Shown here: piece after piece, positions 1 to 54,114 of the stretch
Layout: every line of letters begins with the position of its first letter
Position numbering within the stretch: position 1 is the stretch's first letter
Virus record (IMG/VR): IMGVR_UViG_3300025012_000112
Span: 1-54,114 of that record
DNA length: 54,114 nucleotides
Source: a virus
Reading direction: 5' to 3' (one strand)
Notes under the pieces: generated by a model
What the model was told of the DNA's origin: nothing
What the model saw: the letters and a program-made list of their open reading frames with translations, nothing else
Database searches by the model: none
Translations under genes and position numbers: made by a program

Positions 1-1305
1 CATCGGCCGTAGATCAATAAGGCGGTTCCCGCTTTTGAAGACAAGATCGTCTATTACGGAATCGCCCCAGCGCTTCATAAACTGGCCCGGAGCGGCCTTA
101 CCAAACTCTTCCCGACGAGCTTCCCACTGAGCCAGCTTCTCTTCATAGAGAGACGGCTTCTCCAGTTTTAATCGCGCACTTGGGTGCCCAGGAATGTAGT
201 TGGGGCCGAACATGTCCGACGCCTCGGGTATCCCATAACGCTTCAGGGTATCCGCACTAAGGCCTTCCATTCTGCCCAGGTCGGCTGCCGTGGCATGACC
301 CCAACCAGTCAACCGCTGGATACCTTTGCCCAGCCAGTGCTGCGGTCGGAAGTTCTCGGCGCGCATGGACTCCACGATCGCACCCGTGAGCTTGTTGGCG
401 ACGTCCGCCCCGCCCGCGCCGGCACCGAGCAGGTTCTTGGATTGGACGCCGACCTGTGTCATCATATCCGCCCACAGTTCGCCGGTTTGCCGGACTTGCT
501 GAGCGCCCATTTGCGGGACGAAGCCCTGCTTCATCATATCGTTGACGAGCAGTTCCGCCTTGGCGCCATAGGACGTGAAGAACGACTTCCATTGGGATTC
601 GAAGAAGGGGCGGCCGAACTCCCCGTGACTGCGCGCAGCCTGACTTGTGGTCACGACCTCACGCATCTTGTCCAAGGCCTGCAGCACGGGACTGTCCGCG
701 GTAAGGCCCGGGACCTGCATGCCCAGCCGTTCCATCATACCGGCCGCGTCGGATGACGTCCGGGCCAACAGGGACTGCATGACAGACAAGAGTTCCGGGG
801 GCATCTCGTCCACGCGCATTTCCCCCGCGGCCGACCTCTCGAGTGCCGACAGGATGCCGCCGGCACTGCGCAGTTGGTTGCCGAGAAGGCTCTTGCTTAC
901 CATCTCGGGTCCCAGAGACGGACGCGCCGTTTTCCAGGACTCGGAGAATATGCGGCGCGCATCATCCACATACTTCGAGACGGCAAACCCAAATGGGCTA
1001 TCAGAAGAGGGTTCGAGGAAAGCCCTCAGGCGCGGAACCTGCCCCAGCACGGTTGACTGGAGCAGGTTCTCGCCATGGAGGAATTCGGAGTAATCACGGT
1101 ATGCGATTGAAGCAAAGTTCTGTGCGCGTGAAAGCGTTGGCGCAAATTCGGCGGCACCTTCGATGAGACGTCCCGCAAGCTGACGAACGTATGGTGTGCG
1201 CAGCGCTGAGCGCAACAGCATTCCAGCGCCGACGTATACGCCGGCGCGCACTATCAGGGCTGACCGTTTGTTATCATCCTGGTAGAGTCCGCCGTCATTT
1301 GCCAT
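1..1305 (-). CDS. Putative tape measure protein, N-terminal part (runs off window)
   Basis: An open frame of 435 codons starts at an ATG at 1305-1303 and has no stop before the window edge, so the gene is partial. It overlaps the end of the frameshift-encoded chaperone extension by 11 bases. The visible part is mostly helical. A hydrophobic segment rich in Ala, Gly and Val lies near residues 14-32, and no catalytic motif is visible. In contractile and siphovirus tails, the gene straight after the G/GT chaperone pair is normally the tape measure protein, which sets tail length and is wrapped by the chaperones before assembly. The assignment rests on that position, since the sequence itself is not diagnostic. 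An alternative is an internal virion or pore-like protein, because several Ala/Gly-rich proteins of similar texture lie near the terminase. Confidence 0.6.
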   Translation of the reverse strand, partial: MANDGGLYQDDNKRSALIVRAGVYVGAGMLLRSALRTPYVRQLAGRLIEGAAEFAPTLSRAQNFASIAYRDYSEFLHGENLLQSTVLGQVPRLRAFLEPSSDSPFGFAVSKYVDDARRIFSESWKTARPSLGPEMVSKSLLGNQLRSAGGILSALERSAAGEMRVDEMPPELLSVMQSLLARTSSDAAGMMERLGMQVPGLTADSPVLQALDKMREVVTTSQAARSHGEFGRPFFESQWKSFFTSYGAKAELLVNDMMKQGFVPQMGAQQVRQTGELWADMMTQVGVQSKNLLGAGAGGADVANKLTGAIVESMRAENFRPQHWLGKGIQRLTGWGHATAADLGRMEGLSADTLKRYGIPEASDMFGPNYIPGHPSARLKLEKPSLYEEKLAQWEARREEFGKAAPGQFMKRWGDSVIDDLVFKSGNRLIDLRPM

Positions 1306-1747
1306 CCTTCTGCTGATCCCCTTTACTGAGTGCCGCGTTCAGGAAGTCTTCAGTGAAGGAGAAGTCGACATCCGGCATCATTTCTTGGGGAATGCCCAGC
1401 ATGTCGCCGGCCATGGCTTCCATCTGACTGCGGCCGACTTCTTCCCGGAATAATGCCGCCTGCTCCGGATCGACAGGACCCTTCTCGCCCTTCTTGCGAT
1501 GGCGTTCGCCGAATTGCTTCATGCGAACGACCTTCCGGAGCTCCTGCTCCACGACCTGGCGTTCCGCGATGAGAATCTCTTCTGGTACACCGAGCAAAAG
1601 GTCTATGCTTACGTTGGGGATGCCCCGAAGGTGTGTCAGCACGTACTCAGCCTGTATCGCCAACGTATACCATTCGTCCCAGCTGGCCCGGTCCAATTCA
1701 TCGAGGCGTAGTTCAGGGAAGGCTTCGACGATCAGAAGGTCCACCAC
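1295..1747 (-). CDS. Tail assembly chaperone, -1 frameshift extension (T part of G/GT)
   Basis: The 150-residue frame is drawn from an in-frame GTG at 1747, but it is open upstream to at least 1789 and lies exactly in the -1 frame of the preceding 154-residue chaperone. If ribosomes slip on the A AAA AAA site at 1789-1795, the product is a fusion of about 317 residues: 153 from the first frame and 164 from this one. The extension is helical and charged, has the acidic, amphipathic look of GT tails, and overlaps the putative tape measure gene. There is no convincing ribosome site before the GTG, which favours frameshifting over independent initiation. In known phages the extension binds the tape measure protein and recruits tube subunits. 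Independent translation from the GTG cannot be excluded. Confidence 0.72.
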   Translation of the reverse strand: MVDLLIVEAFPELRLDELDRASWDEWYTLAIQAEYVLTHLRGIPNVSIDLLLGVPEEILIAERQVVEQELRKVVRMKQFGERHRKKGEKGPVDPEQAALFREEVGRSQMEAMAGDMLGIPQEMMPDVDFSFTEDFLNAALSKGDQQKDGK

Positions 1748-1782
1748 GCCGTGGCCGCAAAGCGCGACTTGCCTGCAGGCGT

Positions 1783-2247
1783 CTAGACTTTTTTTACTAC
1801 GATTGCCGGGTAGAACCCCGACTGGTCCATAATGTACTCGACAAGCATGGATGGGACCCCGTTAAGGTTCCCTTTGAAGTCCGCTTCGTAGTCGAGACCT
1901 ACCGGCCACAACACACAACACCGGCACATCTCGTTCTCACGCTGTTCCACGCCGAATGGTCCGTAAATCAGTGCCTTGTACTCGGTCCGGGTAAGCAGTC
2001 GAAAGTAGAATTGTACGCCTGTGGGGAACTGCGTGTACCGGACGTTCTCTTCTCCATGCTCTTTGTGCCACGCGTCGAGTTGTTCCGCGGAAGGTTCCGA
2101 TACCCAGTCGATGAATCGTCCTGCCGCCGAGGTTCCTCCCTCGGATGGCGTGGCGGCCGCTTCCTCCAGCGCGGGGCCGGCCGTTCCTCCCCGCTGCACG
2201 GGCTGCATGCCTGGCGGAGGCGCTCCTGGTTCGTGTTGCTGTTCCAT
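1783..2247 (-). CDS. Tail assembly chaperone, zero-frame product (G)
   Basis: A 154-residue protein starting at an ATG behind an AAGGAGAG ribosome site. The first 40 residues are a low-complexity Pro/Gly/Ala segment. The rest is an acidic, aromatic domain with a Trp-containing stretch near residues 47-60. The last codons run over seven adenines where a -1 slip would join it to the following frame. In tailed phages the abundant short product (G) and the rare long product (GT) coat the tape measure protein during tail assembly and are absent from the mature virion. No sequence family was recognised. The assignment comes from recoding geometry and from gene order after the tube-like genes. Confidence 0.72.
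   Translation of the reverse strand: MEQQHEPGAPPPGMQPVQRGGTAGPALEEAAATPSEGGTSAAGRFIDWVSEPSAEQLDAWHKEHGEENVRYTQFPTGVQFYFRLLTRTEYKALIYGPFGVEQRENEMCRCCVLWPVGLDYEADFKGNLNGVPSMLVEYIMDQSGFYPAIVVKKV
1789..1795 (-). other. -1 ribosomal slippery heptamer A AAA AAA
   Basis: On the minus strand the zero frame reads GTA AAA AAA GTC TAG, which is the X XXY YYZ register needed for tandem slippage. The zero-frame stop comes after one more codon, at 1785-1783. The -1 frame stays open from here for 164 codons. The position, between a tail tube gene and the probable tape measure gene, is the classical site for this recoding event. I did not identify a clear downstream pseudoknot, though the next 40 bases are GC-rich. 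Confidence 0.8.
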
Positions 2248-2276
2248 CTAAAGTCTCTCCTTTCAGTCTCGTGGGA

Positions 2277-3122
2277 CTACGAATAGTCCCAGGCTATGAA
2301 GCTGTACTGTTCGAGCACGGGTGCACCTTTGGGCCGTATAACCTGAGTATTGTGGCTGATGTGCACTTTGTGCAAAGCCAGTACTTTCTCGTCTCTCTTG
2401 AACTTATTCTTGGCAAGATAGGCGAAGCTTTCCTGGGCTGTCGGGTCCGCTCCACCATAGTAGATTACGATTTCAAGTCCGTCGTCACTGATGCCCCAGC
2501 GATCCGTCCTCATGTGGTCATCCGGAAGATCGCTGAGTGCTTTGCCCAGGTCTTCCGCGGAAGTGATGCCGGCCGTCATGGCCTCTATCATCGCCGTGTT
2601 GCGCAGGTCTCCTCGCTCGATGGCTTTAATCTTGTCTTCGACGCTGAGGCTTTCCCACACATTGATGGAGCTTTGCTTGGCCGTGTTGGTGTTGGCTGGG
2701 AAGGACGAACCCAGGCCGGACAGCTGGTCCTGCTTAGCCAACATCATCGCTTCGAACATGCGGAACTTCTTGGTGAACGGAATAGCGAATTGCCCTTCGA
2801 TAAGTATCTGCCCCTTGGCTACCCGGTCAAACCGGAAGGATGCATAGCTGTAGATGGGCCGTTTGGGCTGGCCGGCAGTGAACTGGAAGTCGAGGATATC
2901 GTCTTCCAGGTACGGGTAGATATCCACCACACCTTCCGCATCCGCGGGGTCACGGCGCCCAAAAACGAACTGTACGTCACACCCCGTGAAGTACCGGGGC
3001 GGGAACCAATTCCGGTCCAGGGATGGGATAACCCTGGGGTCGAAGAAATCCAGGACGCCGCCCTCTGTGTTTGTGGGCACGGCTCCCGGAGACCGGAGAT
3101 TGCCAGACCGGTAGTTGGCCAT
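2277..3122 (-). CDS. Tail tube-like structural protein (third copy)
   Basis: A 281-residue protein whose ATG overlaps the stop of the preceding tube-like gene (TAATG). Around residues 88-116 it has a pattern of beta strands, with PIYSYASFRFDRVAKG followed by a Gly-rich strand ending in AIPF. This resembles the strand-loop-strand core of phage tube proteins and the region near the FDRHALL motif of its two upstream neighbours. The C-terminal half is more helical and contains Lys/Asp-rich stretches. It probably contributes to the tube, a tube-terminator ring or the tube-baseplate junction. The similarity is by eye and weaker than that between the two larger neighbours, so an unrelated baseplate protein is possible. 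Confidence 0.5.
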   Translation of the reverse strand: MANYRSGNLRSPGAVPTNTEGGVLDFFDPRVIPSLDRNWFPPRYFTGCDVQFVFGRRDPADAEGVVDIYPYLEDDILDFQFTAGQPKRPIYSYASFRFDRVAKGQILIEGQFAIPFTKKFRMFEAMMLAKQDQLSGLGSSFPANTNTAKQSSINVWESLSVEDKIKAIERGDLRNTAMIEAMTAGITSAEDLGKALSDLPDDHMRTDRWGISDDGLEIVIYYGGADPTAQESFAYLAKNKFKRDEKVLALHKVHISHNTQVIRPKGAPVLEQYSFIAWDYS

Positions 3123-4717
3123 TATGCCGGGTCCTCCATAATACGCCTCACGACACTGACCGGCATGCTATACACCATGGACGTTGACTGCTCCTCAATC
3201 TTGGCCCGGCACATAACCGAGACCCTGAAGGTTTTGTCTCCCTGTATCCGGCCCGAACTCGGGACGATGGCTTGTGCCATAACCGCACTCATCGGGATGG
3301 ACAGGTAGGATTCTCCTGGATATGTTGATGGCAGATATTGTCCTTTTGCATCTTCGACCAGCGGGTCGGCCACGATCGCCATGGTGATAATCCCAACGGT
3401 CTCTCCGGCAACGTTGGTGCCGGCGGATACCACTCCTGTCCCGGGAAATCCTTCCGGCATGAGTTCCCCGCCACTAATCATGATCCGATAGTCATCCATG
3501 GCCCCGCCCATCCGTTGATCTATGGGGGGAACATTATATTGTGTTTGCGAGTCGAACTCGATATAGAGAGTGGGATCTCCGAGTTCGTCGTCCATAATGA
3601 TAACATTGAAGTATCCTTTGAACTGAAGCCACATCCGCTTGTTCTTCCAGTCTTCAGCCCGCGGGATGATCGTGTTCTTCATGAAGTTGATGTAGGCGAG
3701 CCGGCTGGTCAACTCGGATTGCAGGGTCTCCACCCGGTCTCGTATGAACTCCACCCCCACCCGCATCTGGCTGGGTTGCGGCGCCTCGATGGCATCGAGC
3801 GGATCCACGGCTGTGGCCATGTACTGGCACACCCCTTCTGTAACGAGGTCCTCGACGGACATCGTGGCCCCGTCCGTCTGAATGTGGATGTTATAAATAC
3901 CCGCGCGCACGGCAATTCCGGCTTCGCTCATCCCAAACAACAGGACGTGGAACGGAGGGAGGGCGTCCGGCACCATCATGTGCTTGAACTTTTTCCAGGA
4001 CTCGTTGTCGCCGATGCTTGAGTCTGCTCGCATCGCGGCCAATTGCTGCTTATATGTTGCCTCCAGGTTATCGATAAGCTTGTCTATCTTCACGATTTCC
4101 TTGGCTGGATCTTCGAAGGTTTGTGCCAGGGCCTGCACGTCACCCATCCCCGCGGTCAGGGCCACATCCATCTTGGACAGCTCCTGGTATGCACGAATTG
4201 CCTCGTCTTCAGAAGTGGCGCCGACGCGAGACACCAACCCCGTCCTCTTGTCATACACCCCCGCGATGTCCATGTTGTTGTCCAACTGATTCAGGGCCTG
4301 TTCCACCGCATTGCCTTTTTGGATAAGCTGGATCCATTCACGGTCCTGCAGCAACTGCTGATATCGCGCGACCGTGGCATCCGCGTTATTGCTCATGTTG
4401 TAATCAAGGATATCCAGAAGGGCGTGGCGGTCAAAGTAGATGAATACCATGGATCCGGCAACCCACCGTGGCCCACGCGCGATCCCGCGCACGTTTACGT
4501 GCCCGCATGTGGGGACGGGGGCCAGTTCCCGGTAGGTCTGGTAACTGATGGTGGCAAGCTCCCCGAAAATACGAAGGCCCAGACCTGGCATATACATCGC
4601 CGCCACAAGGTCTGGGCCGGATATTGATCTGTAAAGGTCTTTCTCAACCGCGTTATTCAGGAATTGTGCCCGGCTCCCGGCGCTCTGCGTGCTACCGATA
4701 TTGTCTGAGATACCCAT
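3122..4717 (-). CDS. Large tail tube-like protein with inserted helical domain
   Basis: A 531-residue protein. Residues 84-101 read RWVAGSMVFIYFDRHALL, closely matching RGIAGSVVFAQFDRHALL at residues 63-80 of the 235-residue tube protein encoded just upstream. The two also share the preceding pattern, in which a beta strand leads to an ARG turn. The middle (about residues 105-400) is a long helical insertion with coiled-coil-like stretches. The C-terminal 130 residues are beta-rich. A tube-fold paralogue with extra domains could form a special ring at a tube end, or alternate with the ordinary subunit. The start is supported by a GGAG six bases upstream, downstream of the hairpin at 4729-4773. 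Confidence 0.6.
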   Translation of the reverse strand: MGISDNIGSTQSAGSRAQFLNNAVEKDLYRSISGPDLVAAMYMPGLGLRIFGELATISYQTYRELAPVPTCGHVNVRGIARGPRWVAGSMVFIYFDRHALLDILDYNMSNNADATVARYQQLLQDREWIQLIQKGNAVEQALNQLDNNMDIAGVYDKRTGLVSRVGATSEDEAIRAYQELSKMDVALTAGMGDVQALAQTFEDPAKEIVKIDKLIDNLEATYKQQLAAMRADSSIGDNESWKKFKHMMVPDALPPFHVLLFGMSEAGIAVRAGIYNIHIQTDGATMSVEDLVTEGVCQYMATAVDPLDAIEAPQPSQMRVGVEFIRDRVETLQSELTSRLAYINFMKNTIIPRAEDWKNKRMWLQFKGYFNVIIMDDELGDPTLYIEFDSQTQYNVPPIDQRMGGAMDDYRIMISGGELMPEGFPGTGVVSAGTNVAGETVGIITMAIVADPLVEDAKGQYLPSTYPGESYLSIPMSAVMAQAIVPSSGRIQGDKTFRVSVMCRAKIEEQSTSMVYSMPVSVVRRIMEDPA

Positions 4718-4728
4718 TGAGCGCTCCG

Positions 4729-4773
4729 AGAGCAGAGAAGGGACGGGGTGCTGTGACCCCGTCCCACTGCTCT
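4729..4773 (-). terminator. Strong hairpin after the tube gene (attenuator or partial terminator)
   Basis: A perfect 10-bp stem (GGGACGGGGT / ACCCCGTCCC) with a 6-base loop sits inside an outer 7-bp stem (AGAGCAG / CTGCTCT). The hairpin directly abuts the stop codon of the 235-residue tube gene. There is no uridine run after it, so it is unlikely to be a full intrinsic terminator. Position and strength suggest that it protects the 3' end of the abundant tube mRNA or lowers read-through into the paralogue. Confidence 0.65.
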
Positions 4774-5480
4774 TAACTTGTCTGCGGTTGGAATTCGGAT
4801 GATGCCGCGCGAATCGGGATGATCTTGCGGGCCACGAACGTCATGGCCTGCTCGACAACCGTATCGTCGACGGACATTCCGACGCCTTCGTTGAGAATCT
4901 CCGCATACAGAATCCTCATCGACGCCGCCTGGCCTTGTTCGTTGGCCATAGTGAGCGTGATGTGGAATGCAGGCAATTGGTCCGCGTACCACGGCTTGGT
5001 GCGGTGGAACGTCTGGTTGAGCAGTTGCTCGAAGTCCAGATATGATCCGCCGGTGCCAATCATGGACGACATGTTGTGTCCCCATGTGTCGACTCCGAGG
5101 ATCGAGTTCTCCGCATTGGCGCCGGGCAGGATAATGCCCTGATCGCTGTACGCTGAATTCTCCGTCTCCTGGTCGGTCTCGAACAGTTTGCGCTTGGTCG
5201 TGCCGCTGGCCGCGCCCTTCCGAATGGCCTGGAGCTCTTCGAGAAGAGCGTGGCGGTCGAACTGGGCGAAGACCACTGAACCGGCGATGCCGCGCTTGCC
5301 GCGGGCATACGACCGTGGATCCGCCGACCCGAAGGTATAAATGGGAGCCTTCTCACGCCGTATGGAGTACGTGATGGCCTGGCACTCCCCGATCACCTTG
5401 TTATTGAAGATCGGGACGATATCCGGGCCGCCGAACGACGTGAACGTGCGCTCGTACATTTGCTGCTGTGTCTGAGCCAT
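4773..5480 (-). CDS. Tail tube protein
   Basis: A 235-residue protein starting at an ATG preceded by GGGAGGTGTGAACC. The N-terminal half has the beta-strand texture of phage tube subunits. Residues 63-80 (RGIAGSVVFAQFDRHALL) form a core motif shared with the larger paralogue downstream. The gene lies directly after the giant sheath gene, the canonical sheath-tube order of contractile tails. A strong hairpin after its stop fits a highly expressed structural gene. By length and position it is the best candidate for the main tube subunit. The assignment rests on order, length and motif, without a database match. Confidence 0.75.
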   Translation of the reverse strand: MAQTQQQMYERTFTSFGGPDIVPIFNNKVIGECQAITYSIRREKAPIYTFGSADPRSYARGKRGIAGSVVFAQFDRHALLEELQAIRKGAASGTTKRKLFETDQETENSAYSDQGIILPGANAENSILGVDTWGHNMSSMIGTGGSYLDFEQLLNQTFHRTKPWYADQLPAFHITLTMANEQGQAASMRILYAEILNEGVGMSVDDTVVEQAMTFVARKIIPIRAASSEFQPQTS

Positions 5481-5493
5481 GGTTCACACCTCC

Positions 5494-8400
5494 CTAAGCG
5501 TTTGGCAGCGCCAGTGATACCACTGTGCGGATTTTGCGGAGTTCCAGCCAGACGTTGAGCGTGAGCTCTATGCGAAGTTCGCCGATAATCGCCATTTGCC
5601 TGGTTGAGATGATGGTAAACGCGTAATCGCTGAGCGCGCCGACATTTACCATCGTCCGTAGTACTTCGTCAACTGCCGTGTTCAGCGCAAGGCGCTGAGG
5701 GATGGAGTTCGGCTGACCTAGGAACGGGCCGGCCACCCTGCGGATTGCCGCCATTGCGGAATGCACGACACGGACTGTTGACAGGCGTGTGTAGTCGGAC
5801 TTGACTCCGGGACGGCTGGGAAGATCGCCGGCCGCGGTGATGCCGTCCGTCACATAGACAACGCCTCCATAACTGTACAGCGTCACGTAGCGCATGCCGG
5901 TGAGGGCGTCGAGCTGCGCATTGCTGTAGTTGTAGCCCACCGCGCCCAGGTTAAGCATCGGCTTGTGAGTCGGTGCCGCTTCCGGGCTGAGGGTGGATAT
6001 CCGTCCCGCGTACATGGCTTCGGTGGTGACCGCGCGGCCGGTTGACTGGGACACAACTTCGGGTCCGCAACAAACCGACAGGTATCGGCCCACATCTTCC
6101 ATCCGCCCGTCGAGCGGGTTGGATGTCTTGAAGCCTGCGTACATTGGGGTCACGCCATCACCGATGGTCTTGGTGAGATTGAGCACGCGAGACTGGATGC
6201 CGCGGAGGGAAATATCCGTGGCGGGAGCAACTGAGACGATACCCAGCCGCTCATTGCCATTCAGCGAACACTGGTAACAGTGCTCGGCAAGCACCTGGCC
6301 AAAGTTGGTGATCGTGTTGTTGCCGTTCACGTCATTGGCGTCCGCTGTTTTTGGAGTTCCGTCCGGGTTAACGATAACGATGCCGCGTTCCTTGTTGTAC
6401 CAGAGTTTGCCGTAGCGATCCCCGAAGTACTTTGTGCGGGACTTGGCATCGAGGTACATGTCAAGCAAGGCAATGATATCCACCGGGGTATTCTCGATGA
6501 GCTGCAGAAGCCCTGTGTCGTACTGGGTTCCCAGCAACCTGGTGAGGTAGTACCCGGGGTCTTTGCCCACGCCGTCGTCTCCTCCGCGGAGGTAGGCCGG
6601 CGCATGCGTGCCGGTGGGATCCAGAAGCCTGTGCTCCCTCTCGTACTGTGCGACACCGATGGCTACAGGGTGCTCGAAGTCGGCCACGAACTGCGCCTGC
6701 ATCACGTTGTTCTCGCGATTGGTATTCAGGCCGACAACGACGGACTTGTACGTGATCGATGTTTGGGACGAGGGGTTGGTCAGGATGGTGCCTGTCGGAA
6801 CGTCGAACTTGTCGGGGGACCCTTTGCCCAAAGGCTTTTGGACCCTGATTGTCTTTTGTTCCGGGACCAGGATGCCACTGTTGTCAACGACGAGGGACAC
6901 GCCAACGATCTGGTTTGTTGGCAGCGAAGCGACCCAGGTGTCATTGCCGTAGCGGGCTCCGGGATACACCGCGCGGATGTACACGGCGACGTCGGTGTAG
7001 TACCAGTATTCGCCGGCAGCCAGTACGCTTCCCGTGGCCACGGTGAACACCGCGTCTTCGTGTTCCGGCAGGAAGACGGATCCCACGACGGGTTTGCCAC
7101 CCGGTGAATTCCGTTTGATGAGGATGGCCTCCGTGCCACTGTCCACGGCCTTGATGTACGGCACGCGGATGGCTTCGCCCGCGGCCAGGTCCGTGTCGAT
7201 GATGATGGAGCGGCCGAAGGAACCGATGCCCTTGCCGGATGCGAAGGGGTACGTGTAAATGCCGGCGGGAATATCGGCATCGACTTCCGTCTCCTCGATG
7301 CGAACCTTGGCGAGGGCTGTGTTCCCGTCGACGACACTGACGTTGACGGTGCCACCCCCGATGCGAGAGATCGTGATTGCCGAGGAACTGATGTACGGCA
7401 TGTACCATTCCCCCGCCGGTCTGGCAAAGAGTTCCGCGAGCGCAATGGCATCAGCGTATGTGCTGCCGCCAATACTGCCGTCCTCGTAGAGAGTGGCACT
7501 TACCTTCGTCTCGGTCTGGTTCAGGAAGGGAGTAATGCCTGCGGCAATGTAGATATCCCCGCCGTGCGTGACCAGGCCTGTGATGGGGTCGGGAATCGCT
7601 TCGTACACGAATCCGCCATCTTCCGGGGCAACGACAACATCCACGTCAGCCAGCATGCCAGTGACGTCGTCGTACATGGTGGCGCCGACCTCGACATCGA
7701 AGTTGCCCGATGTCGCGACGCCATCAAAGAAGTCGGACAGGTAGAACTTGTTGTCCGCGGCACTGTAGCTGAATGTGTGGACTTCTCCGGTCGTCGGCGG
7801 GGTCACAACGCGGGTGAACTGTACGAATGCTCCGCCCAGGTTGTAATCATCCGACTTGATCCGAAGCGCCACGTTGCCGAATTCCGACCCCGGGGTAATA
7901 CCCCCGATGTCCTTGTTGCCGGTATTCGTGTTGCTCCACGGAACCCGGTCCAGTCCATCGCTGTACATCATGTTGGTGGCAGTGAGACCAACGTAGTGGC
8001 CGGAACCGCCCGCCGAATACGGGTGTACCCACAGCGGCGCTCCCATGTCTGTGGGGGCGTACCCCAAAATGGCGTTGGGAGAAGAGCCCCCTGCAAAGTT
8101 GGTGACACAGTCCAACGTATTACCGGCGGCCCCTTCCATGCCACCAGCCACGCGTGGAGAGACGGTCATGTACCCGGCTCCCGGCCCTGAATCAGCGTCC
8201 CAGACTGAGGTCGCGGAATTGAGAAACACGCTTAGCGAATCCAGAACTTCGGCCACGGTCGCGCCGGGTGCCCACGCCCAGTGAGCGTAAGATTCTTGTG
8301 ATCCGCTGTGTCCTCCGACGATTGGGAGTGACTGGGGGCCAAACCCGTCGGTCCACGAAACGGTCAAAATTGGCCGGTTGGTCTCAAACGTCAGGGGGTT

Positions 8401-10353
8401 GAAGCCTGCAAGCGTGCAGTTATACGGCATGAGACCATTTCCTGCGCCAGTGTCCGATATCTCGAAGGTGGCTGCTGACGCACCGGGGCTGTCGGCAGTG
8501 AGCCGAATGACTGTTCCCACAGGGCCGGGTTCAATCGACGCAGTGAACGGAGCCACGCTTAGATTGATTGCCGTCAGGATCGAGTTGGCCGTATCTATGG
8601 TTGTCGCCCCGATTATCCACTCCACCCCTTCTGTGAACGTGTACACAGGCCCACTGTCGGTTAGCGTAAGTACGCATCCGCCCAAAGAACCTCCTATTAC
8701 ACGGAACAGAAGGAACCCGTTCGTGTTGTTCCCCGCGGTAAGAACATCCGCTTCGGTCGCTATCCCATCGGGATTGAATCCGCCTACGGCTTCCGCCGCT
8801 GCTGATGGGAATTCGAAGTGGCTTGGATTGGACGAGTAGCTGTCTCCGGCGGGGGTGATACGATCCTTGGCAATGGCGCTACCACAGTAACCGGCCCACG
8901 CTTCTTCGAAGCGGCCATAGGCTCCGCCCGTGACGGCGTTCCCCATGCCCTGGGCATTGGTCAGCCCCGTGACCAGGGTGATGCTCACTCCCGCCACCAC
9001 GCTGTCGATGACCGCGGTTTCCTCGTTGGCTCCGCCGGCGTCAAAGGTTACTGTTTGTCCTGCCACGAACTTTGTGGTGCTGGCCACTCCGATAATCGTG
9101 TCGCCGATGTTGGCCGCCACGTCCACGGTCGTCTCATGGTGCAAGTTGTTCCAGTCGTTGTGAGCGTTCGGGAACATAACCTGCGGGTTTGCTCCGACCG
9201 CGGGCATCTGCTTGATGGCCATGAAAGTCGGCGTCGGCGTCATGAGATCAACGCCGATCGCAACATGTGCGCCGCCCGGAACGGGGTTGGCACCCGTTCC
9301 TGATGGGGTAATGCGGATTTCGTCGGCCAAAGCTGCGTTATCGAAGTTCGCAACAGCGCCGGTGCCGGCCAGCCAGAACCGGACATCGTAGTCGAATTCG
9401 AGTTCCGCCTTGGTGGCCTTGCGCCCTGCTGCGGCGTTCATGGTGTACGTGGTCACGGGACCCGCGGGGTCATACTTGAAGTCCGGACCCACCATCTTGA
9501 GGGTCATGTTGCCGAAATTCGCGCCGCAGTCAATCTTGCCTACGGGAACGCTGTAGGCTGTATTTGCGTATGCGCCTGTCTTGGATCCTCCCGGAGGAGC
9601 GTATGCGACAATACCGCTGTAGTTGGTGACCGGAGCCTTCTCCCCGAGGTTGTACCGGACGAATTGCCCGGATACATCATCGGGCACGCCCAGGAGGTCC
9701 ACATAACCCACCTGAGCCCGTGGAAGGGGATTGCCATCAATGTCCAGGTCAACCGACAAGTCGATGACCAGGTCTTCCGCGATATTGCCGTTCAGGTCCA
9801 GAACCGACGACACTGCTTTCTCAACGGATGTGTAGGTAACCCCACCGTCGAGCGTGTACTTCATGTAGACCATCCCGCCGGCCATGTTCGAGCTGAAGCC
9901 CGCCCTGGCAAACCGAATCTCGTCGGCGTTGACAGGGTCCGACATCGTGATGTCCCCCACAAGGAACTGCGGGTCCGGGATGTCGAATTCAGCAAGCGGG
10001 TCGATCTCGGCGTAGGCGATACGCGGGTTGCCCGTTCCGGGCGCCGGATCCTCTTTGAGAATCAGTGCCGCGTAGTCGCCGCCGATGCGCATCGCGTTAA
10101 CTCCGCGCGCGCCGGCATCGTATGCGTCGCCAAGGCCGCGCACAAGATTGGCCTGGGCATTCGCAACAGCGTCACCGAAGAACTCGACGGAGCCCTGTGG
10201 GATCGTAACCACCACCGGGCGGTCCGTGGGTCCATCGGCCGCCGTGCCTACCACGAGTACAACGTCAGTAGTTGCCGGGGGAGGAGGAGCTGCCAGTCCG
10301 CCGTCTTTATAGTCCGTGACGAACCCGGCAAGATTTGGGTATACGGTTGCCAT
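5494..10353 (-). CDS. Giant contractile tail sheath protein
   Basis: A 1,619-residue protein. The N-terminal 100 residues have the sheath signature: a phage-type opening, a VVLVVGTAADGP strand-loop, a FGDAVANAQANLVRGLGDAYD segment (read in two parts) and a GVNAMRIGGDYA strand. The C-terminal 380 residues hold the conserved sheath core. This includes the LLGTQYDTGLLQLIE region, a STVRVVHSAMAAIRR helix, a FLGQPNS turn, a VNVGALSDY segment and a final beta strand. Between them lie about 1,100 residues of Gly/Thr/Asn-rich, beta-predicted sequence that ordinary sheath proteins (roughly 400-700 residues) lack. These are most simply read as several surface domains projecting from the sheath. The reading frame is unbroken. 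The start is supported by AAGGAGGAAGCCA before the ATG. Confidence 0.85.
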   Translation of the reverse strand: MATVYPNLAGFVTDYKDGGLAAPPPPATTDVVLVVGTAADGPTDRPVVVTIPQGSVEFFGDAVANAQANLVRGLGDAYDAGARGVNAMRIGGDYAALILKEDPAPGTGNPRIAYAEIDPLAEFDIPDPQFLVGDITMSDPVNADEIRFARAGFSSNMAGGMVYMKYTLDGGVTYTSVEKAVSSVLDLNGNIAEDLVIDLSVDLDIDGNPLPRAQVGYVDLLGVPDDVSGQFVRYNLGEKAPVTNYSGIVAYAPPGGSKTGAYANTAYSVPVGKIDCGANFGNMTLKMVGPDFKYDPAGPVTTYTMNAAAGRKATKAELEFDYDVRFWLAGTGAVANFDNAALADEIRITPSGTGANPVPGGAHVAIGVDLMTPTPTFMAIKQMPAVGANPQVMFPNAHNDWNNLHHETTVDVAANIGDTIIGVASTTKFVAGQTVTFDAGGANEETAVIDSVVAGVSITLVTGLTNAQGMGNAVTGGAYGRFEEAWAGYCGSAIAKDRITPAGDSYSSNPSHFEFPSAAAEAVGGFNPDGIATEADVLTAGNNTNGFLLFRVIGGSLGGCVLTLTDSGPVYTFTEGVEWIIGATTIDTANSILTAINLSVAPFTASIEPGPVGTVIRLTADSPGASAATFEISDTGAGNGLMPYNCTLAGFNPLTFETNRPILTVSWTDGFGPQSLPIVGGHSGSQESYAHWAWAPGATVAEVLDSLSVFLNSATSVWDADSGPGAGYMTVSPRVAGGMEGAAGNTLDCVTNFAGGSSPNAILGYAPTDMGAPLWVHPYSAGGSGHYVGLTATNMMYSDGLDRVPWSNTNTGNKDIGGITPGSEFGNVALRIKSDDYNLGGAFVQFTRVVTPPTTGEVHTFSYSAADNKFYLSDFFDGVATSGNFDVEVGATMYDDVTGMLADVDVVVAPEDGGFVYEAIPDPITGLVTHGGDIYIAAGITPFLNQTETKVSATLYEDGSIGGSTYADAIALAELFARPAGEWYMPYISSSAITISRIGGGTVNVSVVDGNTALAKVRIEETEVDADIPAGIYTYPFASGKGIGSFGRSIIIDTDLAAGEAIRVPYIKAVDSGTEAILIKRNSPGGKPVVGSVFLPEHEDAVFTVATGSVLAAGEYWYYTDVAVYIRAVYPGARYGNDTWVASLPTNQIVGVSLVVDNSGILVPEQKTIRVQKPLGKGSPDKFDVPTGTILTNPSSQTSITYKSVVVGLNTNRENNVMQAQFVADFEHPVAIGVAQYEREHRLLDPTGTHAPAYLRGGDDGVGKDPGYYLTRLLGTQYDTGLLQLIENTPVDIIALLDMYLDAKSRTKYFGDRYGKLWYNKERGIVIVNPDGTPKTADANDVNGNNTITNFGQVLAEHCYQCSLNGNERLGIVSVAPATDISLRGIQSRVLNLTKTIGDGVTPMYAGFKTSNPLDGRMEDVGRYLSVCCGPEVVSQSTGRAVTTEAMYAGRISTLSPEAAPTHKPMLNLGAVGYNYSNAQLDALTGMRYVTLYSYGGVVYVTDGITAAGDLPSRPGVKSDYTRLSTVRVVHSAMAAIRRVAGPFLGQPNSIPQRLALNTAVDEVLRTMVNVGALSDYAFTIISTRQMAIIGELRIELTLNVWLELRKIRTVVSLALPNA

Positions 10354-10365
10354 TGGCTTCCTCCT

Positions 10366-11139
10366 TCATAGGATTGATGTTCGACAGTTGAAGAGCACTG
10401 AGTTCTCCACTACTTGCCGCATTCTCTCGCTGAGCCCAACGGCTATATCTCTGATGACGGCGTATTCTTGAATGTACAGCTCTTCAAACGTCATGAGATA
10501 TCGCAACGACCTCGAAGTGATGTCATTGCGCCACTGGGTAACAGTTCGATCACGCAGGCGTTCCTGGTATAGAATCTCAGCCACGCCCTGCAACTTGAAG
10601 ACGCCGGTGTACGTGAACATGAATCGCTTGAATCTGGTGGCCAATGCGCTTGCTTCAGGACCCGTATCGCCCCAGCAATTAAACTGGACCTGTGTATCGA
10701 AGCGCTGTCCCCAGACAACTACTGACTCGCCCACTGGCCGAAACATGCTCGCGTCCGGAGGGTACACACATTGCGCGCATGTCTCTTCCCAGTATGGGTA
10801 ATTGGAACACTTGACCTGATTGCACACCAGGAATGCTTCGTCCTGGTTCTCGCAATGCAGGTCCGGGAATATATCCCGTATCCTCGCCTTGATCTCACCA
10901 TGCCAGGGTGTCTCGTGAACGATCTCGACCGTTATTACCGGCGTGTTCGTATTCGGGTCGGGATCCTTCTCCGTTATGAGAACTCCCGGGAGGGCCTGCT
11001 TCCCCAGCTGGACCAGCACCTCCAGGAATCCATCATAAGACAAATTCCCCTGTGCGCGAACCCTCTGCTTCTTGCCAGTGGGTCCTCCATCGTACCTCGT
11101 TACTATCATCTCCCCCTGAGGGGTGAAATGCGTCGTCAT
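10366..11139 (-). CDS. Putative tail terminator or completion protein
   Basis: A 257-residue protein whose ATG overlaps the stop of the sheath-like gene (ATGA). A Cys cluster lies at about residues 95-127 (CENQDEAFLVC, then CSNYP and CAQC), suggesting a metal-binding loop. It is followed by an aromatic segment with FNCWGDTGPEA and a long Arg-rich helical region. A fold of mixed strands with a late helix between two sheath genes fits a neck, terminator or completion protein that joins tail to head. Nothing visible is diagnostic, and a specialised sheath-associated protein is also possible. Confidence 0.4.
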   Translation of the reverse strand: MTTHFTPQGEMIVTRYDGGPTGKKQRVRAQGNLSYDGFLEVLVQLGKQALPGVLITEKDPDPNTNTPVITVEIVHETPWHGEIKARIRDIFPDLHCENQDEAFLVCNQVKCSNYPYWEETCAQCVYPPDASMFRPVGESVVVWGQRFDTQVQFNCWGDTGPEASALATRFKRFMFTYTGVFKLQGVAEILYQERLRDRTVTQWRNDITSRSLRYLMTFEELYIQEYAVIRDIAVGLSERMRQVVENSVLFNCRTSIL

Positions 11140-12980
11140 ATTCCGACACCAATCGTGGTTTGCAGCCGTTCCAGTGTGTCGATTACAGTTATCGTCAGGT
11201 CTATATCCGCCTCATACATGCCGGTTCGTGTCGCAAACAGGGAGTAGTCGAAGATCGTCCAGCCCACGAACTTGTTGCAGGCTCGCTTGGCTTCCACTTC
11301 GACCTGTTGCATGGACACGCGGGATCGCCCGATGTACTTGGCTTCGACGACCCGTTTGATTGCCTGGGCCACCTGACCTACCACGCGGACGTTCTTGATG
11401 CTGCCCCATCCCGGCGTCGTGTCCCCGGAACCATCCCGCGGAGCAACCGTGACGTTGGCTCCAAAGGTAATCCCTCGAGAGATTGTGTTCCGGGTGGCGC
11501 AAACACCTCCTTGCGCCAGCACGGCAATCAGGGACTCATATAGAACGGGTAGACCGCGTACGATCCCGTCGATTGGTTTGTTGAGTGGGTCAGACCCCTC
11601 CCCTATAACTGAAATTGTGGCTGCAGCTGCCGGGGCCACGCTTGCAAATTCAGACGTGAGGTTCCCCGTTATGGTGTCATTATACTCGAGAAGGTGGTAC
11701 CCGTAAATAGCGCAGACGAATTTAGCGCCCGGGTGGACCGAGTAGTGATCCACGATCACATCCACGGAAGCGTCATTGTACGGGAGCGAGTCCACCCGAA
11801 TGGTTAGAGTCCCTCCGCCGGCCGCCGTAACGCTGACCGTTTGACCGGCAACGACAGTGGTTTCGGTGCCAGGAACTTCTCCCGGGGCCGCCCACCGCAC
11901 CCCCGTTGTCCATATCGTTCCATTATTATACCGGCGGTAGGAAAGGTGCCCCACTCCTCCCGGTGTGCCGTTGCTGACGGCCAGGAGGGATATCCCCGGG
12001 ATGGTTTCCTGAGCCCACATGGGTACGCTACCGGCCCGCATTTGTGGAACCTGAACCGGGCATCTCGTATCCGCGGGCAGTTCACGCTTGTTGTATTCTC
12101 GATCAATCGCCATGGCGCGCGTGGGCGTGGTCGCCGCGATAACACCGAAGACGGGCTGCACATACCTGCTCTGTTCGTAGCAGTAGTCCGCTAATTGCGA
12201 CCCGAACATACTGTCGGCGCCCAGTCCCATGTCGCCCATGTCGACGACCGCATCCACGGGACACACAACCCCATGCCTGACGTGTGTGAGGGACAAATAA
12301 GCGGACTCAAGGCCGTCGTGTATATATTTGAAGGACCTTGGCGTGTGCCTGGATACGGAAGGATTGGCGACTCCTGGCACCAACAAGTTTAACCAATCGT
12401 AGTAGTCGCCAGCCCGTACCACGTAGATCGATGTGGCCCCTGCCGCGTGCGCCTGTCTCCACGCTTTGTTTATGGATGTGTACGGCGGAAAAAGCCGGTC
12501 CAGTTGTTCGACATCGTCGATCCCCATCAGGTAATTGTCCGGGGCCAATCTTTTGTCTCCAAGGCCCACGAGAACCACCGACGAGGACATAGTGCTGCCA
12601 CGGGTGACCGGTTCCGGGAACATGGCTTTAATGAATCGATCGGGCCACGGGGTGATTGTAAAGAGGTCGGTCTCGTCGGCAAAAGCCGGGACTTCGCCAG
12701 TGATCGGATCCGGCTGGTCATACTTCTCAAGCCGTATCTTGGCTGTGGTTGTTGTTATATCCGGAGGAGCCTTGAACGAGTACACGCTGTCGGGGATCCG
12801 GAACCTGGCCTGTCCGTTGCTTAGGGTAGGAGCCAAGTTGTTCCAGGTGTCGCCGCTGTCGGAGCTTATCATGACCTGAGCCCATTCCGCGGTCCCGCCG
12901 TAGACCCATTCGAGGTTGATGGTGTCCACCCCGGGCCGGAACTCCGCCAGAGACCGTCCTGTGCGCCATATTCTAAGCAA
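11136..12980 (-). CDS. Second tail sheath-like protein
   Basis: A 614-residue protein read from a TTG codon that overlaps the previous stop. A G-rich ribosome site (GGAGGGGGCGG) lies upstream. The first 120 residues form a beta-sandwich-like domain with a SSDSGDTWNNLAP segment reminiscent of Ig or sialidase-type repeats. The middle contains a SSSVVLVGLGD strand and a KAWRQAHAAGATSIYVVRAGD segment, which parallel the G-[ST]-A and 'ydaGA..v.vvRiGg' elements of sheath proteins. The last 130 residues (GWGSIKNVRVVGQVAQAIKR onward) match the layout of the sheath C-terminus. It is therefore a diverged sheath paralogue. It might form a distinct disc at one end of the tail or a minor sheath. Confidence 0.6.
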   Translation of the reverse strand: MLRIWRTGRSLAEFRPGVDTINLEWVYGGTAEWAQVMISSDSGDTWNNLAPTLSNGQARFRIPDSVYSFKAPPDITTTTAKIRLEKYDQPDPITGEVPAFADETDLFTITPWPDRFIKAMFPEPVTRGSTMSSSVVLVGLGDKRLAPDNYLMGIDDVEQLDRLFPPYTSINKAWRQAHAAGATSIYVVRAGDYYDWLNLLVPGVANPSVSRHTPRSFKYIHDGLESAYLSLTHVRHGVVCPVDAVVDMGDMGLGADSMFGSQLADYCYEQSRYVQPVFGVIAATTPTRAMAIDREYNKRELPADTRCPVQVPQMRAGSVPMWAQETIPGISLLAVSNGTPGGVGHLSYRRYNNGTIWTTGVRWAAPGEVPGTETTVVAGQTVSVTAAGGGTLTIRVDSLPYNDASVDVIVDHYSVHPGAKFVCAIYGYHLLEYNDTITGNLTSEFASVAPAAAATISVIGEGSDPLNKPIDGIVRGLPVLYESLIAVLAQGGVCATRNTISRGITFGANVTVAPRDGSGDTTPGWGSIKNVRVVGQVAQAIKRVVEAKYIGRSRVSMQQVEVEAKRACNKFVGWTIFDYSLFATRTGMYEADIDLTITVIDTLERLQTTIGVGI

Positions 12981-13749
12981 GGATGTCCGCCCCCTCCACG
13001 GTGAACTTGTACTCGTACACTTGTCCTACAACGTTGGCCATGACGGGCGCCAGCTTGATGTACCAAACACCATTGTACAGTGCGTACCGGCGGAAGTCCA
13101 CATTATGTTCGTGGGTCCGGTACGGCAACGCATAATTGTGCCGGTCCAATGTCAGGTTCCACAGAAAATAGTCGGCCGGTCCACATGCCCATTCAAGAAA
13201 GGGCGTGCTGCTGTGACACCGGCCACTCTCGGGTACGAATACGTCTTTGTCTTTTGACTCCCAGAGTACAACGTCGGTTACCGCGCCACCCCACGCATCC
13301 AGGACCGGCGTGAATGGGAATTCGTACCAGGGGGTCCACCACCTGTCCGTCCCCGGGGTCTGCTCTGCTTGAGGATCCACGGTGGCCCGAACCCTGATGG
13401 TGGTACGCTTCCCGGGAGCGAACGCCACCGGAGGCTTGATCCAGATACTCGCGCCCGCGTCCGCGGAGACGGTGCTCGTATATGGGGTGCTGAATATGGA
13501 TTGGAAGTACTGGTCGTAATAGGGAAAGGTCTGAGTATATGTGTGAAGGATACCGTCGCTATCTGTAAGTTGAACCTCAAAATAGACGAACTCGTAGATG
13601 TCGTGGACGTGGTCGGCGGCCAGTTCGATGGAAGGCTCCACCGCGGAGATTCTGTCCAGGTTCCTGACAAAGACCGGATAGGGAGCTCCCACTGGCGCGG
13701 AGGCTCCAATCTGCATCTCGCCGAAGCTTCCCTGTCCGAAGCTACCCAT
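12973..13749 (-). CDS. Beta-rich tail structural protein, function unknown
   Basis: A 258-residue protein. The ATG at 13749 is preferred over one 66 bases upstream because it follows GGAGTTCTAAAG and sits two bases after the previous stop. The protein opens with a Gly-rich segment (MGSFGQGSFGEMQIG) like those on some baseplate and fibre-attachment proteins. It continues as alternating beta strands with many aromatic residues and an Ig-like Pro/Thr-rich middle. It lies just ahead of the sheath-like gene and overlaps its start. A baseplate hub or tail-end fibre role is reasonable, but no family was recognised. Confidence 0.5.
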   Translation of the reverse strand: MGSFGQGSFGEMQIGASAPVGAPYPVFVRNLDRISAVEPSIELAADHVHDIYEFVYFEVQLTDSDGILHTYTQTFPYYDQYFQSIFSTPYTSTVSADAGASIWIKPPVAFAPGKRTTIRVRATVDPQAEQTPGTDRWWTPWYEFPFTPVLDAWGGAVTDVVLWESKDKDVFVPESGRCHSSTPFLEWACGPADYFLWNLTLDRHNYALPYRTHEHNVDFRRYALYNGVWYIKLAPVMANVVGQVYEYKFTVEGADILA

Positions 13750-13751
13750 CT

Positions 13752-14567
13752 TTAGAACTCCAATTTGACCCCGATGGAGTAGAAGAGACCGCACAACTTG
13801 CCGCCAAAGCTGCATCCATAACCCGCGCCGATACGTGGTAGGTCGAGGATGTCAGCCTGCAGCGCGCCTCCGAGGAGATCGTCTCCCACGATGATCCCAG
13901 GTCCAATAGAGATAATTTGACCGATTCCAAAAGCTTTGACTGAGTAGCCCGCCACTGGCTTGATTTTGTTGTCATGATAGGCCGCGCCAATTGTGAATCT
14001 CATGTCCCGCGCCTTCCTGGCGACGGGAGCGATATCGGTCTTAGTGGTAACCGTGGTTGTCGCGGACATGGTCTCGGTTGCCCGTTCCTTCTCCGTGACG
14101 GCCGTGGCTACAGTTGCCGTTGCGGTAGTTTCGACAACAGTGGTTGCCGTGGCCACCGAGTGCGTCTCGTTCTTGGAGTCCGTGCTGGATATCTCCCGTT
14201 CCGTTACCCTTGTCTCAATACGTTCCGTGACCTTGTCCGTCCCCGGCATATATATTGTCCGGATTGTGCTTTCTTCTCTGTCCTTATTTGTATTCATGGA
14301 GCTGGTAATCAAAGAATCCATGCGCGCCTGCTGTGTTTGCATGGCCCGGCTTTGTTCGACCATCTGTTTGTTGATGGTCTCAGTGCGCTCCTTCTCGATC
14401 ATGAGCTGGCTCTGGTATTGCTCTTGCAGGGTCTTCTCTTTCTTAATGGATCTCTGTGTCAGGCCGTAGAATATCGACCCGAGCGCAACCAAAATGAGCA
14501 GGACGCATCCCGCGATGATCCACTTACTTTTCGGGCTCAGACGTGACAGGTTGCTTGGGATTTCCAT
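13752..14567 (-). CDS. Membrane-anchored coiled-coil protein with outer-membrane-like C-terminus
   Basis: A 271-residue protein. The ATG at 14567 is chosen over one nine codons upstream because a GGAGG lies eight bases before it. One transmembrane segment lies near residues 16-38. A charged coiled-coil-like stretch of about 70 residues follows, with many Gln, Glu and Lys. Next comes a Thr/Glu/Val-rich low-complexity region with repeated TATxxVV-type units. The last 80 residues alternate hydrophobic and polar residues in short strands and end in Phe (GVKLEF). A terminal Phe on an amphipathic strand is the sorting mark of outer-membrane barrels. The layout of inner-membrane anchor, long spacer and outer-facing strands would suit a spanin-like lysis protein. 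This function is inferred and no family was recognised. Confidence 0.45.
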   Translation of the reverse strand: MEIPSNLSRLSPKSKWIIAGCVLLILVALGSIFYGLTQRSIKKEKTLQEQYQSQLMIEKERTETINKQMVEQSRAMQTQQARMDSLITSSMNTNKDREESTIRTIYMPGTDKVTERIETRVTEREISSTDSKNETHSVATATTVVETTATATVATAVTEKERATETMSATTTVTTKTDIAPVARKARDMRFTIGAAYHDNKIKPVAGYSVKAFGIGQIISIGPGIIVGDDLLGGALQADILDLPRIGAGYGCSFGGKLCGLFYSIGVKLEF

Positions 14568-14877
14568 CGATGTCTCCTCCACTTCCTCCCCCATCCAATG
14601 CGGGGAATGAGAACTTTCCTTTCAGGAGCAGAAGCTTGTGGCTAAAGGCAAAGGATAAAACAAATAGTGTCAAGACTTCCAGGAAGTTGAAGATGATGTC
14701 CGCATGGGGGACTACTTTGTTGTGTCTGACAATATAAATCACAATGGAAGCGTCTAAAAAGAAGGTCAACCACCCCATGCACCGCCCCATTGAGGCAATC
14801 CTATTATGCGTGATCTGATCGGCCTCGGTAAATAGCGGTCCCAGCCAAGCCCATCCCCGGCGGATACTATTCTTCAT
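14524..14877 (-). CDS. Two-transmembrane small protein, holin candidate
   Basis: A 117-residue protein starting at an ATG that overlaps the end of the preceding 62-residue gene by 11 bases. It has two transmembrane segments, near residues 30-49 and 57-80, separated by a short charged loop. The C-terminal tail is hydrophilic, with Gly/Asp/Pro. Small two-helix proteins next to another single-helix protein and a spanin-like protein are typical of phage lysis clusters. Unlike classical clusters, the endolysin is not adjacent but lies 31 kb away on the other strand. It could also be a membrane protein used in DNA ejection. Confidence 0.45.
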   Translation of the reverse strand: MKNSIRRGWAWLGPLFTEADQITHNRIASMGRCMGWLTFFLDASIVIYIVRHNKVVPHADIIFNFLEVLTLFVLSFAFSHKLLLLKGKFSFPALDGGGSGGDIDGNPKQPVTSEPEK

Positions 14878-15055
14878 TCTTCGTCTCCGCTCCCATGATG
14901 TGCGAGAGGCCACCATCTTCTTCCATCTTGCGGGTGATCGCGTCCAGCTTTCTTATGGCTGCGTCACATTCGTCCAGCGCAACACAGACGAGTGCGTTGG
15001 ACAGTTGGTAACCAGGGGTGATGGTCGCCAACTTTTCCTTTTGTGCTTCGGTCAT
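14867..15055 (-). CDS. Small helical protein, unknown function
   Basis: A 62-residue, highly charged, helix-predicted protein with two Cys residues (positions 24 and 30) and no transmembrane segment. Its ATG shares a base with the stop of the preceding holin-like gene, and its end overlaps the next gene by 11 bases, so it is probably translationally coupled within the membrane-protein cluster. An antiholin-like or accessory role is possible but cannot be shown. No family was recognised. Confidence 0.45.
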   Translation of the reverse strand: MTEAQKEKLATITPGYQLSNALVCVALDECDAAIRKLDAITRKMEEDGGLSHIMGAETKNEE

Positions 15056-15426
15056 TACTTGCCCCCGTTCAGCTTGTCGAGCATACCAGAGAACTTGCTA
15101 ACCACCGCCGTCAGGTTGTTGACGGCATCCGCAACCCTATTGTTCATCCGTTCCATTGTTTCACACATCTGCCGGTTCCCGTTATGCATGGATTCATACA
15201 GGTCCGCTAGGTTCTTCTGGTGCTCAGCTCTGAGTTCTGCCATGGCACTTGCGTTGAATGCCAGGAGCTCCGCCGCGGTCTTGTTTGACTTCTCCACACA
15301 CTCTTTGCACTTATCCGCCTGTCTGGATAAGGCCGTTGTATATTGTTTGTACATGAATATTATAACGCCGGCCAATGCCAGCGTGATAACTCCGAAGACC
15401 CCCTGTTCCATCAGGACTTCTCTCAT
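15055..15426 (-). CDS. Single-transmembrane holin-like protein
   Basis: A 123-residue protein beginning at the ATG at 15426; the codon 54 bases upstream lies inside the preceding gene. The N-terminus reads MREVLMEQGVFG and leads into one transmembrane helix (about residues 8-26). A long basic and acidic amphipathic coiled-coil region of about 80 residues follows. The 'short head, one helix, charged tail' layout resembles the BhlA/UviB-type holins. The gene overlaps the metallophosphoesterase upstream by four bases (ATGA). Together with the two-helix and coiled-coil proteins downstream it suggests a lysis or membrane-associated module. Confidence 0.45.
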   Translation of the reverse strand: MREVLMEQGVFGVITLALAGVIIFMYKQYTTALSRQADKCKECVEKSNKTAAELLAFNASAMAELRAEHQKNLADLYESMHNGNRQMCETMERMNNRVADAVNNLTAVVSKFSGMLDKLNGGK

Positions 15427-16088
15427 TGCTTCCCCTCCAGTGTGAACTTGTTGTTCGAATAAGTCGCGTATGTGAAGCAATCAATGGCACTGCCGGGATT
15501 CACGTAGGTGACTTCGAATTGTCCAGTACAGTCCCGGTAAATCTCGGGTTTGTGGCTATGCCCTATAATCGCCACGGTCCCGCCTTTCAGTTTGCATCTG
15601 TCGATGGCGTCAAATTTGAACGCCGGATCCGCGGAACGACTACTGCCCGCGCGTGCCAGGAAGTCGTGCTTGGTGACCCACCGTGCAATCTTCCGGAACT
15701 TGGTCTTCTCATCGTACCGATCCAGGAACTTGAACAGCCAACCCCATCGGCCTATCAGGTGTCCGTGTTCGATATACCACACCCGTCCATCAATCAGTAA
15801 TTGGGTGTGTGGATATCGCTGCCCTTCAAAGATCGGGGGTTGAACGAGCGGAGCGTCGTGATTGCCGGGAACCGTAGCAATGAGTCGTTCCCGCATCCAC
15901 CGGAGGATGTCCCTGGTTTCCACGTCGACGCTCCCCCGGGAGGCAAACCTGAGATCGACAATGTCCCCGGCCGCGACAATTTTGCCCCCATCTTTCTCAA
16001 TCCGCGTTTGAGCGCGCCGTATCCCTGCGACATCACAGCACGGATGTTTAAGGTGTAGATCGGACCATATGTGAATAGGACAGTCCAT
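15423..16088 (-). CDS. Calcineurin-like metallophosphoesterase
   Basis: A 221-residue protein with all motifs of the binuclear metallophosphoesterase fold in order: SDLHL (Asp10, His12), AAGDIVD (Asp42), PGNHD (Asn77, His78, Asp79), EHGH (His108, His110) and GHSHKPE (His177, His179). The length is close to a minimal single-domain enzyme. The spacing resembles the LpxH and phage phosphoesterase groups. The substrate cannot be told from sequence and could be a nucleotide, cyclic nucleotide, nucleic acid end or phosphorylated protein. The gene lies between an appendage gene and the membrane-protein cluster. A phage-encoded phosphoesterase may remove nucleotide second messengers, but no residue here is specific for that. 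Confidence 0.85.
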   Translation of the reverse strand: MDCPIHIWSDLHLKHPCCDVAGIRRAQTRIEKDGGKIVAAGDIVDLRFASRGSVDVETRDILRWMRERLIATVPGNHDAPLVQPPIFEGQRYPHTQLLIDGRVWYIEHGHLIGRWGWLFKFLDRYDEKTKFRKIARWVTKHDFLARAGSSRSADPAFKFDAIDRCKLKGGTVAIIGHSHKPEIYRDCTGQFEVTYVNPGSAIDCFTYATYSNNKFTLEGKQ

Positions 16089-16187
16089 GCGAACCCCCTA
16101 TGTGTCATTATTGCCGTCCCCTCCCCCGATCCCTGTCGTTACCAATATGTGAAGTGTGAACATCTGCATGCGCCCTCATAATCCAAA

Positions 16188-16400
16188 TCAAATTGGCGTC
16201 AACACAAAATGGTTCGTCTCAAGAATCTGTTTGCATGAAACGCAAACCCCACGTTCCATGCTATTCACGCCATCATCGACGGTATACGTCGTCAAAGGCT
16301 TTTCCAACATACAGTAACCGCAGACATCCTTGTCTCCACCAGATGAAGCAGCCGCCGGATTGGCCGGCACCATGATGTTTTGTTTGCGAACAATTCCCAT
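16188..16400 (-). CDS. Small zinc-ribbon protein
   Basis: A 70-residue protein with two CxxC knuckles, CGYC near residue 27 and CVSC near residue 53, spaced as in a treble-clef or ribbon zinc-binding domain. The ATG overlaps the stop of the upstream carbohydrate-binding-like gene, with GAGGTGG upstream of the start. The N-terminal 20 residues are flexible (Pro/Ala/Ser). Its role is unknown. Many phage zinc ribbons of this size bind nucleic acid or stabilise virion proteins. Confidence 0.6.
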   Translation of the reverse strand: MGIVRKQNIMVPANPAAASSGGDKDVCGYCMLEKPLTTYTVDDGVNSMERGVCVSCKQILETNHFVLTPI

Positions 16401-18112
16401 TATACCACCTCGACAGGATCATAAAATCCTATGGCATATATGTCGGCGGTATACGCCGTGGCGGCCCCAATCGTCAGGACTCTGAATCTAACCGGGTCTC
16501 CAACTTCACCGGGGACCACCAGCACCTTGTCTTCCAGAGGATATATCTTATATGTGTTAGGTGACCCAACGGTCAAAACAGGATCGCCAATCCATCTGGC
16601 CTCGTCGCTTGTTGTACCAATCCTGATTGTTGGCTGAACCGTAACCGCGACCGCGGTCTTAACTCTCAGAATAAACTTAGTTGGGAAGAACCTCTTTGTG
16701 GGATTGAGGATTACTGTATACCCATCAACGGTCAGGTCAACGTCCTCGGCTATTCCAAGAATCACTTCGGTGTGCGTTTGATAAAACCCTTGATTGACCG
16801 GCCGCTGCGGATCATCGTCCGGAACGGATGCCACCTTCATGGGCTTCCCCGTGAAATCAAATAAAGCATAATCCGTCTGGAACGAGCCATCGCTCTTCTG
16901 TCCAAAATGAGTCTTCGGAGTTCCCCCCGTCGTCCTATGCTTGAAGATATAATCCGTGGCAACGAGATTGGATGGGTCAGTAGCATTTACATTGTCGAAC
17001 AACGTCGTTGTAGTCGGAAATGTCACGGCCTGAACAACCGCATCATCAAGATAGGCATTTGCCACCTCAAATTTCCCGGCGACCATGCACATCAGTTTAC
17101 CAGTAGAGGGAACCGTAAACACCCCTGAAGTGAATTGCTGATAACTTGCCGTCAAACCCATGGTATAAACCTGATCAGCGGTGGGATTCGCACCTTCTGT
17201 CACTGTATCCCATTCCTGATTCGTAAAATTCCACCATTGAGTTTGAAAGGGGAACGTTTCATTTGCCGCACCAATCATCAAATCCGTTTCCGTATCATAT
17301 CTTGCCCAAGCCGTGACTCTATAATACTGCCCAGTCGTTAAACCGGTTCTCAATTGCGCGACGCATCCGTTATTCTCAACACTTCCAATAAACTTCGCGG
17401 CATAAGAACCGCTACGGACTATTGTATCTTCCCTGATGATATTATTGCCTGATGGATTAAACCAATAATACAGATCAGACGTACTTGTTGTCCACAGCTC
17501 AAAGTCCGAGTTCGTAAAGACATTCGGCCCGGTTCCGTCTTTCTTAAGAGCGGCATCGTCGACCAATACCCCATCACCGCGCGAAACAAAATCGACCTCC
17601 ACTGAACCGGCGGACGGGACGGTGACGGCCGGAAAGACAACCTGGGTATAAGCCCCAGTCAGTGCCGATGATTCGTATATGTGGTCCCCAGAAGGAAGGC
17701 CGCCAGAATCCAAATCCCACTCCTGCGTATTAAAATTCCACAGGTAATAGTCGGGCAGATCTTCGTACCCATAAATCACCATAAGGGTTTCTCCGTCTCC
17801 CTTCCCGTAAATAGACGGAGTATAAGAATCTGCTGGCGTCAATCCCTCAACTATCTCCCCAATAGCTGAGGCATTCGTGATGCCGGAACCACCCGCGCCA
17901 TGAAGTTCAACGGCATAAGTGCCACCGCGCGAATCCGTGCTCTTAGTCGGCTTTAATCCCGCACCAACCCCGTCAATCCACCACCCGTCGGGGGTCTCGG
18001 CCCATATCTCAAAGCCGCCATCAGTAAGGATGTTAGAGCCAAACGCGACCGCGCTCTGGACCTTACCAAGTAGCAAGCTATCGTTCTCGAAACCCACCTT
18101 ATTACTTGACAT
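16400..18112 (-). CDS. Appendage protein with two carbohydrate-binding-like modules
   Basis: A 570-residue protein with two tandem beta-sandwich modules. Each opens with a similar phrase, NILTDGGFEIWAET near residue 27 and NVFTNSDFELWTTS near residue 197. Each continues with Gly/Ser-rich strands, a WxFxxxEWD repeat (NFNTQEWD and NFTNQEWD) and a closing VDDA turn. This is the pattern of CBM4/9-like carbohydrate-binding modules. The C-terminal 200 residues are a further beta-rich domain. It is probably a receptor-binding or decoration protein on the tail. The gene is visibly richer in A and T than its neighbours (sampled 60-base lines near 40% G+C), hinting at separate acquisition. Confidence 0.6.
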   Translation of the reverse strand: MSSNKVGFENDSLLLGKVQSAVAFGSNILTDGGFEIWAETPDGWWIDGVGAGLKPTKSTDSRGGTYAVELHGAGGSGITNASAIGEIVEGLTPADSYTPSIYGKGDGETLMVIYGYEDLPDYYLWNFNTQEWDLDSGGLPSGDHIYESSALTGAYTQVVFPAVTVPSAGSVEVDFVSRGDGVLVDDAALKKDGTGPNVFTNSDFELWTTSTSDLYYWFNPSGNNIIREDTIVRSGSYAAKFIGSVENNGCVAQLRTGLTTGQYYRVTAWARYDTETDLMIGAANETFPFQTQWWNFTNQEWDTVTEGANPTADQVYTMGLTASYQQFTSGVFTVPSTGKLMCMVAGKFEVANAYLDDAVVQAVTFPTTTTLFDNVNATDPSNLVATDYIFKHRTTGGTPKTHFGQKSDGSFQTDYALFDFTGKPMKVASVPDDDPQRPVNQGFYQTHTEVILGIAEDVDLTVDGYTVILNPTKRFFPTKFILRVKTAVAVTVQPTIRIGTTSDEARWIGDPVLTVGSPNTYKIYPLEDKVLVVPGEVGDPVRFRVLTIGAATAYTADIYAIGFYDPVEVV

Positions 18113-18143
18113 CTTCTGCTCTCCTGTCTCCTATTCCGTAAGG

Positions 18144-18755
18144 CTACATTTCAACACAGGACCACTTACACTTCCAGTTAATGGTTTTGCCAGCCTGCCC
18201 TGTCACGAGAACCGATAGGTCCCCTCCGTCTACTGAAAAGGCCACTTCCCACGCAGGATTCGTTTCCTGAGTATGAAGAACGGTAATATTCCCCTGTATC
18301 ATGGCCCCTTCCCCGGTACGCCTGCCCGCGGTAAGGCAGAAACGGTACGATCCGTATTCCGTCTCGTCCGCGCTTCTGGCCACGACAACTATATCGGCAT
18401 GAATGACGACCCCTTCTCCGAGAGATTCTGACAGTATAAGGGACGGTGTCGCGTCTGTTGTCTGAATCTCCCCTTGCTCAGTAACGATCCCTTCCTTCGT
18501 AGAGACATCAGCCCACGAGGCGGCCTCCTCCGTATCTGTAATCGGGATTCCTCCCACAACGAGAATAATGTCTCCACTTGCCACAAGCGCCGCAAGCTCC
18601 TGGCTATATATACCAAGGAACTCGATCTCACTGACGACGTCGGGGACGACATCCGTGTACACCCCGCCATTCGCGGGGACAATAATCCCGCCCAGCGACT
18701 GAAGAGGAATCGCTGGGCCGGGATTCTTGCTTTTGAGAGTTATGGGGGTGGCCAT
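18144..18755 (-). CDS. Beta-rich appendage protein
   Basis: A 203-residue protein starting after GGAGGGCCGTAG. It opens with a MATPITLKSKNPGPAIPL segment, a Pro-rich N-terminus typical of small tail-fibre or baseplate attachment proteins. It continues with alternating short strands rich in Val, Ile, Thr and Gly, and ends with a Trp/Cys-containing strand. It lies between two appendage genes in the same direction. No enzyme motif is present. A role as an adaptor or collar in the tail fibre assembly is inferred. Confidence 0.5.
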   Translation of the reverse strand: MATPITLKSKNPGPAIPLQSLGGIIVPANGGVYTDVVPDVVSEIEFLGIYSQELAALVASGDIILVVGGIPITDTEEAASWADVSTKEGIVTEQGEIQTTDATPSLILSESLGEGVVIHADIVVVARSADETEYGSYRFCLTAGRRTGEGAMIQGNITVLHTQETNPAWEVAFSVDGGDLSVLVTGQAGKTINWKCKWSCVEM

Positions 18756-18768
18756 CTACGGCCCTCCA

Positions 18769-20178
18769 TTACGATGTTAGTTCGATTTCGACGATAACCA
18801 CAGCGTCTTTCGGAGTGCCGGCCACGTTAAGTGCATACACAGACAACACGTCTCCGGCGGCAAACGTGTTGTTGGCAAAGGACCCCGTCACATCCGTCTC
18901 AATTGCTCCGGCCGCGGCACCCAAGGAGATGTCCACGCTGGCGTCCATCAGCACGCCGTTTTTGTGTACCTCGAAATCAATGGTGGTGCCGGCGGTCCCC
19001 AACTGCGCGGTGATCCCCGTGACCTTCCCGGCCCGAAGCATCCTGTACGAAGAGACGTTAGAAAAGATGCCATCCGCGGATCGCAGATATGCCGCGTTTG
19101 GCACATTGCTCCCGCGGCCAAAGGCGTACTCTTTCTTCTGGCCCTTGGTGGGGACCTTGTCCACGGCAAGGACCTCGGAGCCGTCCTTAACAATGGTGAC
19201 GTTGTCAATCTTGGTGCCGATCCCATTGGCTGTGACTGAGGCTCCCGCGACCGCGGCTCCCGTGGTCGTATCGGAGACTGCGCTTACTGTTCCGGTGGTG
19301 ATGTCGATTCCGTCACCGGCCACAAGAGACGTCGCCCAGTCATGCATCGACCACTTGGACACAGTGTCGAAAATCGCAAACTGATTGGAGTATAGCCCGG
19401 TGCTCACCGCCGCAAACATCCCATCAATGGCGGCAACAACCAGGTCGTACAGCACGGGATCGTCAGCGCTGGGATCGCCGGTCAGCTCGATGATGCTGTA
19501 CTGAGTGCCGCCGGAAAAATCACCGCCCAACGCTTCCAAAATCAGACGATCTCCGGCAGCCCCGGCCTTCAACTGTGTCCAGCCCGTATCCGCGGAATTA
19601 CGCTCGATGATGTCTCCACGGGCAACAGCCAATCCGTCCCACGGGGTTCCCGTCGCGTCTCCGACCACATAGGCCTTCCCTGCCCCGACGGCGCCCGGAT
19701 TGGTGTCAGCTGTCCCCATGAGTCTGGCGGATACGACATTGCCCTGGAACGCCTTTCCCTGGGCTATATCAATCACCCATGCGGCATTGGGTACTTCCGT
19801 GCCAGAGAACGAAGTTGCGGATGTTTTGGGTTTCCCCGACCCGAGGTTCAAGTCACCGCCCCCGTCCAGCACGGGGACTTTATTGGCGCCACCGGACGTG
19901 GAGAATAACCCATGCTGCATCAGGTAATCGGAATACATCCCGAAATACGCGCTGTCCACCAGGTCCACCGTCCCACCCGCGGGAAGGTCCACGCGCAATG
20001 CGTGTGTCGCGGAAAGCACCAGGTCACCGCGTTGTAACAGGCCCCCGATCCCCTCATCGGTAAAAGAGTCTTTGATGTCGAGGGTGCCTGTGGTCGCTGG
20101 AATTGGCGTGTCGAAACCCAATGCCGTGATAGGCCATGTCCCCCCATCGGTGTTAACAAGAGTTCTTACGCGAGCCAT
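18769..20178 (-). CDS. Tail fibre or spike-like protein
   Basis: A 469-residue protein rich in Gly, Ala, Thr, Asp and Val, with low helix content. The N-terminus, MARVRTLVNTDGGTWPI, is a compact head that could bind the baseplate. Long stretches of beta-repeat-like sequence follow: VLDGGGDLNLGSG, then several AGDxIE and TGTVSAVSD phrases, as in triple-stranded phage fibres. The last 110 residues form an apparent separate beta domain. It sits in a run of appendage genes with a clear ribosome site (GGAGGTGAGC). The assignment rests on composition and context. Confidence 0.55.
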   Translation of the reverse strand: MARVRTLVNTDGGTWPITALGFDTPIPATTGTLDIKDSFTDEGIGGLLQRGDLVLSATHALRVDLPAGGTVDLVDSAYFGMYSDYLMQHGLFSTSGGANKVPVLDGGGDLNLGSGKPKTSATSFSGTEVPNAAWVIDIAQGKAFQGNVVSARLMGTADTNPGAVGAGKAYVVGDATGTPWDGLAVARGDIIERNSADTGWTQLKAGAAGDRLILEALGGDFSGGTQYSIIELTGDPSADDPVLYDLVVAAIDGMFAAVSTGLYSNQFAIFDTVSKWSMHDWATSLVAGDGIDITTGTVSAVSDTTTGAAVAGASVTANGIGTKIDNVTIVKDGSEVLAVDKVPTKGQKKEYAFGRGSNVPNAAYLRSADGIFSNVSSYRMLRAGKVTGITAQLGTAGTTIDFEVHKNGVLMDASVDISLGAAAGAIETDVTGSFANNTFAAGDVLSVYALNVAGTPKDAVVIVEIELTS

Positions 20179-20184
20179 TTAAGC

Positions 20185-20700
20185 TCACCTCCATCTGAAT
20201 TCAACAAGGACCGTGGGTTTGTCTATACGTCCTTGTATGATCTTGCATCTTAGTTCTTGTTCCGCGTCGAATTCCGCTGTCAAATTCCTGACGAACCACT
20301 TGCGGTTTCCTATCGGGACGATCATGTCCGCCAGAATAACCAGGTCGGCATACACCCTGACCCTGAGATTGGCGGCCGCAACAGGCGTCGCCATAAGAAT
20401 GGAGATCGATATAAGTTTGCCATCGTTCGCCATCGGTATTCCACGGACGTTGGACGGGACACCATTCGTCTCCATATATTGTCCCGCAATAACGATCCCA
20501 TTCTGTCCGAACTCCACCATTTGTGGCGAGTTCAGGTGGAAGTGCTGTGCATCGGCATTCGCTCCCGTTGTGAGTGCCGTCTTTTGTGCTGGGGTCAGGA
20601 ACTGATGCTGCTTGCCCACCTCGGTGATCTTGTCCGAGCTTATACCAAGGTATGCCCCGGCTGGAGCCGCAACGTCTTTGTCTCGCACACGTGTGTTCAT
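20185..20700 (-). CDS. Tail appendage adaptor protein
   Basis: A 171-residue protein with an N-terminal segment (MNTRVRDKDVAAPAGAYLG) similar in style to fibre adaptors, a middle TPAQKTALTTGANADAQHFH stretch with a short AHxH-like metal motif, and a C-terminal beta domain. AQHFH motifs at a fibre junction are often metal sites. It is encoded seven bases before the fibre-like gene and probably links fibre and tail. The function is inferred from context. Confidence 0.45.
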   Translation of the reverse strand: MNTRVRDKDVAAPAGAYLGISSDKITEVGKQHQFLTPAQKTALTTGANADAQHFHLNSPQMVEFGQNGIVIAGQYMETNGVPSNVRGIPMANDGKLISISILMATPVAAANLRVRVYADLVILADMIVPIGNRKWFVRNLTAEFDAEQELRCKIIQGRIDKPTVLVEFRWR

Positions 20701-20761
20701 CGGGTCCTGACGCTCCTTGGCTAATTGTACATCACATTGACGATTGCCACAACAGGTTGTG

Positions 20762-21409
20762 CTATATCATGATCCGGCGAATACGTATTCGTGCACTGTA
20801 CGACGCGTCGCCATTGCTGCAATTCAGGTATATGTTATCGACATCCGCCGTCACGCTCAGTGTGATACTACTTGCGTCCCCAATCGACGCGGTTGGTGTC
20901 TGAAGCTCCTGAACACCGGAGGTGTCGTCCCAGCAGGCTAATATCTGCACGGTCTTGAACCCATTCACAGTGACTTTTTCGATGGTACATATCCATTCCG
21001 CGCCATGAACGTTTGCCTCTCGCGGAACGGTGTCCACCACCGCGGAAGCGCTGGGCATGACAATCTGTTCTTTACTGGGCACACCGGACTGGTAAGCGGA
21101 TATGTCGGCGACCATTATCCATCGGCCGGTTTGTGGTGCGCCACCACCATCGTCAGGTTCTACGATGCGCAGGTCGGCATCCTCGTCTTGTCCGGAGCCG
21201 GGATCGTATATGTACAGTCGGCCAAGTTCCGTCACCTGGCGTATCTGATAATCCGTTACTTCGACGGGTTCCCCGAGGACCCCTCCTGTCTTGATGTTGC
21301 GGAGCACGGTGAGGTCGACCGCTGGTTTGGACCAGTTATTGAGCCTACTCAGCTGTTCCTCGCGGACGGACTCATCCACGAGGTCCAGATATCCTTTTAG
21401 TTTGCTCAT
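20762..21409 (-). CDS. Phage appendage protein with 'YIYDPGS...GRWI' module
   Basis: A 215-residue protein. After a helical N-terminus (residues 1-45), a segment around residues 64-100 reads LYIYDPGSGQDEDADLRIVE and then TGRWIMVA. This is the recurrent module found at the base of many phage fibres ('Y.yDp.S...ddg..vi.p...GRW'). The rest is a beta-rich C-terminal domain with a CWDDTSGVQE loop. The ATG overlaps the stop of the upstream gene. It is probably a structural element of the tail fibre network. Confidence 0.6.
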   Translation of the reverse strand: MSKLKGYLDLVDESVREEQLSRLNNWSKPAVDLTVLRNIKTGGVLGEPVEVTDYQIRQVTELGRLYIYDPGSGQDEDADLRIVEPDDGGGAPQTGRWIMVADISAYQSGVPSKEQIVMPSASAVVDTVPREANVHGAEWICTIEKVTVNGFKTVQILACWDDTSGVQELQTPTASIGDASSITLSVTADVDNIYLNCSNGDASYSARIRIRRIMI

Positions 21410-21960
21410 GATCCCTCTCCTTGGCCTGGCAGATGCGCCCTTATATCATAATGAATAACGAAGACGTCTCCGTTCTCGATCAGACCCGCGGGCACGATCT
21501 CTATGCCCGCCACATCTACCGGGTCCGACGCAGGTACCACGACTTCGTTCCATTCTGATGTTCGTACGAGTTCCCGGCCCCGGAATACCACCCGGAGACT
21601 TCCATATATACGGCGCCCCACATAGTCCGGGACTTCCGGAAAGAGTATCTGTTCGAAGGCCAGGTTTTGTCCGCTGGGATCCGCCGTGGTGTATCCCGCG
21701 GAATATTCGACGCGGATGTGCAGCACTCCGCCGGATTGAAGAGCCAGCAACGTGTACTCGATCGCAATTATGGAACAAAAGATGTCGTGGGAATATTTGG
21801 AGAACGCTTTGAGATTATATCCATCGTCGAAGACGGGCCACTTGTCGAGAGCCCCCGGAAACGCCGTTTCGCCCGCGCGCGCAAGGTTCTCGGGCTTGGT
21901 CGGCTGCAGTTCCGCAAAAGCCTGGATTGTGTCCTGTGTCTTCGGTATCAGCTCGGCCAT
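21406..21960 (-). CDS. Baseplate or neck-like structural protein
   Basis: A 184-residue protein with a helical N-terminal third and a beta-rich remainder that includes HIRVEYSAGYTTADPS and RRIYGSLRVVFRGRELV strands. The AGG-rich ribosome site (TTAGGAGATTGCC) supports the ATG. It overlaps the next gene by four bases. No known family was recognised. Being set among appendage genes, it may join the baseplate or act as an attachment collar. Confidence 0.4.
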   Translation of the reverse strand: MAELIPKTQDTIQAFAELQPTKPENLARAGETAFPGALDKWPVFDDGYNLKAFSKYSHDIFCSIIAIEYTLLALQSGGVLHIRVEYSAGYTTADPSGQNLAFEQILFPEVPDYVGRRIYGSLRVVFRGRELVRTSEWNEVVVPASDPVDVAGIEIVPAGLIENGDVFVIHYDIRAHLPGQGEGS

Positions 21961-21969
21961 GGCAATCTC

Positions 21970-22545
21970 CTAATCGATGACGCGGATTCGTCGTTCCTTC
22001 CTGAGCAGGCTTTCAAATGCGGCAACGTTGATGCTCTCTACCTGGCAGAAACACTGATAGAAAACCAGGATGCCTTGCTCTTCTCGTTCATCGGTGACAG
22101 CTTCGATACTCAATATCTCTATGATGCTGACCGGGACCATCGTCACCTTATTCCATTCCACTCGAACTATCAGGTCCCCTGGTTTTGGATGCGCCACTGG
22201 TTTCAGGAACACGTTCGTGCTTGGCGTGGACAACATCCCTGGATCGACCCTCTCGTAGGACCTTGTGAGCTTGCCGGGAGAGGCCTGCGACCAGTGCCGG
22301 CCCAAGTGTCTCTCAATAATAATCGGATTGCCGGTGCCGTAACACGTTGGGCAAAAACCCAGTCCTCGGGATTGCTGGCGGATAGCCTGCAAACACCGGT
22401 GCGCCTGCGCCCGATCCCGGCGGATATACAGCACGTGGTCCGCGATTTCGTCCATGGTCTGCTCGAACTCCGCCACTAGCTCGGGCGTGGAGACCTTGCG
22501 GATGTCTACCCGCAATCGTGTTTTGCTGTCCAGCCGGGTCACCAT
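21970..22545 (-). CDS. Structural protein with CPTCYGTG zinc-like motif
   Basis: A 191-residue protein whose ATG overlaps the previous stop by seven bases. A helical N-terminus carries a FCPTCYGTGNP motif near residues 64-74, one half of a DnaJ-like zinc knuckle. A beta-rich domain with KPGDLIVRVEWNKV and a FYQCFCQVE strand follows, so the Cys pairs could jointly bind zinc or form a disulphide. Neck and head-closure proteins can have this size. Its role is uncertain. Confidence 0.45.
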   Translation of the reverse strand: MVTRLDSKTRLRVDIRKVSTPELVAEFEQTMDEIADHVLYIRRDRAQAHRCLQAIRQQSRGLGFCPTCYGTGNPIIIERHLGRHWSQASPGKLTRSYERVDPGMLSTPSTNVFLKPVAHPKPGDLIVRVEWNKVTMVPVSIIEILSIEAVTDEREEQGILVFYQCFCQVESINVAAFESLLRKERRIRVID

Positions 22546-23183
22546 CTGTCCCAGTTCCTCCTGTTGCGTACTCCTGGAGGCATGTTTGCCAGAGCGCGCT
22601 GGTGTGCCATTTCAGCAAGAGGACTGGCCCCTCGAATCACAATCCGCGCCGATGCTTTTGTCTTCTGTACGCCAGTGAGCGCATAGTAGCACGCATTCAT
22701 CTCGGGAATGATGTGCGCTTGTAAGGCCGTTTGTAAATCGGCCACGCTACCGCGATGAACAATCTTGAAGTCTCCGAGGACCTTCTCTCCGGAGCCGGAA
22801 GACCCCAGGTTGGGGAATTGTCCCACAATCATGAGGTACTGTGAGCGCCAGCGCACGTAGCATTCGATCGCGGCAATCATGTTCGGGTCAGCTCCGGACG
22901 CCAGTAATTCGTCCAGGGATTGCGTCACGTCGGGCTGTGTCCACAAATTCCCACGACCGATGCCGCGCCAGGCATCCAAGGACGCCTGGTACATGTAAAT
23001 GGGAACGGTCTCGGAAGGCAAAGTAGTCACCAGCGTCCGCATGTCCAGCCCCACTATTTCGGGGTTTCCCCAAAGCGGCATCAACGGCGCAAAATAATAC
23101 ACGACTTCCGTCGGCATGATTTCGCCATCAACGCTTTGGATACGCCGAATAGTCAGTGTGTACTTACACGATTGGCTGAACAC
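22539..23183 (-). CDS. Head-tail or baseplate structural protein
   Basis: A 214-residue protein. The frame is open for 71 codons further upstream, but that part lies inside the preceding gene. The GTG at 23183 is preferred because a GGAGG lies eight bases before it and the overlap is then only 20 bases. An ATG at 23117 is an alternative. The protein has aromatic-rich strands, a TVPIYMYQASLDAWRG segment and a long helix with ASGADPNMIAAIECYVRWRS, followed by a basic C-terminus. This mix of strands and a charged helix suits a tail or neck ring component. No family was recognised. Confidence 0.45.
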   Translation of the reverse strand: MFSQSCKYTLTIRRIQSVDGEIMPTEVVYYFAPLMPLWGNPEIVGLDMRTLVTTLPSETVPIYMYQASLDAWRGIGRGNLWTQPDVTQSLDELLASGADPNMIAAIECYVRWRSQYLMIVGQFPNLGSSGSGEKVLGDFKIVHRGSVADLQTALQAHIIPEMNACYYALTGVQKTKASARIVIRGASPLAEMAHQRALANMPPGVRNRRNWDRW

Positions 23184-23559
23184 TCGTGAATTCCTCCACT
23201 GATGGGATTTGCCCGTCATTGGTGAACGCGAATTTGTGCAGGATGTGCTTGTCCAGGTACACAGTGCCGAAGACCGTCCCGGTCCAGTGCGAACCCTTGG
23301 GGTCGGCGTCCAGGAAAATGCGTCCTGTGTTGTAGCAGAACAAACGAGCGCGACCCCATTCTGTCCGGGCGCGAACAGTGGTCCTCGTCTTTTCAAACAG
23401 GACCACCAGGTTGGCTACGTCGTCCGACAGCATCCTGTACGTTTTGCCATCAATTAGCCACTGTTCGCCCGTGTAGAACAAGCGCCACTGTTCTTCGGTC
23501 ATCTCTGACCTTTTGAACTGCTGGCCCCCGTGGGTCGTAATGATGAAGTCTGGTCTCAT
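23164..23559 (-). CDS. Small beta-rich virion protein
   Basis: A 131-residue protein starting at an ATG with a GTGGAA ribosome site. It is compact, with alternating strands rich in Thr, Phe, Arg and Trp, and has no transmembrane or catalytic motif. It overlaps the start of the following gene by 20 bases. Context, between the large appendage proteins and neck-like genes, suggests a small tail-associated structural protein. The function is not recognisable. Confidence 0.4.
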   Translation of the reverse strand: MRPDFIITTHGGQQFKRSEMTEEQWRLFYTGEQWLIDGKTYRMLSDDVANLVVLFEKTRTTVRARTEWGRARLFCYNTGRIFLDADPKGSHWTGTVFGTVYLDKHILHKFAFTNDGQIPSVEEFTSVQPIV

Positions 23560-23562
23560 TGT

Positions 23563-24465
23563 TTATTCCACCGCGTAAGTGTATTCGAGAGCGAGCGCCC
23601 AGATGTGGGTGCGCGCTGTCGCATCAAACGGGACGGCAATCTGCAATTGAATCTCCGCGGCGCCGCCACTGCAGGACGTGGCCGGGTTCGCGGCCACATC
23701 ATCGCAACCGATGCGACTGTAGGTCCGGGATCCGATTGGGAACGCGCCAACACCTTGTGGCGGCGGCACGCTAATCAAGCGCCACACGTTGTCCGCGTCG
23801 GGCAGTGGCGGGTTGGCCGGCGGGTCCAGGGGGTCGTTGGGGACTAACCCTCCCGGTACGCGCCCGGGCGCCTCGCCAAGGCAATAAGGGCCGGGCAGCA
23901 CCTTGTTGAGCTGCGGGTCCCATGTGCCGCCGCCGGAATCGTACACGTGGTAGGCGATTTGCGCGGCCGACAACCAGAACCTGTGTTGCGTCCCCACCAC
24001 GTTCGTGATGGGCTCGGAAGCCTGCGTTGGCGGAGACCCGTAGGGTTCGTCGTACGTCTTGAGTTCGCAGTTCTCCGCGGAAGCAACCGACGGTGGGACC
24101 GCGCCCGCGGGGACCACTTCCAGATTGTTGAATATCCCGATGTTGACCAGGGACGACAGATTCTTCTGGATGATCTCGCGTTTAGTGGGCGAGGTGTCCG
24201 AGTAGAACCCGACCCCGGAATCGACCGGCCCTAGTGGTGCCGCCAGAAACGGCGGAATGGCCCAGTGGTCTTCTTCACCAGGGACTCCGCCGGCGCCCGC
24301 ATCAACCTGGCCGACCCAGTTGCCGCTTTGAGGGCCGCCGGGCGGGTAGGAGATGTTCCACGCCGGTGTCCCGAGTAACGTGGTGTAATCCGTCGCGGCG
24401 CTCACTCCCGCGGCCAGGCCGACCGCGAGTTTGAAGAATTTGATGGTTGGTTCAAGTACGGCCAT
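23563..24465 (-). CDS. Pro/Gly-rich appendage protein
   Basis: A 300-residue protein with a short hydrophobic stretch near residues 12-24 and then many Pro, Gly and Asn residues, as in PGGPQSGNWVG, PLGPVDSG and LDPPANPPLPDADN. Strand-like segments and four Cys residues are scattered in the last two thirds. It starts behind AAGAGGAGGCATCATC. The composition resembles extended fibre or baseplate arms. The short hydrophobic start could be a buried strand and does not look like a signal peptide. Confidence 0.45.
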   Translation of the reverse strand: MAVLEPTIKFFKLAVGLAAGVSAATDYTTLLGTPAWNISYPPGGPQSGNWVGQVDAGAGGVPGEEDHWAIPPFLAAPLGPVDSGVGFYSDTSPTKREIIQKNLSSLVNIGIFNNLEVVPAGAVPPSVASAENCELKTYDEPYGSPPTQASEPITNVVGTQHRFWLSAAQIAYHVYDSGGGTWDPQLNKVLPGPYCLGEAPGRVPGGLVPNDPLDPPANPPLPDADNVWRLISVPPPQGVGAFPIGSRTYSRIGCDDVAANPATSCSGGAAEIQLQIAVPFDATARTHIWALALEYTYAVE

Positions 24466-24479
24466 GATGATGCCTCCTC

Positions 24480-26012
24480 TTAACTGTTAGAATCTCCATG
24501 CAACTGCTGCTGCCATTGAACGTTAACAAGCAACCTGATTGCATTCTCGCGCTTCTTGATTATGAAGTCGTCCGATTCTTCTGTCATTACCCACAGGAAT
24601 ATACCGCGCCGCGCCGCGATCGCGGGCCTGCCCCAGAGCCACCCTTGCCCCGCGGCCGCGACTCTTACCGTGACCCACACAAACAAACTCCGGATTCCTA
24701 CTACCGTGGCCCACAGCCATGGCATGTGAACTCCGGATGCGGCGGCGCGCGCCCAGACAAAAAGGTCACGGGTGCGTCCGGCGGAGACGCGGCCCCATAC
24801 CCAGCCGGCCCACCCACCGTCCCCGACAACCTTGGTCCAGACCCATGTGCTTTGCACCGCACTTAAAGCGGCCCTTACCCACAACCACGTTTGATGGTCG
24901 CCCTGTTTGGATATGCGACCCCATAACCAGGAACCCCATCGCACGAATGCCACGACTTTGGACCAGACCCAGGCCCCTGCTGGTTTGGGAATGAGGAACT
25001 CAATCTCGTTGCTCTGTGAGAAAGTCCCGTTGGTGTCGTCCACCACCAGCACTTTAATAAAGCAACTGCGTCCAATTGGAATCCCGGGGACGGTAAAAGA
25101 GAGCGGCCCCGGCGGTGTGGAATACGGAGGAACGGGAACGGTTCCTACCAGGGTCCCCGGCACTGGTATGAAATCTTCCGTTGTCCCCATGTGGATCTCA
25201 TAACGATTATACGGAGGCTCTCCCAAAATCCCTTTCGTTGGGCTCAGGGACAGCGCCGGGTCGGCCGGTTTGTAGACTTTCACGTGGTCAACTCGAACCG
25301 TGGAGTCCGCCCCGGTGTTCGACAGCCGAAGGTGGCATTCGCCCGCGGTGCGGGGCGGGGCATCGCACGACGGCGTGGGGTTGGTGCCTCCAGCGAAGGT
25401 TATCGTATTCATAAGGAAGGGTATCCACTCCGCCCCTATCTCGTCGTAAATGGTGACGTAACCGAAGCAGGTAAACCCTGGCTCTATAGTGAAACGGAAC
25501 TTGCATATCCTGTTCTGAATGTCCGGGTATTGCGGCCACTGATTCTGGTCATATACGAGAACCCACTTCTTTGCATTCTCGGACCAGATGTAGAGGTTGT
25601 CCTGCATAAACTTCACACGGAACTCATTGTTCCCGGAAGACACCATGACATCGAATTGTCCGGCAGCGCTCATGTCCCGAAGGTCAACCGTGAACTCGAC
25701 GGCATAACGCCCGTTGCTGACCCCCGGCGCAAAGTATGCGGGGGTGCCAATGTCGACGCTCTGATAGCCAACACAGTCCAATTCCAGAACCTTGTCATTC
25801 TGGGTCCATGGCTCCGCCAGCGCGACGACTTGAGCTGTTCCCGTACTCCCGCCGGAAAGCGACCATCCCGCGGGAAGACCCAGCACATCGAACAACTCGA
25901 AGGCGTAGTCCCCGGTGGTAAGATACGGTATCCAGTGCACATCCGCTTGCGCCAGCACGGGGTTAACCGCGAAAGGACCAGAGGCGACTGTGTACTCGTG
26001 CTTGAATGCCAT
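24480..26012 (-). CDS. Appendage protein with Trp-x-Trp 14-residue repeats
   Basis: A 510-residue protein. Residues 1-245 form a concanavalin-like beta sandwich, rich in strands with YAVEFTVDLRDM, NEFRVKFMQDN and VRVDHVKVYK. This is a common layout of sugar-binding appendage domains. Residues 250-345 add a fibronectin or Ig-like segment (FTVPGIPIGRSCFIKVLVVD). From residue 348 to 474 a Trp-x-Trp unit recurs ten times, mostly every 14 residues. A charged C-terminal tail follows. The start overlaps the preceding stop by one base (TAATG). A receptor-binding or decoration role is inferred. The repeat is described separately. Confidence 0.6.
   Translation of the reverse strand: MAFKHEYTVASGPFAVNPVLAQADVHWIPYLTTGDYAFELFDVLGLPAGWSLSGGSTGTAQVVALAEPWTQNDKVLELDCVGYQSVDIGTPAYFAPGVSNGRYAVEFTVDLRDMSAAGQFDVMVSSGNNEFRVKFMQDNLYIWSENAKKWVLVYDQNQWPQYPDIQNRICKFRFTIEPGFTCFGYVTIYDEIGAEWIPFLMNTITFAGGTNPTPSCDAPPRTAGECHLRLSNTGADSTVRVDHVKVYKPADPALSLSPTKGILGEPPYNRYEIHMGTTEDFIPVPGTLVGTVPVPPYSTPPGPLSFTVPGIPIGRSCFIKVLVVDDTNGTFSQSNEIEFLIPKPAGAWVWSKVVAFVRWGSWLWGRISKQGDHQTWLWVRAALSAVQSTWVWTKVVGDGGWAGWVWGRVSAGRTRDLFVWARAAASGVHMPWLWATVVGIRSLFVWVTVRVAAAGQGWLWGRPAIAARRGIFLWVMTEESDDFIIKKRENAIRLLVNVQWQQQLHGDSNS
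24591..24971 (-). repeat. Trp-x-Trp 14-residue coding repeat (10 copies)
   Basis: This stretch codes for residues 348-474. In order the units begin WVW, WLW, WLW, WVW, WVW, FVW, WLW, FVW, WLW, FLW. Eight of the nine spacings are exactly 14 residues and one is 12. Between the aromatic triplets the filler is variable, mostly Ser, Gly, Arg, Lys, Ala and Val, as in SKVVAFVRWGS or GRISKQGDHQT. The nucleotide sequence is not a simple tandem copy, so the periodicity is kept by selection on the protein. A beta-helical or stacked-strand structure with an aromatic ladder is a reasonable model. Confidence 0.85.
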
Positions 26013-26470
26013 TAGAGTACCTGCTGCCCCACGGAATAGTCATAGTATCCAAAGAGCTCAACACGGCAAATACCGACGCGCGGCCCCGGTCCTCCCATGC
26101 CCCCGGCCCCGTTGTCAAACATGAACCGGACCTGCGTATCCTTGAAGCAGGGGATACAGATTGCCTTGGGAAGCGAGACGGGAATTCCCGCCAGAGCCGC
26201 GCCGTAGATTGTCTGAGCGTGCCAGTTCGCCGGTGCTCCCGATACGTTCAGATTGGTCTCCAATTTCCAGAAGTAGTCGAATGAGGAGACTACCAGTATC
26301 TGCACGAGATTAAACTGCTCCGGCAGGAAGTTGCCCGGACCTGGAAACAGGACGCCATTTGCCAGCTCCAGATTCCCCACCGGAGGATCGGTGGCAAATA
26401 TGATGGAATCGTTGCCATCTCTGATGACACTTCGTAATTGTGTCCGGCGATTAACGTTGTTGCCGCTCAT
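26012..26470 (-). CDS. Beta-rich appendage-associated protein
   Basis: A 152-residue protein starting at an ATG with AAGGAGGTCCGCC. It has a helical start, then strands rich in Phe, Leu, Val and Gly, with an ICIPCFKDTQVRFMFD segment and a C-terminal GPRVGICRVELFGYYD. The strand-rich C-terminus and closing tyrosines are typical of jelly-roll-type appendage domains. It is coupled to the Trp-repeat gene downstream through a one-base overlap, so the two may form a complex. Confidence 0.45.
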   Translation of the reverse strand: MSGNNVNRRTQLRSVIRDGNDSIIFATDPPVGNLELANGVLFPGPGNFLPEQFNLVQILVVSSFDYFWKLETNLNVSGAPANWHAQTIYGAALAGIPVSLPKAICIPCFKDTQVRFMFDNGAGGMGGPGPRVGICRVELFGYYDYSVGQQVL

Positions 26471-26481
26471 GGCGGACCTCC

Positions 26482-26976
26482 TTAGTACTTCTCGTCGTAT
26501 ACGACCTGGATGACGCTCTCGTCACTGAGCACCTCGTCCCAGTCGTTGATGGTGATCGTCGTCTGGACACCGAGCTGGTGGCCCACTGTGTAATCATGGG
26601 AAGCCCCTTCGGCTCTGAGGATACCGTCAATGTACAGCAGTTCATTCCTCGTAAACGTTGGGGTGGGCAGATATACCTTTCCCATCTGTCCACGAATCAG
26701 CGCGCCGTCAAAAAGGAGACGCGACGTGGTTGCGTATGCGTTGTGAAGTGTTACGTTATCCGTGTGCTCTTGTACCGTGTCGCTGAACGGATCCGCGGTA
26801 CCCGGATTCAACTTGGTTCGCAGGATGTCTTGAGCCCGGACGTCGTGGATGTTCTGTCCAAGGCCCACCGCCGTCATATGCACAAGCATCGCGTTGTAAT
26901 CGAGCCACCAGCGCTCTTCCACGCCGTCCCACATCTTCAAGAATTGGTGCCTGGGCGTCAGTTCGGATATCCTCAT
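26482..26976 (-). CDS. Structural protein of unknown function
   Basis: A 164-residue protein whose ATG overlaps the end of the 580-residue fibre gene by four bases. The N-terminal part is helical and aromatic (WWLDYNAMLVHM). The C-terminal part has strand-like TTITINDWDEVLSDESVIQV. A short His-containing segment lies near residues 70-80. It is probably an accessory or chaperone-like protein for the fibre encoded just before it, but sequence gives no direct evidence. Confidence 0.4.
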   Translation of the reverse strand: MRISELTPRHQFLKMWDGVEERWWLDYNAMLVHMTAVGLGQNIHDVRAQDILRTKLNPGTADPFSDTVQEHTDNVTLHNAYATTSRLLFDGALIRGQMGKVYLPTPTFTRNELLYIDGILRAEGASHDYTVGHQLGVQTTITINDWDEVLSDESVIQVVYDEKY

Positions 26977-28715
26977 GATAGCCTCCCGAGCAGGACGCCG
27001 TATGAATACACGGCCGTGTTATTTGATACTTCAATCAGCAATTGGATACTTTGTCCCGTGAAGTCCAGCAGGAAGTCGTTGTCGAATTGCGTGTCGTTGA
27101 TGGCAGGATTATTCATACCGTCAGCAATAACGGTCACCGTGACCGCGGAAGGGTCCTCCGCCTCCACGTGGACGTTGACGTATTCCACGGTGTACATCGT
27201 GGCCGTGTACACATATTCCTTGGATAGGCACGTTCCCGCGCCCCGTAAGGCATGGTCCGCAATCGTGGCGCCCCCGCCCAGCAAGTCGGTTCCGCTTGCG
27301 TCTTCGAAAACGTCAACGATCATTCCTCGGGTCCACATGGACCCGACGAACCAGTTCCTGTACCACTCCAGCTCTTCAAAGGTCCGGAGGGTCTCCCCGG
27401 CGAATGATGATGTCGGAGATAACGCCGGCGGATTTGCGCCGTTAAGGTTCCAGGGCTCTCCTGACACAGTGGCCATGACCGCCCGGATATTGTTCAGGCT
27501 CTCGTTCAGGTCCGTGGGCGCGGCATTCCACGTCGACCCCACGACCAGAGGACCAACCCATGCCGGGTCTATCGACGCGGCGGGGAAAGCCAGTCCACCG
27601 CTGACGGTAAGCATGGTTGTGACATCCAGGCTCTCGATAGCAGCGGATGCGGCCGCCAGACTGGTAGCCTCCAGAATCCCGGCCATCAAAGTATCAAACG
27701 TCCCCGCTTCCAGCGCGGTGACTCCTCCAAGGACGGCTCCGCCGCCGCCCCATGCCAGTAACGTCGGGATCAGATCGGCGATGTTTAACTTGGTTGGGAG
27801 AACGAGGTCTATCCCGGTTTGCCAGGCCAACAAATCGGCAACGTCGCTCCCTATCCCGGCCACCGTGCCCTGCAAGCTAAACATATCCGTCTGCAGAGTC
27901 CCGATGTCGAGGGTATGTTGGGCGACGTCGGCGTGGCCCACAGGGTCTCCCATGTGTCCGGAAAGCACCGAAGCCTCGGCCGCTCCGAGGGCCGCTAGTT
28001 CGAGCAGGCTCAGCCCATGGGCCGCCGTGGCCGAGGCTTCCGCATGCGTCGTGGTCATGCCCAGCATTTCCGTGATCGCGTCGTGCAGGCTCGTTGCAAC
28101 CAGCCCTGCTTGTGCCACCGCCACACTGGCATCGTCGAGTGTCCCCGTATGTGAATCTAAATCGTGTTCTTTCGGATGGTGGTCGTCCTCTCCTATATCC
28201 ACAATATTTGGATGACTGATTTGTTTGCCGGCCGTGCCGTCGTGCGCATGCCCGCCTGTGATGTCCCACGTTACTTGCGCTTCCGCCAACGGCCCGGTAT
28301 GGTCTGACCCTCCCAGGCCGTGCACTTGCGTATGGTGGTCGTCCGCGGTCATGTCCAGAAGACTTGGGTGTGATACCTGTTGTCCGCTTGCGCCGCCCGC
28401 ATGGGCATGGCCACCATCCCCGAACGCAACCTGTATCTCTCCGAAGGCAAACATGTCTGGCAAATATATTTGTGTGAACTGAATTGTCCCGTTCAGGATG
28501 CCGGTGATCTGGTCCTGCAGATCCTCGTCAATCAAAGACATCGCATTGAAGCGGCCGTCGAGAGCCGTTGGGTCGGCAATGTCGGACACGGCCGCGGTCA
28601 GCAGGGCGAGGATTTGCTGCCACTGCGTCTCTCGCAAAGCATCCGCGAAACCGACTTGGCGCTCATATAGAGACGACCCGGTGGACTTCTGGATGTTGGT
28701 TGTCTGTTCCGGCAT
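26973..28715 (-). CDS. Large tail fibre protein with duplicated His-rich metal module
   Basis: A 580-residue protein. Residues 1-90 form a helical head. Residues 101-143 and 154-193 are two copies of a His-rich module (GGHAH ... SHP ... DDHH ... H ... HTG), the kind of metal-coordinating element seen in trimeric phage fibres. Long Ala/Leu/Gly-rich helical stretches follow, for example DLLAWQTGIDLVLPTKLN. The protein ends in a beta-rich C-terminal domain from about residue 380 that likely contacts a receptor. The ATG follows AGGAGCATACG. The protein probably forms a trimer, by analogy with other fibres. Confidence 0.6.
   Translation of the reverse strand: MPEQTTNIQKSTGSSLYERQVGFADALRETQWQQILALLTAAVSDIADPTALDGRFNAMSLIDEDLQDQITGILNGTIQFTQIYLPDMFAFGEIQVAFGDGGHAHAGGASGQQVSHPSLLDMTADDHHTQVHGLGGSDHTGPLAEAQVTWDITGGHAHDGTAGKQISHPNIVDIGEDDHHPKEHDLDSHTGTLDDASVAVAQAGLVATSLHDAITEMLGMTTTHAEASATAAHGLSLLELAALGAAEASVLSGHMGDPVGHADVAQHTLDIGTLQTDMFSLQGTVAGIGSDVADLLAWQTGIDLVLPTKLNIADLIPTLLAWGGGGAVLGGVTALEAGTFDTLMAGILEATSLAAASAAIESLDVTTMLTVSGGLAFPAASIDPAWVGPLVVGSTWNAAPTDLNESLNNIRAVMATVSGEPWNLNGANPPALSPTSSFAGETLRTFEELEWYRNWFVGSMWTRGMIVDVFEDASGTDLLGGGATIADHALRGAGTCLSKEYVYTATMYTVEYVNVHVEAEDPSAVTVTVIADGMNNPAINDTQFDNDFLLDFTGQSIQLLIEVSNNTAVYSYGVLLGRLS
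28137..28415 (-). repeat. Tandem His-rich metal-binding modules in the fibre
   Basis: Residues 101-143 and 154-193 share the order GGHAH, G, Q[VI]SHP, a D, DDHH, H, a second D or S, HTG, then L. The second copy keeps most histidines, with changes elsewhere. HxH and DDHH groups on adjacent strands would coordinate a transition metal, as in known fibre and tail-needle folds. A tandem duplication gives two metal sites along the fibre axis. Confidence 0.7.
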
Positions 28716-28724
28716 CGTATGCTC

Positions 28725-29207
28725 CTATACGATCGGTTGATTCGATTGCAGTGCGGAATATCCAAGGCCAATGGCGGCTCCAACGGCCGCACCCACGCCA
28801 AGGCCACGCCATGCGCTGCTCCCCATGGACCGAATCGAGGCCCCTGCTTCGTGGGAGAATGCTCGTCCCATATATTTTGCCGTACGCCCAAGACCGGCAC
28901 TAAAAGCTCCGATTTCTTCGATGGGCATGTTGTTCAACCACAAATTGCGGGCCGCTGGACGTATCGCGGCATCATAGAATTGACCGCCGAGGCCAAGCGC
29001 TGCCTTACTCCCGGCGCCGATGGCCCGGCGCCCTGGACCCGAAAGGGCCGCGCCCGCGAGCCCACCCATCAGGACGTCATGGCGCGTGTCGGGCTCGGCC
29101 CGTGCAAACATGAACGCCCCGGCGCCAATGCCAAGCCACGGCAATACCCCGGCCGCTCGTGCGGTGGTGGAAGCCATGCCTGCTGCTGCTTCTCCTGGGA
29201 TCGGCAT
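28725..29207 (-). CDS. Ala/Gly-rich hydrophobic protein, possible internal virion component
   Basis: A 160-residue protein starting after TTAAGGAGATGAGATAA. Two or more hydrophobic Ala/Gly stretches (near residues 18-35 and 136-152) alternate with basic loops, and small residues dominate. It resembles the 258-residue protein encoded just before it and the proteins near the terminase. Gly-zipper-like, weakly hydrophobic proteins of this sort can be membrane-active components ejected with DNA. The function is unproved. Confidence 0.4.
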   Translation of the reverse strand: MPIPGEAAAGMASTTARAAGVLPWLGIGAGAFMFARAEPDTRHDVLMGGLAGAALSGPGRRAIGAGSKAALGLGGQFYDAAIRPAARNLWLNNMPIEEIGAFSAGLGRTAKYMGRAFSHEAGASIRSMGSSAWRGLGVGAAVGAAIGLGYSALQSNQPIV

Positions 29208-29220
29208 TTATCTCATCTCC

Positions 29221-29997
29221 TTAATACATCGCGGTATTCGAATACATTCGGTCCGCGGGCTGGGTGACTGCCCCGTGCAGGCCAACGACAAGCCCAATGG
29301 CGCCCATGACGCCGGCGCCGATGGCCCCGCGGTGCAGGGCCACCCGCCCCCACTTGCCCAGGTTTTCTGATTTGGCCATCCATTTCCATGACTCTTTGCG
29401 AAGCATCGAGCTTTCCAGAGCGGGCACTTCGTGCGGGACTTTCAGTCTCGCGTGTTCCGCACTCTGCCACGACCGCGGTCCTTCAAAAGCCTGTCCCGTC
29501 CTGGCGTCAACGTGTTCGAGTTGGCCGTTGGCATTTAGACGTGGTTTCAGGCGCTCGCCAGCGACCTTGATAGGATTCTGATTGAGCCGGTCAAGTTCCT
29601 GGACACGAGCCGCCTCAATGTTCCCATGGGCTCCCCGCATCCTCGGCATTTCATTCCTGGCCAGGGACGCCATGGTAATTGGCGTTCCCGCCGCACCCAG
29701 TAGCGCACCGCCCCAGGCTCCTCGCCACGTGGCGCCGCCCAGTCGTTCCAATGGAGACCGGTTTGGGTCGTATGCCTTACTCGCAATTCCTCCCATGACA
29801 AGGCCGGCCCCCAGGGCGGTCCCGACAGCTGCCGCTCCAACTCCGGCGTACATCCGATTGCCGGCGAGCATCGGTGGGAGGCCGCGGCTTGCTCCTGACA
29901 CGGCGGAATACATTGAAGCCGCACCAAAGCCACCGCCGCCCAGCATGGCGAGGGTAGCTTTGCCGCGAACTCGCTCCTGTGGTGTCGATCCGTCCAT
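29221..29997 (-). CDS. Ala/Gly-rich hydrophobic protein, possible internal virion component
   Basis: A 258-residue protein starting one base after the stop of the Ig-domain gene. It contains a Gly-rich hydrophobic stretch (residues 17-75, for example AAAVGTALGAGLVMGGIAS), a charged central domain, and a second Gly/Ala-rich segment near residues 220-240 (GAIGAGVMGAIGLVVGLHG). It ends in MYSNTAMY. The protein encoded at 43261-44226 has an analogous Gly-rich segment and a MYVNYPGT phrase near its end, perhaps a shared tail signal. Similar proteins occur beside the terminase and at the start of the tape measure gene. A role in virion interior or membrane penetration is possible. Confidence 0.4.
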   Translation of the reverse strand: MDGSTPQERVRGKATLAMLGGGGFGAASMYSAVSGASRGLPPMLAGNRMYAGVGAAAVGTALGAGLVMGGIASKAYDPNRSPLERLGGATWRGAWGGALLGAAGTPITMASLARNEMPRMRGAHGNIEAARVQELDRLNQNPIKVAGERLKPRLNANGQLEHVDARTGQAFEGPRSWQSAEHARLKVPHEVPALESSMLRKESWKWMAKSENLGKWGRVALHRGAIGAGVMGAIGLVVGLHGAVTQPADRMYSNTAMY

Positions 29998-29998
29998 G

Positions 29999-31561
29999 TT
30001 ACAACAGCGCCTCGTTGAATAAGACTATGAACCATTCCATGGCCGGGGTAAGGGCTTCGTCCATGACGCGCATTTCCACTTTGACCTTCATCTTGTTTCC
30101 CTGTACGACATCCGCTATCCCCGTTTGTATCTCTTTGGCCGGGTCGTACGAGAACAATATTTCGGAGTAGGTCATGCCATCGTCGGCGGATACGTACAGG
30201 CGTAAATTGGTCTCGTCAGGCATTGTGAACCGTGCCCGGACTTCGACAGAGGCCGTTTCCCCAGCCAGTTCCAGCTCAAAGATTGTGTGCTTCCACGTGC
30301 TGGCCGGCGCATACGGAGCGCGGCGAGTGAACCGGAGTTCCCCGTGCAGCGTGTCTGTATAAAGTTCGTCTTCTCCCTCAACGCGTTCCGTCACGTCCAT
30401 GAAGTGCTTGCCAAACGCCCACCGGCGGCCACTGACATGCAGGATGTCCCGGAACAGGTTCTCGTATTGCTGGATGTCCATACCGCCGCTCCCTGTCCCC
30501 GGTGACGGGGATGGGCCTGGTGGCGTCCCGCCTTCCGGCACGATGATCAGAACGTTTGGTTCGTCCTCGTCCACGTACACGCTTTCTATTCCTATTGTAC
30601 CCGGTTCGCGCACGTTCGGATCGGACTGCAGTATCTTATTGCCGAACAAGGTCACGCAACTCAGATCAACGGTATCGGGGTTTATATTGCGATTGAACGT
30701 AACACGGAAATATTCAGGGTCAACATTCATGGAAAAGTCAGGCGGATCGATCCCGATAATCATGAAGGGTTCGTTGCCGGAAAGTACCTGGCCTACATTC
30801 TCCCAGGTTGGCCCGGTCGTCTGAGGTACGTATGGGGCTTCCTGCCCTGGCTCCAACACGTAGAACGAGTGGAGCAGTGACCACGCACTCCATTGTCCGG
30901 CCACCAATGTTCGTATGTGCCAAAAGTACTGGACCCCAGCCGGGAGTTCCTCGTCCGGGCGCCACTCAGTGTTTGGAAGTTGCGTCTCCGAATCGATGGC
31001 GGGAATAATCACCGCGGGCTGGCCAGCCGGTGGCACCAGCAATGGGTCCATGAGTTCGGAGTACCCGATCTCAATCTGGTAGGACTCGGCCGCGGTGACG
31101 GGCGCCCATCGGAAGAGCGGCCGCGTGTCGTAAATGGATGAATATTCAAACGGGAGTTCCGCGGACGGCGGCTGGATGGACACGTCTCCGGTGGAGAAGT
31201 TCCACACGAAGTTTTTGCCCATGCTGTTGCCGACAATATTCTTGACGACAGCATTGGTCCCGCCCGTGAATGGATTGGCCAGACCCACGATGGTCGCCTG
31301 GTAAGTTGTCTGTGGATCCAACGGCTGCTGTGGACGGAACCGGCCAATGAATTCGCCGGCCTGCGTGGCTTCGTAACTCACATAACCCGGAATGGGCCGC
31401 ATGCTGTTACTGGCAACGATGAAAGTCCCCGCTGTCAGTGTGTCGCGGTCGACCGCCTGGGAAAAGTATACCAGAATCTCCGAGTCGAGGGATACGTTGG
31501 ACTGGATCTCTCTTGGTGATACTCTGGTTACTCTGAGATCGTCTACAAAGCCAAAAACCAT
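29999..31561 (-). CDS. Multi-domain Ig/fibronectin-like structural protein
   Basis: A 520-residue protein with two Big_5-like beta domains. VSPREIQSNVSLDSEILVYF begins one near residue 13, and IDPPDFSMNVDPEYFRVTFN begins a second near residue 268. Both have the 'xxPxxxxxNVxxxxxIxVxFSxxVDxxT' layout. Between them, residues 140-240 look like a fibronectin type III domain with FRWAPVTAAESYQIEIG. After a Pro/Gly/Ser linker (about residues 345-360), a helical and beta C-terminal domain ends the protein. Such proteins often decorate capsids or tails and contact host surfaces. It is encoded just after the capsid and the 131-residue gene. Confidence 0.55.
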   Translation of the reverse strand: MVFGFVDDLRVTRVSPREIQSNVSLDSEILVYFSQAVDRDTLTAGTFIVASNSMRPIPGYVSYEATQAGEFIGRFRPQQPLDPQTTYQATIVGLANPFTGGTNAVVKNIVGNSMGKNFVWNFSTGDVSIQPPSAELPFEYSSIYDTRPLFRWAPVTAAESYQIEIGYSELMDPLLVPPAGQPAVIIPAIDSETQLPNTEWRPDEELPAGVQYFWHIRTLVAGQWSAWSLLHSFYVLEPGQEAPYVPQTTGPTWENVGQVLSGNEPFMIIGIDPPDFSMNVDPEYFRVTFNRNINPDTVDLSCVTLFGNKILQSDPNVREPGTIGIESVYVDEDEPNVLIIVPEGGTPPGPSPSPGTGSGGMDIQQYENLFRDILHVSGRRWAFGKHFMDVTERVEGEDELYTDTLHGELRFTRRAPYAPASTWKHTIFELELAGETASVEVRARFTMPDETNLRLYVSADDGMTYSEILFSYDPAKEIQTGIADVVQGNKMKVKVEMRVMDEALTPAMEWFIVLFNEALL

Positions 31562-31569
31562 GGCGGTTA

Positions 31570-31965
31570 TTATCCCTCGGCGAGTTTGGTATCAACGATG
31601 GTCAGTTCTTCCGGAGTGATGTGTTTGGAACAATGCTTTGAGTGCAGAAGCGCCTTGTTCTTGCAGCGTGACCCACTTTTTGTCTTTGCTTCGCAGCGTT
31701 GTTCGCTGGTGGGCCGGCCGCCCTTGGCGATGGCCTCTTCGGGGTTGTCGTTGAAGCCGTCGTTTGGTTCCTGCTCCGACGTATCCTCGGCGTCCGGCGC
31801 CGACAGGTCCATGATGTGTATCAGTCCCTGTTCGATCCCCGCCTGCAGCGTGGGCGTTATCTCTTCGACTTCCGCCTCGGGCATGTATCGGTTTAGCGTA
31901 ATCGGTGGGATACAGTCGTTTGCATGAAAGTTCAGGTTCCCGATGTCGAGCATGACTTTATACAT
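31570..31965 (-). CDS. Small protein with C-terminal Cys3His zinc finger
   Basis: A 131-residue protein. The N-terminal third contains a short strand motif (MYKVMLDIGNL) and an acidic linker (residues 55-80). The C-terminal segment has the zinc motif C-x9-C-x10-C-x2-H (CEAKTKSGSRC ... CSKH), found in many short phage and bacterial DUF proteins. It sits after the capsid gene and its hairpin. The zinc finger may bind nucleic acid or a capsid partner. Confidence 0.55.
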   Translation of the reverse strand: MYKVMLDIGNLNFHANDCIPPITLNRYMPEAEVEEITPTLQAGIEQGLIHIMDLSAPDAEDTSEQEPNDGFNDNPEEAIAKGGRPTSEQRCEAKTKSGSRCKNKALLHSKHCSKHITPEELTIVDTKLAEG

Positions 31966-31990
31966 GGATTCCTCCGAGAAGCAAGGGGCC

Positions 31991-32010
31991 GGGGGAGCCG
32001 AAGCTCCCCC
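31991..32010 (-). terminator. GC-rich hairpin after the major capsid gene
   Basis: An 8-bp stem GGGGGAGC / GCTCCCCC closed by a TTCG tetraloop on the minus strand. The U-run expected after it is missing (it reads GGCCCCTTGCTTC), so on this strand it is probably an attenuator or 3'-end stabiliser between the abundant capsid mRNA and the next gene. On the opposite strand a short T-rich tail follows it. The UUCG loop makes it unusually stable. Confidence 0.6.
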
Positions 32011-32037
32011 GTGCCTTTTGCTTGTTCTTTACAGACC

Positions 32038-33213
32038 TTACACCTGGTGCGTGAAGGTGACGGTCGGGTCGTAGCTCGGCTGAGCCGCTATGTTGCGGGC
32101 GCAGATGACGGCGCGTCCCTTGTTCAGGATGCCCCATCCCTTGCGGGCTTTGACCTTGATGTTGCGGATGTCGGCTTCGGGTTCTTTCCACTCGTCCGAG
32201 GACATTTCCTCTTTGACGAGCTCGACGCCGACTTCGTTGCGGTCCACGACATACAGGTCTCCAACTTTCTTCTGTTTGTCGAAGAACACGCGCGGTGTGA
32301 GAATGGGATCGATTGCGAACGGCAGGGCCGCTCCGATCGCACCCTCGCCCAGCGGAACGCCTTTCGGGTCCCACCGTTTCGAGACGTTGCCCAGGCCACC
32401 GAAGTAGATGGTCTTCGCGTACGAAGGCCAGTACAGCGGGTGCATGAGCACGTTTGTGGGCGTGAACTCATGGGCCATAAGTGTGGCGATCATCTCGATC
32501 CAGTCGAGAGTCGAAAGAGTGTCGTTGAGGGCAAGCGAGGTGGCGCCGGGAGCGGAGCCGGGGGCCAGGGTGGGATTGAACCCGTAGCCTGTCGGGTGCT
32601 CCATGGAACCCTCCACGGACTCGCCGTCGAAACGCACGTGCGCGTGCATGTGGAAGTTGTTCGCCCTTTTGGTCTCTTCCCAGCGGGCCATGGCTCGGCC
32701 GGCGCCGCGGGTCAGAAGCCCGATGACGTCCCACAGTGAGTCGCTGATGGCTTCGTCGGTGGCGCCGAACGCCATGCCGAACTTGCCGACTTTGATCTCC
32801 AGGCTCTTGTGGAGCCCGAAGTCCACGACCGCTTTGGGGTACGGCTGACCTTCGGCGATGTCGCCGGCGGTCATGGCGCTGACGGACGGGAACTCTATTG
32901 AGTTTCCGGCGTTCAGGCGCACAATGCTGAAGAACTGTTTGAAGATGAGCAGTGGCTCGGCGGCTTCGCGAAGTGTTCCGTAGATCACCCGCGGAAGCAG
33001 GACCGACGCATCGTCGCTCGTGAGGAACTCGCTGAGGGAGATGCGTTCGGATTCCTTGGTGCCGAGATTGAATTCGGACAGGGCATCGAGCAGCCGGTTG
33101 TCGTAGTTGACCTCAATGTTCTTCGCCTCGAGGCCGAGAACGAGCTGACCTACTTGCGAGATGCTTTTGCATTCCTTGAGCGACTCGGTCGCGCTGAAAA
33201 TCTTGGTAAGCAT
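32038..33213 (-). CDS. Major capsid protein (HK97 fold)
   Basis: A 391-residue protein. After a helical N-terminal arm (residues 1-75), it has the E-loop-like strand layout of HK97-type capsids. A SIEFPSVSAMTAGDIAEGQP segment is followed by ALHKSLEIKV-type strands, a TDEAISDSLWDVIG helix (A-domain or spine region) and a C-terminal P-loop-like DWIEMIATLMAHEF, with YVVDRNEVGVEL strands at the end. The neighbours fit: protease, accessory protein and portal upstream. A ribosome site (GAGGAGGGAAC) precedes the ATG. The start is not a cleavage product, and the mature form may begin further in, since a protease-processed delta-domain is common. Confidence 0.82.
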   Translation of the reverse strand: MLTKIFSATESLKECKSISQVGQLVLGLEAKNIEVNYDNRLLDALSEFNLGTKESERISLSEFLTSDDASVLLPRVIYGTLREAAEPLLIFKQFFSIVRLNAGNSIEFPSVSAMTAGDIAEGQPYPKAVVDFGLHKSLEIKVGKFGMAFGATDEAISDSLWDVIGLLTRGAGRAMARWEETKRANNFHMHAHVRFDGESVEGSMEHPTGYGFNPTLAPGSAPGATSLALNDTLSTLDWIEMIATLMAHEFTPTNVLMHPLYWPSYAKTIYFGGLGNVSKRWDPKGVPLGEGAIGAALPFAIDPILTPRVFFDKQKKVGDLYVVDRNEVGVELVKEEMSSDEWKEPEADIRNIKVKARKGWGILNKGRAVICARNIAAQPSYDPTVTFTHQV

Positions 33214-33225
33214 GTTCCCTCCTCT

Positions 33226-34623
33226 TTATCTCACCATCATGGCGAACCGGGCGACCCCGATGCACCTGCTGATGTCGATGTTGACTGGGACTCCGGCGAC
33301 CTGGCCCTGTGCGCGGAAGAAGCAATCCACGGAAGTGCCCGGAGTACTGGGTGTTAAGCCAGTGACGGTAATGGTAATGGTACCGACCCCATCGTCCACG
33401 CATGACGCGATTGCCGAGCCGATATTCCAGCAGGCTTCCGCTTGGATCCATGTGGTGAACGAGTCCGCCGTGGAAGGAACCAGGGGGTCCCCCACGGGCT
33501 CGACGAGTAAATCGCCCTCGTCGACAAACGCGCCGGTGCCCGCCAGGTTCAGTGCCTGTCCGATACCGGCAAAGCGGTAGTAGTAGAGCTTGAACACGAG
33601 TGTCGTTGCCGTGCCAGTCGTACTGCTGATCTTGTCATGCTGCCAGCTCTGCCAGTTGGCCCCGTCCGTGAGGTTGGGGATGCCCATGGCGTCGCGGAAC
33701 AGCGGGTCCTGCAGGCGCGGGTCGTACGGGTACATGCCTTCGCCGGCCGCATTCGGTCCGTACGAGAAGCCGGTTGGGGAGCTTGGGTCTCTCCAGTAGC
33801 GGCGTTTGTTGCCCTCGTAATCGGCGTAGCCGTCGTCGGCGGGATCGCCCGTCCACATGCCCTTGCCAAACTCGAACTCGAAGGGGTTGTCGAACTGAAC
33901 CCAGTTCAACAGGCCTTCGAATGTCGGGCCGTCATCGAATTCGTACACCTGGCAAAATGCGCGGTCGGCCGCCTGTGTGGCCGCGGTGATCTTGGCTCCC
34001 GCGGTGTTCTGCTTGTTGGTCAGCCAGCCCACGGACAGCACGCCTTCCTTGGTGCTGCCGCACACGCGCATCAGGTCTCCCGGCTTGATCTCGCCGTTGT
34101 AGGCGATGATCGCGCCCCAGCGGTGGTTGGCCGCTACGGCATCCGCATAGGATGCGAACACGGGGAGCTCGAAGTAACCGCGGGTGGCGATGCCAGGTCG
34201 ATTGGCTGCCAGCCGGTCGGCTACCGGACGGAACAGGTTGAGGTAGGACATTCCGTTGAGGTACTGCGTCTGCGCGTAGTTACCACCGCGGACGTCCCAG
34301 TCCGCGTAGTCGAGCAGGCCGTTGTTGTTGAAAGACACGATGTGCCCTTTGGGGAGCACAACGAGTCCCTGGGACGCCGTGTTCTGGTCATGCGTCCATT
34401 TGTAACTCAGTGCCTTACTGACCGACAAACTGGTGTGGATGTCGGCCGAAGGCGCCGGGTCTACCTCCAGCCCATACATTGGCACCACGTCAACCTTCGG
34501 GCCGCGGATAAGCCGGTTGTTGGTTCGTCCGCGTCCGGTCGCGCTCCGGTCAATGTACGGCTGTGGCATAAGTCCGCCGCTTCCGTAAACGTTAGGGCGG
34601 GCTTGTGTTCTTGCTGTTGCCAT
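33226..34623 (-). CDS. Capsid accessory/decoration protein
   Basis: A 465-residue protein located between the protease and the capsid genes with its own ribosome site (AAGGAGGGCTGAATC). The N-terminus is basic and Gly-rich (residues 1-45). The middle has strands such as LPKGHIVSFNNNGLLDYADW and GEIKPGDLMRVCGS, which resemble the 'KG.iv......G.....' strands of head decoration domains. The C-terminus is a Thr/Val-rich beta segment. Its size exceeds typical decoration proteins, so it may cap capsid vertices or be a head fibre base. Confidence 0.5.
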   Translation of the reverse strand: MATARTQARPNVYGSGGLMPQPYIDRSATGRGRTNNRLIRGPKVDVVPMYGLEVDPAPSADIHTSLSVSKALSYKWTHDQNTASQGLVVLPKGHIVSFNNNGLLDYADWDVRGGNYAQTQYLNGMSYLNLFRPVADRLAANRPGIATRGYFELPVFASYADAVAANHRWGAIIAYNGEIKPGDLMRVCGSTKEGVLSVGWLTNKQNTAGAKITAATQAADRAFCQVYEFDDGPTFEGLLNWVQFDNPFEFEFGKGMWTGDPADDGYADYEGNKRRYWRDPSSPTGFSYGPNAAGEGMYPYDPRLQDPLFRDAMGIPNLTDGANWQSWQHDKISSTTGTATTLVFKLYYYRFAGIGQALNLAGTGAFVDEGDLLVEPVGDPLVPSTADSFTTWIQAEACWNIGSAIASCVDDGVGTITITVTGLTPSTPGTSVDCFFRAQGQVAGVPVNIDISRCIGVARFAMMVR

Positions 34624-34651
34624 GATTCAGCCCTCCTTAAAGGCTTGATAT

Positions 34652-36949
34652 TTACCTCTTCTGAGCCTTTGCCTCTTTGGTCGCGCCGGTGGCTTGAACC
34701 GCTTGTTCAAAGCGGGAAACCTTTGGCGTGTCTTTGGGAGGTGCGTCCTGGGTTGTGCTTTCGACCGAAGCACCCACCGGGGCGGTTCCAGACTCAGTAG
34801 CGGGGCGCGCGGCCGGCAACGTGGTTGCCGTGGCGCTGGTTTCCTGGGTTACATCATCGAGCATGTCGCGGAGCGTCTCGACGGACATCTTCGCATAATG
34901 CTCGCGCAGTTGCTCCTCGGTCCTCTTGGTGCCCGTGGCAATCTTCGCCATTACCAGACGGTCCAAAAGTTCCTTGTGGGTGTTGGCGCCAAGCTCGGCG
35001 TTTTGCTCCTGCAGGTGTGCGATCTCCTGCTTCTGCGACTCGGAAGTCGCTTTGAGCGCATCCAGTTCGGCGTGCAACTGCTTGTTCTGCTCGCGCAAAA
35101 CGCTGGCCTGGTCTTCGAGCCGTGCGATTTGTTCCTTCGCATCCTCGGTGAGGGCCTCGGCATGAGTCTTGCAATTTGGGCACGGTGTCGTTGTGTCCGT
35201 TTCGGTCGACTCTCCTGTTTTGAACCCCTCGACCGCGGACGGAACCGCAGTCTCGATCATGTTGGCCAGGGTGACTGGATCATCCCACTCCAGCCATTCT
35301 GGTTTCGTGATGGCCGATTCCGTGGCAAACTCACCGGATTCGTCCAGCTGTTGCTCCAGTTCGTCGATCTTATTCGCTATCTGGGCTCGCTGAGCTTCCG
35401 ACATCTTCTCCCGCACGTTGGGCCATGAGAGCTCGGCTCTCGCAACCTGGACGGCGAAATAGTTGATGACGGGGAATGAGCGGTTGGGACCGCAGAATAC
35501 GTTCTCGGGAAGACTCTTGAGGAACTCTTCCTGTTTCTGCATCTCCTCGCGCTCCGCCTCGCGCACTCCTTCAGAGTCCGCTTCGGCCCACGCGGTGGCG
35601 AGCATCGCGTCGATTTCCGCCTCTGTTTTTGGGGCGAGAATGTCGTACGCATCCTTGAGACTGTTGGATGCACAGTACTGCTCGATCCATGCATTCGCCT
35701 CGTCACCGGTAAGAAGAACCATCTCTTTCTTATCGGCTCCTCCGGCTTTGATGCCGAACTTTGAGGCTCGGCTCCGGAGGCATCCAAGGACTTTTGCTCG
35801 TGTGGCGGCCGGCATTCTTGCCCCGAATTGCGACAGTCTTGCCAGGCCATTCCGCACGTGAGCGGCGTCGTGGGCCGGATAGGAACGTCCCGGTCCACAG
35901 AAGGCGCTGTCAGGAAGCTTGTTGCGAGCTGCGGATGATAACTTGGCTTCAATAAGTTCGCCGGCTGGAATGACGAGCTTAACCATTGCAGCTCCCTCCT
36001 TCGTTGTTGTGGTTGCTGACGCGGATCCCGCGGTCGTCTGGTACTCCTTGGGCATCCAGTAATGGATGCGCGGGGTGTCCAGTTTGACGATGTAAAAGGC
36101 TTCCTGCGGCTCGGTAAGGCATTTCCCCTTACCGTCGCAGACGTGCCCGTCGCCCTGACAGTTATAGCATGTGCGTTTCCCCACGCTTTCGCTGCTCATG
36201 ACGATGTCGCCGTGTGACTGAAGATAGGCCTCGAATGCTTCCTTCGTATTCACGCGCGTCACACCGGACGTTGATTTGGCCGGCTGGTTCACGAACGAAT
36301 ACTCCTGGAACCATAAGTTGCCCAGAATCCATTCAGCCATTTCGCCTTTGGGATCCTGCGATCCGTTCTTGTACCTGCGCCCCTTCCAGTGGTCGCATGG
36401 TTCCTGCGCGGCCACAATATCATGGCCGCAGATGGAACACACCGCGGAGTCACTCTGGGTGCCGATACTGCCCGTCATGTATTCCCGGCGGAACACCTTT
36501 CCGATACCTTCCGGTTGGGTGATTTCAGGGTAGATATAAATCCCACCCTTGCCGTTGCGACGAACATACTTGGCATCCTCGGGGGTCATTACTCTGCCCA
36601 GCGGGTCGACATCCAAATCATGGTTGACGAGGATCGGCTTGGGGAATGGGTAGAACCAGGACTGGACACCGCTTGGGTTGCCTTCGGGGTCTGGGGAACC
36701 GCCGATGAGCTTCCTTCCCTGGTACCGGTTATGGTTCTTCGTGGAGCCTTCCTCAATCGCCCATATCTCCGGACGAATGGATCCGTCCTGCAGGGCCTGG
36801 CTTAACTCGGAGGACTCGGTCGCCAGCATGTCGGCAATACCTTCTCCGAAGTTGACCCGGGAGTACTGTCCTCGTACTGGGGATACGAAGGACAGCTGGC
36901 TGGGGACCTGCTCCCAGGACTCAAGAATACCGATCATGAATTTTGACAT
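34652..36949 (-). CDS. Prohead protease with zinc motif, FCGP repeats and scaffold-like coiled coil
   Basis: A 765-residue protein. The ATG at 36949 is chosen because GGAGG lies six bases upstream, and an upstream ATG at 36994 lies in the previous gene's end. Residues 60-165 carry a Ser-His protease layout with NHNRYQGRK, a LVNHDLDVDPLGRV segment (His110) and a MTGSIG segment (Ser161). A CSIC...CDH zinc motif follows at 171-187, and a CYNC/CDGKGKC motif at 261-277. Two FCGPxRSxP repeats begin near 350 and 485. A heptad-rich coiled coil (about residues 605-655) and a disordered C-terminal tail complete it. The N-terminal part likely cleaves the scaffold and delta domain, and the C-terminal half looks like an internal scaffold. 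Fusion of these roles is common in large phages. Confidence 0.68.
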   Translation of the reverse strand: MSKFMIGILESWEQVPSQLSFVSPVRGQYSRVNFGEGIADMLATESSELSQALQDGSIRPEIWAIEEGSTKNHNRYQGRKLIGGSPDPEGNPSGVQSWFYPFPKPILVNHDLDVDPLGRVMTPEDAKYVRRNGKGGIYIYPEITQPEGIGKVFRREYMTGSIGTQSDSAVCSICGHDIVAAQEPCDHWKGRRYKNGSQDPKGEMAEWILGNLWFQEYSFVNQPAKSTSGVTRVNTKEAFEAYLQSHGDIVMSSESVGKRTCYNCQGDGHVCDGKGKCLTEPQEAFYIVKLDTPRIHYWMPKEYQTTAGSASATTTTKEGAAMVKLVIPAGELIEAKLSSAARNKLPDSAFCGPGRSYPAHDAAHVRNGLARLSQFGARMPAATRAKVLGCLRSRASKFGIKAGGADKKEMVLLTGDEANAWIEQYCASNSLKDAYDILAPKTEAEIDAMLATAWAEADSEGVREAEREEMQKQEEFLKSLPENVFCGPNRSFPVINYFAVQVARAELSWPNVREKMSEAQRAQIANKIDELEQQLDESGEFATESAITKPEWLEWDDPVTLANMIETAVPSAVEGFKTGESTETDTTTPCPNCKTHAEALTEDAKEQIARLEDQASVLREQNKQLHAELDALKATSESQKQEIAHLQEQNAELGANTHKELLDRLVMAKIATGTKRTEEQLREHYAKMSVETLRDMLDDVTQETSATATTLPAARPATESGTAPVGASVESTTQDAPPKDTPKVSRFEQAVQATGATKEAKAQKR

Positions 36950-36963
36950 AGAGCCTCCTTGTC

Positions 36964-39354
36964 TTACCTTTCCACCTTGACCTCGCACTCGCAATTATAG
37001 TGGAACGGGGGTAATGTGTATAGAGAGAACCCATCTAATGCGATGCGGTCCTTGTGGCCACACTTCACGCACCGGGAGAAGTGCTGGATGACAAGAGCCT
37101 GTTCTCCCACGGCATACGCGGCGTATCCGTAACCGAAGTTCCTTGCGTGATAATATTCGGTTTTGGCCTTGGCTTCAACCAGGTACGTGAGGGATTCGAA
37201 AACGCCCTGTGTAAGCTCAACGGCCTCTTCCCGATGCGTCGCTTTCGATACTGACGCGACAATCCTCTGGTAAATCAGTTTCGTATATTGCTGCCAGTCG
37301 GTTGCATAGTGATCCAGGAGTTCCGACACTCGGGATTCCGCGTTGTCTGGATCGATACCGTTGAGTTTCGTGTCGTCTATGCACTGCCTCATTCCGGTTT
37401 CGAACTGGCCGCGGAGGTGGCCCTCCATGACCCCTCTGATTGCATCTTCAAAAGCGCCGAAGATTATGGAGGCCTCCCCAAGATTAAAGTGGTCGGCGTC
37501 CTTGGAATAGCGCGACTGTACCATTCCAACGATACCGGTCCGCATGTGGTTGAACTCGCGCTGAATGGCCACGTTGAATTCTTCGTAGCCATTCTTCGAT
37601 ATTCGTTCGTTGTATGCCACGTCCAGCATGGCCGCCATCAGAGACTGGACCTCATCATAAGACCCGCCCATCCCCCGGATATGCTGTACCAGGATTTTGA
37701 AGAAGGACCTTATATCGGTCATGCCGCCCAGTTCCACCGAGCCCTCAGACCCTTTGGTTTTTTTGGTTGTAGTGCCGTGCTGATTGCTTGGTTTGTTGGG
37801 ATTGGCCGGCGCCTTGGCCTTGCCGCCGCCCGCTGGTTTTGCAGCCCCGGCGGGCTTGTTCGGGTCCGGTGGATTCGCTTGTGCCGTTGATGGCGCCCCG
37901 GCATTCTTGAGCGCATTTTTGGCATCCTGGGTGTAGGGCTCATCAATTGCTTGAATGATAGCCAGCGGTACCTTAATCAGGTTCAAATAACTGTCATCAT
38001 TATCCTCTTCCGTCCACTCGTCGTACCCCATGCGCTCACGAGCTTCCGCCCGCGTCGTGAGGAAGTTGGTGAATTTCTGTATCTCCTGGTTGTAAATAAC
38101 GGTCTTGGTGTCCACGTCCGGGTCGGTAAACTCGATCCATGCGGTCGCTTCCTCGTCATAGACATCGAACCCTGCTTCGAGAAGAAGCTCGTTGATAATC
38201 AGCTCGTTGAAGAACGCCGCAAAGTCCTTGTGGTACCCCCGGACGCGATCCATGAACTCGCTGACCATGGACGTGGCGGTTGACCTGTTCGCAGTATCAC
38301 CTCGCCCCATCTGGGTCTGCGAAGTACCCAATCCAGTAAACACCCGGTTCTCGAAGTACTGCAGATACTCAATGGCATCGACGCCCGAGGCCGCGCCATG
38401 CACTGTGATCTTCTGGTCTCCCGGGATGACGTAGATGCCGGATACCGGCCCGGCCTCCACCTGCTGCACCGTCTCCTCGATGTCCGGCCCCTGGCCTGGG
38501 TTTGCTTCCGTGCCGACTTGCCACGTGACCACGGGGTCCGCAAACAAGTGGACCATCTCGACAACGTACCCCTCGATCTCTCGGAGGGTCTTGACGTCGG
38601 GGATGGTTGGCAACACGAATGGGGTTCCGAAGACTTCGCCCTCTTCACGGTCTTTGTAAAAGTGTACCATGTTGCGGGGCTGGATCAGGACCTTATTGGG
38701 CTCTCCACCTTTTGAGGTTTGCAGATTACCGGGACCGACTGTCTGCAACTGTGGCATGAATTCGTTTACTGTTTGCAACCACATCAATATTTCATTGCCC
38801 ACGCGCTTGCGCGCCACACTGACCGTGGGCGCGGCAATCTTGAAGTATGCGGAGATTGGCTGCTTATCCGTGATTCCACGGAGAGTCATCCCCGGGAGGG
38901 ACTCCCCGTCGTCCAGCCGGCCCTTAATAAGGAATACGTTATGGTATTTGATAAAGTCCGCGGCGCATTCGCCAAAGAAGATACTCAGCGGCTTCCCGGT
39001 CATCGTGGCCATGTATGCCAGCCGGCGCCGCAAGTACTTCACGGCTTTTGGGTTGCCCTTAATAACGTATCCTTCCTTCGTGAATACGTCGCAATGCCTG
39101 TTAATGCTGCGACGGACAAAGGAGTCCACTTCACATGCTATTCGTACTTCGTTGAGGTCAAATAGGGGAGCTTCATATATCCGGCCGCCATTAAACGATC
39201 CTCCCTGGCCGGGTGAATAGGAAAGGCCCGACTTCTTTATGCGCCGGGGCTTGCCCTTTACATTGTTGCTCATCAGGTCCGGGGCGCGTGGGGCTTCCGT
39301 TCTCGACGGATTGATAAAAGCCCGCATTCTCCGGCTGAGCGTCGTCTTTTCCAT
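36964..39354 (-). CDS. Portal protein with C-terminal MuF-like domain
   Basis: A 796-residue protein. Residues 60-480 have the portal layout: a basic wing segment with AFINPSR, then RSINRHCDVFTKEGYVIKG, a FFGECAADFIKYHNVFLIKG region and a central MVHFYKDREEGEVFGTP segment. After a Pro/Lys/Ala-rich linker (residues 495-555), a helical C-terminal domain ends with HFSRCVKCGHKDRIAL and PPFHYNCECEVKVER. The C/CxC arrangement and the closing HxxCxCxV motif are typical of the MuF head morphogenesis domain. The fusion suggests that the phage ejects or stabilises its DNA portal with this domain. Context with terminase and protease supports it. Confidence 0.8.
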   Translation of the reverse strand: MEKTTLSRRMRAFINPSRTEAPRAPDLMSNNVKGKPRRIKKSGLSYSPGQGGSFNGGRIYEAPLFDLNEVRIACEVDSFVRRSINRHCDVFTKEGYVIKGNPKAVKYLRRRLAYMATMTGKPLSIFFGECAADFIKYHNVFLIKGRLDDGESLPGMTLRGITDKQPISAYFKIAAPTVSVARKRVGNEILMWLQTVNEFMPQLQTVGPGNLQTSKGGEPNKVLIQPRNMVHFYKDREEGEVFGTPFVLPTIPDVKTLREIEGYVVEMVHLFADPVVTWQVGTEANPGQGPDIEETVQQVEAGPVSGIYVIPGDQKITVHGAASGVDAIEYLQYFENRVFTGLGTSQTQMGRGDTANRSTATSMVSEFMDRVRGYHKDFAAFFNELIINELLLEAGFDVYDEEATAWIEFTDPDVDTKTVIYNQEIQKFTNFLTTRAEARERMGYDEWTEEDNDDSYLNLIKVPLAIIQAIDEPYTQDAKNALKNAGAPSTAQANPPDPNKPAGAAKPAGGGKAKAPANPNKPSNQHGTTTKKTKGSEGSVELGGMTDIRSFFKILVQHIRGMGGSYDEVQSLMAAMLDVAYNERISKNGYEEFNVAIQREFNHMRTGIVGMVQSRYSKDADHFNLGEASIIFGAFEDAIRGVMEGHLRGQFETGMRQCIDDTKLNGIDPDNAESRVSELLDHYATDWQQYTKLIYQRIVASVSKATHREEAVELTQGVFESLTYLVEAKAKTEYYHARNFGYGYAAYAVGEQALVIQHFSRCVKCGHKDRIALDGFSLYTLPPFHYNCECEVKVER

Positions 39355-40824
39355 CTATATCCTTCCGCCGTTGTCTGATGCGCGCTGTGCCGCGGACTGA
39401 AGCACATTCATCAATTGAGACCCGATCCGGTCGAACAACTCCCTCCGGGTGGTGGGATCCAGCAGGGATTCTATATCCACGATCCCTGACGTGAGGGACC
39501 CTTCCGCTTTGTCGGTCAGACTCTCCAGGTGTTTCGCTGCTATGAATTCGTGGATTTTGATCCGCAGCTTTTGTGCGTCGCCGCCCCATTTCTTGAAGAC
39601 CTGTGTGTGTAGGTCTCGCATGAACTGTTTCGTGAGATCGAACTGCATCTGCTTCCTTGCAAAGGCCAGACCCACCCTGGACAGGTTGATGTCGTATGCC
39701 GATAGATGGTAGTAGTCCCGCACCCGCTGGTTCAAATCCGGAGAGGATGCGGACATTCCCTCGAGCAACACTTGAAACATCGGATTGCGGCGGACCATGA
39801 AGTCATCCATTTTCTTGACGATGTCATCTCCATCGTAATCGTACTTGGTCAGCAAATGCTGTATCTTTTGCACCAGCCTGTTGGAATAGCGGGCCGCGAT
39901 TTTGTCCCCGAACATTTTCTCCGCGGCCTGGGGCACGATGCTTCTGGAAAGTGCTGTCACCAAACCTTCCTGAATAACGGCCTCCCTCCGGGAGCTCTCC
40001 GTAAACGCGGCATCGACACTTGCGAAAGCGTCGTCGCGCGCGCTCGGCGGCAGCGTTACAAAACTGGCGGAGAAGTCGAAGGCCTCTTCCTGCGTGGTAA
40101 ACGAAAACACGCTACTTGACTGGGCAATGTCACTGGTCGTTTGAAGGTTTTCCGTTTCGTCCTTGACGATGTCCTTCAAAACGTATTCAGCGGAACCCTC
40201 TATTTTGTCTCGGAACTCCCGCTCGAACTGAAGCTGGGAGACATAATAGTCGGCCTGCTGAATCAGCGACATGTCCGCGCCAGAGTCCATTAACTCCACA
40301 ACGCGACGCTGCATCTTATCCTGTTGTGCTTCCAGGCTGGGGACTTGACTCTGTGTCTTGGAACGGAGCTTCCCGGTTGCAAGAACTTCCAGATCGTGTT
40401 GCAACCGATTCCGTTCTGCAAGGGCTTCCAAACCGCCCGTGGCTCGATACTCGTTCTCTGCTGCCGTGATTCTCTGGGAGAGCACCAGCAGCTTGTTCTC
40501 TAGGTTCTCGTATGCCGGGACCGCAATGTTCGTGAATTGGGCTTCGTCTGGCGGGATTACCGGGATAGTACCCCCCGCTATCCCCACAAACACGGGCGCC
40601 CAGTTTCGTGCGGTCGTGGTTCCAAAGTAGGCGAGATACCGGTCTAACAGGCCCCGGGACCTCTTCTCAACATGATTGTACACCGTGATTTGCGCATTTG
40701 CAAGCCCTATTACACTAATATCTATATCGCGCTGGATTTCCGCATTGGTCCGCGTGGTACTGGACGCGGGAAAGGAGCGGTTGCGCAACCCCACGGGGCG
40801 CATGCCGGTGTCTATCGTGAACAT
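39355..40824 (-). CDS. Coiled-coil head-assembly protein, unknown family
   Basis: A 489-residue protein. The ATG at 40824 is chosen because it overlaps the terminase stop (TGATG) and follows AGGAGCCGTTG, while an ATG 33 bases upstream lacks a ribosome site. It is mainly helical with several heptad-like segments (about residues 120-175 and 290-380). It contains a short Gly/Ile-rich segment (GIAGGTIPVIPP) near residue 85. It is encoded between the terminase and portal and has no metal or catalytic motif. It could be an internal head or ejected protein, or a connector chaperone. No family was recognised. Confidence 0.45.
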   Translation of the reverse strand: MFTIDTGMRPVGLRNRSFPASSTTRTNAEIQRDIDISVIGLANAQITVYNHVEKRSRGLLDRYLAYFGTTTARNWAPVFVGIAGGTIPVIPPDEAQFTNIAVPAYENLENKLLVLSQRITAAENEYRATGGLEALAERNRLQHDLEVLATGKLRSKTQSQVPSLEAQQDKMQRRVVELMDSGADMSLIQQADYYVSQLQFEREFRDKIEGSAEYVLKDIVKDETENLQTTSDIAQSSSVFSFTTQEEAFDFSASFVTLPPSARDDAFASVDAAFTESSRREAVIQEGLVTALSRSIVPQAAEKMFGDKIAARYSNRLVQKIQHLLTKYDYDGDDIVKKMDDFMVRRNPMFQVLLEGMSASSPDLNQRVRDYYHLSAYDINLSRVGLAFARKQMQFDLTKQFMRDLHTQVFKKWGGDAQKLRIKIHEFIAAKHLESLTDKAEGSLTSGIVDIESLLDPTTRRELFDRIGSQLMNVLQSAAQRASDNGGRI

Positions 40825-42722
40825 CAACGGCTCCTGGTATTTCGATATCCGCCCCATGCAGTCCGCGGAGGAGCCGTGCTATAGGAGCGGCGGTTGCGGG
40901 ATGCCGTGCGGGCCAAAGACCTGCGGGCGCCATCCGGCAGATCGTGTATCTGCATAACATCCGGCCGCATCCGCGGGTCCATCTTGGGCATGCGGGCATC
41001 CGTCCACGGATCGATATATGAAGGCCGGGACGGGCTGGCGTTGTATCGGCGCACTACGGAGCCAATGGCACCACGAGGAAAGATAAGCTCATCCATGAAG
41101 TTGGCCACGAGTCCGAACATCGCAAACATCACGGCATCCAGCGCGTGTTCGTTCTTGGATGTGTAGCGCGGCTGGCCACTGATGGCGCTCCGGGCAACCA
41201 CGTGGTAGTTCTCCATTTGTACTTTCAGTTTGATGTCGTACATCGAAGCGAACACGGCCATGCGTTCCGTGAACCGCGACATCATGTTCACGATATATGG
41301 TTTGATCGGCATCTTGGTGAACACGCCCCGTTTGACGGGATCCGGCACCTCGATGGAGTCTCCATAGAACACTGGCTTAACTTTGTCCACGAATGCGCGG
41401 TCGCCAGCATCGTGGCCGCGTTTGTGCAGGGTCTCGATCACCATCTCGCCATACCCGCGGTCCACATAGATGAACCCGCACTTGAATTGCTGGTCCAATT
41501 CCCAGATCGTGTCGGCCAGCTTGGTGAGCGTCAATTCTCCCTTGCGGCCGCGCTGCAACGTCTGCCTGTGCAAGATGAACGCGGCATTCAATTGATCGTT
41601 CCATTCGATGATGGCTATTTCGGGACCCGCGGCGTACTTGTCCACGTCCACTCCCATGACGCGCTTGTTGGTCCGGTAGTTTGGACGAGCGGGGTATTTG
41701 TACGCACTGTAGTTCTTTGATATATTAGCGGAAGCCAGCGCTTCCGGCACACCAAACATGATGTCGAGGTAATACTTTTGGAATACGCCCATGAGCTCCT
41801 CGGGGAACTCAGCGAGTACTTCCGTAATGATTCCGTATTCATCGAAGCCGGCCAGTATTTCTTGCCCAAACGTGATGGGATTACCGTACTGGTCGTAGTC
41901 CATAATATTATCCCAGTGAGGGACCACTGCCGAAGCATAGTGATGGACATTCCACCTGCTGTTATGGTTCCAGTCGTACCACAGCCCGCGTTTGCCACAA
42001 GGGGTGGATGACGCCACCATGCGGATATTGGGGTTACCGATACGGATACCCATAATGGTCCGGAGGTCGTTATCGTCAAGATAGTCCGCTTCGTCCAGGA
42101 TAATAAAGTCGGCGTCCTTGCCACGGGAAGCGCCACCGCTTGCGCCGGACTTGGTCCCGGACGTCATTCCCGTGATGGTGCTGCCGTTGTTGAATCGTAC
42201 TCTGTATGGCGGAGACTTCGTGAGCCGGCCGACACGGGCTGCCATTAGCGTGGAACTTTCTTCTATCATGAAGTTGATTCCGGGCCGGTCCCAAAATATC
42301 TTCTTAACCTGCTCGTCGTATGGGGTTAATATAAGGGTTTTGGAATTCTCATGAGTGAAGGCATGATGCAGGGCCTTGATCATGAGCATCGTGGTTTTAC
42401 CCACCTGCCTGCCGAGCCGCCAAACCTGATAACGGGCGTTGTCCTGTAACAGTTCCTGTTGATACCAGCGCGCCGCGAAAGGGACGATCTTCTTCGACTC
42501 CGGGTCGATCACTTTGATTTCGTGGGCCGCCCACTTGCATGGGTCCACGAGCATTGATAATTCAGTCCGTGTCTTCTCGTCAGGGAACGCCGCGGCAAGC
42601 TCCGGAATGCCATCCCAGTCCGGCTCATAATAGGACATGTCACGGGTAAAGAATTCCGGCGGGGGCGGGATGTGGTGGATCTGTTCCGGGACCATCTCGG
42701 GAGAATATACTTGTTCGTTCAT
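40824..42722 (-). CDS. terL: Terminase large subunit
   Basis: A 632-residue protein with the two-domain layout of phage DNA-packaging motors. The ATPase domain has RLGRQVGKTT (Walker A, residues 102-111), FIILDEADY (Walker B, about 206-214) and VASSTP (motif III, 236-241). The nuclease domain has acidic clusters GVDVD (Asp359, Asp361), YVDRG (Asp421) and EHALDAV (Asp529). This is the expected RNase H-like set. It cuts genomic DNA and pumps it into the prohead. The ATG overlaps the preceding stop by four bases. The C-terminal tail of about 75 residues is Arg/Pro-rich and longer than usual, perhaps contacting the portal. Confidence 0.93.
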   Translation of the reverse strand: MNEQVYSPEMVPEQIHHIPPPPEFFTRDMSYYEPDWDGIPELAAAFPDEKTRTELSMLVDPCKWAAHEIKVIDPESKKIVPFAARWYQQELLQDNARYQVWRLGRQVGKTTMLMIKALHHAFTHENSKTLILTPYDEQVKKIFWDRPGINFMIEESSTLMAARVGRLTKSPPYRVRFNNGSTITGMTSGTKSGASGGASRGKDADFIILDEADYLDDNDLRTIMGIRIGNPNIRMVASSTPCGKRGLWYDWNHNSRWNVHHYASAVVPHWDNIMDYDQYGNPITFGQEILAGFDEYGIITEVLAEFPEELMGVFQKYYLDIMFGVPEALASANISKNYSAYKYPARPNYRTNKRVMGVDVDKYAAGPEIAIIEWNDQLNAAFILHRQTLQRGRKGELTLTKLADTIWELDQQFKCGFIYVDRGYGEMVIETLHKRGHDAGDRAFVDKVKPVFYGDSIEVPDPVKRGVFTKMPIKPYIVNMMSRFTERMAVFASMYDIKLKVQMENYHVVARSAISGQPRYTSKNEHALDAVMFAMFGLVANFMDELIFPRGAIGSVVRRYNASPSRPSYIDPWTDARMPKMDPRMRPDVMQIHDLPDGARRSLARTASRNRRSYSTAPPRTAWGGYRNTRSR

Positions 42723-43249
42723 AAGTAATCGTCCACGCTCCTGCGCATCATCGCCGCTTCGCGCCCAACGGAACTCCGGGCATTCAATATCGACGACTGG
42801 ATAGCGCGTAAAGATTCCTGCCGTCCCGTCAGCAGGCGCTTCTCATTGGTATGGAATACGTCGGAAGTATGGAACCCGATGCGCATGGCCTGCCGTGTCC
42901 GTATGTTGTCGTCGCGAATCTCGTCTTCCATCTTGCCGAAGGCCCACCGGACTCCGGAATACACAAGGAAGTCGACCACCAGCCCCGTGCCTATACCGAC
43001 AACACCCTTGGCGAGCCCGGCGGCGTACCTGGCGAATATCCGCTCCGTGGCCATCTGGGCTCCACGGCCTGCAAACACACCAGTGGCTCCCCCGATTTTG
43101 TGACCGGTGGTTTCTCCGGTTACGAGTTCAACACCAGCCCACGGAAGTAGAGCCGCGCCACCAAGACCATGTACGGCCTGCGCCACGCCTCCGCCGGCGC
43201 CTGAAGCCGCGATCGGCCACTTCGCTGGTGCTGAAAATTGTCCTGGCAT
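42719..43249 (-). CDS. Ala/Gly-rich hydrophobic protein near terminase
   Basis: A 176-residue protein starting after AAAGAGGTAAGGA. The N-terminal 60 residues are Gly/Ala-rich and hydrophobic (GGAALLPWAGVELVTGETTGHKIGG). Then comes a Gly/Val segment (residues 82-100) and a charged helical C-terminus rich in Arg. Similar texture occurs in the proteins at 28725, 29221 and 43261, so the set may be paralogous in role. It could be a packaging accessory or a virion-internal protein. The family was not recognised. Confidence 0.4.
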   Translation of the reverse strand: MPGQFSAPAKWPIAASGAGGGVAQAVHGLGGAALLPWAGVELVTGETTGHKIGGATGVFAGRGAQMATERIFARYAAGLAKGVVGIGTGLVVDFLVYSGVRWAFGKMEDEIRDDNIRTRQAMRIGFHTSDVFHTNEKRLLTGRQESLRAIQSSILNARSSVGREAAMMRRSVDDYL

Positions 43250-43260
43250 TCCTTACCTCT

Positions 43261-44226
43261 TTATAAATAGGATCCGCCACGGCCGGAACCGTGCAGGTTG
43301 TGCGCCGCAAAGACCAGATCGCCATCCACGGCGCCGTGTGGCGTGTTCGCCGTGCCTGGATAATTCACATACATCGCCTTGGCCTGTTCGCTTTCGCCGC
43401 CCACTTCAAGGATTCGCTTTTTGCGTCCCGAGGGCGCCGCGAGGGTTAATGCCACGGCCGCGAAGCCTACAGCACCAAGGCCTCCTACAGTAATTCCTCT
43501 TGCAACAGTCCGGCCGAATGTGCCTTTCATAGCCTGCATACGACCCGCCGGATTAACCAGATTGAGGCCACCAGCGCCCCTGAGCTTGCTCAGTTCATGG
43601 ACAACCCCGACCCTCTCTCTTTCCAGGGCACGCCCTCGGCCCATCAATGCCTCTAACTCTGATATTTCTTCAGGAGCCAAATATTGCCCCTTGCGCGCCC
43701 GCCGGTGCAGCGGGTGGTATTCCTTCTGTGTACGTCTAATATCCTCGATGAGACCCTCGTGTTTTTCAGCAAGGCGAGCCACCGCGGGAGCGTCCTCGGC
43801 GATTCCGGCTGCCTGTCCCATTCTGCGCGCCGCCGCAAGTTCCGGATTGAATACTTCAATCGCGGCATTCATATCGCCGCGCATTTGATGAAGGCCCGCC
43901 TCGATCCCTTTTCCAAGTATCTTGAATGGTGCCGCCACAATTGCCGCTGGAGCATCCACTATTATGGCACGCAACGCGCCGCCTATCGGCGTCCTGCCCG
44001 CGGAATGAGTAAGCAACCGGACACCGCCGAATGCGGCGGCCCCGGCTTGGAAAGGCAAAGCGGCGCCGCGGGCCATCAGCGGCAGTCCGATACCACGGGC
44101 CGCCCCGGTAGTCCCCCGGATCAATCTTTTCAGTGGAGCATTGTCCAGCATTTCACGTGAGTGCTGGATGACTTCAACCGCGTCGGTATTGCGGGGGTAT
44201 TTGAACTTGTATGAGTATTCAGGCAA
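43261..44226 (-). CDS. Large Ala/Gly-rich protein near terminase (TTG start)
   Basis: A 321-residue protein that begins at a TTG behind an AAGGTGG site inside the end of the previous gene. The N-terminal half is hydrophobic and Ala/Gly-rich with short strands of positive charge. Residues 110-215 form a charged helical domain with long heptad-like stretches. A hydrophobic Gly/Ala/Val segment of about 20 residues lies near 240-260. The C-terminal 45 residues carry MYVNYPGTANTPHGAV, DGDLVFAAHN and a Gly/His/Ser tail. The related 258-residue protein at 29221-29997 has a MYSNTAMY end. Virion-internal or ejected proteins could look like this. Confidence 0.4.
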   Translation of the reverse strand: MPEYSYKFKYPRNTDAVEVIQHSREMLDNAPLKRLIRGTTGAARGIGLPLMARGAALPFQAGAAAFGGVRLLTHSAGRTPIGGALRAIIVDAPAAIVAAPFKILGKGIEAGLHQMRGDMNAAIEVFNPELAAARRMGQAAGIAEDAPAVARLAEKHEGLIEDIRRTQKEYHPLHRRARKGQYLAPEEISELEALMGRGRALERERVGVVHELSKLRGAGGLNLVNPAGRMQAMKGTFGRTVARGITVGGLGAVGFAAVALTLAAPSGRKKRILEVGGESEQAKAMYVNYPGTANTPHGAVDGDLVFAAHNLHGSGRGGSYL

Positions 44227-44790
44227 TTACAGCCACCTTGCCGTTCCCATTAAGTGATGGTTCTGTTTATCAGCAGTCTGGAGCGCCTCGACAGTAGCCC
44301 GTGAGGCCTTCATCATCTGGCGCTTCCTCTCTTTCGACATCCTCTGGTTGATTTCCCCAATAACATCGGCCCGGTTCTGGGCCGCCGACTGTTCCAGTGA
44401 CCGGAGGTTCACATGCGGCAATTCCGCTATTTGTCTCCTCAGGTCCTGGGGCGTCGAGATTCCGCTCCGGGTCAGGCCGCCCGCCATCGCGCGCTGCCGG
44501 ATCCCCGGAACTTGGGCCGCCGAGAACTCCGCCGTGTTGATCAGTTGCCGGGCCTGCAGGTCGATTGTCGTGTTCAGATGGGACTCTCCCTGCAACAGAA
44601 ACATCGAGGCAATTGCCCTGGACCTCCCCGGGACTGCGCCATGGGGAGGGCTGAACCCGCTTTGCATCGATGATATCATCGGATGCATTAATCCTTGGGG
44701 CTCCAATCTCAATCGTGCGGGGACGGCCCGGGCTATCGGCGATATCATTCGCGCCATCTCCAAAGGAGCCAAAAACCTTCTGCGAAGCAT
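44227..44790 (-). CDS. Basic helical protein overlapping the terminase-small-like ORF
   Basis: A 187-residue protein. The ATG at 44790 follows GGGGAGGATCGCC, a strong ribosome site. The N-terminus is basic (MLRRRFLAPLEMARM), the middle is helical, and the C-terminus is Arg/Lys-rich. Hand-counted third codon positions over 54 codons in this frame were G or C in about four fifths, as expected for this genome, so it looks genuinely coding. It overlaps the longer 364-residue frame by 521 bases. It may bind DNA or membrane and precedes the Ala/Gly-rich gene. Confidence 0.5.
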   Translation of the reverse strand: MLRRRFLAPLEMARMISPIARAVPARLRLEPQGLMHPMISSMQSGFSPPHGAVPGRSRAIASMFLLQGESHLNTTIDLQARQLINTAEFSAAQVPGIRQRAMAGGLTRSGISTPQDLRRQIAELPHVNLRSLEQSAAQNRADVIGEINQRMSKERKRQMMKASRATVEALQTADKQNHHLMGTARWL

Positions 44791-45364
44791 GGCGATCCTC
44801 CCCAAGTTGGCGCTTACGCGCGGACATGATGTCGGCGAACACACGGACCAGTTCCGCGGCGTACGAACTCGGGTCTTTTTGGACTGTGGACCCAATCGCG
44901 GCGCGGGCTTTCGGGGTGAGGCCCAACTGCTCCATGAGCCGCACCTTTTTGTCCACCAGCGTCCGCCACTCCACGAGCTTTGCAGTGGCTTCAGGCTTTG
45001 AGATGATCGTACCCGACCCCTTGTCGAAGCCTATGGACACGAGTTCGATGACGGCGCCGTCAATGGACAATATCCGTTCGCACCGCATCTTTTCCAGTTC
45101 GAGCCCGACCAGGTCCCGCAACAAACACATCATGGACCAATTCGCCCCGTCCGGACAGACCTCGCCTTTATACCCGTCGAACATGCGTCTCAAGAACACT
45201 ACTTCGACCGGGCAGTTGTCGCCGACGGGCGGGGACGCTACCGCCCCCGTCTCACAGAACGGGCACGTGTCCTCGTACAGGCAGCTATTTTTGCCAGTGC
45301 ACCGCATGATCGCGGTGCCGCCCAACAAGAAGTCGGCATCCTCGTTACCGAGGGTGCGTTCCAT
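44270..45364 (-). CDS. Putative terminase small subunit-like protein
   Basis: A 364-residue frame, with ATG at 45364 as the best start (AGGAG immediately upstream gives poor spacing; no better codon was seen). Residues 20-70 have a Cys-rich stretch (CTGKNSCLYEDTCPFC, then CPVEVVFLRRMFDG and CPDGANWSMMC). A helical region with a LMEQLGLTPKARAAI segment follows, a phrase typical of the ends of P27-type small terminases. Only the first ~190 residues look coding. Beyond 44790 the frame's codons have lost the third-position bias (about 56% G/C), and that part overlaps the next gene. A frameshift or sequencing error near 44790 is possible. Confidence 0.45.
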   Translation of the reverse strand: MERTLGNEDADFLLGGTAIMRCTGKNSCLYEDTCPFCETGAVASPPVGDNCPVEVVFLRRMFDGYKGEVCPDGANWSMMCLLRDLVGLELEKMRCERILSIDGAVIELVSIGFDKGSGTIISKPEATAKLVEWRTLVDKKVRLMEQLGLTPKARAAIGSTVQKDPSSYAAELVRVFADIMSARKRQLGEDRHASQKVFGSFGDGANDIADSPGRPRTIEIGAPRINASDDIIDAKRVQPSPWRSPGEVQGNCLDVSVAGRVPSEHDNRPAGPATDQHGGVLGGPSSGDPAARDGGRPDPERNLDAPGPEETNSGIAACEPPVTGTVGGPEPGRCYWGNQPEDVEREEAPDDEGLTGYCRGAPDC

Positions 45365-45545
45365 CTCCTGTATTTGGACGCTCAGGTAGCTTGGCGGCTT
45401 TGTTAATGTCGACAATGCCGAAAACCTCCGGGAACAATATCTGGGCGAGACACCTTCTGCAGGCGGGTGGACAATCAGGCATCCAGACACGGTCCGGATA
45501 GGCCACCGCCGCAACAGGTAACAATAATGTCACATTTGCTTCCAT
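45345..45545 (-). CDS. Small Cys-rich protein, leaderless
   Basis: A 66-residue protein. Its ATG (45545) lies exactly seven bases after the -10 element of the late promoter, so the transcript would have no leader. It has a CPPACRRC motif (residues 25-32), a likely zinc-knuckle pair, in a short helical protein. The gene overlaps the next frame by 20 bases. A regulatory or DNA-binding role is possible. It is the first gene of the late block. Confidence 0.4.
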   Translation of the reverse strand: MEANVTLLLPVAAVAYPDRVWMPDCPPACRRCLAQILFPEVFGIVDINKAAKLPERPNTGDGTHPR

Positions 45546-45551
45546 ACCTGC

Positions 45552-45581
45552 ATTATAGATGCGCCTCAGCCAAATAGTCAA
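45552..45581 (-). promoter_or_regulatory. Sigma-70-like promoter for the leftward late block
   Basis: On the minus strand, TTGACT (45581-45576), an 18-base spacer and TATAAT (45557-45552). This is a near-consensus promoter. The seventh base after the -10 is the A of the ATG at 45545, so mRNA would be leaderless. It lies back to back with the rightward promoter starting at 45596, with 14 bases between the two -35 elements. Confidence 0.75.
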
Positions 45582-45595
45582 CCAATCATACAATA

Positions 45596-45625
45596 TTGAC
45601 TATGTTCACCTATTTGTGCTATCCT
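45596..45625 (+). promoter_or_regulatory. Promoter for the endolysin gene
   Basis: TTGACT (45596-45601), 18-base spacer, then TATCCT (45620-45625). A TG one base before the -10 (TGC-TATCCT) would make it an extended -10 element. The 14-mer ending in this -10 (CCTATTTGTGCTAT, 45609-45622) is repeated exactly before the rightward small-gene block at 47644. The mRNA leader is then about 26 bases to the ATG at 45658, with GAGGAGG. Confidence 0.65.
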
Positions 45626-45657
45626 TTCCGTACAATCCAAAACAGAGGAGGAACTCG

Positions 45658-46551
45658 ATGTCAACGACAAACCGAACGTATGTGGTGGCGGCGGGGGACA
45701 CACTAACCGCCATCATAAAGAAGTTCTATGGCGGCTTCAGCGAAGATATCCTGAAGTCCGTGAGTGCCGCCAGTAAAATCAGCGACCCGAGCAAATTGAA
45801 GGTGGGGCAGCTCGTCACGATGCCCGGCCGGTGGACGGACCCGCCCGCGGTCGTCGAAGTCGCTCACACAAACGCTGAAATCACGCAGCTCGTCACCAAG
45901 ACGGAGCCGGGGACCGGCCCGCGGAGCGGCGAGCCCGCGCACATTGATGTGAATCTGCCCAAGGGCGACTACTGGCAGGAAGTGGTCAAGAAGACCCTGG
46001 TGGTGCTTCACTTCACAGCCGGCTACACCGCCGACAGCGCCATCGCCACGTTCAAGCAGCCAGGCCGCGTGGCCACGGCATACGTGGTGGGCCGGGATGG
46101 CAAAATCTACCAGTTGTTCGACCCGAAATACTGGTCGTACCACCTGGGCCAAAAAGACTACAACAACAACTGGAATAACGACAGACGGAGCATCGGGATC
46201 GAGATCGTCAACATCGGTCCCGTGTGGCTGAAGAACGGCAAGTGGTACGACTACGTCCACAAAGAATGGCCGGCGGACCAAATCGATATCAAGCCGAACA
46301 AGGACGCCGGCGGCACGGTGAAGTTCACGCCACAGCAGGTAGCCGCTACCTTCAATCTGGTGGACTGGCTGATGACAGCCAACACGGGGATTTCGCGCAA
46401 GGTGTGGCCGGGCGACAAAACACAGTACGCGCTCCCGGCCGTGAACTCGTTCAACGGCATCACGACGCACCAGCAGTTCCGCCGGGACAAGTACGACCTC
46501 GGCCCGGGTTGGCCGTGGGCGCGGATGGTCACGGATCTGCGTTTGCAGTGA
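45658..46551 (+). CDS. Endolysin: LysM domain plus N-acetylmuramoyl-L-alanine amidase
   Basis: A 297-residue protein. The ATG is chosen because GAGGAGG precedes it and the upstream open frame lacks any start with a site. Residues 6-57 form a LysM domain (YVVAAGDTLTAIIKK ... LKVGQLVTMPG) that binds peptidoglycan glycan. Residues 112-295 form an Amidase_2 (T7 lysozyme-like) domain with zinc-ligand candidates His118 (LHFTAG), His271 (THQQF) and Asp280 (KYDLGPG), and IGIEIVN with Glu182. It cleaves the amide between muramic acid and the stem peptide. There is no signal peptide, so it would need a holin, possibly one of the membrane proteins at 14,524-15,426. Confidence 0.87.
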   Translation: MSTTNRTYVVAAGDTLTAIIKKFYGGFSEDILKSVSAASKISDPSKLKVGQLVTMPGRWTDPPAVVEVAHTNAEITQLVTKTEPGTGPRSGEPAHIDVNLPKGDYWQEVVKKTLVVLHFTAGYTADSAIATFKQPGRVATAYVVGRDGKIYQLFDPKYWSYHLGQKDYNNNWNNDRRSIGIEIVNIGPVWLKNGKWYDYVHKEWPADQIDIKPNKDAGGTVKFTPQQVAATFNLVDWLMTANTGISRKVWPGDKTQYALPAVNSFNGITTHQQFRRDKYDLGPGWPWARMVTDLRLQ

Positions 46552-46582
46552 TTCTCCGCGGAAGTGGTGTTTCCGTGGGGAA

Positions 46583-46616
46583 GCGGTTGACAACCGCGCC
46601 TACGGTCGCCTATACT
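46583..46616 (+). promoter_or_regulatory. Strong promoter with inverted repeat over the -35
   Basis: TTGACA (46587-46592), 18-base spacer, TATACT (46611-46616). The -35 lies inside a perfect inverted repeat, GCGGTT-GAC-AACCGC (46583-46597), which could be an operator or an endolysin transcript hairpin. No gene with a clear start lies before the terminator at 46702, so this promoter probably drives the candidate small RNA. Confidence 0.65.
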
Positions 46617-46622
46617 AAGGTT

Positions 46623-46727
46623 TCAATCACCGCGGCGTCCACCAGGACACTTGGTGATGTTTGATCTTCCCATTTGATCGGAGGGTTGCGCCATGGCCCA
46701 GCCGCCCGAAACCGGGCGGTTTTTGTT
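46623..46727 (+). ncRNA. Candidate small RNA, about 105 nt
   Basis: The consensus promoter at 46587 would start transcription near 46623. An intrinsic terminator ends at about 46725. Between them is a short stem (CACCA / TGGTG at 46639-46655 region), a GATC-rich loop and a GGAGG-ATG that opens an ORF whose first codons run into the terminator. The transcript could be a regulatory RNA or a leader whose translation disrupts its own terminator. No known RNA family is recognised. Confidence 0.45.
46702..46725 (+). terminator. Intrinsic terminator, rightward
   Basis: A 7-bp stem CCGCCCG / CGGGCGG with an AAAC loop, followed by TTTTTG (46720-46725). It ends the candidate small RNA and any endolysin read-through. 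It faces the leftward terminators at 46744 and 46852. Confidence 0.85.
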
Positions 46728-46743
46728 TAACGGCAGTCGCCAT

Positions 46744-46773
46744 AACAAAAACAACCGCTCTGCGAAAGCGGCT
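46744..46773 (-). terminator. Intrinsic terminator, leftward (second)
   Basis: On the minus strand an AGCCGCT / AGCGGTT stem (one wobble) with a TTCGCAG loop is followed by GTTTTTGTT. It is a back-up terminator behind the nuclease gene or ends a short transcript from a TATAAT-like element at 46810-46815. Confidence 0.7.
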
Positions 46774-46851
46774 GTCTGTGAGGTAAAAACATGCAATACG
46801 TTCATAAGTATTATACATTCCACACGATCATTTGAGAAGATGTGGGCAAAC

Positions 46852-46873
46852 AAAAAAGCTGCCCTGGGGCAGC
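46852..46873 (-). terminator. Intrinsic terminator of the nuclease gene, leftward
   Basis: On the minus strand GCTGCC-CCAG-GGCAGC followed by six thymines (46857-46852), a textbook intrinsic terminator, 60 bases after the nuclease stop. Confidence 0.9.
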
Positions 46874-46933
46874 CGCGTGCGCCGCGGTATCCGGGCGCCA
46901 TGATGTATGTGAGGGTTACGAATTAGAGGCTCG

Positions 46934-47293
46934 TCACCATTTTACTCGAGTGGCGTGACCGGCCGTAAGCAAGTCCTCGTTCAAGCAGTCCCCGACAAAC
47001 GTCTCATCCATCTTATCAGGCAACGTCGTCACGAACCCCATGTACTGCCCCGGCTCCCCGTTGTAGTCCCGGACGGTGCTGACGCAGAACGGTTTCCCCT
47101 TCCGTTGGGAGAACCACCGCTGGGTGAAAGCCCGTGCCGCGGGGCCGGCGCCGTCGCACAGCTCCGGGCAATGGACGCCCGCCAGCCGGATCGTCCGGTG
47201 CACCTGGATTGAGAACCCAAGGTCCACCAATGCCGACAACGTCCCGCCGTCCACCACTACCACATCCCGTATCCGGTAATTGTAAAGCATCAT
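46934..47293 (-). CDS. Staphylococcal nuclease-like protein, possibly inactive
   Basis: A 119-residue protein. The ATG at 47293 lies exactly seven bases after a consensus -10 (leaderless), with a second ATG in the next codon. It has an SNase/OB-fold layout: VVVVDGGTLSALVDLGFSI, then HRTIRLAGVHCPEL and a YNGEPGQYMGFV strand. In active nucleases the loop reads 'RLxxxDTPE' and the later turn 'YGRxL'. Here His replaces the catalytic Asp (GVHCPE) and Gln replaces the catalytic Arg (PGQYMG). It may therefore be inactive, bind nucleic acid only, or use other residues. It stands alone with its own promoter and terminators, typical of a cargo gene. Confidence 0.68.
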   Translation of the reverse strand: MMLYNYRIRDVVVVDGGTLSALVDLGFSIQVHRTIRLAGVHCPELCDGAGPAARAFTQRWFSQRKGKPFCVSTVRDYNGEPGQYMGFVTTLPDKMDETFVGDCLNEDLLTAGHATRVKW

Positions 47294-47299
47294 GCCATT

Positions 47300-47329
47300 A
47301 TCATACACCCGGGCCGCGGAGGGTGTCAA
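47300..47329 (-). promoter_or_regulatory. Promoter of the nuclease-like gene
   Basis: On the minus strand TTGACA (47329-47324), 18-base spacer, TATGAT (47305-47300). The ATG at 47293 lies at the expected start point, so the mRNA would be leaderless, as with the late promoter at 45552. Confidence 0.75.
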
Positions 47330-47374
47330 GCTTTTCAAATCGGGCCGGGCAAGGTGGGCTTCCTTTCAAAATGC

Positions 47375-47445
47375 AAAGAGCCGGTCCCGGAGGATGGGAG
47401 GACCGGCGCTTTGGTTTAGGCGCCCGCCGGCGTGGCGTGCCGGCG
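47375..47445. other. Two GC-rich hairpins in a gene-free stretch
   Basis: The 500-base gap 47294-47794 holds the nuclease promoter, two inverted repeats and the small-gene promoter. The first repeat has a stem GCCGGTCC / GGACCGGC (47380-47387, 47400-47407) extended by AAAG / CTTT with one mismatch. The second has CGCCGGC / GCCGGCG (47425-47431, 47439-47445). Neither is followed by a long T-run. They may insulate the divergent units. I see no gene in this gap. Confidence 0.5.
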
Positions 47446-47643
47446 CGGCAAACATTCTGGCTCACCCGATGCATCCCAAGCATAACACAGCGGCGCCTTA
47501 AAGGGAATAAGTCCCTCATATTATTTTGGCGGGAAGGCTGTTTCCGCGGACAACCTCCGTAGGGAACGCACCCACAAGGTATCTGGAGGGGCATACATGC
47601 TAAGCGGACGTAAGGCGAACTTCGGGGCCGAGGAAGGGTATTG

Positions 47644-47660
47644 CCTATTTGTGCTATGGT
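47644..47660 (+). promoter_or_regulatory. Extended -10-type promoter for the small-gene block
   Basis: CCTATTTGTGCTATGGT: the first 14 bases are identical to the endolysin promoter element at 45609-45622. A TGC-TATGGT pattern fits an extended -10. No good -35 is seen 17-18 bases upstream. A leader of about 130 bases precedes the 33-residue gene. Confidence 0.45.
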
Positions 47661-47794
47661 ACCGTGAAAGAACGTTCGGAGCCCACCGGGTGTTCTGTAG
47701 GACCTGACCATGCTCCGTTATGTGATCTTGGTGATGCTACGCATCGTATCCCTTTTGAAGTACGAGGGCACCCCACTTGAAAGGAGGTGAGCAC

Positions 47795-47896
47795 ATGAAC
47801 TTCGAAGAATTGTTCGTTAAGCACGCAAACAAGATTGCAGCAGCAGCGTTCGTCCTGTTCGTACTGGGTTGCGTCCTGTACAAGGTGTGGTTCTGA
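47795..47896 (+). CDS. 33-residue membrane protein
   Basis: A short gene starting after AAAGGAGGTGAGCAC, a perfect ribosome site. The protein MNFEELFVKHANKIAAAAFV continues into VLGCVLYKVWF. It has one transmembrane helix (residues 14-29) and a short aromatic C-terminus. The hairpin at 47899 begins two bases after the stop. The strong ribosome site and downstream structure argue that it is translated. Its role is unknown; a small membrane protein early in a phage block could modulate host envelope functions. Confidence 0.6.
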   Translation: MNFEELFVKHANKIAAAAFVLFVLGCVLYKVWF

Positions 47897-47898
47897 GC

Positions 47899-47950
47899 AA
47901 GGCTTTGCCATTGTCCCTCAGCTATCATCGAGGGACTTTGGTAAGTCCTT
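47899..47950 (+). other. Structured RNA element A, post-stop hairpin
   Basis: Outer stem AAGGCTTTGCCA (47899-47910) pairs with TGGTAAGTCCTT (47939-47950), with one C-T mismatch after the first four pairs and two G-T pairs. The inner stem GTCCCTC / GAGGGAC (47913-47919, 47930-47936) has a 10-base loop. The outer arms resemble those of the elements at 48247 and 48672, each of which also follows a small-gene stop. It lacks a uridine run. Confidence 0.7.
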
Positions 47951-48029
47951 ATTCAATATAGATATGCTTGTCCACGCATGCTTAGCATGCACGGCATACT
48001 GTGGATAGGGCACAGGAGGCTTCAAAGCC

Positions 48030-48242
48030 ATGTACACCACCAACAGCAGTAGCAATTGGGTTATGCTCGCAGTAGCAGCGGTGCTGGGTATCGCACTCAT
48101 GTTCGCAGTATGCGTATGCTTCCCCTTGCTGCCCTCACGCACGAAGGACTGGGCCTTAGACCGTATGGCTTCCGGCAAGGTAGGCAGGACGGCTCGCAAG
48201 GCTGAGTACGCAACACTGCGTGCACGCAGAGCACAGAAGTAA
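48030..48242 (+). CDS. 70-residue membrane protein, paralogue of 48472
   Basis: A small protein with one transmembrane helix (about residues 11-33) and a basic C-terminal half (residues 37-70, KVGRTARK). GGAGG is 10 bases before the ATG. Between them GGCTTCAAAGCC can fold as a 4-bp stem with a TCAA loop that would shorten the gap. It is about half identical to the 67-residue protein at 48472 (shared MYTT, NSS, CVC, PxRTK, KVGR). A tandem duplication is likely. The topology would place the basic tail in the cytoplasm, where it could bind nucleic acid or a host protein. Confidence 0.65.
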   Translation: MYTTNSSSNWVMLAVAAVLGIALMFAVCVCFPLLPSRTKDWALDRMASGKVGRTARKAEYATLRARRAQK

Positions 48243-48246
48243 GCAG

Positions 48247-48305
48247 TAAGGCTTCATCACGTACCCACATAGAGAACACCCTGTGTGGGTACACATGAAC
48301 CCTTA
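48247..48305 (+). other. Structured RNA element B, post-stop hairpin
   Basis: Outer stem TAAGGCTTCAT (48247-48257) pairs with ATGAACCCTTA (48295-48305), interrupted by a single C-C mismatch at the same place as the mismatches in elements A and C. A small internal loop follows, then a 9-bp inner stem GTACCCACA / TGTGGGTAC (48261-48269, 48284-48292). No U-run follows. Confidence 0.72.
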
Positions 48306-48329
48306 TCAATCGACACATGCATGTATGTA

Positions 48330-48357
48330 TATATATAGTACGTAAGTACTATATATA
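48330..48357. repeat. 28-bp near-palindrome, AT-rich
   Basis: TATATATAGTAC-GTAA-GTACTATATATA, a perfect 12-bp inverted repeat with a 4-base centre. It is AT-rich and lies between two small genes, 115 bases before the ATG at 48472. It could be an operator, a cruciform-forming site or a replication or packaging signal. The 6-bp hairpin CCCTGC / GCAGGG follows at 48383-48398. Confidence 0.75.
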
Positions 48358-48471
48358 ACATACCACTACCCTCAGTAACATGCCCTGCTAAGGCAGGGTG
48401 TTGCACGTATACACAGCACCAGCATGGGTGCTCTACAAGTACATGCACACAAACAGGAGGTGTACATCACC

Positions 48472-48675
48472 ATGTACACAACAACAAACAGCAGTTGGAT
48501 TTATGCAGTAGCGGCACTCGTAGTAGGGCTCGCCCTCATGTTCGTGCTCTGCGTGTGCTACCCTGTCCTGCCCGCACGTACCAAGCAGGGCATCGTGGAC
48601 AGGCTTGCGGCACGCAAGGTAGGGCGCTCCGCATACAAGGACGCGCTCAGCAGCATCCGCACCGCAAGAAAGTAA
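48472..48675 (+). CDS. 67-residue membrane protein, paralogue of 48030
   Basis: A protein of the same plan as the 70-residue neighbour: a short MYTTTNSSW head, one transmembrane helix (about residues 10-31), then a basic Arg/Lys-rich tail (LAARKVGRSAYKDAL). ACAGGAGGTGTACATCACC before the ATG supports the start. The stop codon TAA lies inside the 5' arm of the hairpin that begins at 48672. Its function is unknown. Confidence 0.65.
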   Translation: MYTTTNSSWIYAVAALVVGLALMFVLCVCYPVLPARTKQGIVDRLAARKVGRSAYKDALSSIRTARK

Positions 48676-48728
48676 GGCTTTGCACACAGCGCCTGCTCAC
48701 AGCAGTGGGCGCTGTAGCAAGTCCTTAC
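48672..48728 (+). other. Structured RNA element C, stop-codon hairpin
   Basis: Outer stem GTAAGGCTTTGC (48672-48683) pairs with GCAAGTCCTTAC (48717-48728), with a C-T mismatch. The inner stem ACAGCGCC / GGCGCTGT (48686-48693, 48708-48715) is followed by TGCT / AGCA around a CAC loop. The stop codon of the 67-residue gene (48673-48675) is part of the 5' arm. Confidence 0.75.
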
Positions 48729-48754
48729 ACAGACACAAGGGAGGAATAAGCACC

Positions 48755-48928
48755 ATGGTAGCAGACAACAAGAGGAAGTACAATCCGCGGGATGACGAGC
48801 CTGAACGTCATCGTAGGAAAGAACGCTTGGATCGTGAGACACTGGAAGGCCTGGGTAAAGCCTGGCGCAACATCCCGAAAAAGACGCTCGAGCAGATCGA
48901 ACGACTGCTCAATGAAGACCAAAAGTAG
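48755..48928 (+). CDS. Small basic/acidic helical protein
   Basis: A 57-residue protein after GGGAGGAATAAGCACC. It is hydrophilic and highly charged, with MVADNKRKYNPRDDEPERHR followed by helix-predicted segments (residues 23-55). It has no membrane segment. It could bind DNA or host polymerase, as do many early phage proteins of this size. The family is unrecognised. Confidence 0.5.
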   Translation: MVADNKRKYNPRDDEPERHRRKERLDRETLEGLGKAWRNIPKKTLEQIERLLNEDQK

Positions 48929-48939
48929 GAGGGGACGAC

Positions 48940-49299
48940 ATGCTAACGATAGTCGAAGCTTTTGACATCCTGTTCGAATCGATAACCCACGTTGCTCCGG
49001 ATCGTGTTATGGACAACATGGAAGCGCAACAAGCCCTTGTGGAACTCTGGGCGGGCTGGTCGTCCAAACGCTGCACCGAAGGGATTTGGGAAGGTCTCCT
49101 GGATATCCAACGGTTCCAGCCTGGATTCAACATCCAATCATGCAGTTATGATATCCGGTTCGATTGCGACGCTGAGAACTGTTCAATGTCGGAATGCCCG
49201 GAATGTATCGTCAATCCCTGTGAGGGGTGTGTAAACGATGGGTCTTTCTCATTCGAAGCAACGGTTGAATGCGACGGTTGCTCAAAAAGAGGGGATTAA
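48940..49299 (+). CDS. Cys-rich hypothetical protein
   Basis: A 119-residue protein. The N-terminal 65 residues are helical and acidic. The C-terminal half has nine Cys residues in short spacing (CSYD, CDAENC, CPEC, CEGC, CDGC), which suggests one or two zinc sites. A GAGGGGACGAC ribosome site precedes the ATG. The next gene's start follows 14 bases after the stop. No function can be assigned. Confidence 0.5.
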   Translation: MLTIVEAFDILFESITHVAPDRVMDNMEAQQALVELWAGWSSKRCTEGIWEGLLDIQRFQPGFNIQSCSYDIRFDCDAENCSMSECPECIVNPCEGCVNDGSFSFEATVECDGCSKRGD

Positions 49300-49313
49300 A
49301 GGAGGTCGCGAAT

Positions 49314-49967
49314 ATGCTTTGCCAAAGATGCGCCCACTTTCTCAGTGGACGCCCGCTGTTTGATCAAGGCGCGGATCAGTGCGCAGTGGGCAGGCCCATT
49401 GATGCGGATATGAACGCGGAACACACCATGAATATGGTGGTGGGCTCCTACTTCCATCCGGACTTCGAGTACGTGGAACCTGTCTATCCGCGGAATGAGC
49501 GGGTGGACGAGGACAAGGTGCTGCAGAACCTGATTGCGTTCCTGAACGGGGACGAAGTCGAAGAACTGGATCTGCTCACCAAAATAGGCGATGTGGAAAT
49601 CGACCCGCAATTCGTGGATGCCGCCGAAGCAATACTGGAGATGGCCCGTACCACGATGCAGGACTGGCTGGACCAGCGTCGACTGGTTATTCACCAGCCG
49701 CCGTACATCGACCAGTGCATTAACCACTGGCTTCGCTACAAGAACCAGGGTGCGTACTGGGACATCGTGATCTGGCTCAAGGAACGGAAGTTCGCTTTGC
49801 CGGAGTTCGACGACACGTGGTTTAAGGGTTGGCAACACATCGATCAAGTGAAACGGGCTCGGCTGGAAGCCATGGGCCTGGTTGGGCAAGACCCGCACTG
49901 CCCGTATTTCGTGCAGGCTGCGGACGAAGACATCGAGGACCCTGAGTGGTCCATGCTTGTCTACTAA
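49314..49967 (+). CDS. Hypothetical protein with N-terminal CxxC
   Basis: A 217-residue protein. The ATG at 49314 is chosen because it follows AAAGGAGGTCGCGAAT, eight bases upstream. It opens with MLCQRCAHFLSG (a CxxC pair), then a CAVG, giving a likely zinc knuckle near residues 3-24. The rest is helical with Trp-rich segments (WLRYKNQGAYWDIVIWLKE). It is acidic overall. The family is unrecognised, and the neighbours are other small phage genes. Confidence 0.5.
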   Translation: MLCQRCAHFLSGRPLFDQGADQCAVGRPIDADMNAEHTMNMVVGSYFHPDFEYVEPVYPRNERVDEDKVLQNLIAFLNGDEVEELDLLTKIGDVEIDPQFVDAAEAILEMARTTMQDWLDQRRLVIHQPPYIDQCINHWLRYKNQGAYWDIVIWLKERKFALPEFDDTWFKGWQHIDQVKRARLEAMGLVGQDPHCPYFVQAADEDIEDPEWSMLVY

Positions 49968-49982
49968 AACAGGAGGTGTGCC

Positions 49983-50642
49983 ATGCACATCATAGACGAA
50001 GAATATAGGTTGCAGGTTGCGATGGAAATCGAGCGCACTCGTGGTAAGGAAGACGCGGACGCGTTCCTGGAAGCGCAAGCAGAGATGGACGCGGCTGTAG
50101 TGGTAGCGGAGCCGCAGTCTGAAGAGGCTAAGGAGGAAGCGACCATGCAAGTGACAACGTACACGCAGGAAGAAGCGTTGACGCATGCCATAGGCCTGCA
50201 TGCCAGCTCTTTCAAGTTCAGGGCGGTGTATTTGCACCGCAGGGCTGATGGGGCCGGCTTCTACATCGTGACGTTCGTGGATCGCCACTGGACGCACGAA
50301 CTTCTGATGAGCCAGGCCAAAGGAGTCACGCTCGGCGGTGTGTTCAAACTGCTGGACCCCAGCATTGGCAAGGCTGATGGGAATGTTATCCGCCCGGGTG
50401 TCACACCCGCGGGGAAGCGCGATCCCAACACTTACATGAGCGACGCCGTGTATGCCATGGTAACAGCGTGGCAAAAGTCTCCGGACATCGCACTGATGGT
50501 GGCCGCCGAACTGGCGAAGCTGAGCAACTCATTCAAACAAAAGGAGGCGGCGCCGCCAGTGAGCGCAGCGAACGCCATGAGCAAGCTCTTAAACCTCCCC
50601 GGTGAAACGGGCGAGGCAGGAGGGGATCAAACAACAATCTAA
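49983..50642 (+). CDS. Hypothetical protein, no recognised family
   Basis: A 219-residue protein behind AGGAGGTGTGCC. Residues 1-50 are acidic and helical. Residues 60-135 form an alpha/beta segment (FKFRAVYLHRRADGAGFYIV). The C-terminal part contains a long helix (ALMVAAELAKLSNSFKQK) and a flexible tail. The gene is followed by about 220 bases without a clear gene. Nothing allows a functional call. Confidence 0.45.
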   Translation: MHIIDEEYRLQVAMEIERTRGKEDADAFLEAQAEMDAAVVVAEPQSEEAKEEATMQVTTYTQEEALTHAIGLHASSFKFRAVYLHRRADGAGFYIVTFVDRHWTHELLMSQAKGVTLGGVFKLLDPSIGKADGNVIRPGVTPAGKRDPNTYMSDAVYAMVTAWQKSPDIALMVAAELAKLSNSFKQKEAAPPVSAANAMSKLLNLPGETGEAGGDQTTI

Positions 50643-50862
50643 CCGCGGCTTGGCCCAGCGTGGTGATCATCATGTATACGTCGGCCCTGGCTACCCACCC
50701 GCCCATCCCAAATGGTCGTACCCGGCCGGAGGGGTGTGGCGGCGGTAGTCGGCCGCCGGACGTGTACGGGGTCGTAGGGATGTGGTAGTAGAATCCCATA
50801 GCATTCTTTGATATCAATCCGCGGGACACAGTTCTCGCGGCAACTTACAAGGAGGTGTTCTC
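50643..50862. other. Gene-free stretch with GC-rich hairpin
   Basis: The 220-base gap holds the hairpin GGCGGC / GCCGCC (50738-50743, 50752-50757) and a GTAGTAG-rich leader to the next gene. An open frame from 50671 (38 codons) lacks a ribosome site and was not called. No promoter of consensus quality was seen. Confidence 0.4.
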
Positions 50863-51459
50863 ATGAACGCCAACGAACTCAGCGCCATTCTCAAGCAGCA
50901 CAAGGTCACCGTGTACAAACCCCAGCAGGCGGAGGGGGCATGGGACGTGAAGGTCACGCTCCCGACACCATTGGCGACCAAGAAGCACGTGCCCACGCGC
51001 GACGCCAAGGGCGCCGTGGTGATGGAGCAGTACACCACAACGTCCGGGAACATCCGCACCCGGCCGGTAATGCAGGACGTGGACATCACGGCCACCGTCC
51101 AAAGGTTCCGGATCCGGCCGTCCCACGATCACGGCGGCTGCATCCGCGGCCGCTCCGTGGAGATCATCGATCGCTACGGCATTCCGCGCACCCGCAACGA
51201 CGCGATGTCGACCGGGGACCTGGTGGGCATTGCCGAAACGATCTCGTCGGCCCTGACGTTCTTCGAAGAGGGTCACGACAACAGCCTCCCCGCGGAAGTG
51301 GTCATGTCCGCCCTGGAACTGATGTACGTACCGCGGCCCGTCCACGGCACACGCAACGCCAACGCGGCGGAAGCCATGAACACACTGCTGGGCCAGCCCG
51401 CACCGGTCGAAGACCAGTCCGCGGGAGAAGATGGCACCGGCGACCAACGGGAGTGGTAG
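50863..51459 (+). CDS. Hypothetical protein
   Basis: A 198-residue protein after AAGGAGGTGTTCTC. The N-terminal 50 residues are an alpha/beta mixture (AWDVKVTLPTPLATKKHV). The centre has a GGCIRGRSVEIIDRYGIP segment. The C-terminus is helical and acidic, and its codon use is like that of other genes here. No motif or family was recognised. It is followed by the long regulatory gap to 51890. Confidence 0.45.
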   Translation: MNANELSAILKQHKVTVYKPQQAEGAWDVKVTLPTPLATKKHVPTRDAKGAVVMEQYTTTSGNIRTRPVMQDVDITATVQRFRIRPSHDHGGCIRGRSVEIIDRYGIPRTRNDAMSTGDLVGIAETISSALTFFEEGHDNSLPAEVVMSALELMYVPRPVHGTRNANAAEAMNTLLGQPAPVEDQSAGEDGTGDQREW

Positions 51460-51491
51460 TCCCGCGGCAAAACTCCGCGCTCGCCTGAATG

Positions 51492-51509
51492 GTTAAGGTA
51501 TACCTTAAC
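51492..51509. promoter_or_regulatory. 18-bp perfect palindrome, candidate operator
   Basis: GTTAAGGTATACCTTAAC reads the same on both strands. It lies 33 bases after the stop of the 198-residue gene, in a 430-base gap that holds no gene. A dimeric repressor or a methylase could recognise it. A TATACG element lies about 10 bases downstream. Confidence 0.6.
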
Positions 51510-51672
51510 ATAGTCTATACGCACGCGCGCTCGCGTACGCGCACACGTAAGGCGCCTCGGCTGCACCCGTGAGAGAAACCCGGAGGGTGGGGGTGGGTAT
51601 TCTCCCACCCATGCGTGGGGCCTGCCTCCTACGACATGTAAACTGATGGCTACGATCCGTGAACTGTATATG

Positions 51673-51857
51673 TCTATGTTACATAGATACGGTTATCGTC
51701 CGCGGTAAGTGCCAGCGACTCCCATGCGTGGGGACAGTCCCCTCTGTCTGGTGGTAACATCCCATCCTCACCTTTCTTGGGTTCTTATCCATACATGGAA
51801 GGAGGTGTCCGTAGTACTGTGAGCATAGTACGGTTCTGTCTGACCGCGGTAAGTGCC
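51673..51857. promoter_or_regulatory. Repeated elements in the 51,460-51,889 gap
   Basis: The gap holds a 15-base inverted repeat TCTATGT-T-ACATAGA (51673-51687). It also holds an imperfect direct repeat of about 32 bases: CATAG...TACGGTT...CCGCGGTAAGTGCC at 51682-51713 and 51824-51857. The last 14 bases of the two copies are identical. The 13-mer CCCATGCGTGGGG occurs at 51608 and 51721. An AAGGAGGTG at about 51800 precedes a short GTG-open frame that was not called. These repeated blocks suggest a regulatory leader for the downstream genes. Confidence 0.5.
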
Positions 51858-51889
51858 GTGCCATTCTGATTACTGGAGGGAATACGACC

Positions 51890-52417
51890 ATGGCCTGTGA
51901 AATCTGCTCCGAAGCGAACTGCAAGGCCTGCAGCGACATCGATTGCCCCGACACGTTATACGTGGAACGGGAAGACCCGCTCGACCAGATACGACCCGGC
52001 CAAACTACACGCTTGTCCGACAGCCCCACCGATTGGGCCGATCTCATGAAACGGGTCGACGCCTATTCCGATATGCTGGATGCATTGGTGCCCCTGGACA
52101 CCCCTGGGAGCCCGCACGGCCATCCTAACACTATCATTAAGGGCCTGACTGGATGTTCCATGATGTCGGAATTCAACGAGGAGGACCACGAAAAACTCAA
52201 GAAGATACTGGGTCTGGCCGAGCAAGGCCATCAAGCGATCAGGCATGGCCAGCAAATCCTGGCCCAAGCAACGGCAATCGCCGCGAGCCTGCTATCCGTG
52301 ACGTACCACGTCTCGCTCAATGAGGCCATGGACCTGATCACCAGCAACTTCACGCGTTTACGGGGGCACAAAGTCGTCCCCGCGGATCTGCAACAAGCAT
52401 CCGATCCAACACCATAG
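51890..52417 (+). CDS. Hypothetical protein with Cys-rich N-terminus
   Basis: A 175-residue protein after GGAGGGAATACGACC. The first 20 residues are Cys-rich (ACEICSEANCKACSDIDC), compatible with a small zinc site. The remainder is mainly helical, with EQGHQAIRHGQQILAQATAI. It is 11 bases ahead of the SLOG gene. Its function is unknown; it may be a regulatory partner. Confidence 0.45.
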   Translation: MACEICSEANCKACSDIDCPDTLYVEREDPLDQIRPGQTTRLSDSPTDWADLMKRVDAYSDMLDALVPLDTPGSPHGHPNTIIKGLTGCSMMSEFNEEDHEKLKKILGLAEQGHQAIRHGQQILAQATAIAASLLSVTYHVSLNEAMDLITSNFTRLRGHKVVPADLQQASDPTP

Positions 52418-52427
52418 GAGGTATGCC

Positions 52428-52793
52428 ATGCATATCATCGTAGCTGGCTCTCGTGACTTTAATGACTGGGAGCGCCTGTGCCGAATCCTCGACAAGGAGG
52501 TCAAACCCGGCGATACCATCGTGTCCGGCGCCGCCCGTGGCGCGGACCAGATGGGCGAGCAGTATGCGAATGCCCACAATATCCCGGTCTTGCGCATGCC
52601 GGCACAGTGGACCTTGTACGGCAAATCGGCGGGATACCGCCGCAACGAGGCCATGGCCGATCGCGCACAAAAAGCCATTGTGTTCTGGGATGGCCAGTCC
52701 CGCGGATCGAAACACATGATCGATATTGCACACGCACGAGGACTGGAAGTCCTTATCGTGCGCACCGATAGAAAGGAGGGCAACCTGTCATGA
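52428..52793 (+). CDS. SLOG/DUF2493-type nucleotide-binding protein
   Basis: A 121-residue protein that spans a whole small SLOG (YAcAr/DUF2493-like) domain. Strand 1 is HIIVAGSRDF with the phosphate-binding GSRDF loop (residues 7-11). Next are VSGAARGAD (residues 32-40), YGKSAGYRRNEAM and the FWDGQSRGSKHMI motif. The family binds nucleotides or nucleotide-like ligands and often occurs in conflict systems. In this window it precedes DUF488- and NADAR-like genes, so a nucleotide or ADP-ribose link is plausible. The exact ligand is not known from sequence. Confidence 0.8.
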   Translation: MHIIVAGSRDFNDWERLCRILDKEVKPGDTIVSGAARGADQMGEQYANAHNIPVLRMPAQWTLYGKSAGYRRNEAMADRAQKAIVFWDGQSRGSKHMIDIAHARGLEVLIVRTDRKEGNLS

Positions 52794-53203
52794 CCTTACG
52801 CAAGTCGCTCCTGCGAACCACGCTCGCAGCTTTGGATATCCCCATGAACTGCCGTCCTTGCCGGGAATTCTTTATCGAGCTGGTGGTGCACATGGCCACC
52901 TACTCTCAGACGGAAACGGAAAACATCCACGCGTTGGAACACACGTTTCTGTATCTCGAGTCCATCCAGGAGGTTAAACCAAGGTTCCTTGTAATGGCTC
53001 TGGTCACAGGGAACCCAGACGACCGGAATCTGTACACGCATGCGTCCGCGACACTGTTAACCCGCCATTTCCAGGAGCCAACGGAAGGAGAGACCATACA
53101 CGGCATTCTCGAGTGGCACCCGGACGTTTCCTTGTACATGCCGATCCCGATCGATATCGACAAGTTCAAATTACTCGCTGAGGAGGAATCAGCCGATGCT
53201 TGA
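52790..53203 (+). CDS. Hypothetical protein between SLOG and DUF488 genes
   Basis: A 137-residue protein, mainly helical with a small alpha/beta region (EVKPRFLVMALVTGNPDDRN). It contains a single Cys pair near residues 21-24 (CRPC). It overlaps the neighbouring genes by four and eight bases, so it is translationally coupled with the SLOG and DUF488-like genes. Because of that coupling it may act in the same pathway. No family was recognised. Confidence 0.45.
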   Translation: MTLRKSLLRTTLAALDIPMNCRPCREFFIELVVHMATYSQTETENIHALEHTFLYLESIQEVKPRFLVMALVTGNPDDRNLYTHASATLLTRHFQEPTEGETIHGILEWHPDVSLYMPIPIDIDKFKLLAEEESADA

Positions 53204-53552
53204 ACTCTACACGGCATCGTTCTTCAACAAGAAGGACCATGTGGGCACACCGTGTTCAATCGCCCGTTCGGAACCGAATGGGTTCAAAGGTACACGGTTT
53301 GCCCTGGTGAACCCGTCCGGCGAACTGTTGAACGACTACAAAACCGGCAAGATTAAATGGCCGGGGTACGAAGTGGCCTACAACAAGTTCCTCGATCGCA
53401 ACAAAGCCGTCATCCTGTTGAACATCGGGGCGTTCACGCGACCAGTCACGTTCCTGTGCTGGGAAAAGACACCCGAACAGTGCCACCGCCGTTTACTTGC
53501 GGTCTGGTTAAATAAACATGGGATAATCATCCCTGATTCACACATCAAATGA
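53196..53552 (+). CDS. DUF488-like protein
   Basis: A 118-residue protein. The signature end of the family is visible: a FLCWEK strand-turn and CHRRLLA (Cys and His close together, residues about 88-101). The first half has Ser-Ile-Ala and GFKGTRFALVN segments. DUF488 proteins are often found with nucleotide-linked or defence genes and have unknown activity. The Cys-His pair looks like an active or metal site. It follows the 137-residue gene directly and precedes the NADAR gene. Confidence 0.65.
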   Translation: MLELYTASFFNKKDHVGTPCSIARSEPNGFKGTRFALVNPSGELLNDYKTGKIKWPGYEVAYNKFLDRNKAVILLNIGAFTRPVTFLCWEKTPEQCHRRLLAVWLNKHGIIIPDSHIK

Positions 53553-53561
53553 GGAGGTCCC

Positions 53562-54114
53562 ATGGACATACTCGAATTCACTGGTGAACACAGGTTCCTG
53601 TCCAACTTCTGGCCAGCGGAAGTGGAGCTGGATGACCACGCATACCCGACTGTGGAACATGCATTCCAAGCGGCCAAATGCGTCCGCACGGACGATGCTG
53701 CCCGAGTCATGGTAGGCGAAGTGGCTATGGCGTACCGGAAAGCTATTCTGACCTGCCCAACACCTGCCGCGGCCAAGGCCATGGGACGCCAGGCTATCTT
53801 GCGCCCGGACTGGCAAGACGTCAAGATACCAATCATGACACACCTGGTCCGGCAAAAGTTCCACCGGCACCCGCAACTGGCCGCACTGCTCATCGCCACG
53901 GCCCCCGGAAAGATCGTGGAAGGGAACAACTGGAACGACTACTTCTGGGGCCAATGTGGCGGCAAAGGCCAAAACCATCTCGGCCGCATCTTGAAACAGG
54001 TCCGGTCGGACCTCATGGCAACCGAGCAACCGGTTGGCGAGGATGCTCTCTGGATCATCAAACAGCAATCAGTCCTGCTTATGGAAGCGTTCGGTCTGCC
54101 CGCGGTACTAATGA
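53562..54114 (+). CDS. NADAR (YbiA-like) domain protein, cut by window edge
   Basis: 184 codons are visible after ATG with GAGGAGGTCCC upstream, and no stop is reached. The protein matches the NADAR layout: FLSNFWPAEVEL near residue 12, YPTVEHAFQAAKC (residues 28-40), ILRPDWQDVK, a helix with MTHLVRQKFHRHPQ, EGNNWNDYFWG and GQNHLGRIL. NADAR proteins act on ADP-ribose-linked substrates, and some remove ADP-ribose from DNA or RNA. This copy has an additional C-terminal extension past about residue 155 that continues beyond the window. Confidence 0.82.
   Translation, partial: MDILEFTGEHRFLSNFWPAEVELDDHAYPTVEHAFQAAKCVRTDDAARVMVGEVAMAYRKAILTCPTPAAAKAMGRQAILRPDWQDVKIPIMTHLVRQKFHRHPQLAALLIATAPGKIVEGNNWNDYFWGQCGGKGQNHLGRILKQVRSDLMATEQPVGEDALWIIKQQSVLLMEAFGLPAVLM

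Follow-up and report, generated by a model that had tools for sequence, protein, structure and literature searches.

Three hairpins of one architecture, here called e1, e2 and e3, stand at the ends of three consecutive small membrane-protein genes in a virus record of 54,114 bases (the window, analysed at its full length). This threefold RNA element is real and tightly built, and the gene and hairpin block to which it belongs is an orphan in everything searched. The hairpins are of a known type, the intercistronic hairpins of phages; their combination of a fixed base with a free top is unusual or new. The structure is well documented, in a single phage, and a function can be proposed from the sequence. 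With moderate confidence, we interpret e1-e3 as intercistronic hairpins of the + strand RNA, lacking a U-run, which may set or protect mRNA 3' ends or serve as processing sites.

Structural genes occupy the - strand of the window at 1-45 kb, and the + strand carries an amidase gene followed by small genes at 45.6-54 kb. Phage family matches were obtained for the portal, capsid and tail-sheath genes. The nearest relative found is the viral contig G001 (170,138 bases), with 64% identity in the portal and 73% in the capsid protein, and its synteny with the window extends through the amidase gene; Moorella phage MTATph1 is a more distant relative. Judging by the strong Shine-Dalgarno sites of the window and its relationship to a Moorella phage, the host may belong to the Bacillota. 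Past 46.6 kb, none of the window genes, the three small genes included, has a match in G001 or MTATph1.

All three small genes lie on the + strand. The product of gene 1 (47795-47896) has 33 aa and a single hydrophobic segment; the gene is preceded by a strong Shine-Dalgarno sequence, AAAGGAGGT. The 70-aa protein of gene 2 (48030-48242) has one hydrophobic segment, starting from residue 11, and a basic C-terminal tail (+8). Gene 3 (48472-48675) encodes its 67-aa paralogue, 51% identical, likewise combining a single hydrophobic segment with a C-terminal tail of net charge +8. Identity between genes 2 and 3 at codon positions 1, 2 and 3 amounts to 63, 75 and 43%, the pattern expected of proteins under selection. 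The initial annotation regarded the membrane proteins as paralogues, which is right for genes 2 and 3 but not for gene 1, as no similarity was detected when it was compared with gene 3. The hairpin has therefore not merely been carried along with a duplicated gene.

Protein searches with genes 2 and 3 in viral contigs, genomes, phages and plasmids gave no relatives, and a model of the pair matched the window alone. Family searches for the small genes returned nothing convincing, only noise-level matches; assignment of gene 3 to TMIE (Pfam, E 0.0009) was rejected as falling under the curated cut-off, the match being attributed to hydrophobic and basic composition. Similarly, no relatives were found for the neighbouring gene at 49314-49967, and blastn of the gene and hairpin block against phages gave matches only at E > 1.

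Hairpin e1 (47894-47955, + strand) consists of helices of 4, 4, 7 and 7 bp, interrupted by a C-A and then a C-U mismatch and by a 2x2 internal loop, and has a 10-nt loop. In both e2 (48246-48306, +) and e3 (48672-48728, +), the helices measure 6, 5 and 12 bp; e2 contains a C-C mismatch and a 3x2 internal loop, e3 a C-U mismatch and a 2x1 internal loop. Upper stems and loops are unrelated among the three, and still the total helix comes to 22, 23 and 23 bp; helices of 22-23 bp are in themselves not rare, being found in 17% of 520 stable hairpin candidates in the window. What the hairpins have in common is their lower arms, GYAAGG-C-TT...Y-CCTTA, with the C-Y mismatch at one fixed place and a second, variable internal loop 5-7 bp beyond it. 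Each element is also tied to a stop codon. The stop of gene 1 (TGA, 47894-47896) is paired in the outermost e1 helix, e2 begins 3 nt past the stop of gene 2, and the stop of gene 3 (TAA, 48673-48675) lies inside the outer arm of e3.

This picture agrees in most respects with the initial annotation. The three hairpins of one architecture with unrelated inner stems that it described were all recovered by folding and z-scores, as was the single mismatch at the same position (C-T, C-C, C-T in DNA letters). Its placement of the elements after or across stop codons was correct for the stop within the e3 arm and needs the correction that the gene 1 stop, too, is inside its hairpin. The first element is present where it was placed (47899-47950), its true extent being 47894-47955. 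The proposed arm motif AAGGCTT/AA[GC][TC]CCTT describes e1 and e3 but not e2, which ends ATGAA-C-CCTT.

Among the pairs of the lower stem, five are invariant, two have a variable base on one side, and in three both bases differ between copies (UA/CG, AU/GC/GU and CG/UA); e1 alone has one pair broken. The double-sided changes bear out the compensating arm changes noted initially. Stretches of 71 nt containing e1, e2 and e3 fold with -29.8, -30.4 and -34.1 kcal/mol, corresponding to z-scores of -5.9, -7.5 and -4.8 against dinucleotide shuffles. A U-G and a G-U pair in e1 and a U-G pair in e3 (the first pair after the mismatch in both hairpins is U-G) can form in + strand RNA only. The argument for this strand is modest, since folding energies on the + and - strand are nearly equal for e3 (-34.1 vs -33.0) and slightly better on the - strand for e2 (-30.4 vs -32.9), e1 being the one that favours the + strand (-29.8 vs -25.5). 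The 3' tails, ATTCAATA, CAATCGAC and ACAGACAC, contain no U-run, as was already remarked in the initial annotation, and none follows the hairpins on either strand.

Several controls bear on the question whether such a set could arise by chance. For the pattern AAGGCTT..AASYCCTT, the window has two occurrences where 0.01 would be expected, and no shuffled sequence contains two copies; e2 departs from this strict pattern by one column. A z-score below -4 after the stop codon was found in five of 62 called genes, namely genes 1-3, the tail-tube-type gene at 4773-5480 and the gene at 21406, where the fold lies in the coding sequence of the following gene. In the lower-stem alignment, 97% of cells are paired and three pairs are altered on both sides, whereas sliding the alignment by 1-3 columns left 22-49% paired and no double-sided pair. 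Shuffling was a weak control with three sequences only, 26 of 500 shuffles reaching the observed value. The covariation, seen in three sequences of which one stands beside a paralogue, is accordingly suggestive only. A covariance model of e1 and e3 had e2 as its sole further + strand match at E < 10, with an E-value of 0.23 that is weak taken alone. When the outer arms of all stable hairpins were compared, the likeness of any single pair was not beyond chance, so that the case rests on three mutual matches at consecutive genes. The lower arms are also more alike than genes 2 and 3 are at their third codon positions (43% identity) and have thus been held tighter than unconstrained sequence. Ranking hairpins window-wide by energy or z-score is uninformative alone, being dominated by GC-rich coding sequence.

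Further copies were sought widely. Covariance model R1 recovered only e1-e3 (and e1 on the reverse strand) from the window, G001 and MTATph1, gave chance-level matches only in 43 related loci and found no copy in 15 related whole records other than the window. Rfam 15 has no family at the gathering cut-off, the best sub-threshold matches (E > 1) being chance. The exact arm pattern has at least 120 matches in viral contigs and, among the loci examined, a comparable hairpin occurs only in the window. A longer 21-base arm pattern has none in viral contigs; its three genome matches all lack an inner hairpin and were taken as chance. The structured RNA family postulated initially is thus supported as a repeated structure, by compensatory changes, constant helix length and stop-codon placement, but has no copy elsewhere. 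The covariance-model check for the arms in relatives, suggested at the same time, found none; yet no relative searched has the membrane genes, and the missing arms are therefore uninformative rather than fatal to an RNA family.

Taking these traits together, the following course of events may be envisaged. Genes 1-3 would be transcribed on one polycistronic message, each small membrane gene running straight into a helix of some two turns (22-23 bp), and RNA polymerase would be expected to read on past e1-e3, as no U-run follows them. The helix might then halt 3'-to-5' exonucleases, or its lower part might be cut by an RNase III-type double-strand-specific enzyme, and every small gene would come to have a separate mRNA whose 3' end is folded. 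As the first arm lies 0-3 nt from the stop codon, which is itself included in e1 and e3, folding would be tied to translation: a ribosome terminating there would keep the lower helix from closing, and the fold would form between ribosomes only. We infer both the acting nuclease and the effect on expression.

RNase III processing sites between phage genes are familiar from T7 and from Bacillus phages SP82 and SPO1. Like e1-e3, they are irregular intergenic hairpins of about two turns with mismatches or internal loops and without a U-run. They differ from e1-e3, where cleavage is only putative, in that the latter share a lower-stem sequence, something such enzymes can do without. For B. subtilis RNase III, cleavage is reported in helices of 10-36 bp (PMC11780869); the interrupted helices of e1-e3 lie within that range and would make a fair substrate. 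That e1-e3 are RNase III sites specifically is possible, and we propose it tentatively. Since RNase III has no need of a conserved lower stem, its conservation is not explained by this enzyme alone; contact with a protein is one possibility. Against the 3'-end interpretation as a whole speaks the absence of the lower-stem motif from every other phage searched.

Hairpins behind other genes of these phages provide context. In both the window and G001, hairpins follow the capsid and tail-tube genes, with differing sequences; those of the window lie at 31976-32026 (capsid) and 4721-4781 (tail-tube-type). Among 41 relatives in which the end of the capsid gene is available (loci L144-L186), a set that includes several near-duplicates, the sequence after the stop has z < -2 in 33 and z < -3 in 21. 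At least 19 of the 30 distinct post-capsid sequences contain a hairpin of -12 kcal/mol or better (a lower bound, from a scan of even hairpin lengths), and a T-rich tail (at least 5 T in 8 nt) follows three of these 19. Evidently, strong hairpins, mostly without a U-run, after selected genes are a habit of these phages, which favours e1-e3 as mRNA 3'-end elements. The post-capsid hairpins resemble e1-e3 in being strong, in starting soon past the stop, in usually lacking a U-run and in having the next ribosome-binding site close behind. Unlike e1-e3 with their common lower stem, they have an unrelated sequence in each phage, and e1-e3 belong to small membrane genes that lie beyond the conserved region. 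Of the roles listed in the initial annotation, stabilization or nuclease processing fits best, judging by hairpin geometry and by the post-capsid hairpins of related phages; termination is disfavoured, and ligand sensing is unsupported, as there is no conserved loop or junction.

If this interpretation is right, three copies with one base and three tops make up a compact natural set for separating what is essential in a post-stop hairpin from what is dispensable, and the clade has unrelated hairpins behind its capsid gene as well. One could then also test by what means large phages of Gram-positive-type hosts give the genes on one message different levels without terminators.

Alternatively, though we consider it unlikely, a specific phage or host protein might recognize the C-Y mismatch and the conserved lower stem around it and exert translational or decay control. 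Sequence conservation is indeed confined to the lower stem, next to the mismatch, the upper stem drifting freely, and the structured leaders of genes 2 and 3 point to regulation of the RNA. Between the Shine-Dalgarno GGAGG and the start codon of gene 2 (48012-48032, +), a small hairpin, GGCU UCAA AGCC (-4.9 kcal/mol), can form; gene 3 has GGUG UACAU CACC in the same place (48457-48474, +; -5.3 kcal/mol). Different bases pair in the two (GGCU/AGCC vs GGUG/CACC), and neither is significant alone (z -1.3 for gene 2). The leader of gene 3 additionally contains an AT-rich hairpin with an uninterrupted upper stem of 12 bp (48323-48363, +), unrelated to e1-e3 and overlapping a promoter-like site at 48310-48339, and a GC-rich hairpin (48375-48403, +; z -2.5). 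On the other hand, no candidate protein is at hand, and e1-e3 are located behind genes, not over ribosome-binding sites. As to the leaders themselves, Shine-Dalgarno to start spacing in genes 2 and 3 is 10-11 nt and would be shortened by folding of the small hairpin, and a leader such as that of gene 3 (48307-48471), with its AT-rich and GC-rich hairpins, is unusual in a compact phage genome.

It is rather improbable that e1-e3 act as terminators or attenuators making each small gene a transcription unit of its own. They share with intrinsic terminators a stable GC-rich hairpin right behind the gene, and a promoter-like TCGACA-18-TATAGT lies between e2 and gene 3. They differ from them in internal mismatches, in arms that start in or at the stop codon and in the missing U-run, and it is this last trait that disfavours termination. 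A terminator scan called none at e1-e3 on either strand and a canonical one at 46700-46721. Promoter-like sites are near chance frequency (7 vs 4.4 expected), with none between e1 and gene 2 or past e3.

A more speculative proposal, to be taken as a long shot, is that the lower stem GYAAGG-C-UU...Y-CCUUA constitutes either the site at which a dedicated protein of phage or host recognizes, and then processes or stores, the mRNAs of a small-membrane-protein module, or a cassette border for the exchange of orphan genes. If the shared base were such a protein or recombination site, e1-e3 would represent a new class of repeated phage element whose ends are fixed and whose centre need only pair.

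Sites acting at the DNA level, where gene cassettes are joined at imperfect inverted repeats in the manner of attC or of T4-type cassettes, we regard as quite improbable. The unit of gene and hairpin is repeated three times in one orientation, gene 1 carries the same element as genes 2 and 3 without being related to them, and the block is missing from the syntenic relative. Moreover, e1-e3 resemble integron attC sites in offering one imperfect inverted repeat per gene, with conserved outer boxes, a variable centre and a mismatch at a fixed place. The core boxes of attC read GTTRRRY / RYYYAAC. These are absent from the arms of e1-e3, whose outer ends show no R boxes of the form RYYYAAC...GTTRRRY; the evidence also points to the RNA strand, and no integrase was identified in the part of the window genes that was scanned. 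The promoter-early-stem-loop cassettes of T4-type phages, which Arbiol and co-workers reportedly described in 2010 (cited in PMC4177764), likewise place recurring stem-loops among small orphan genes, in a part of the genome that varies. In contrast to them, no promoter is seen beside e1 or e3, the only promoter-like neighbour being that of e2, and relatives contain no copies. A cassette origin is further opposed by the lack of any copy elsewhere, the three exact genome matches to the pattern being chance, and by genes 2 and 3 being plain tandem duplicates.

Type I toxin-antitoxin modules, in which an antisense RNA overlaps the structured 3' end of a message for a small membrane toxin, are very improbable here. 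Small proteins that combine one hydrophobic segment with a charged tail, tandem paralogues and structured mRNA would suit them, and RNase III reportedly acts on such modules in B. subtilis (studies cited in PMC11780869). However, a consensus scan revealed no promoter-like site on the - strand at 47.4-54 kb, and proteins 2 and 3 exceed the typical length and match no family. It is highly improbable that e1-e3 are copies of a small mobile inverted-repeat element of MITE or REP kind: despite terminal inverted repeats, and TA at both ends of e2 and e3, their interiors are unrelated instead of near-identical, neither window nor relatives hold other copies, and decay of an element would not give compensatory stem changes. 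Finally, that the arms are functionless leftovers of duplication is barely credible, for although genes 2 and 3 are duplicates, the compensatory pairs disfavour it, unrelated gene 1 has the same arms, the upper stems have been replaced and are still paired, and the arms resemble one another more closely than third codon positions do.

Comparison with relatives yielded some further observations. The tail-sheath gene of the window (5494-10353, - strand, 1619 codons) aligns with its relative in tblastn over residues 802-1618 only, so that its first half is either divergent or extra. In G001 (159209-161986; loci L136, L137), the terminase large subunit is split by about 1.3 kb between residues 55 and 56 (MTATph1 numbering), possibly by an intron or intein, unlike in the window, where it is uninterrupted. 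A candidate small RNA gene is located 3' of the endolysin gene in the window (46587-46730, +), where it has no match in Rfam, and in G001 (166811-166950; locus L137). Its promoter is near consensus in both, TTGACA-18-TATACT in the window and TTGACA and TATAAT in G001, and a GTCCACC(A)GGACAC hairpin is common to the two copies, each of which also has an intrinsic terminator.
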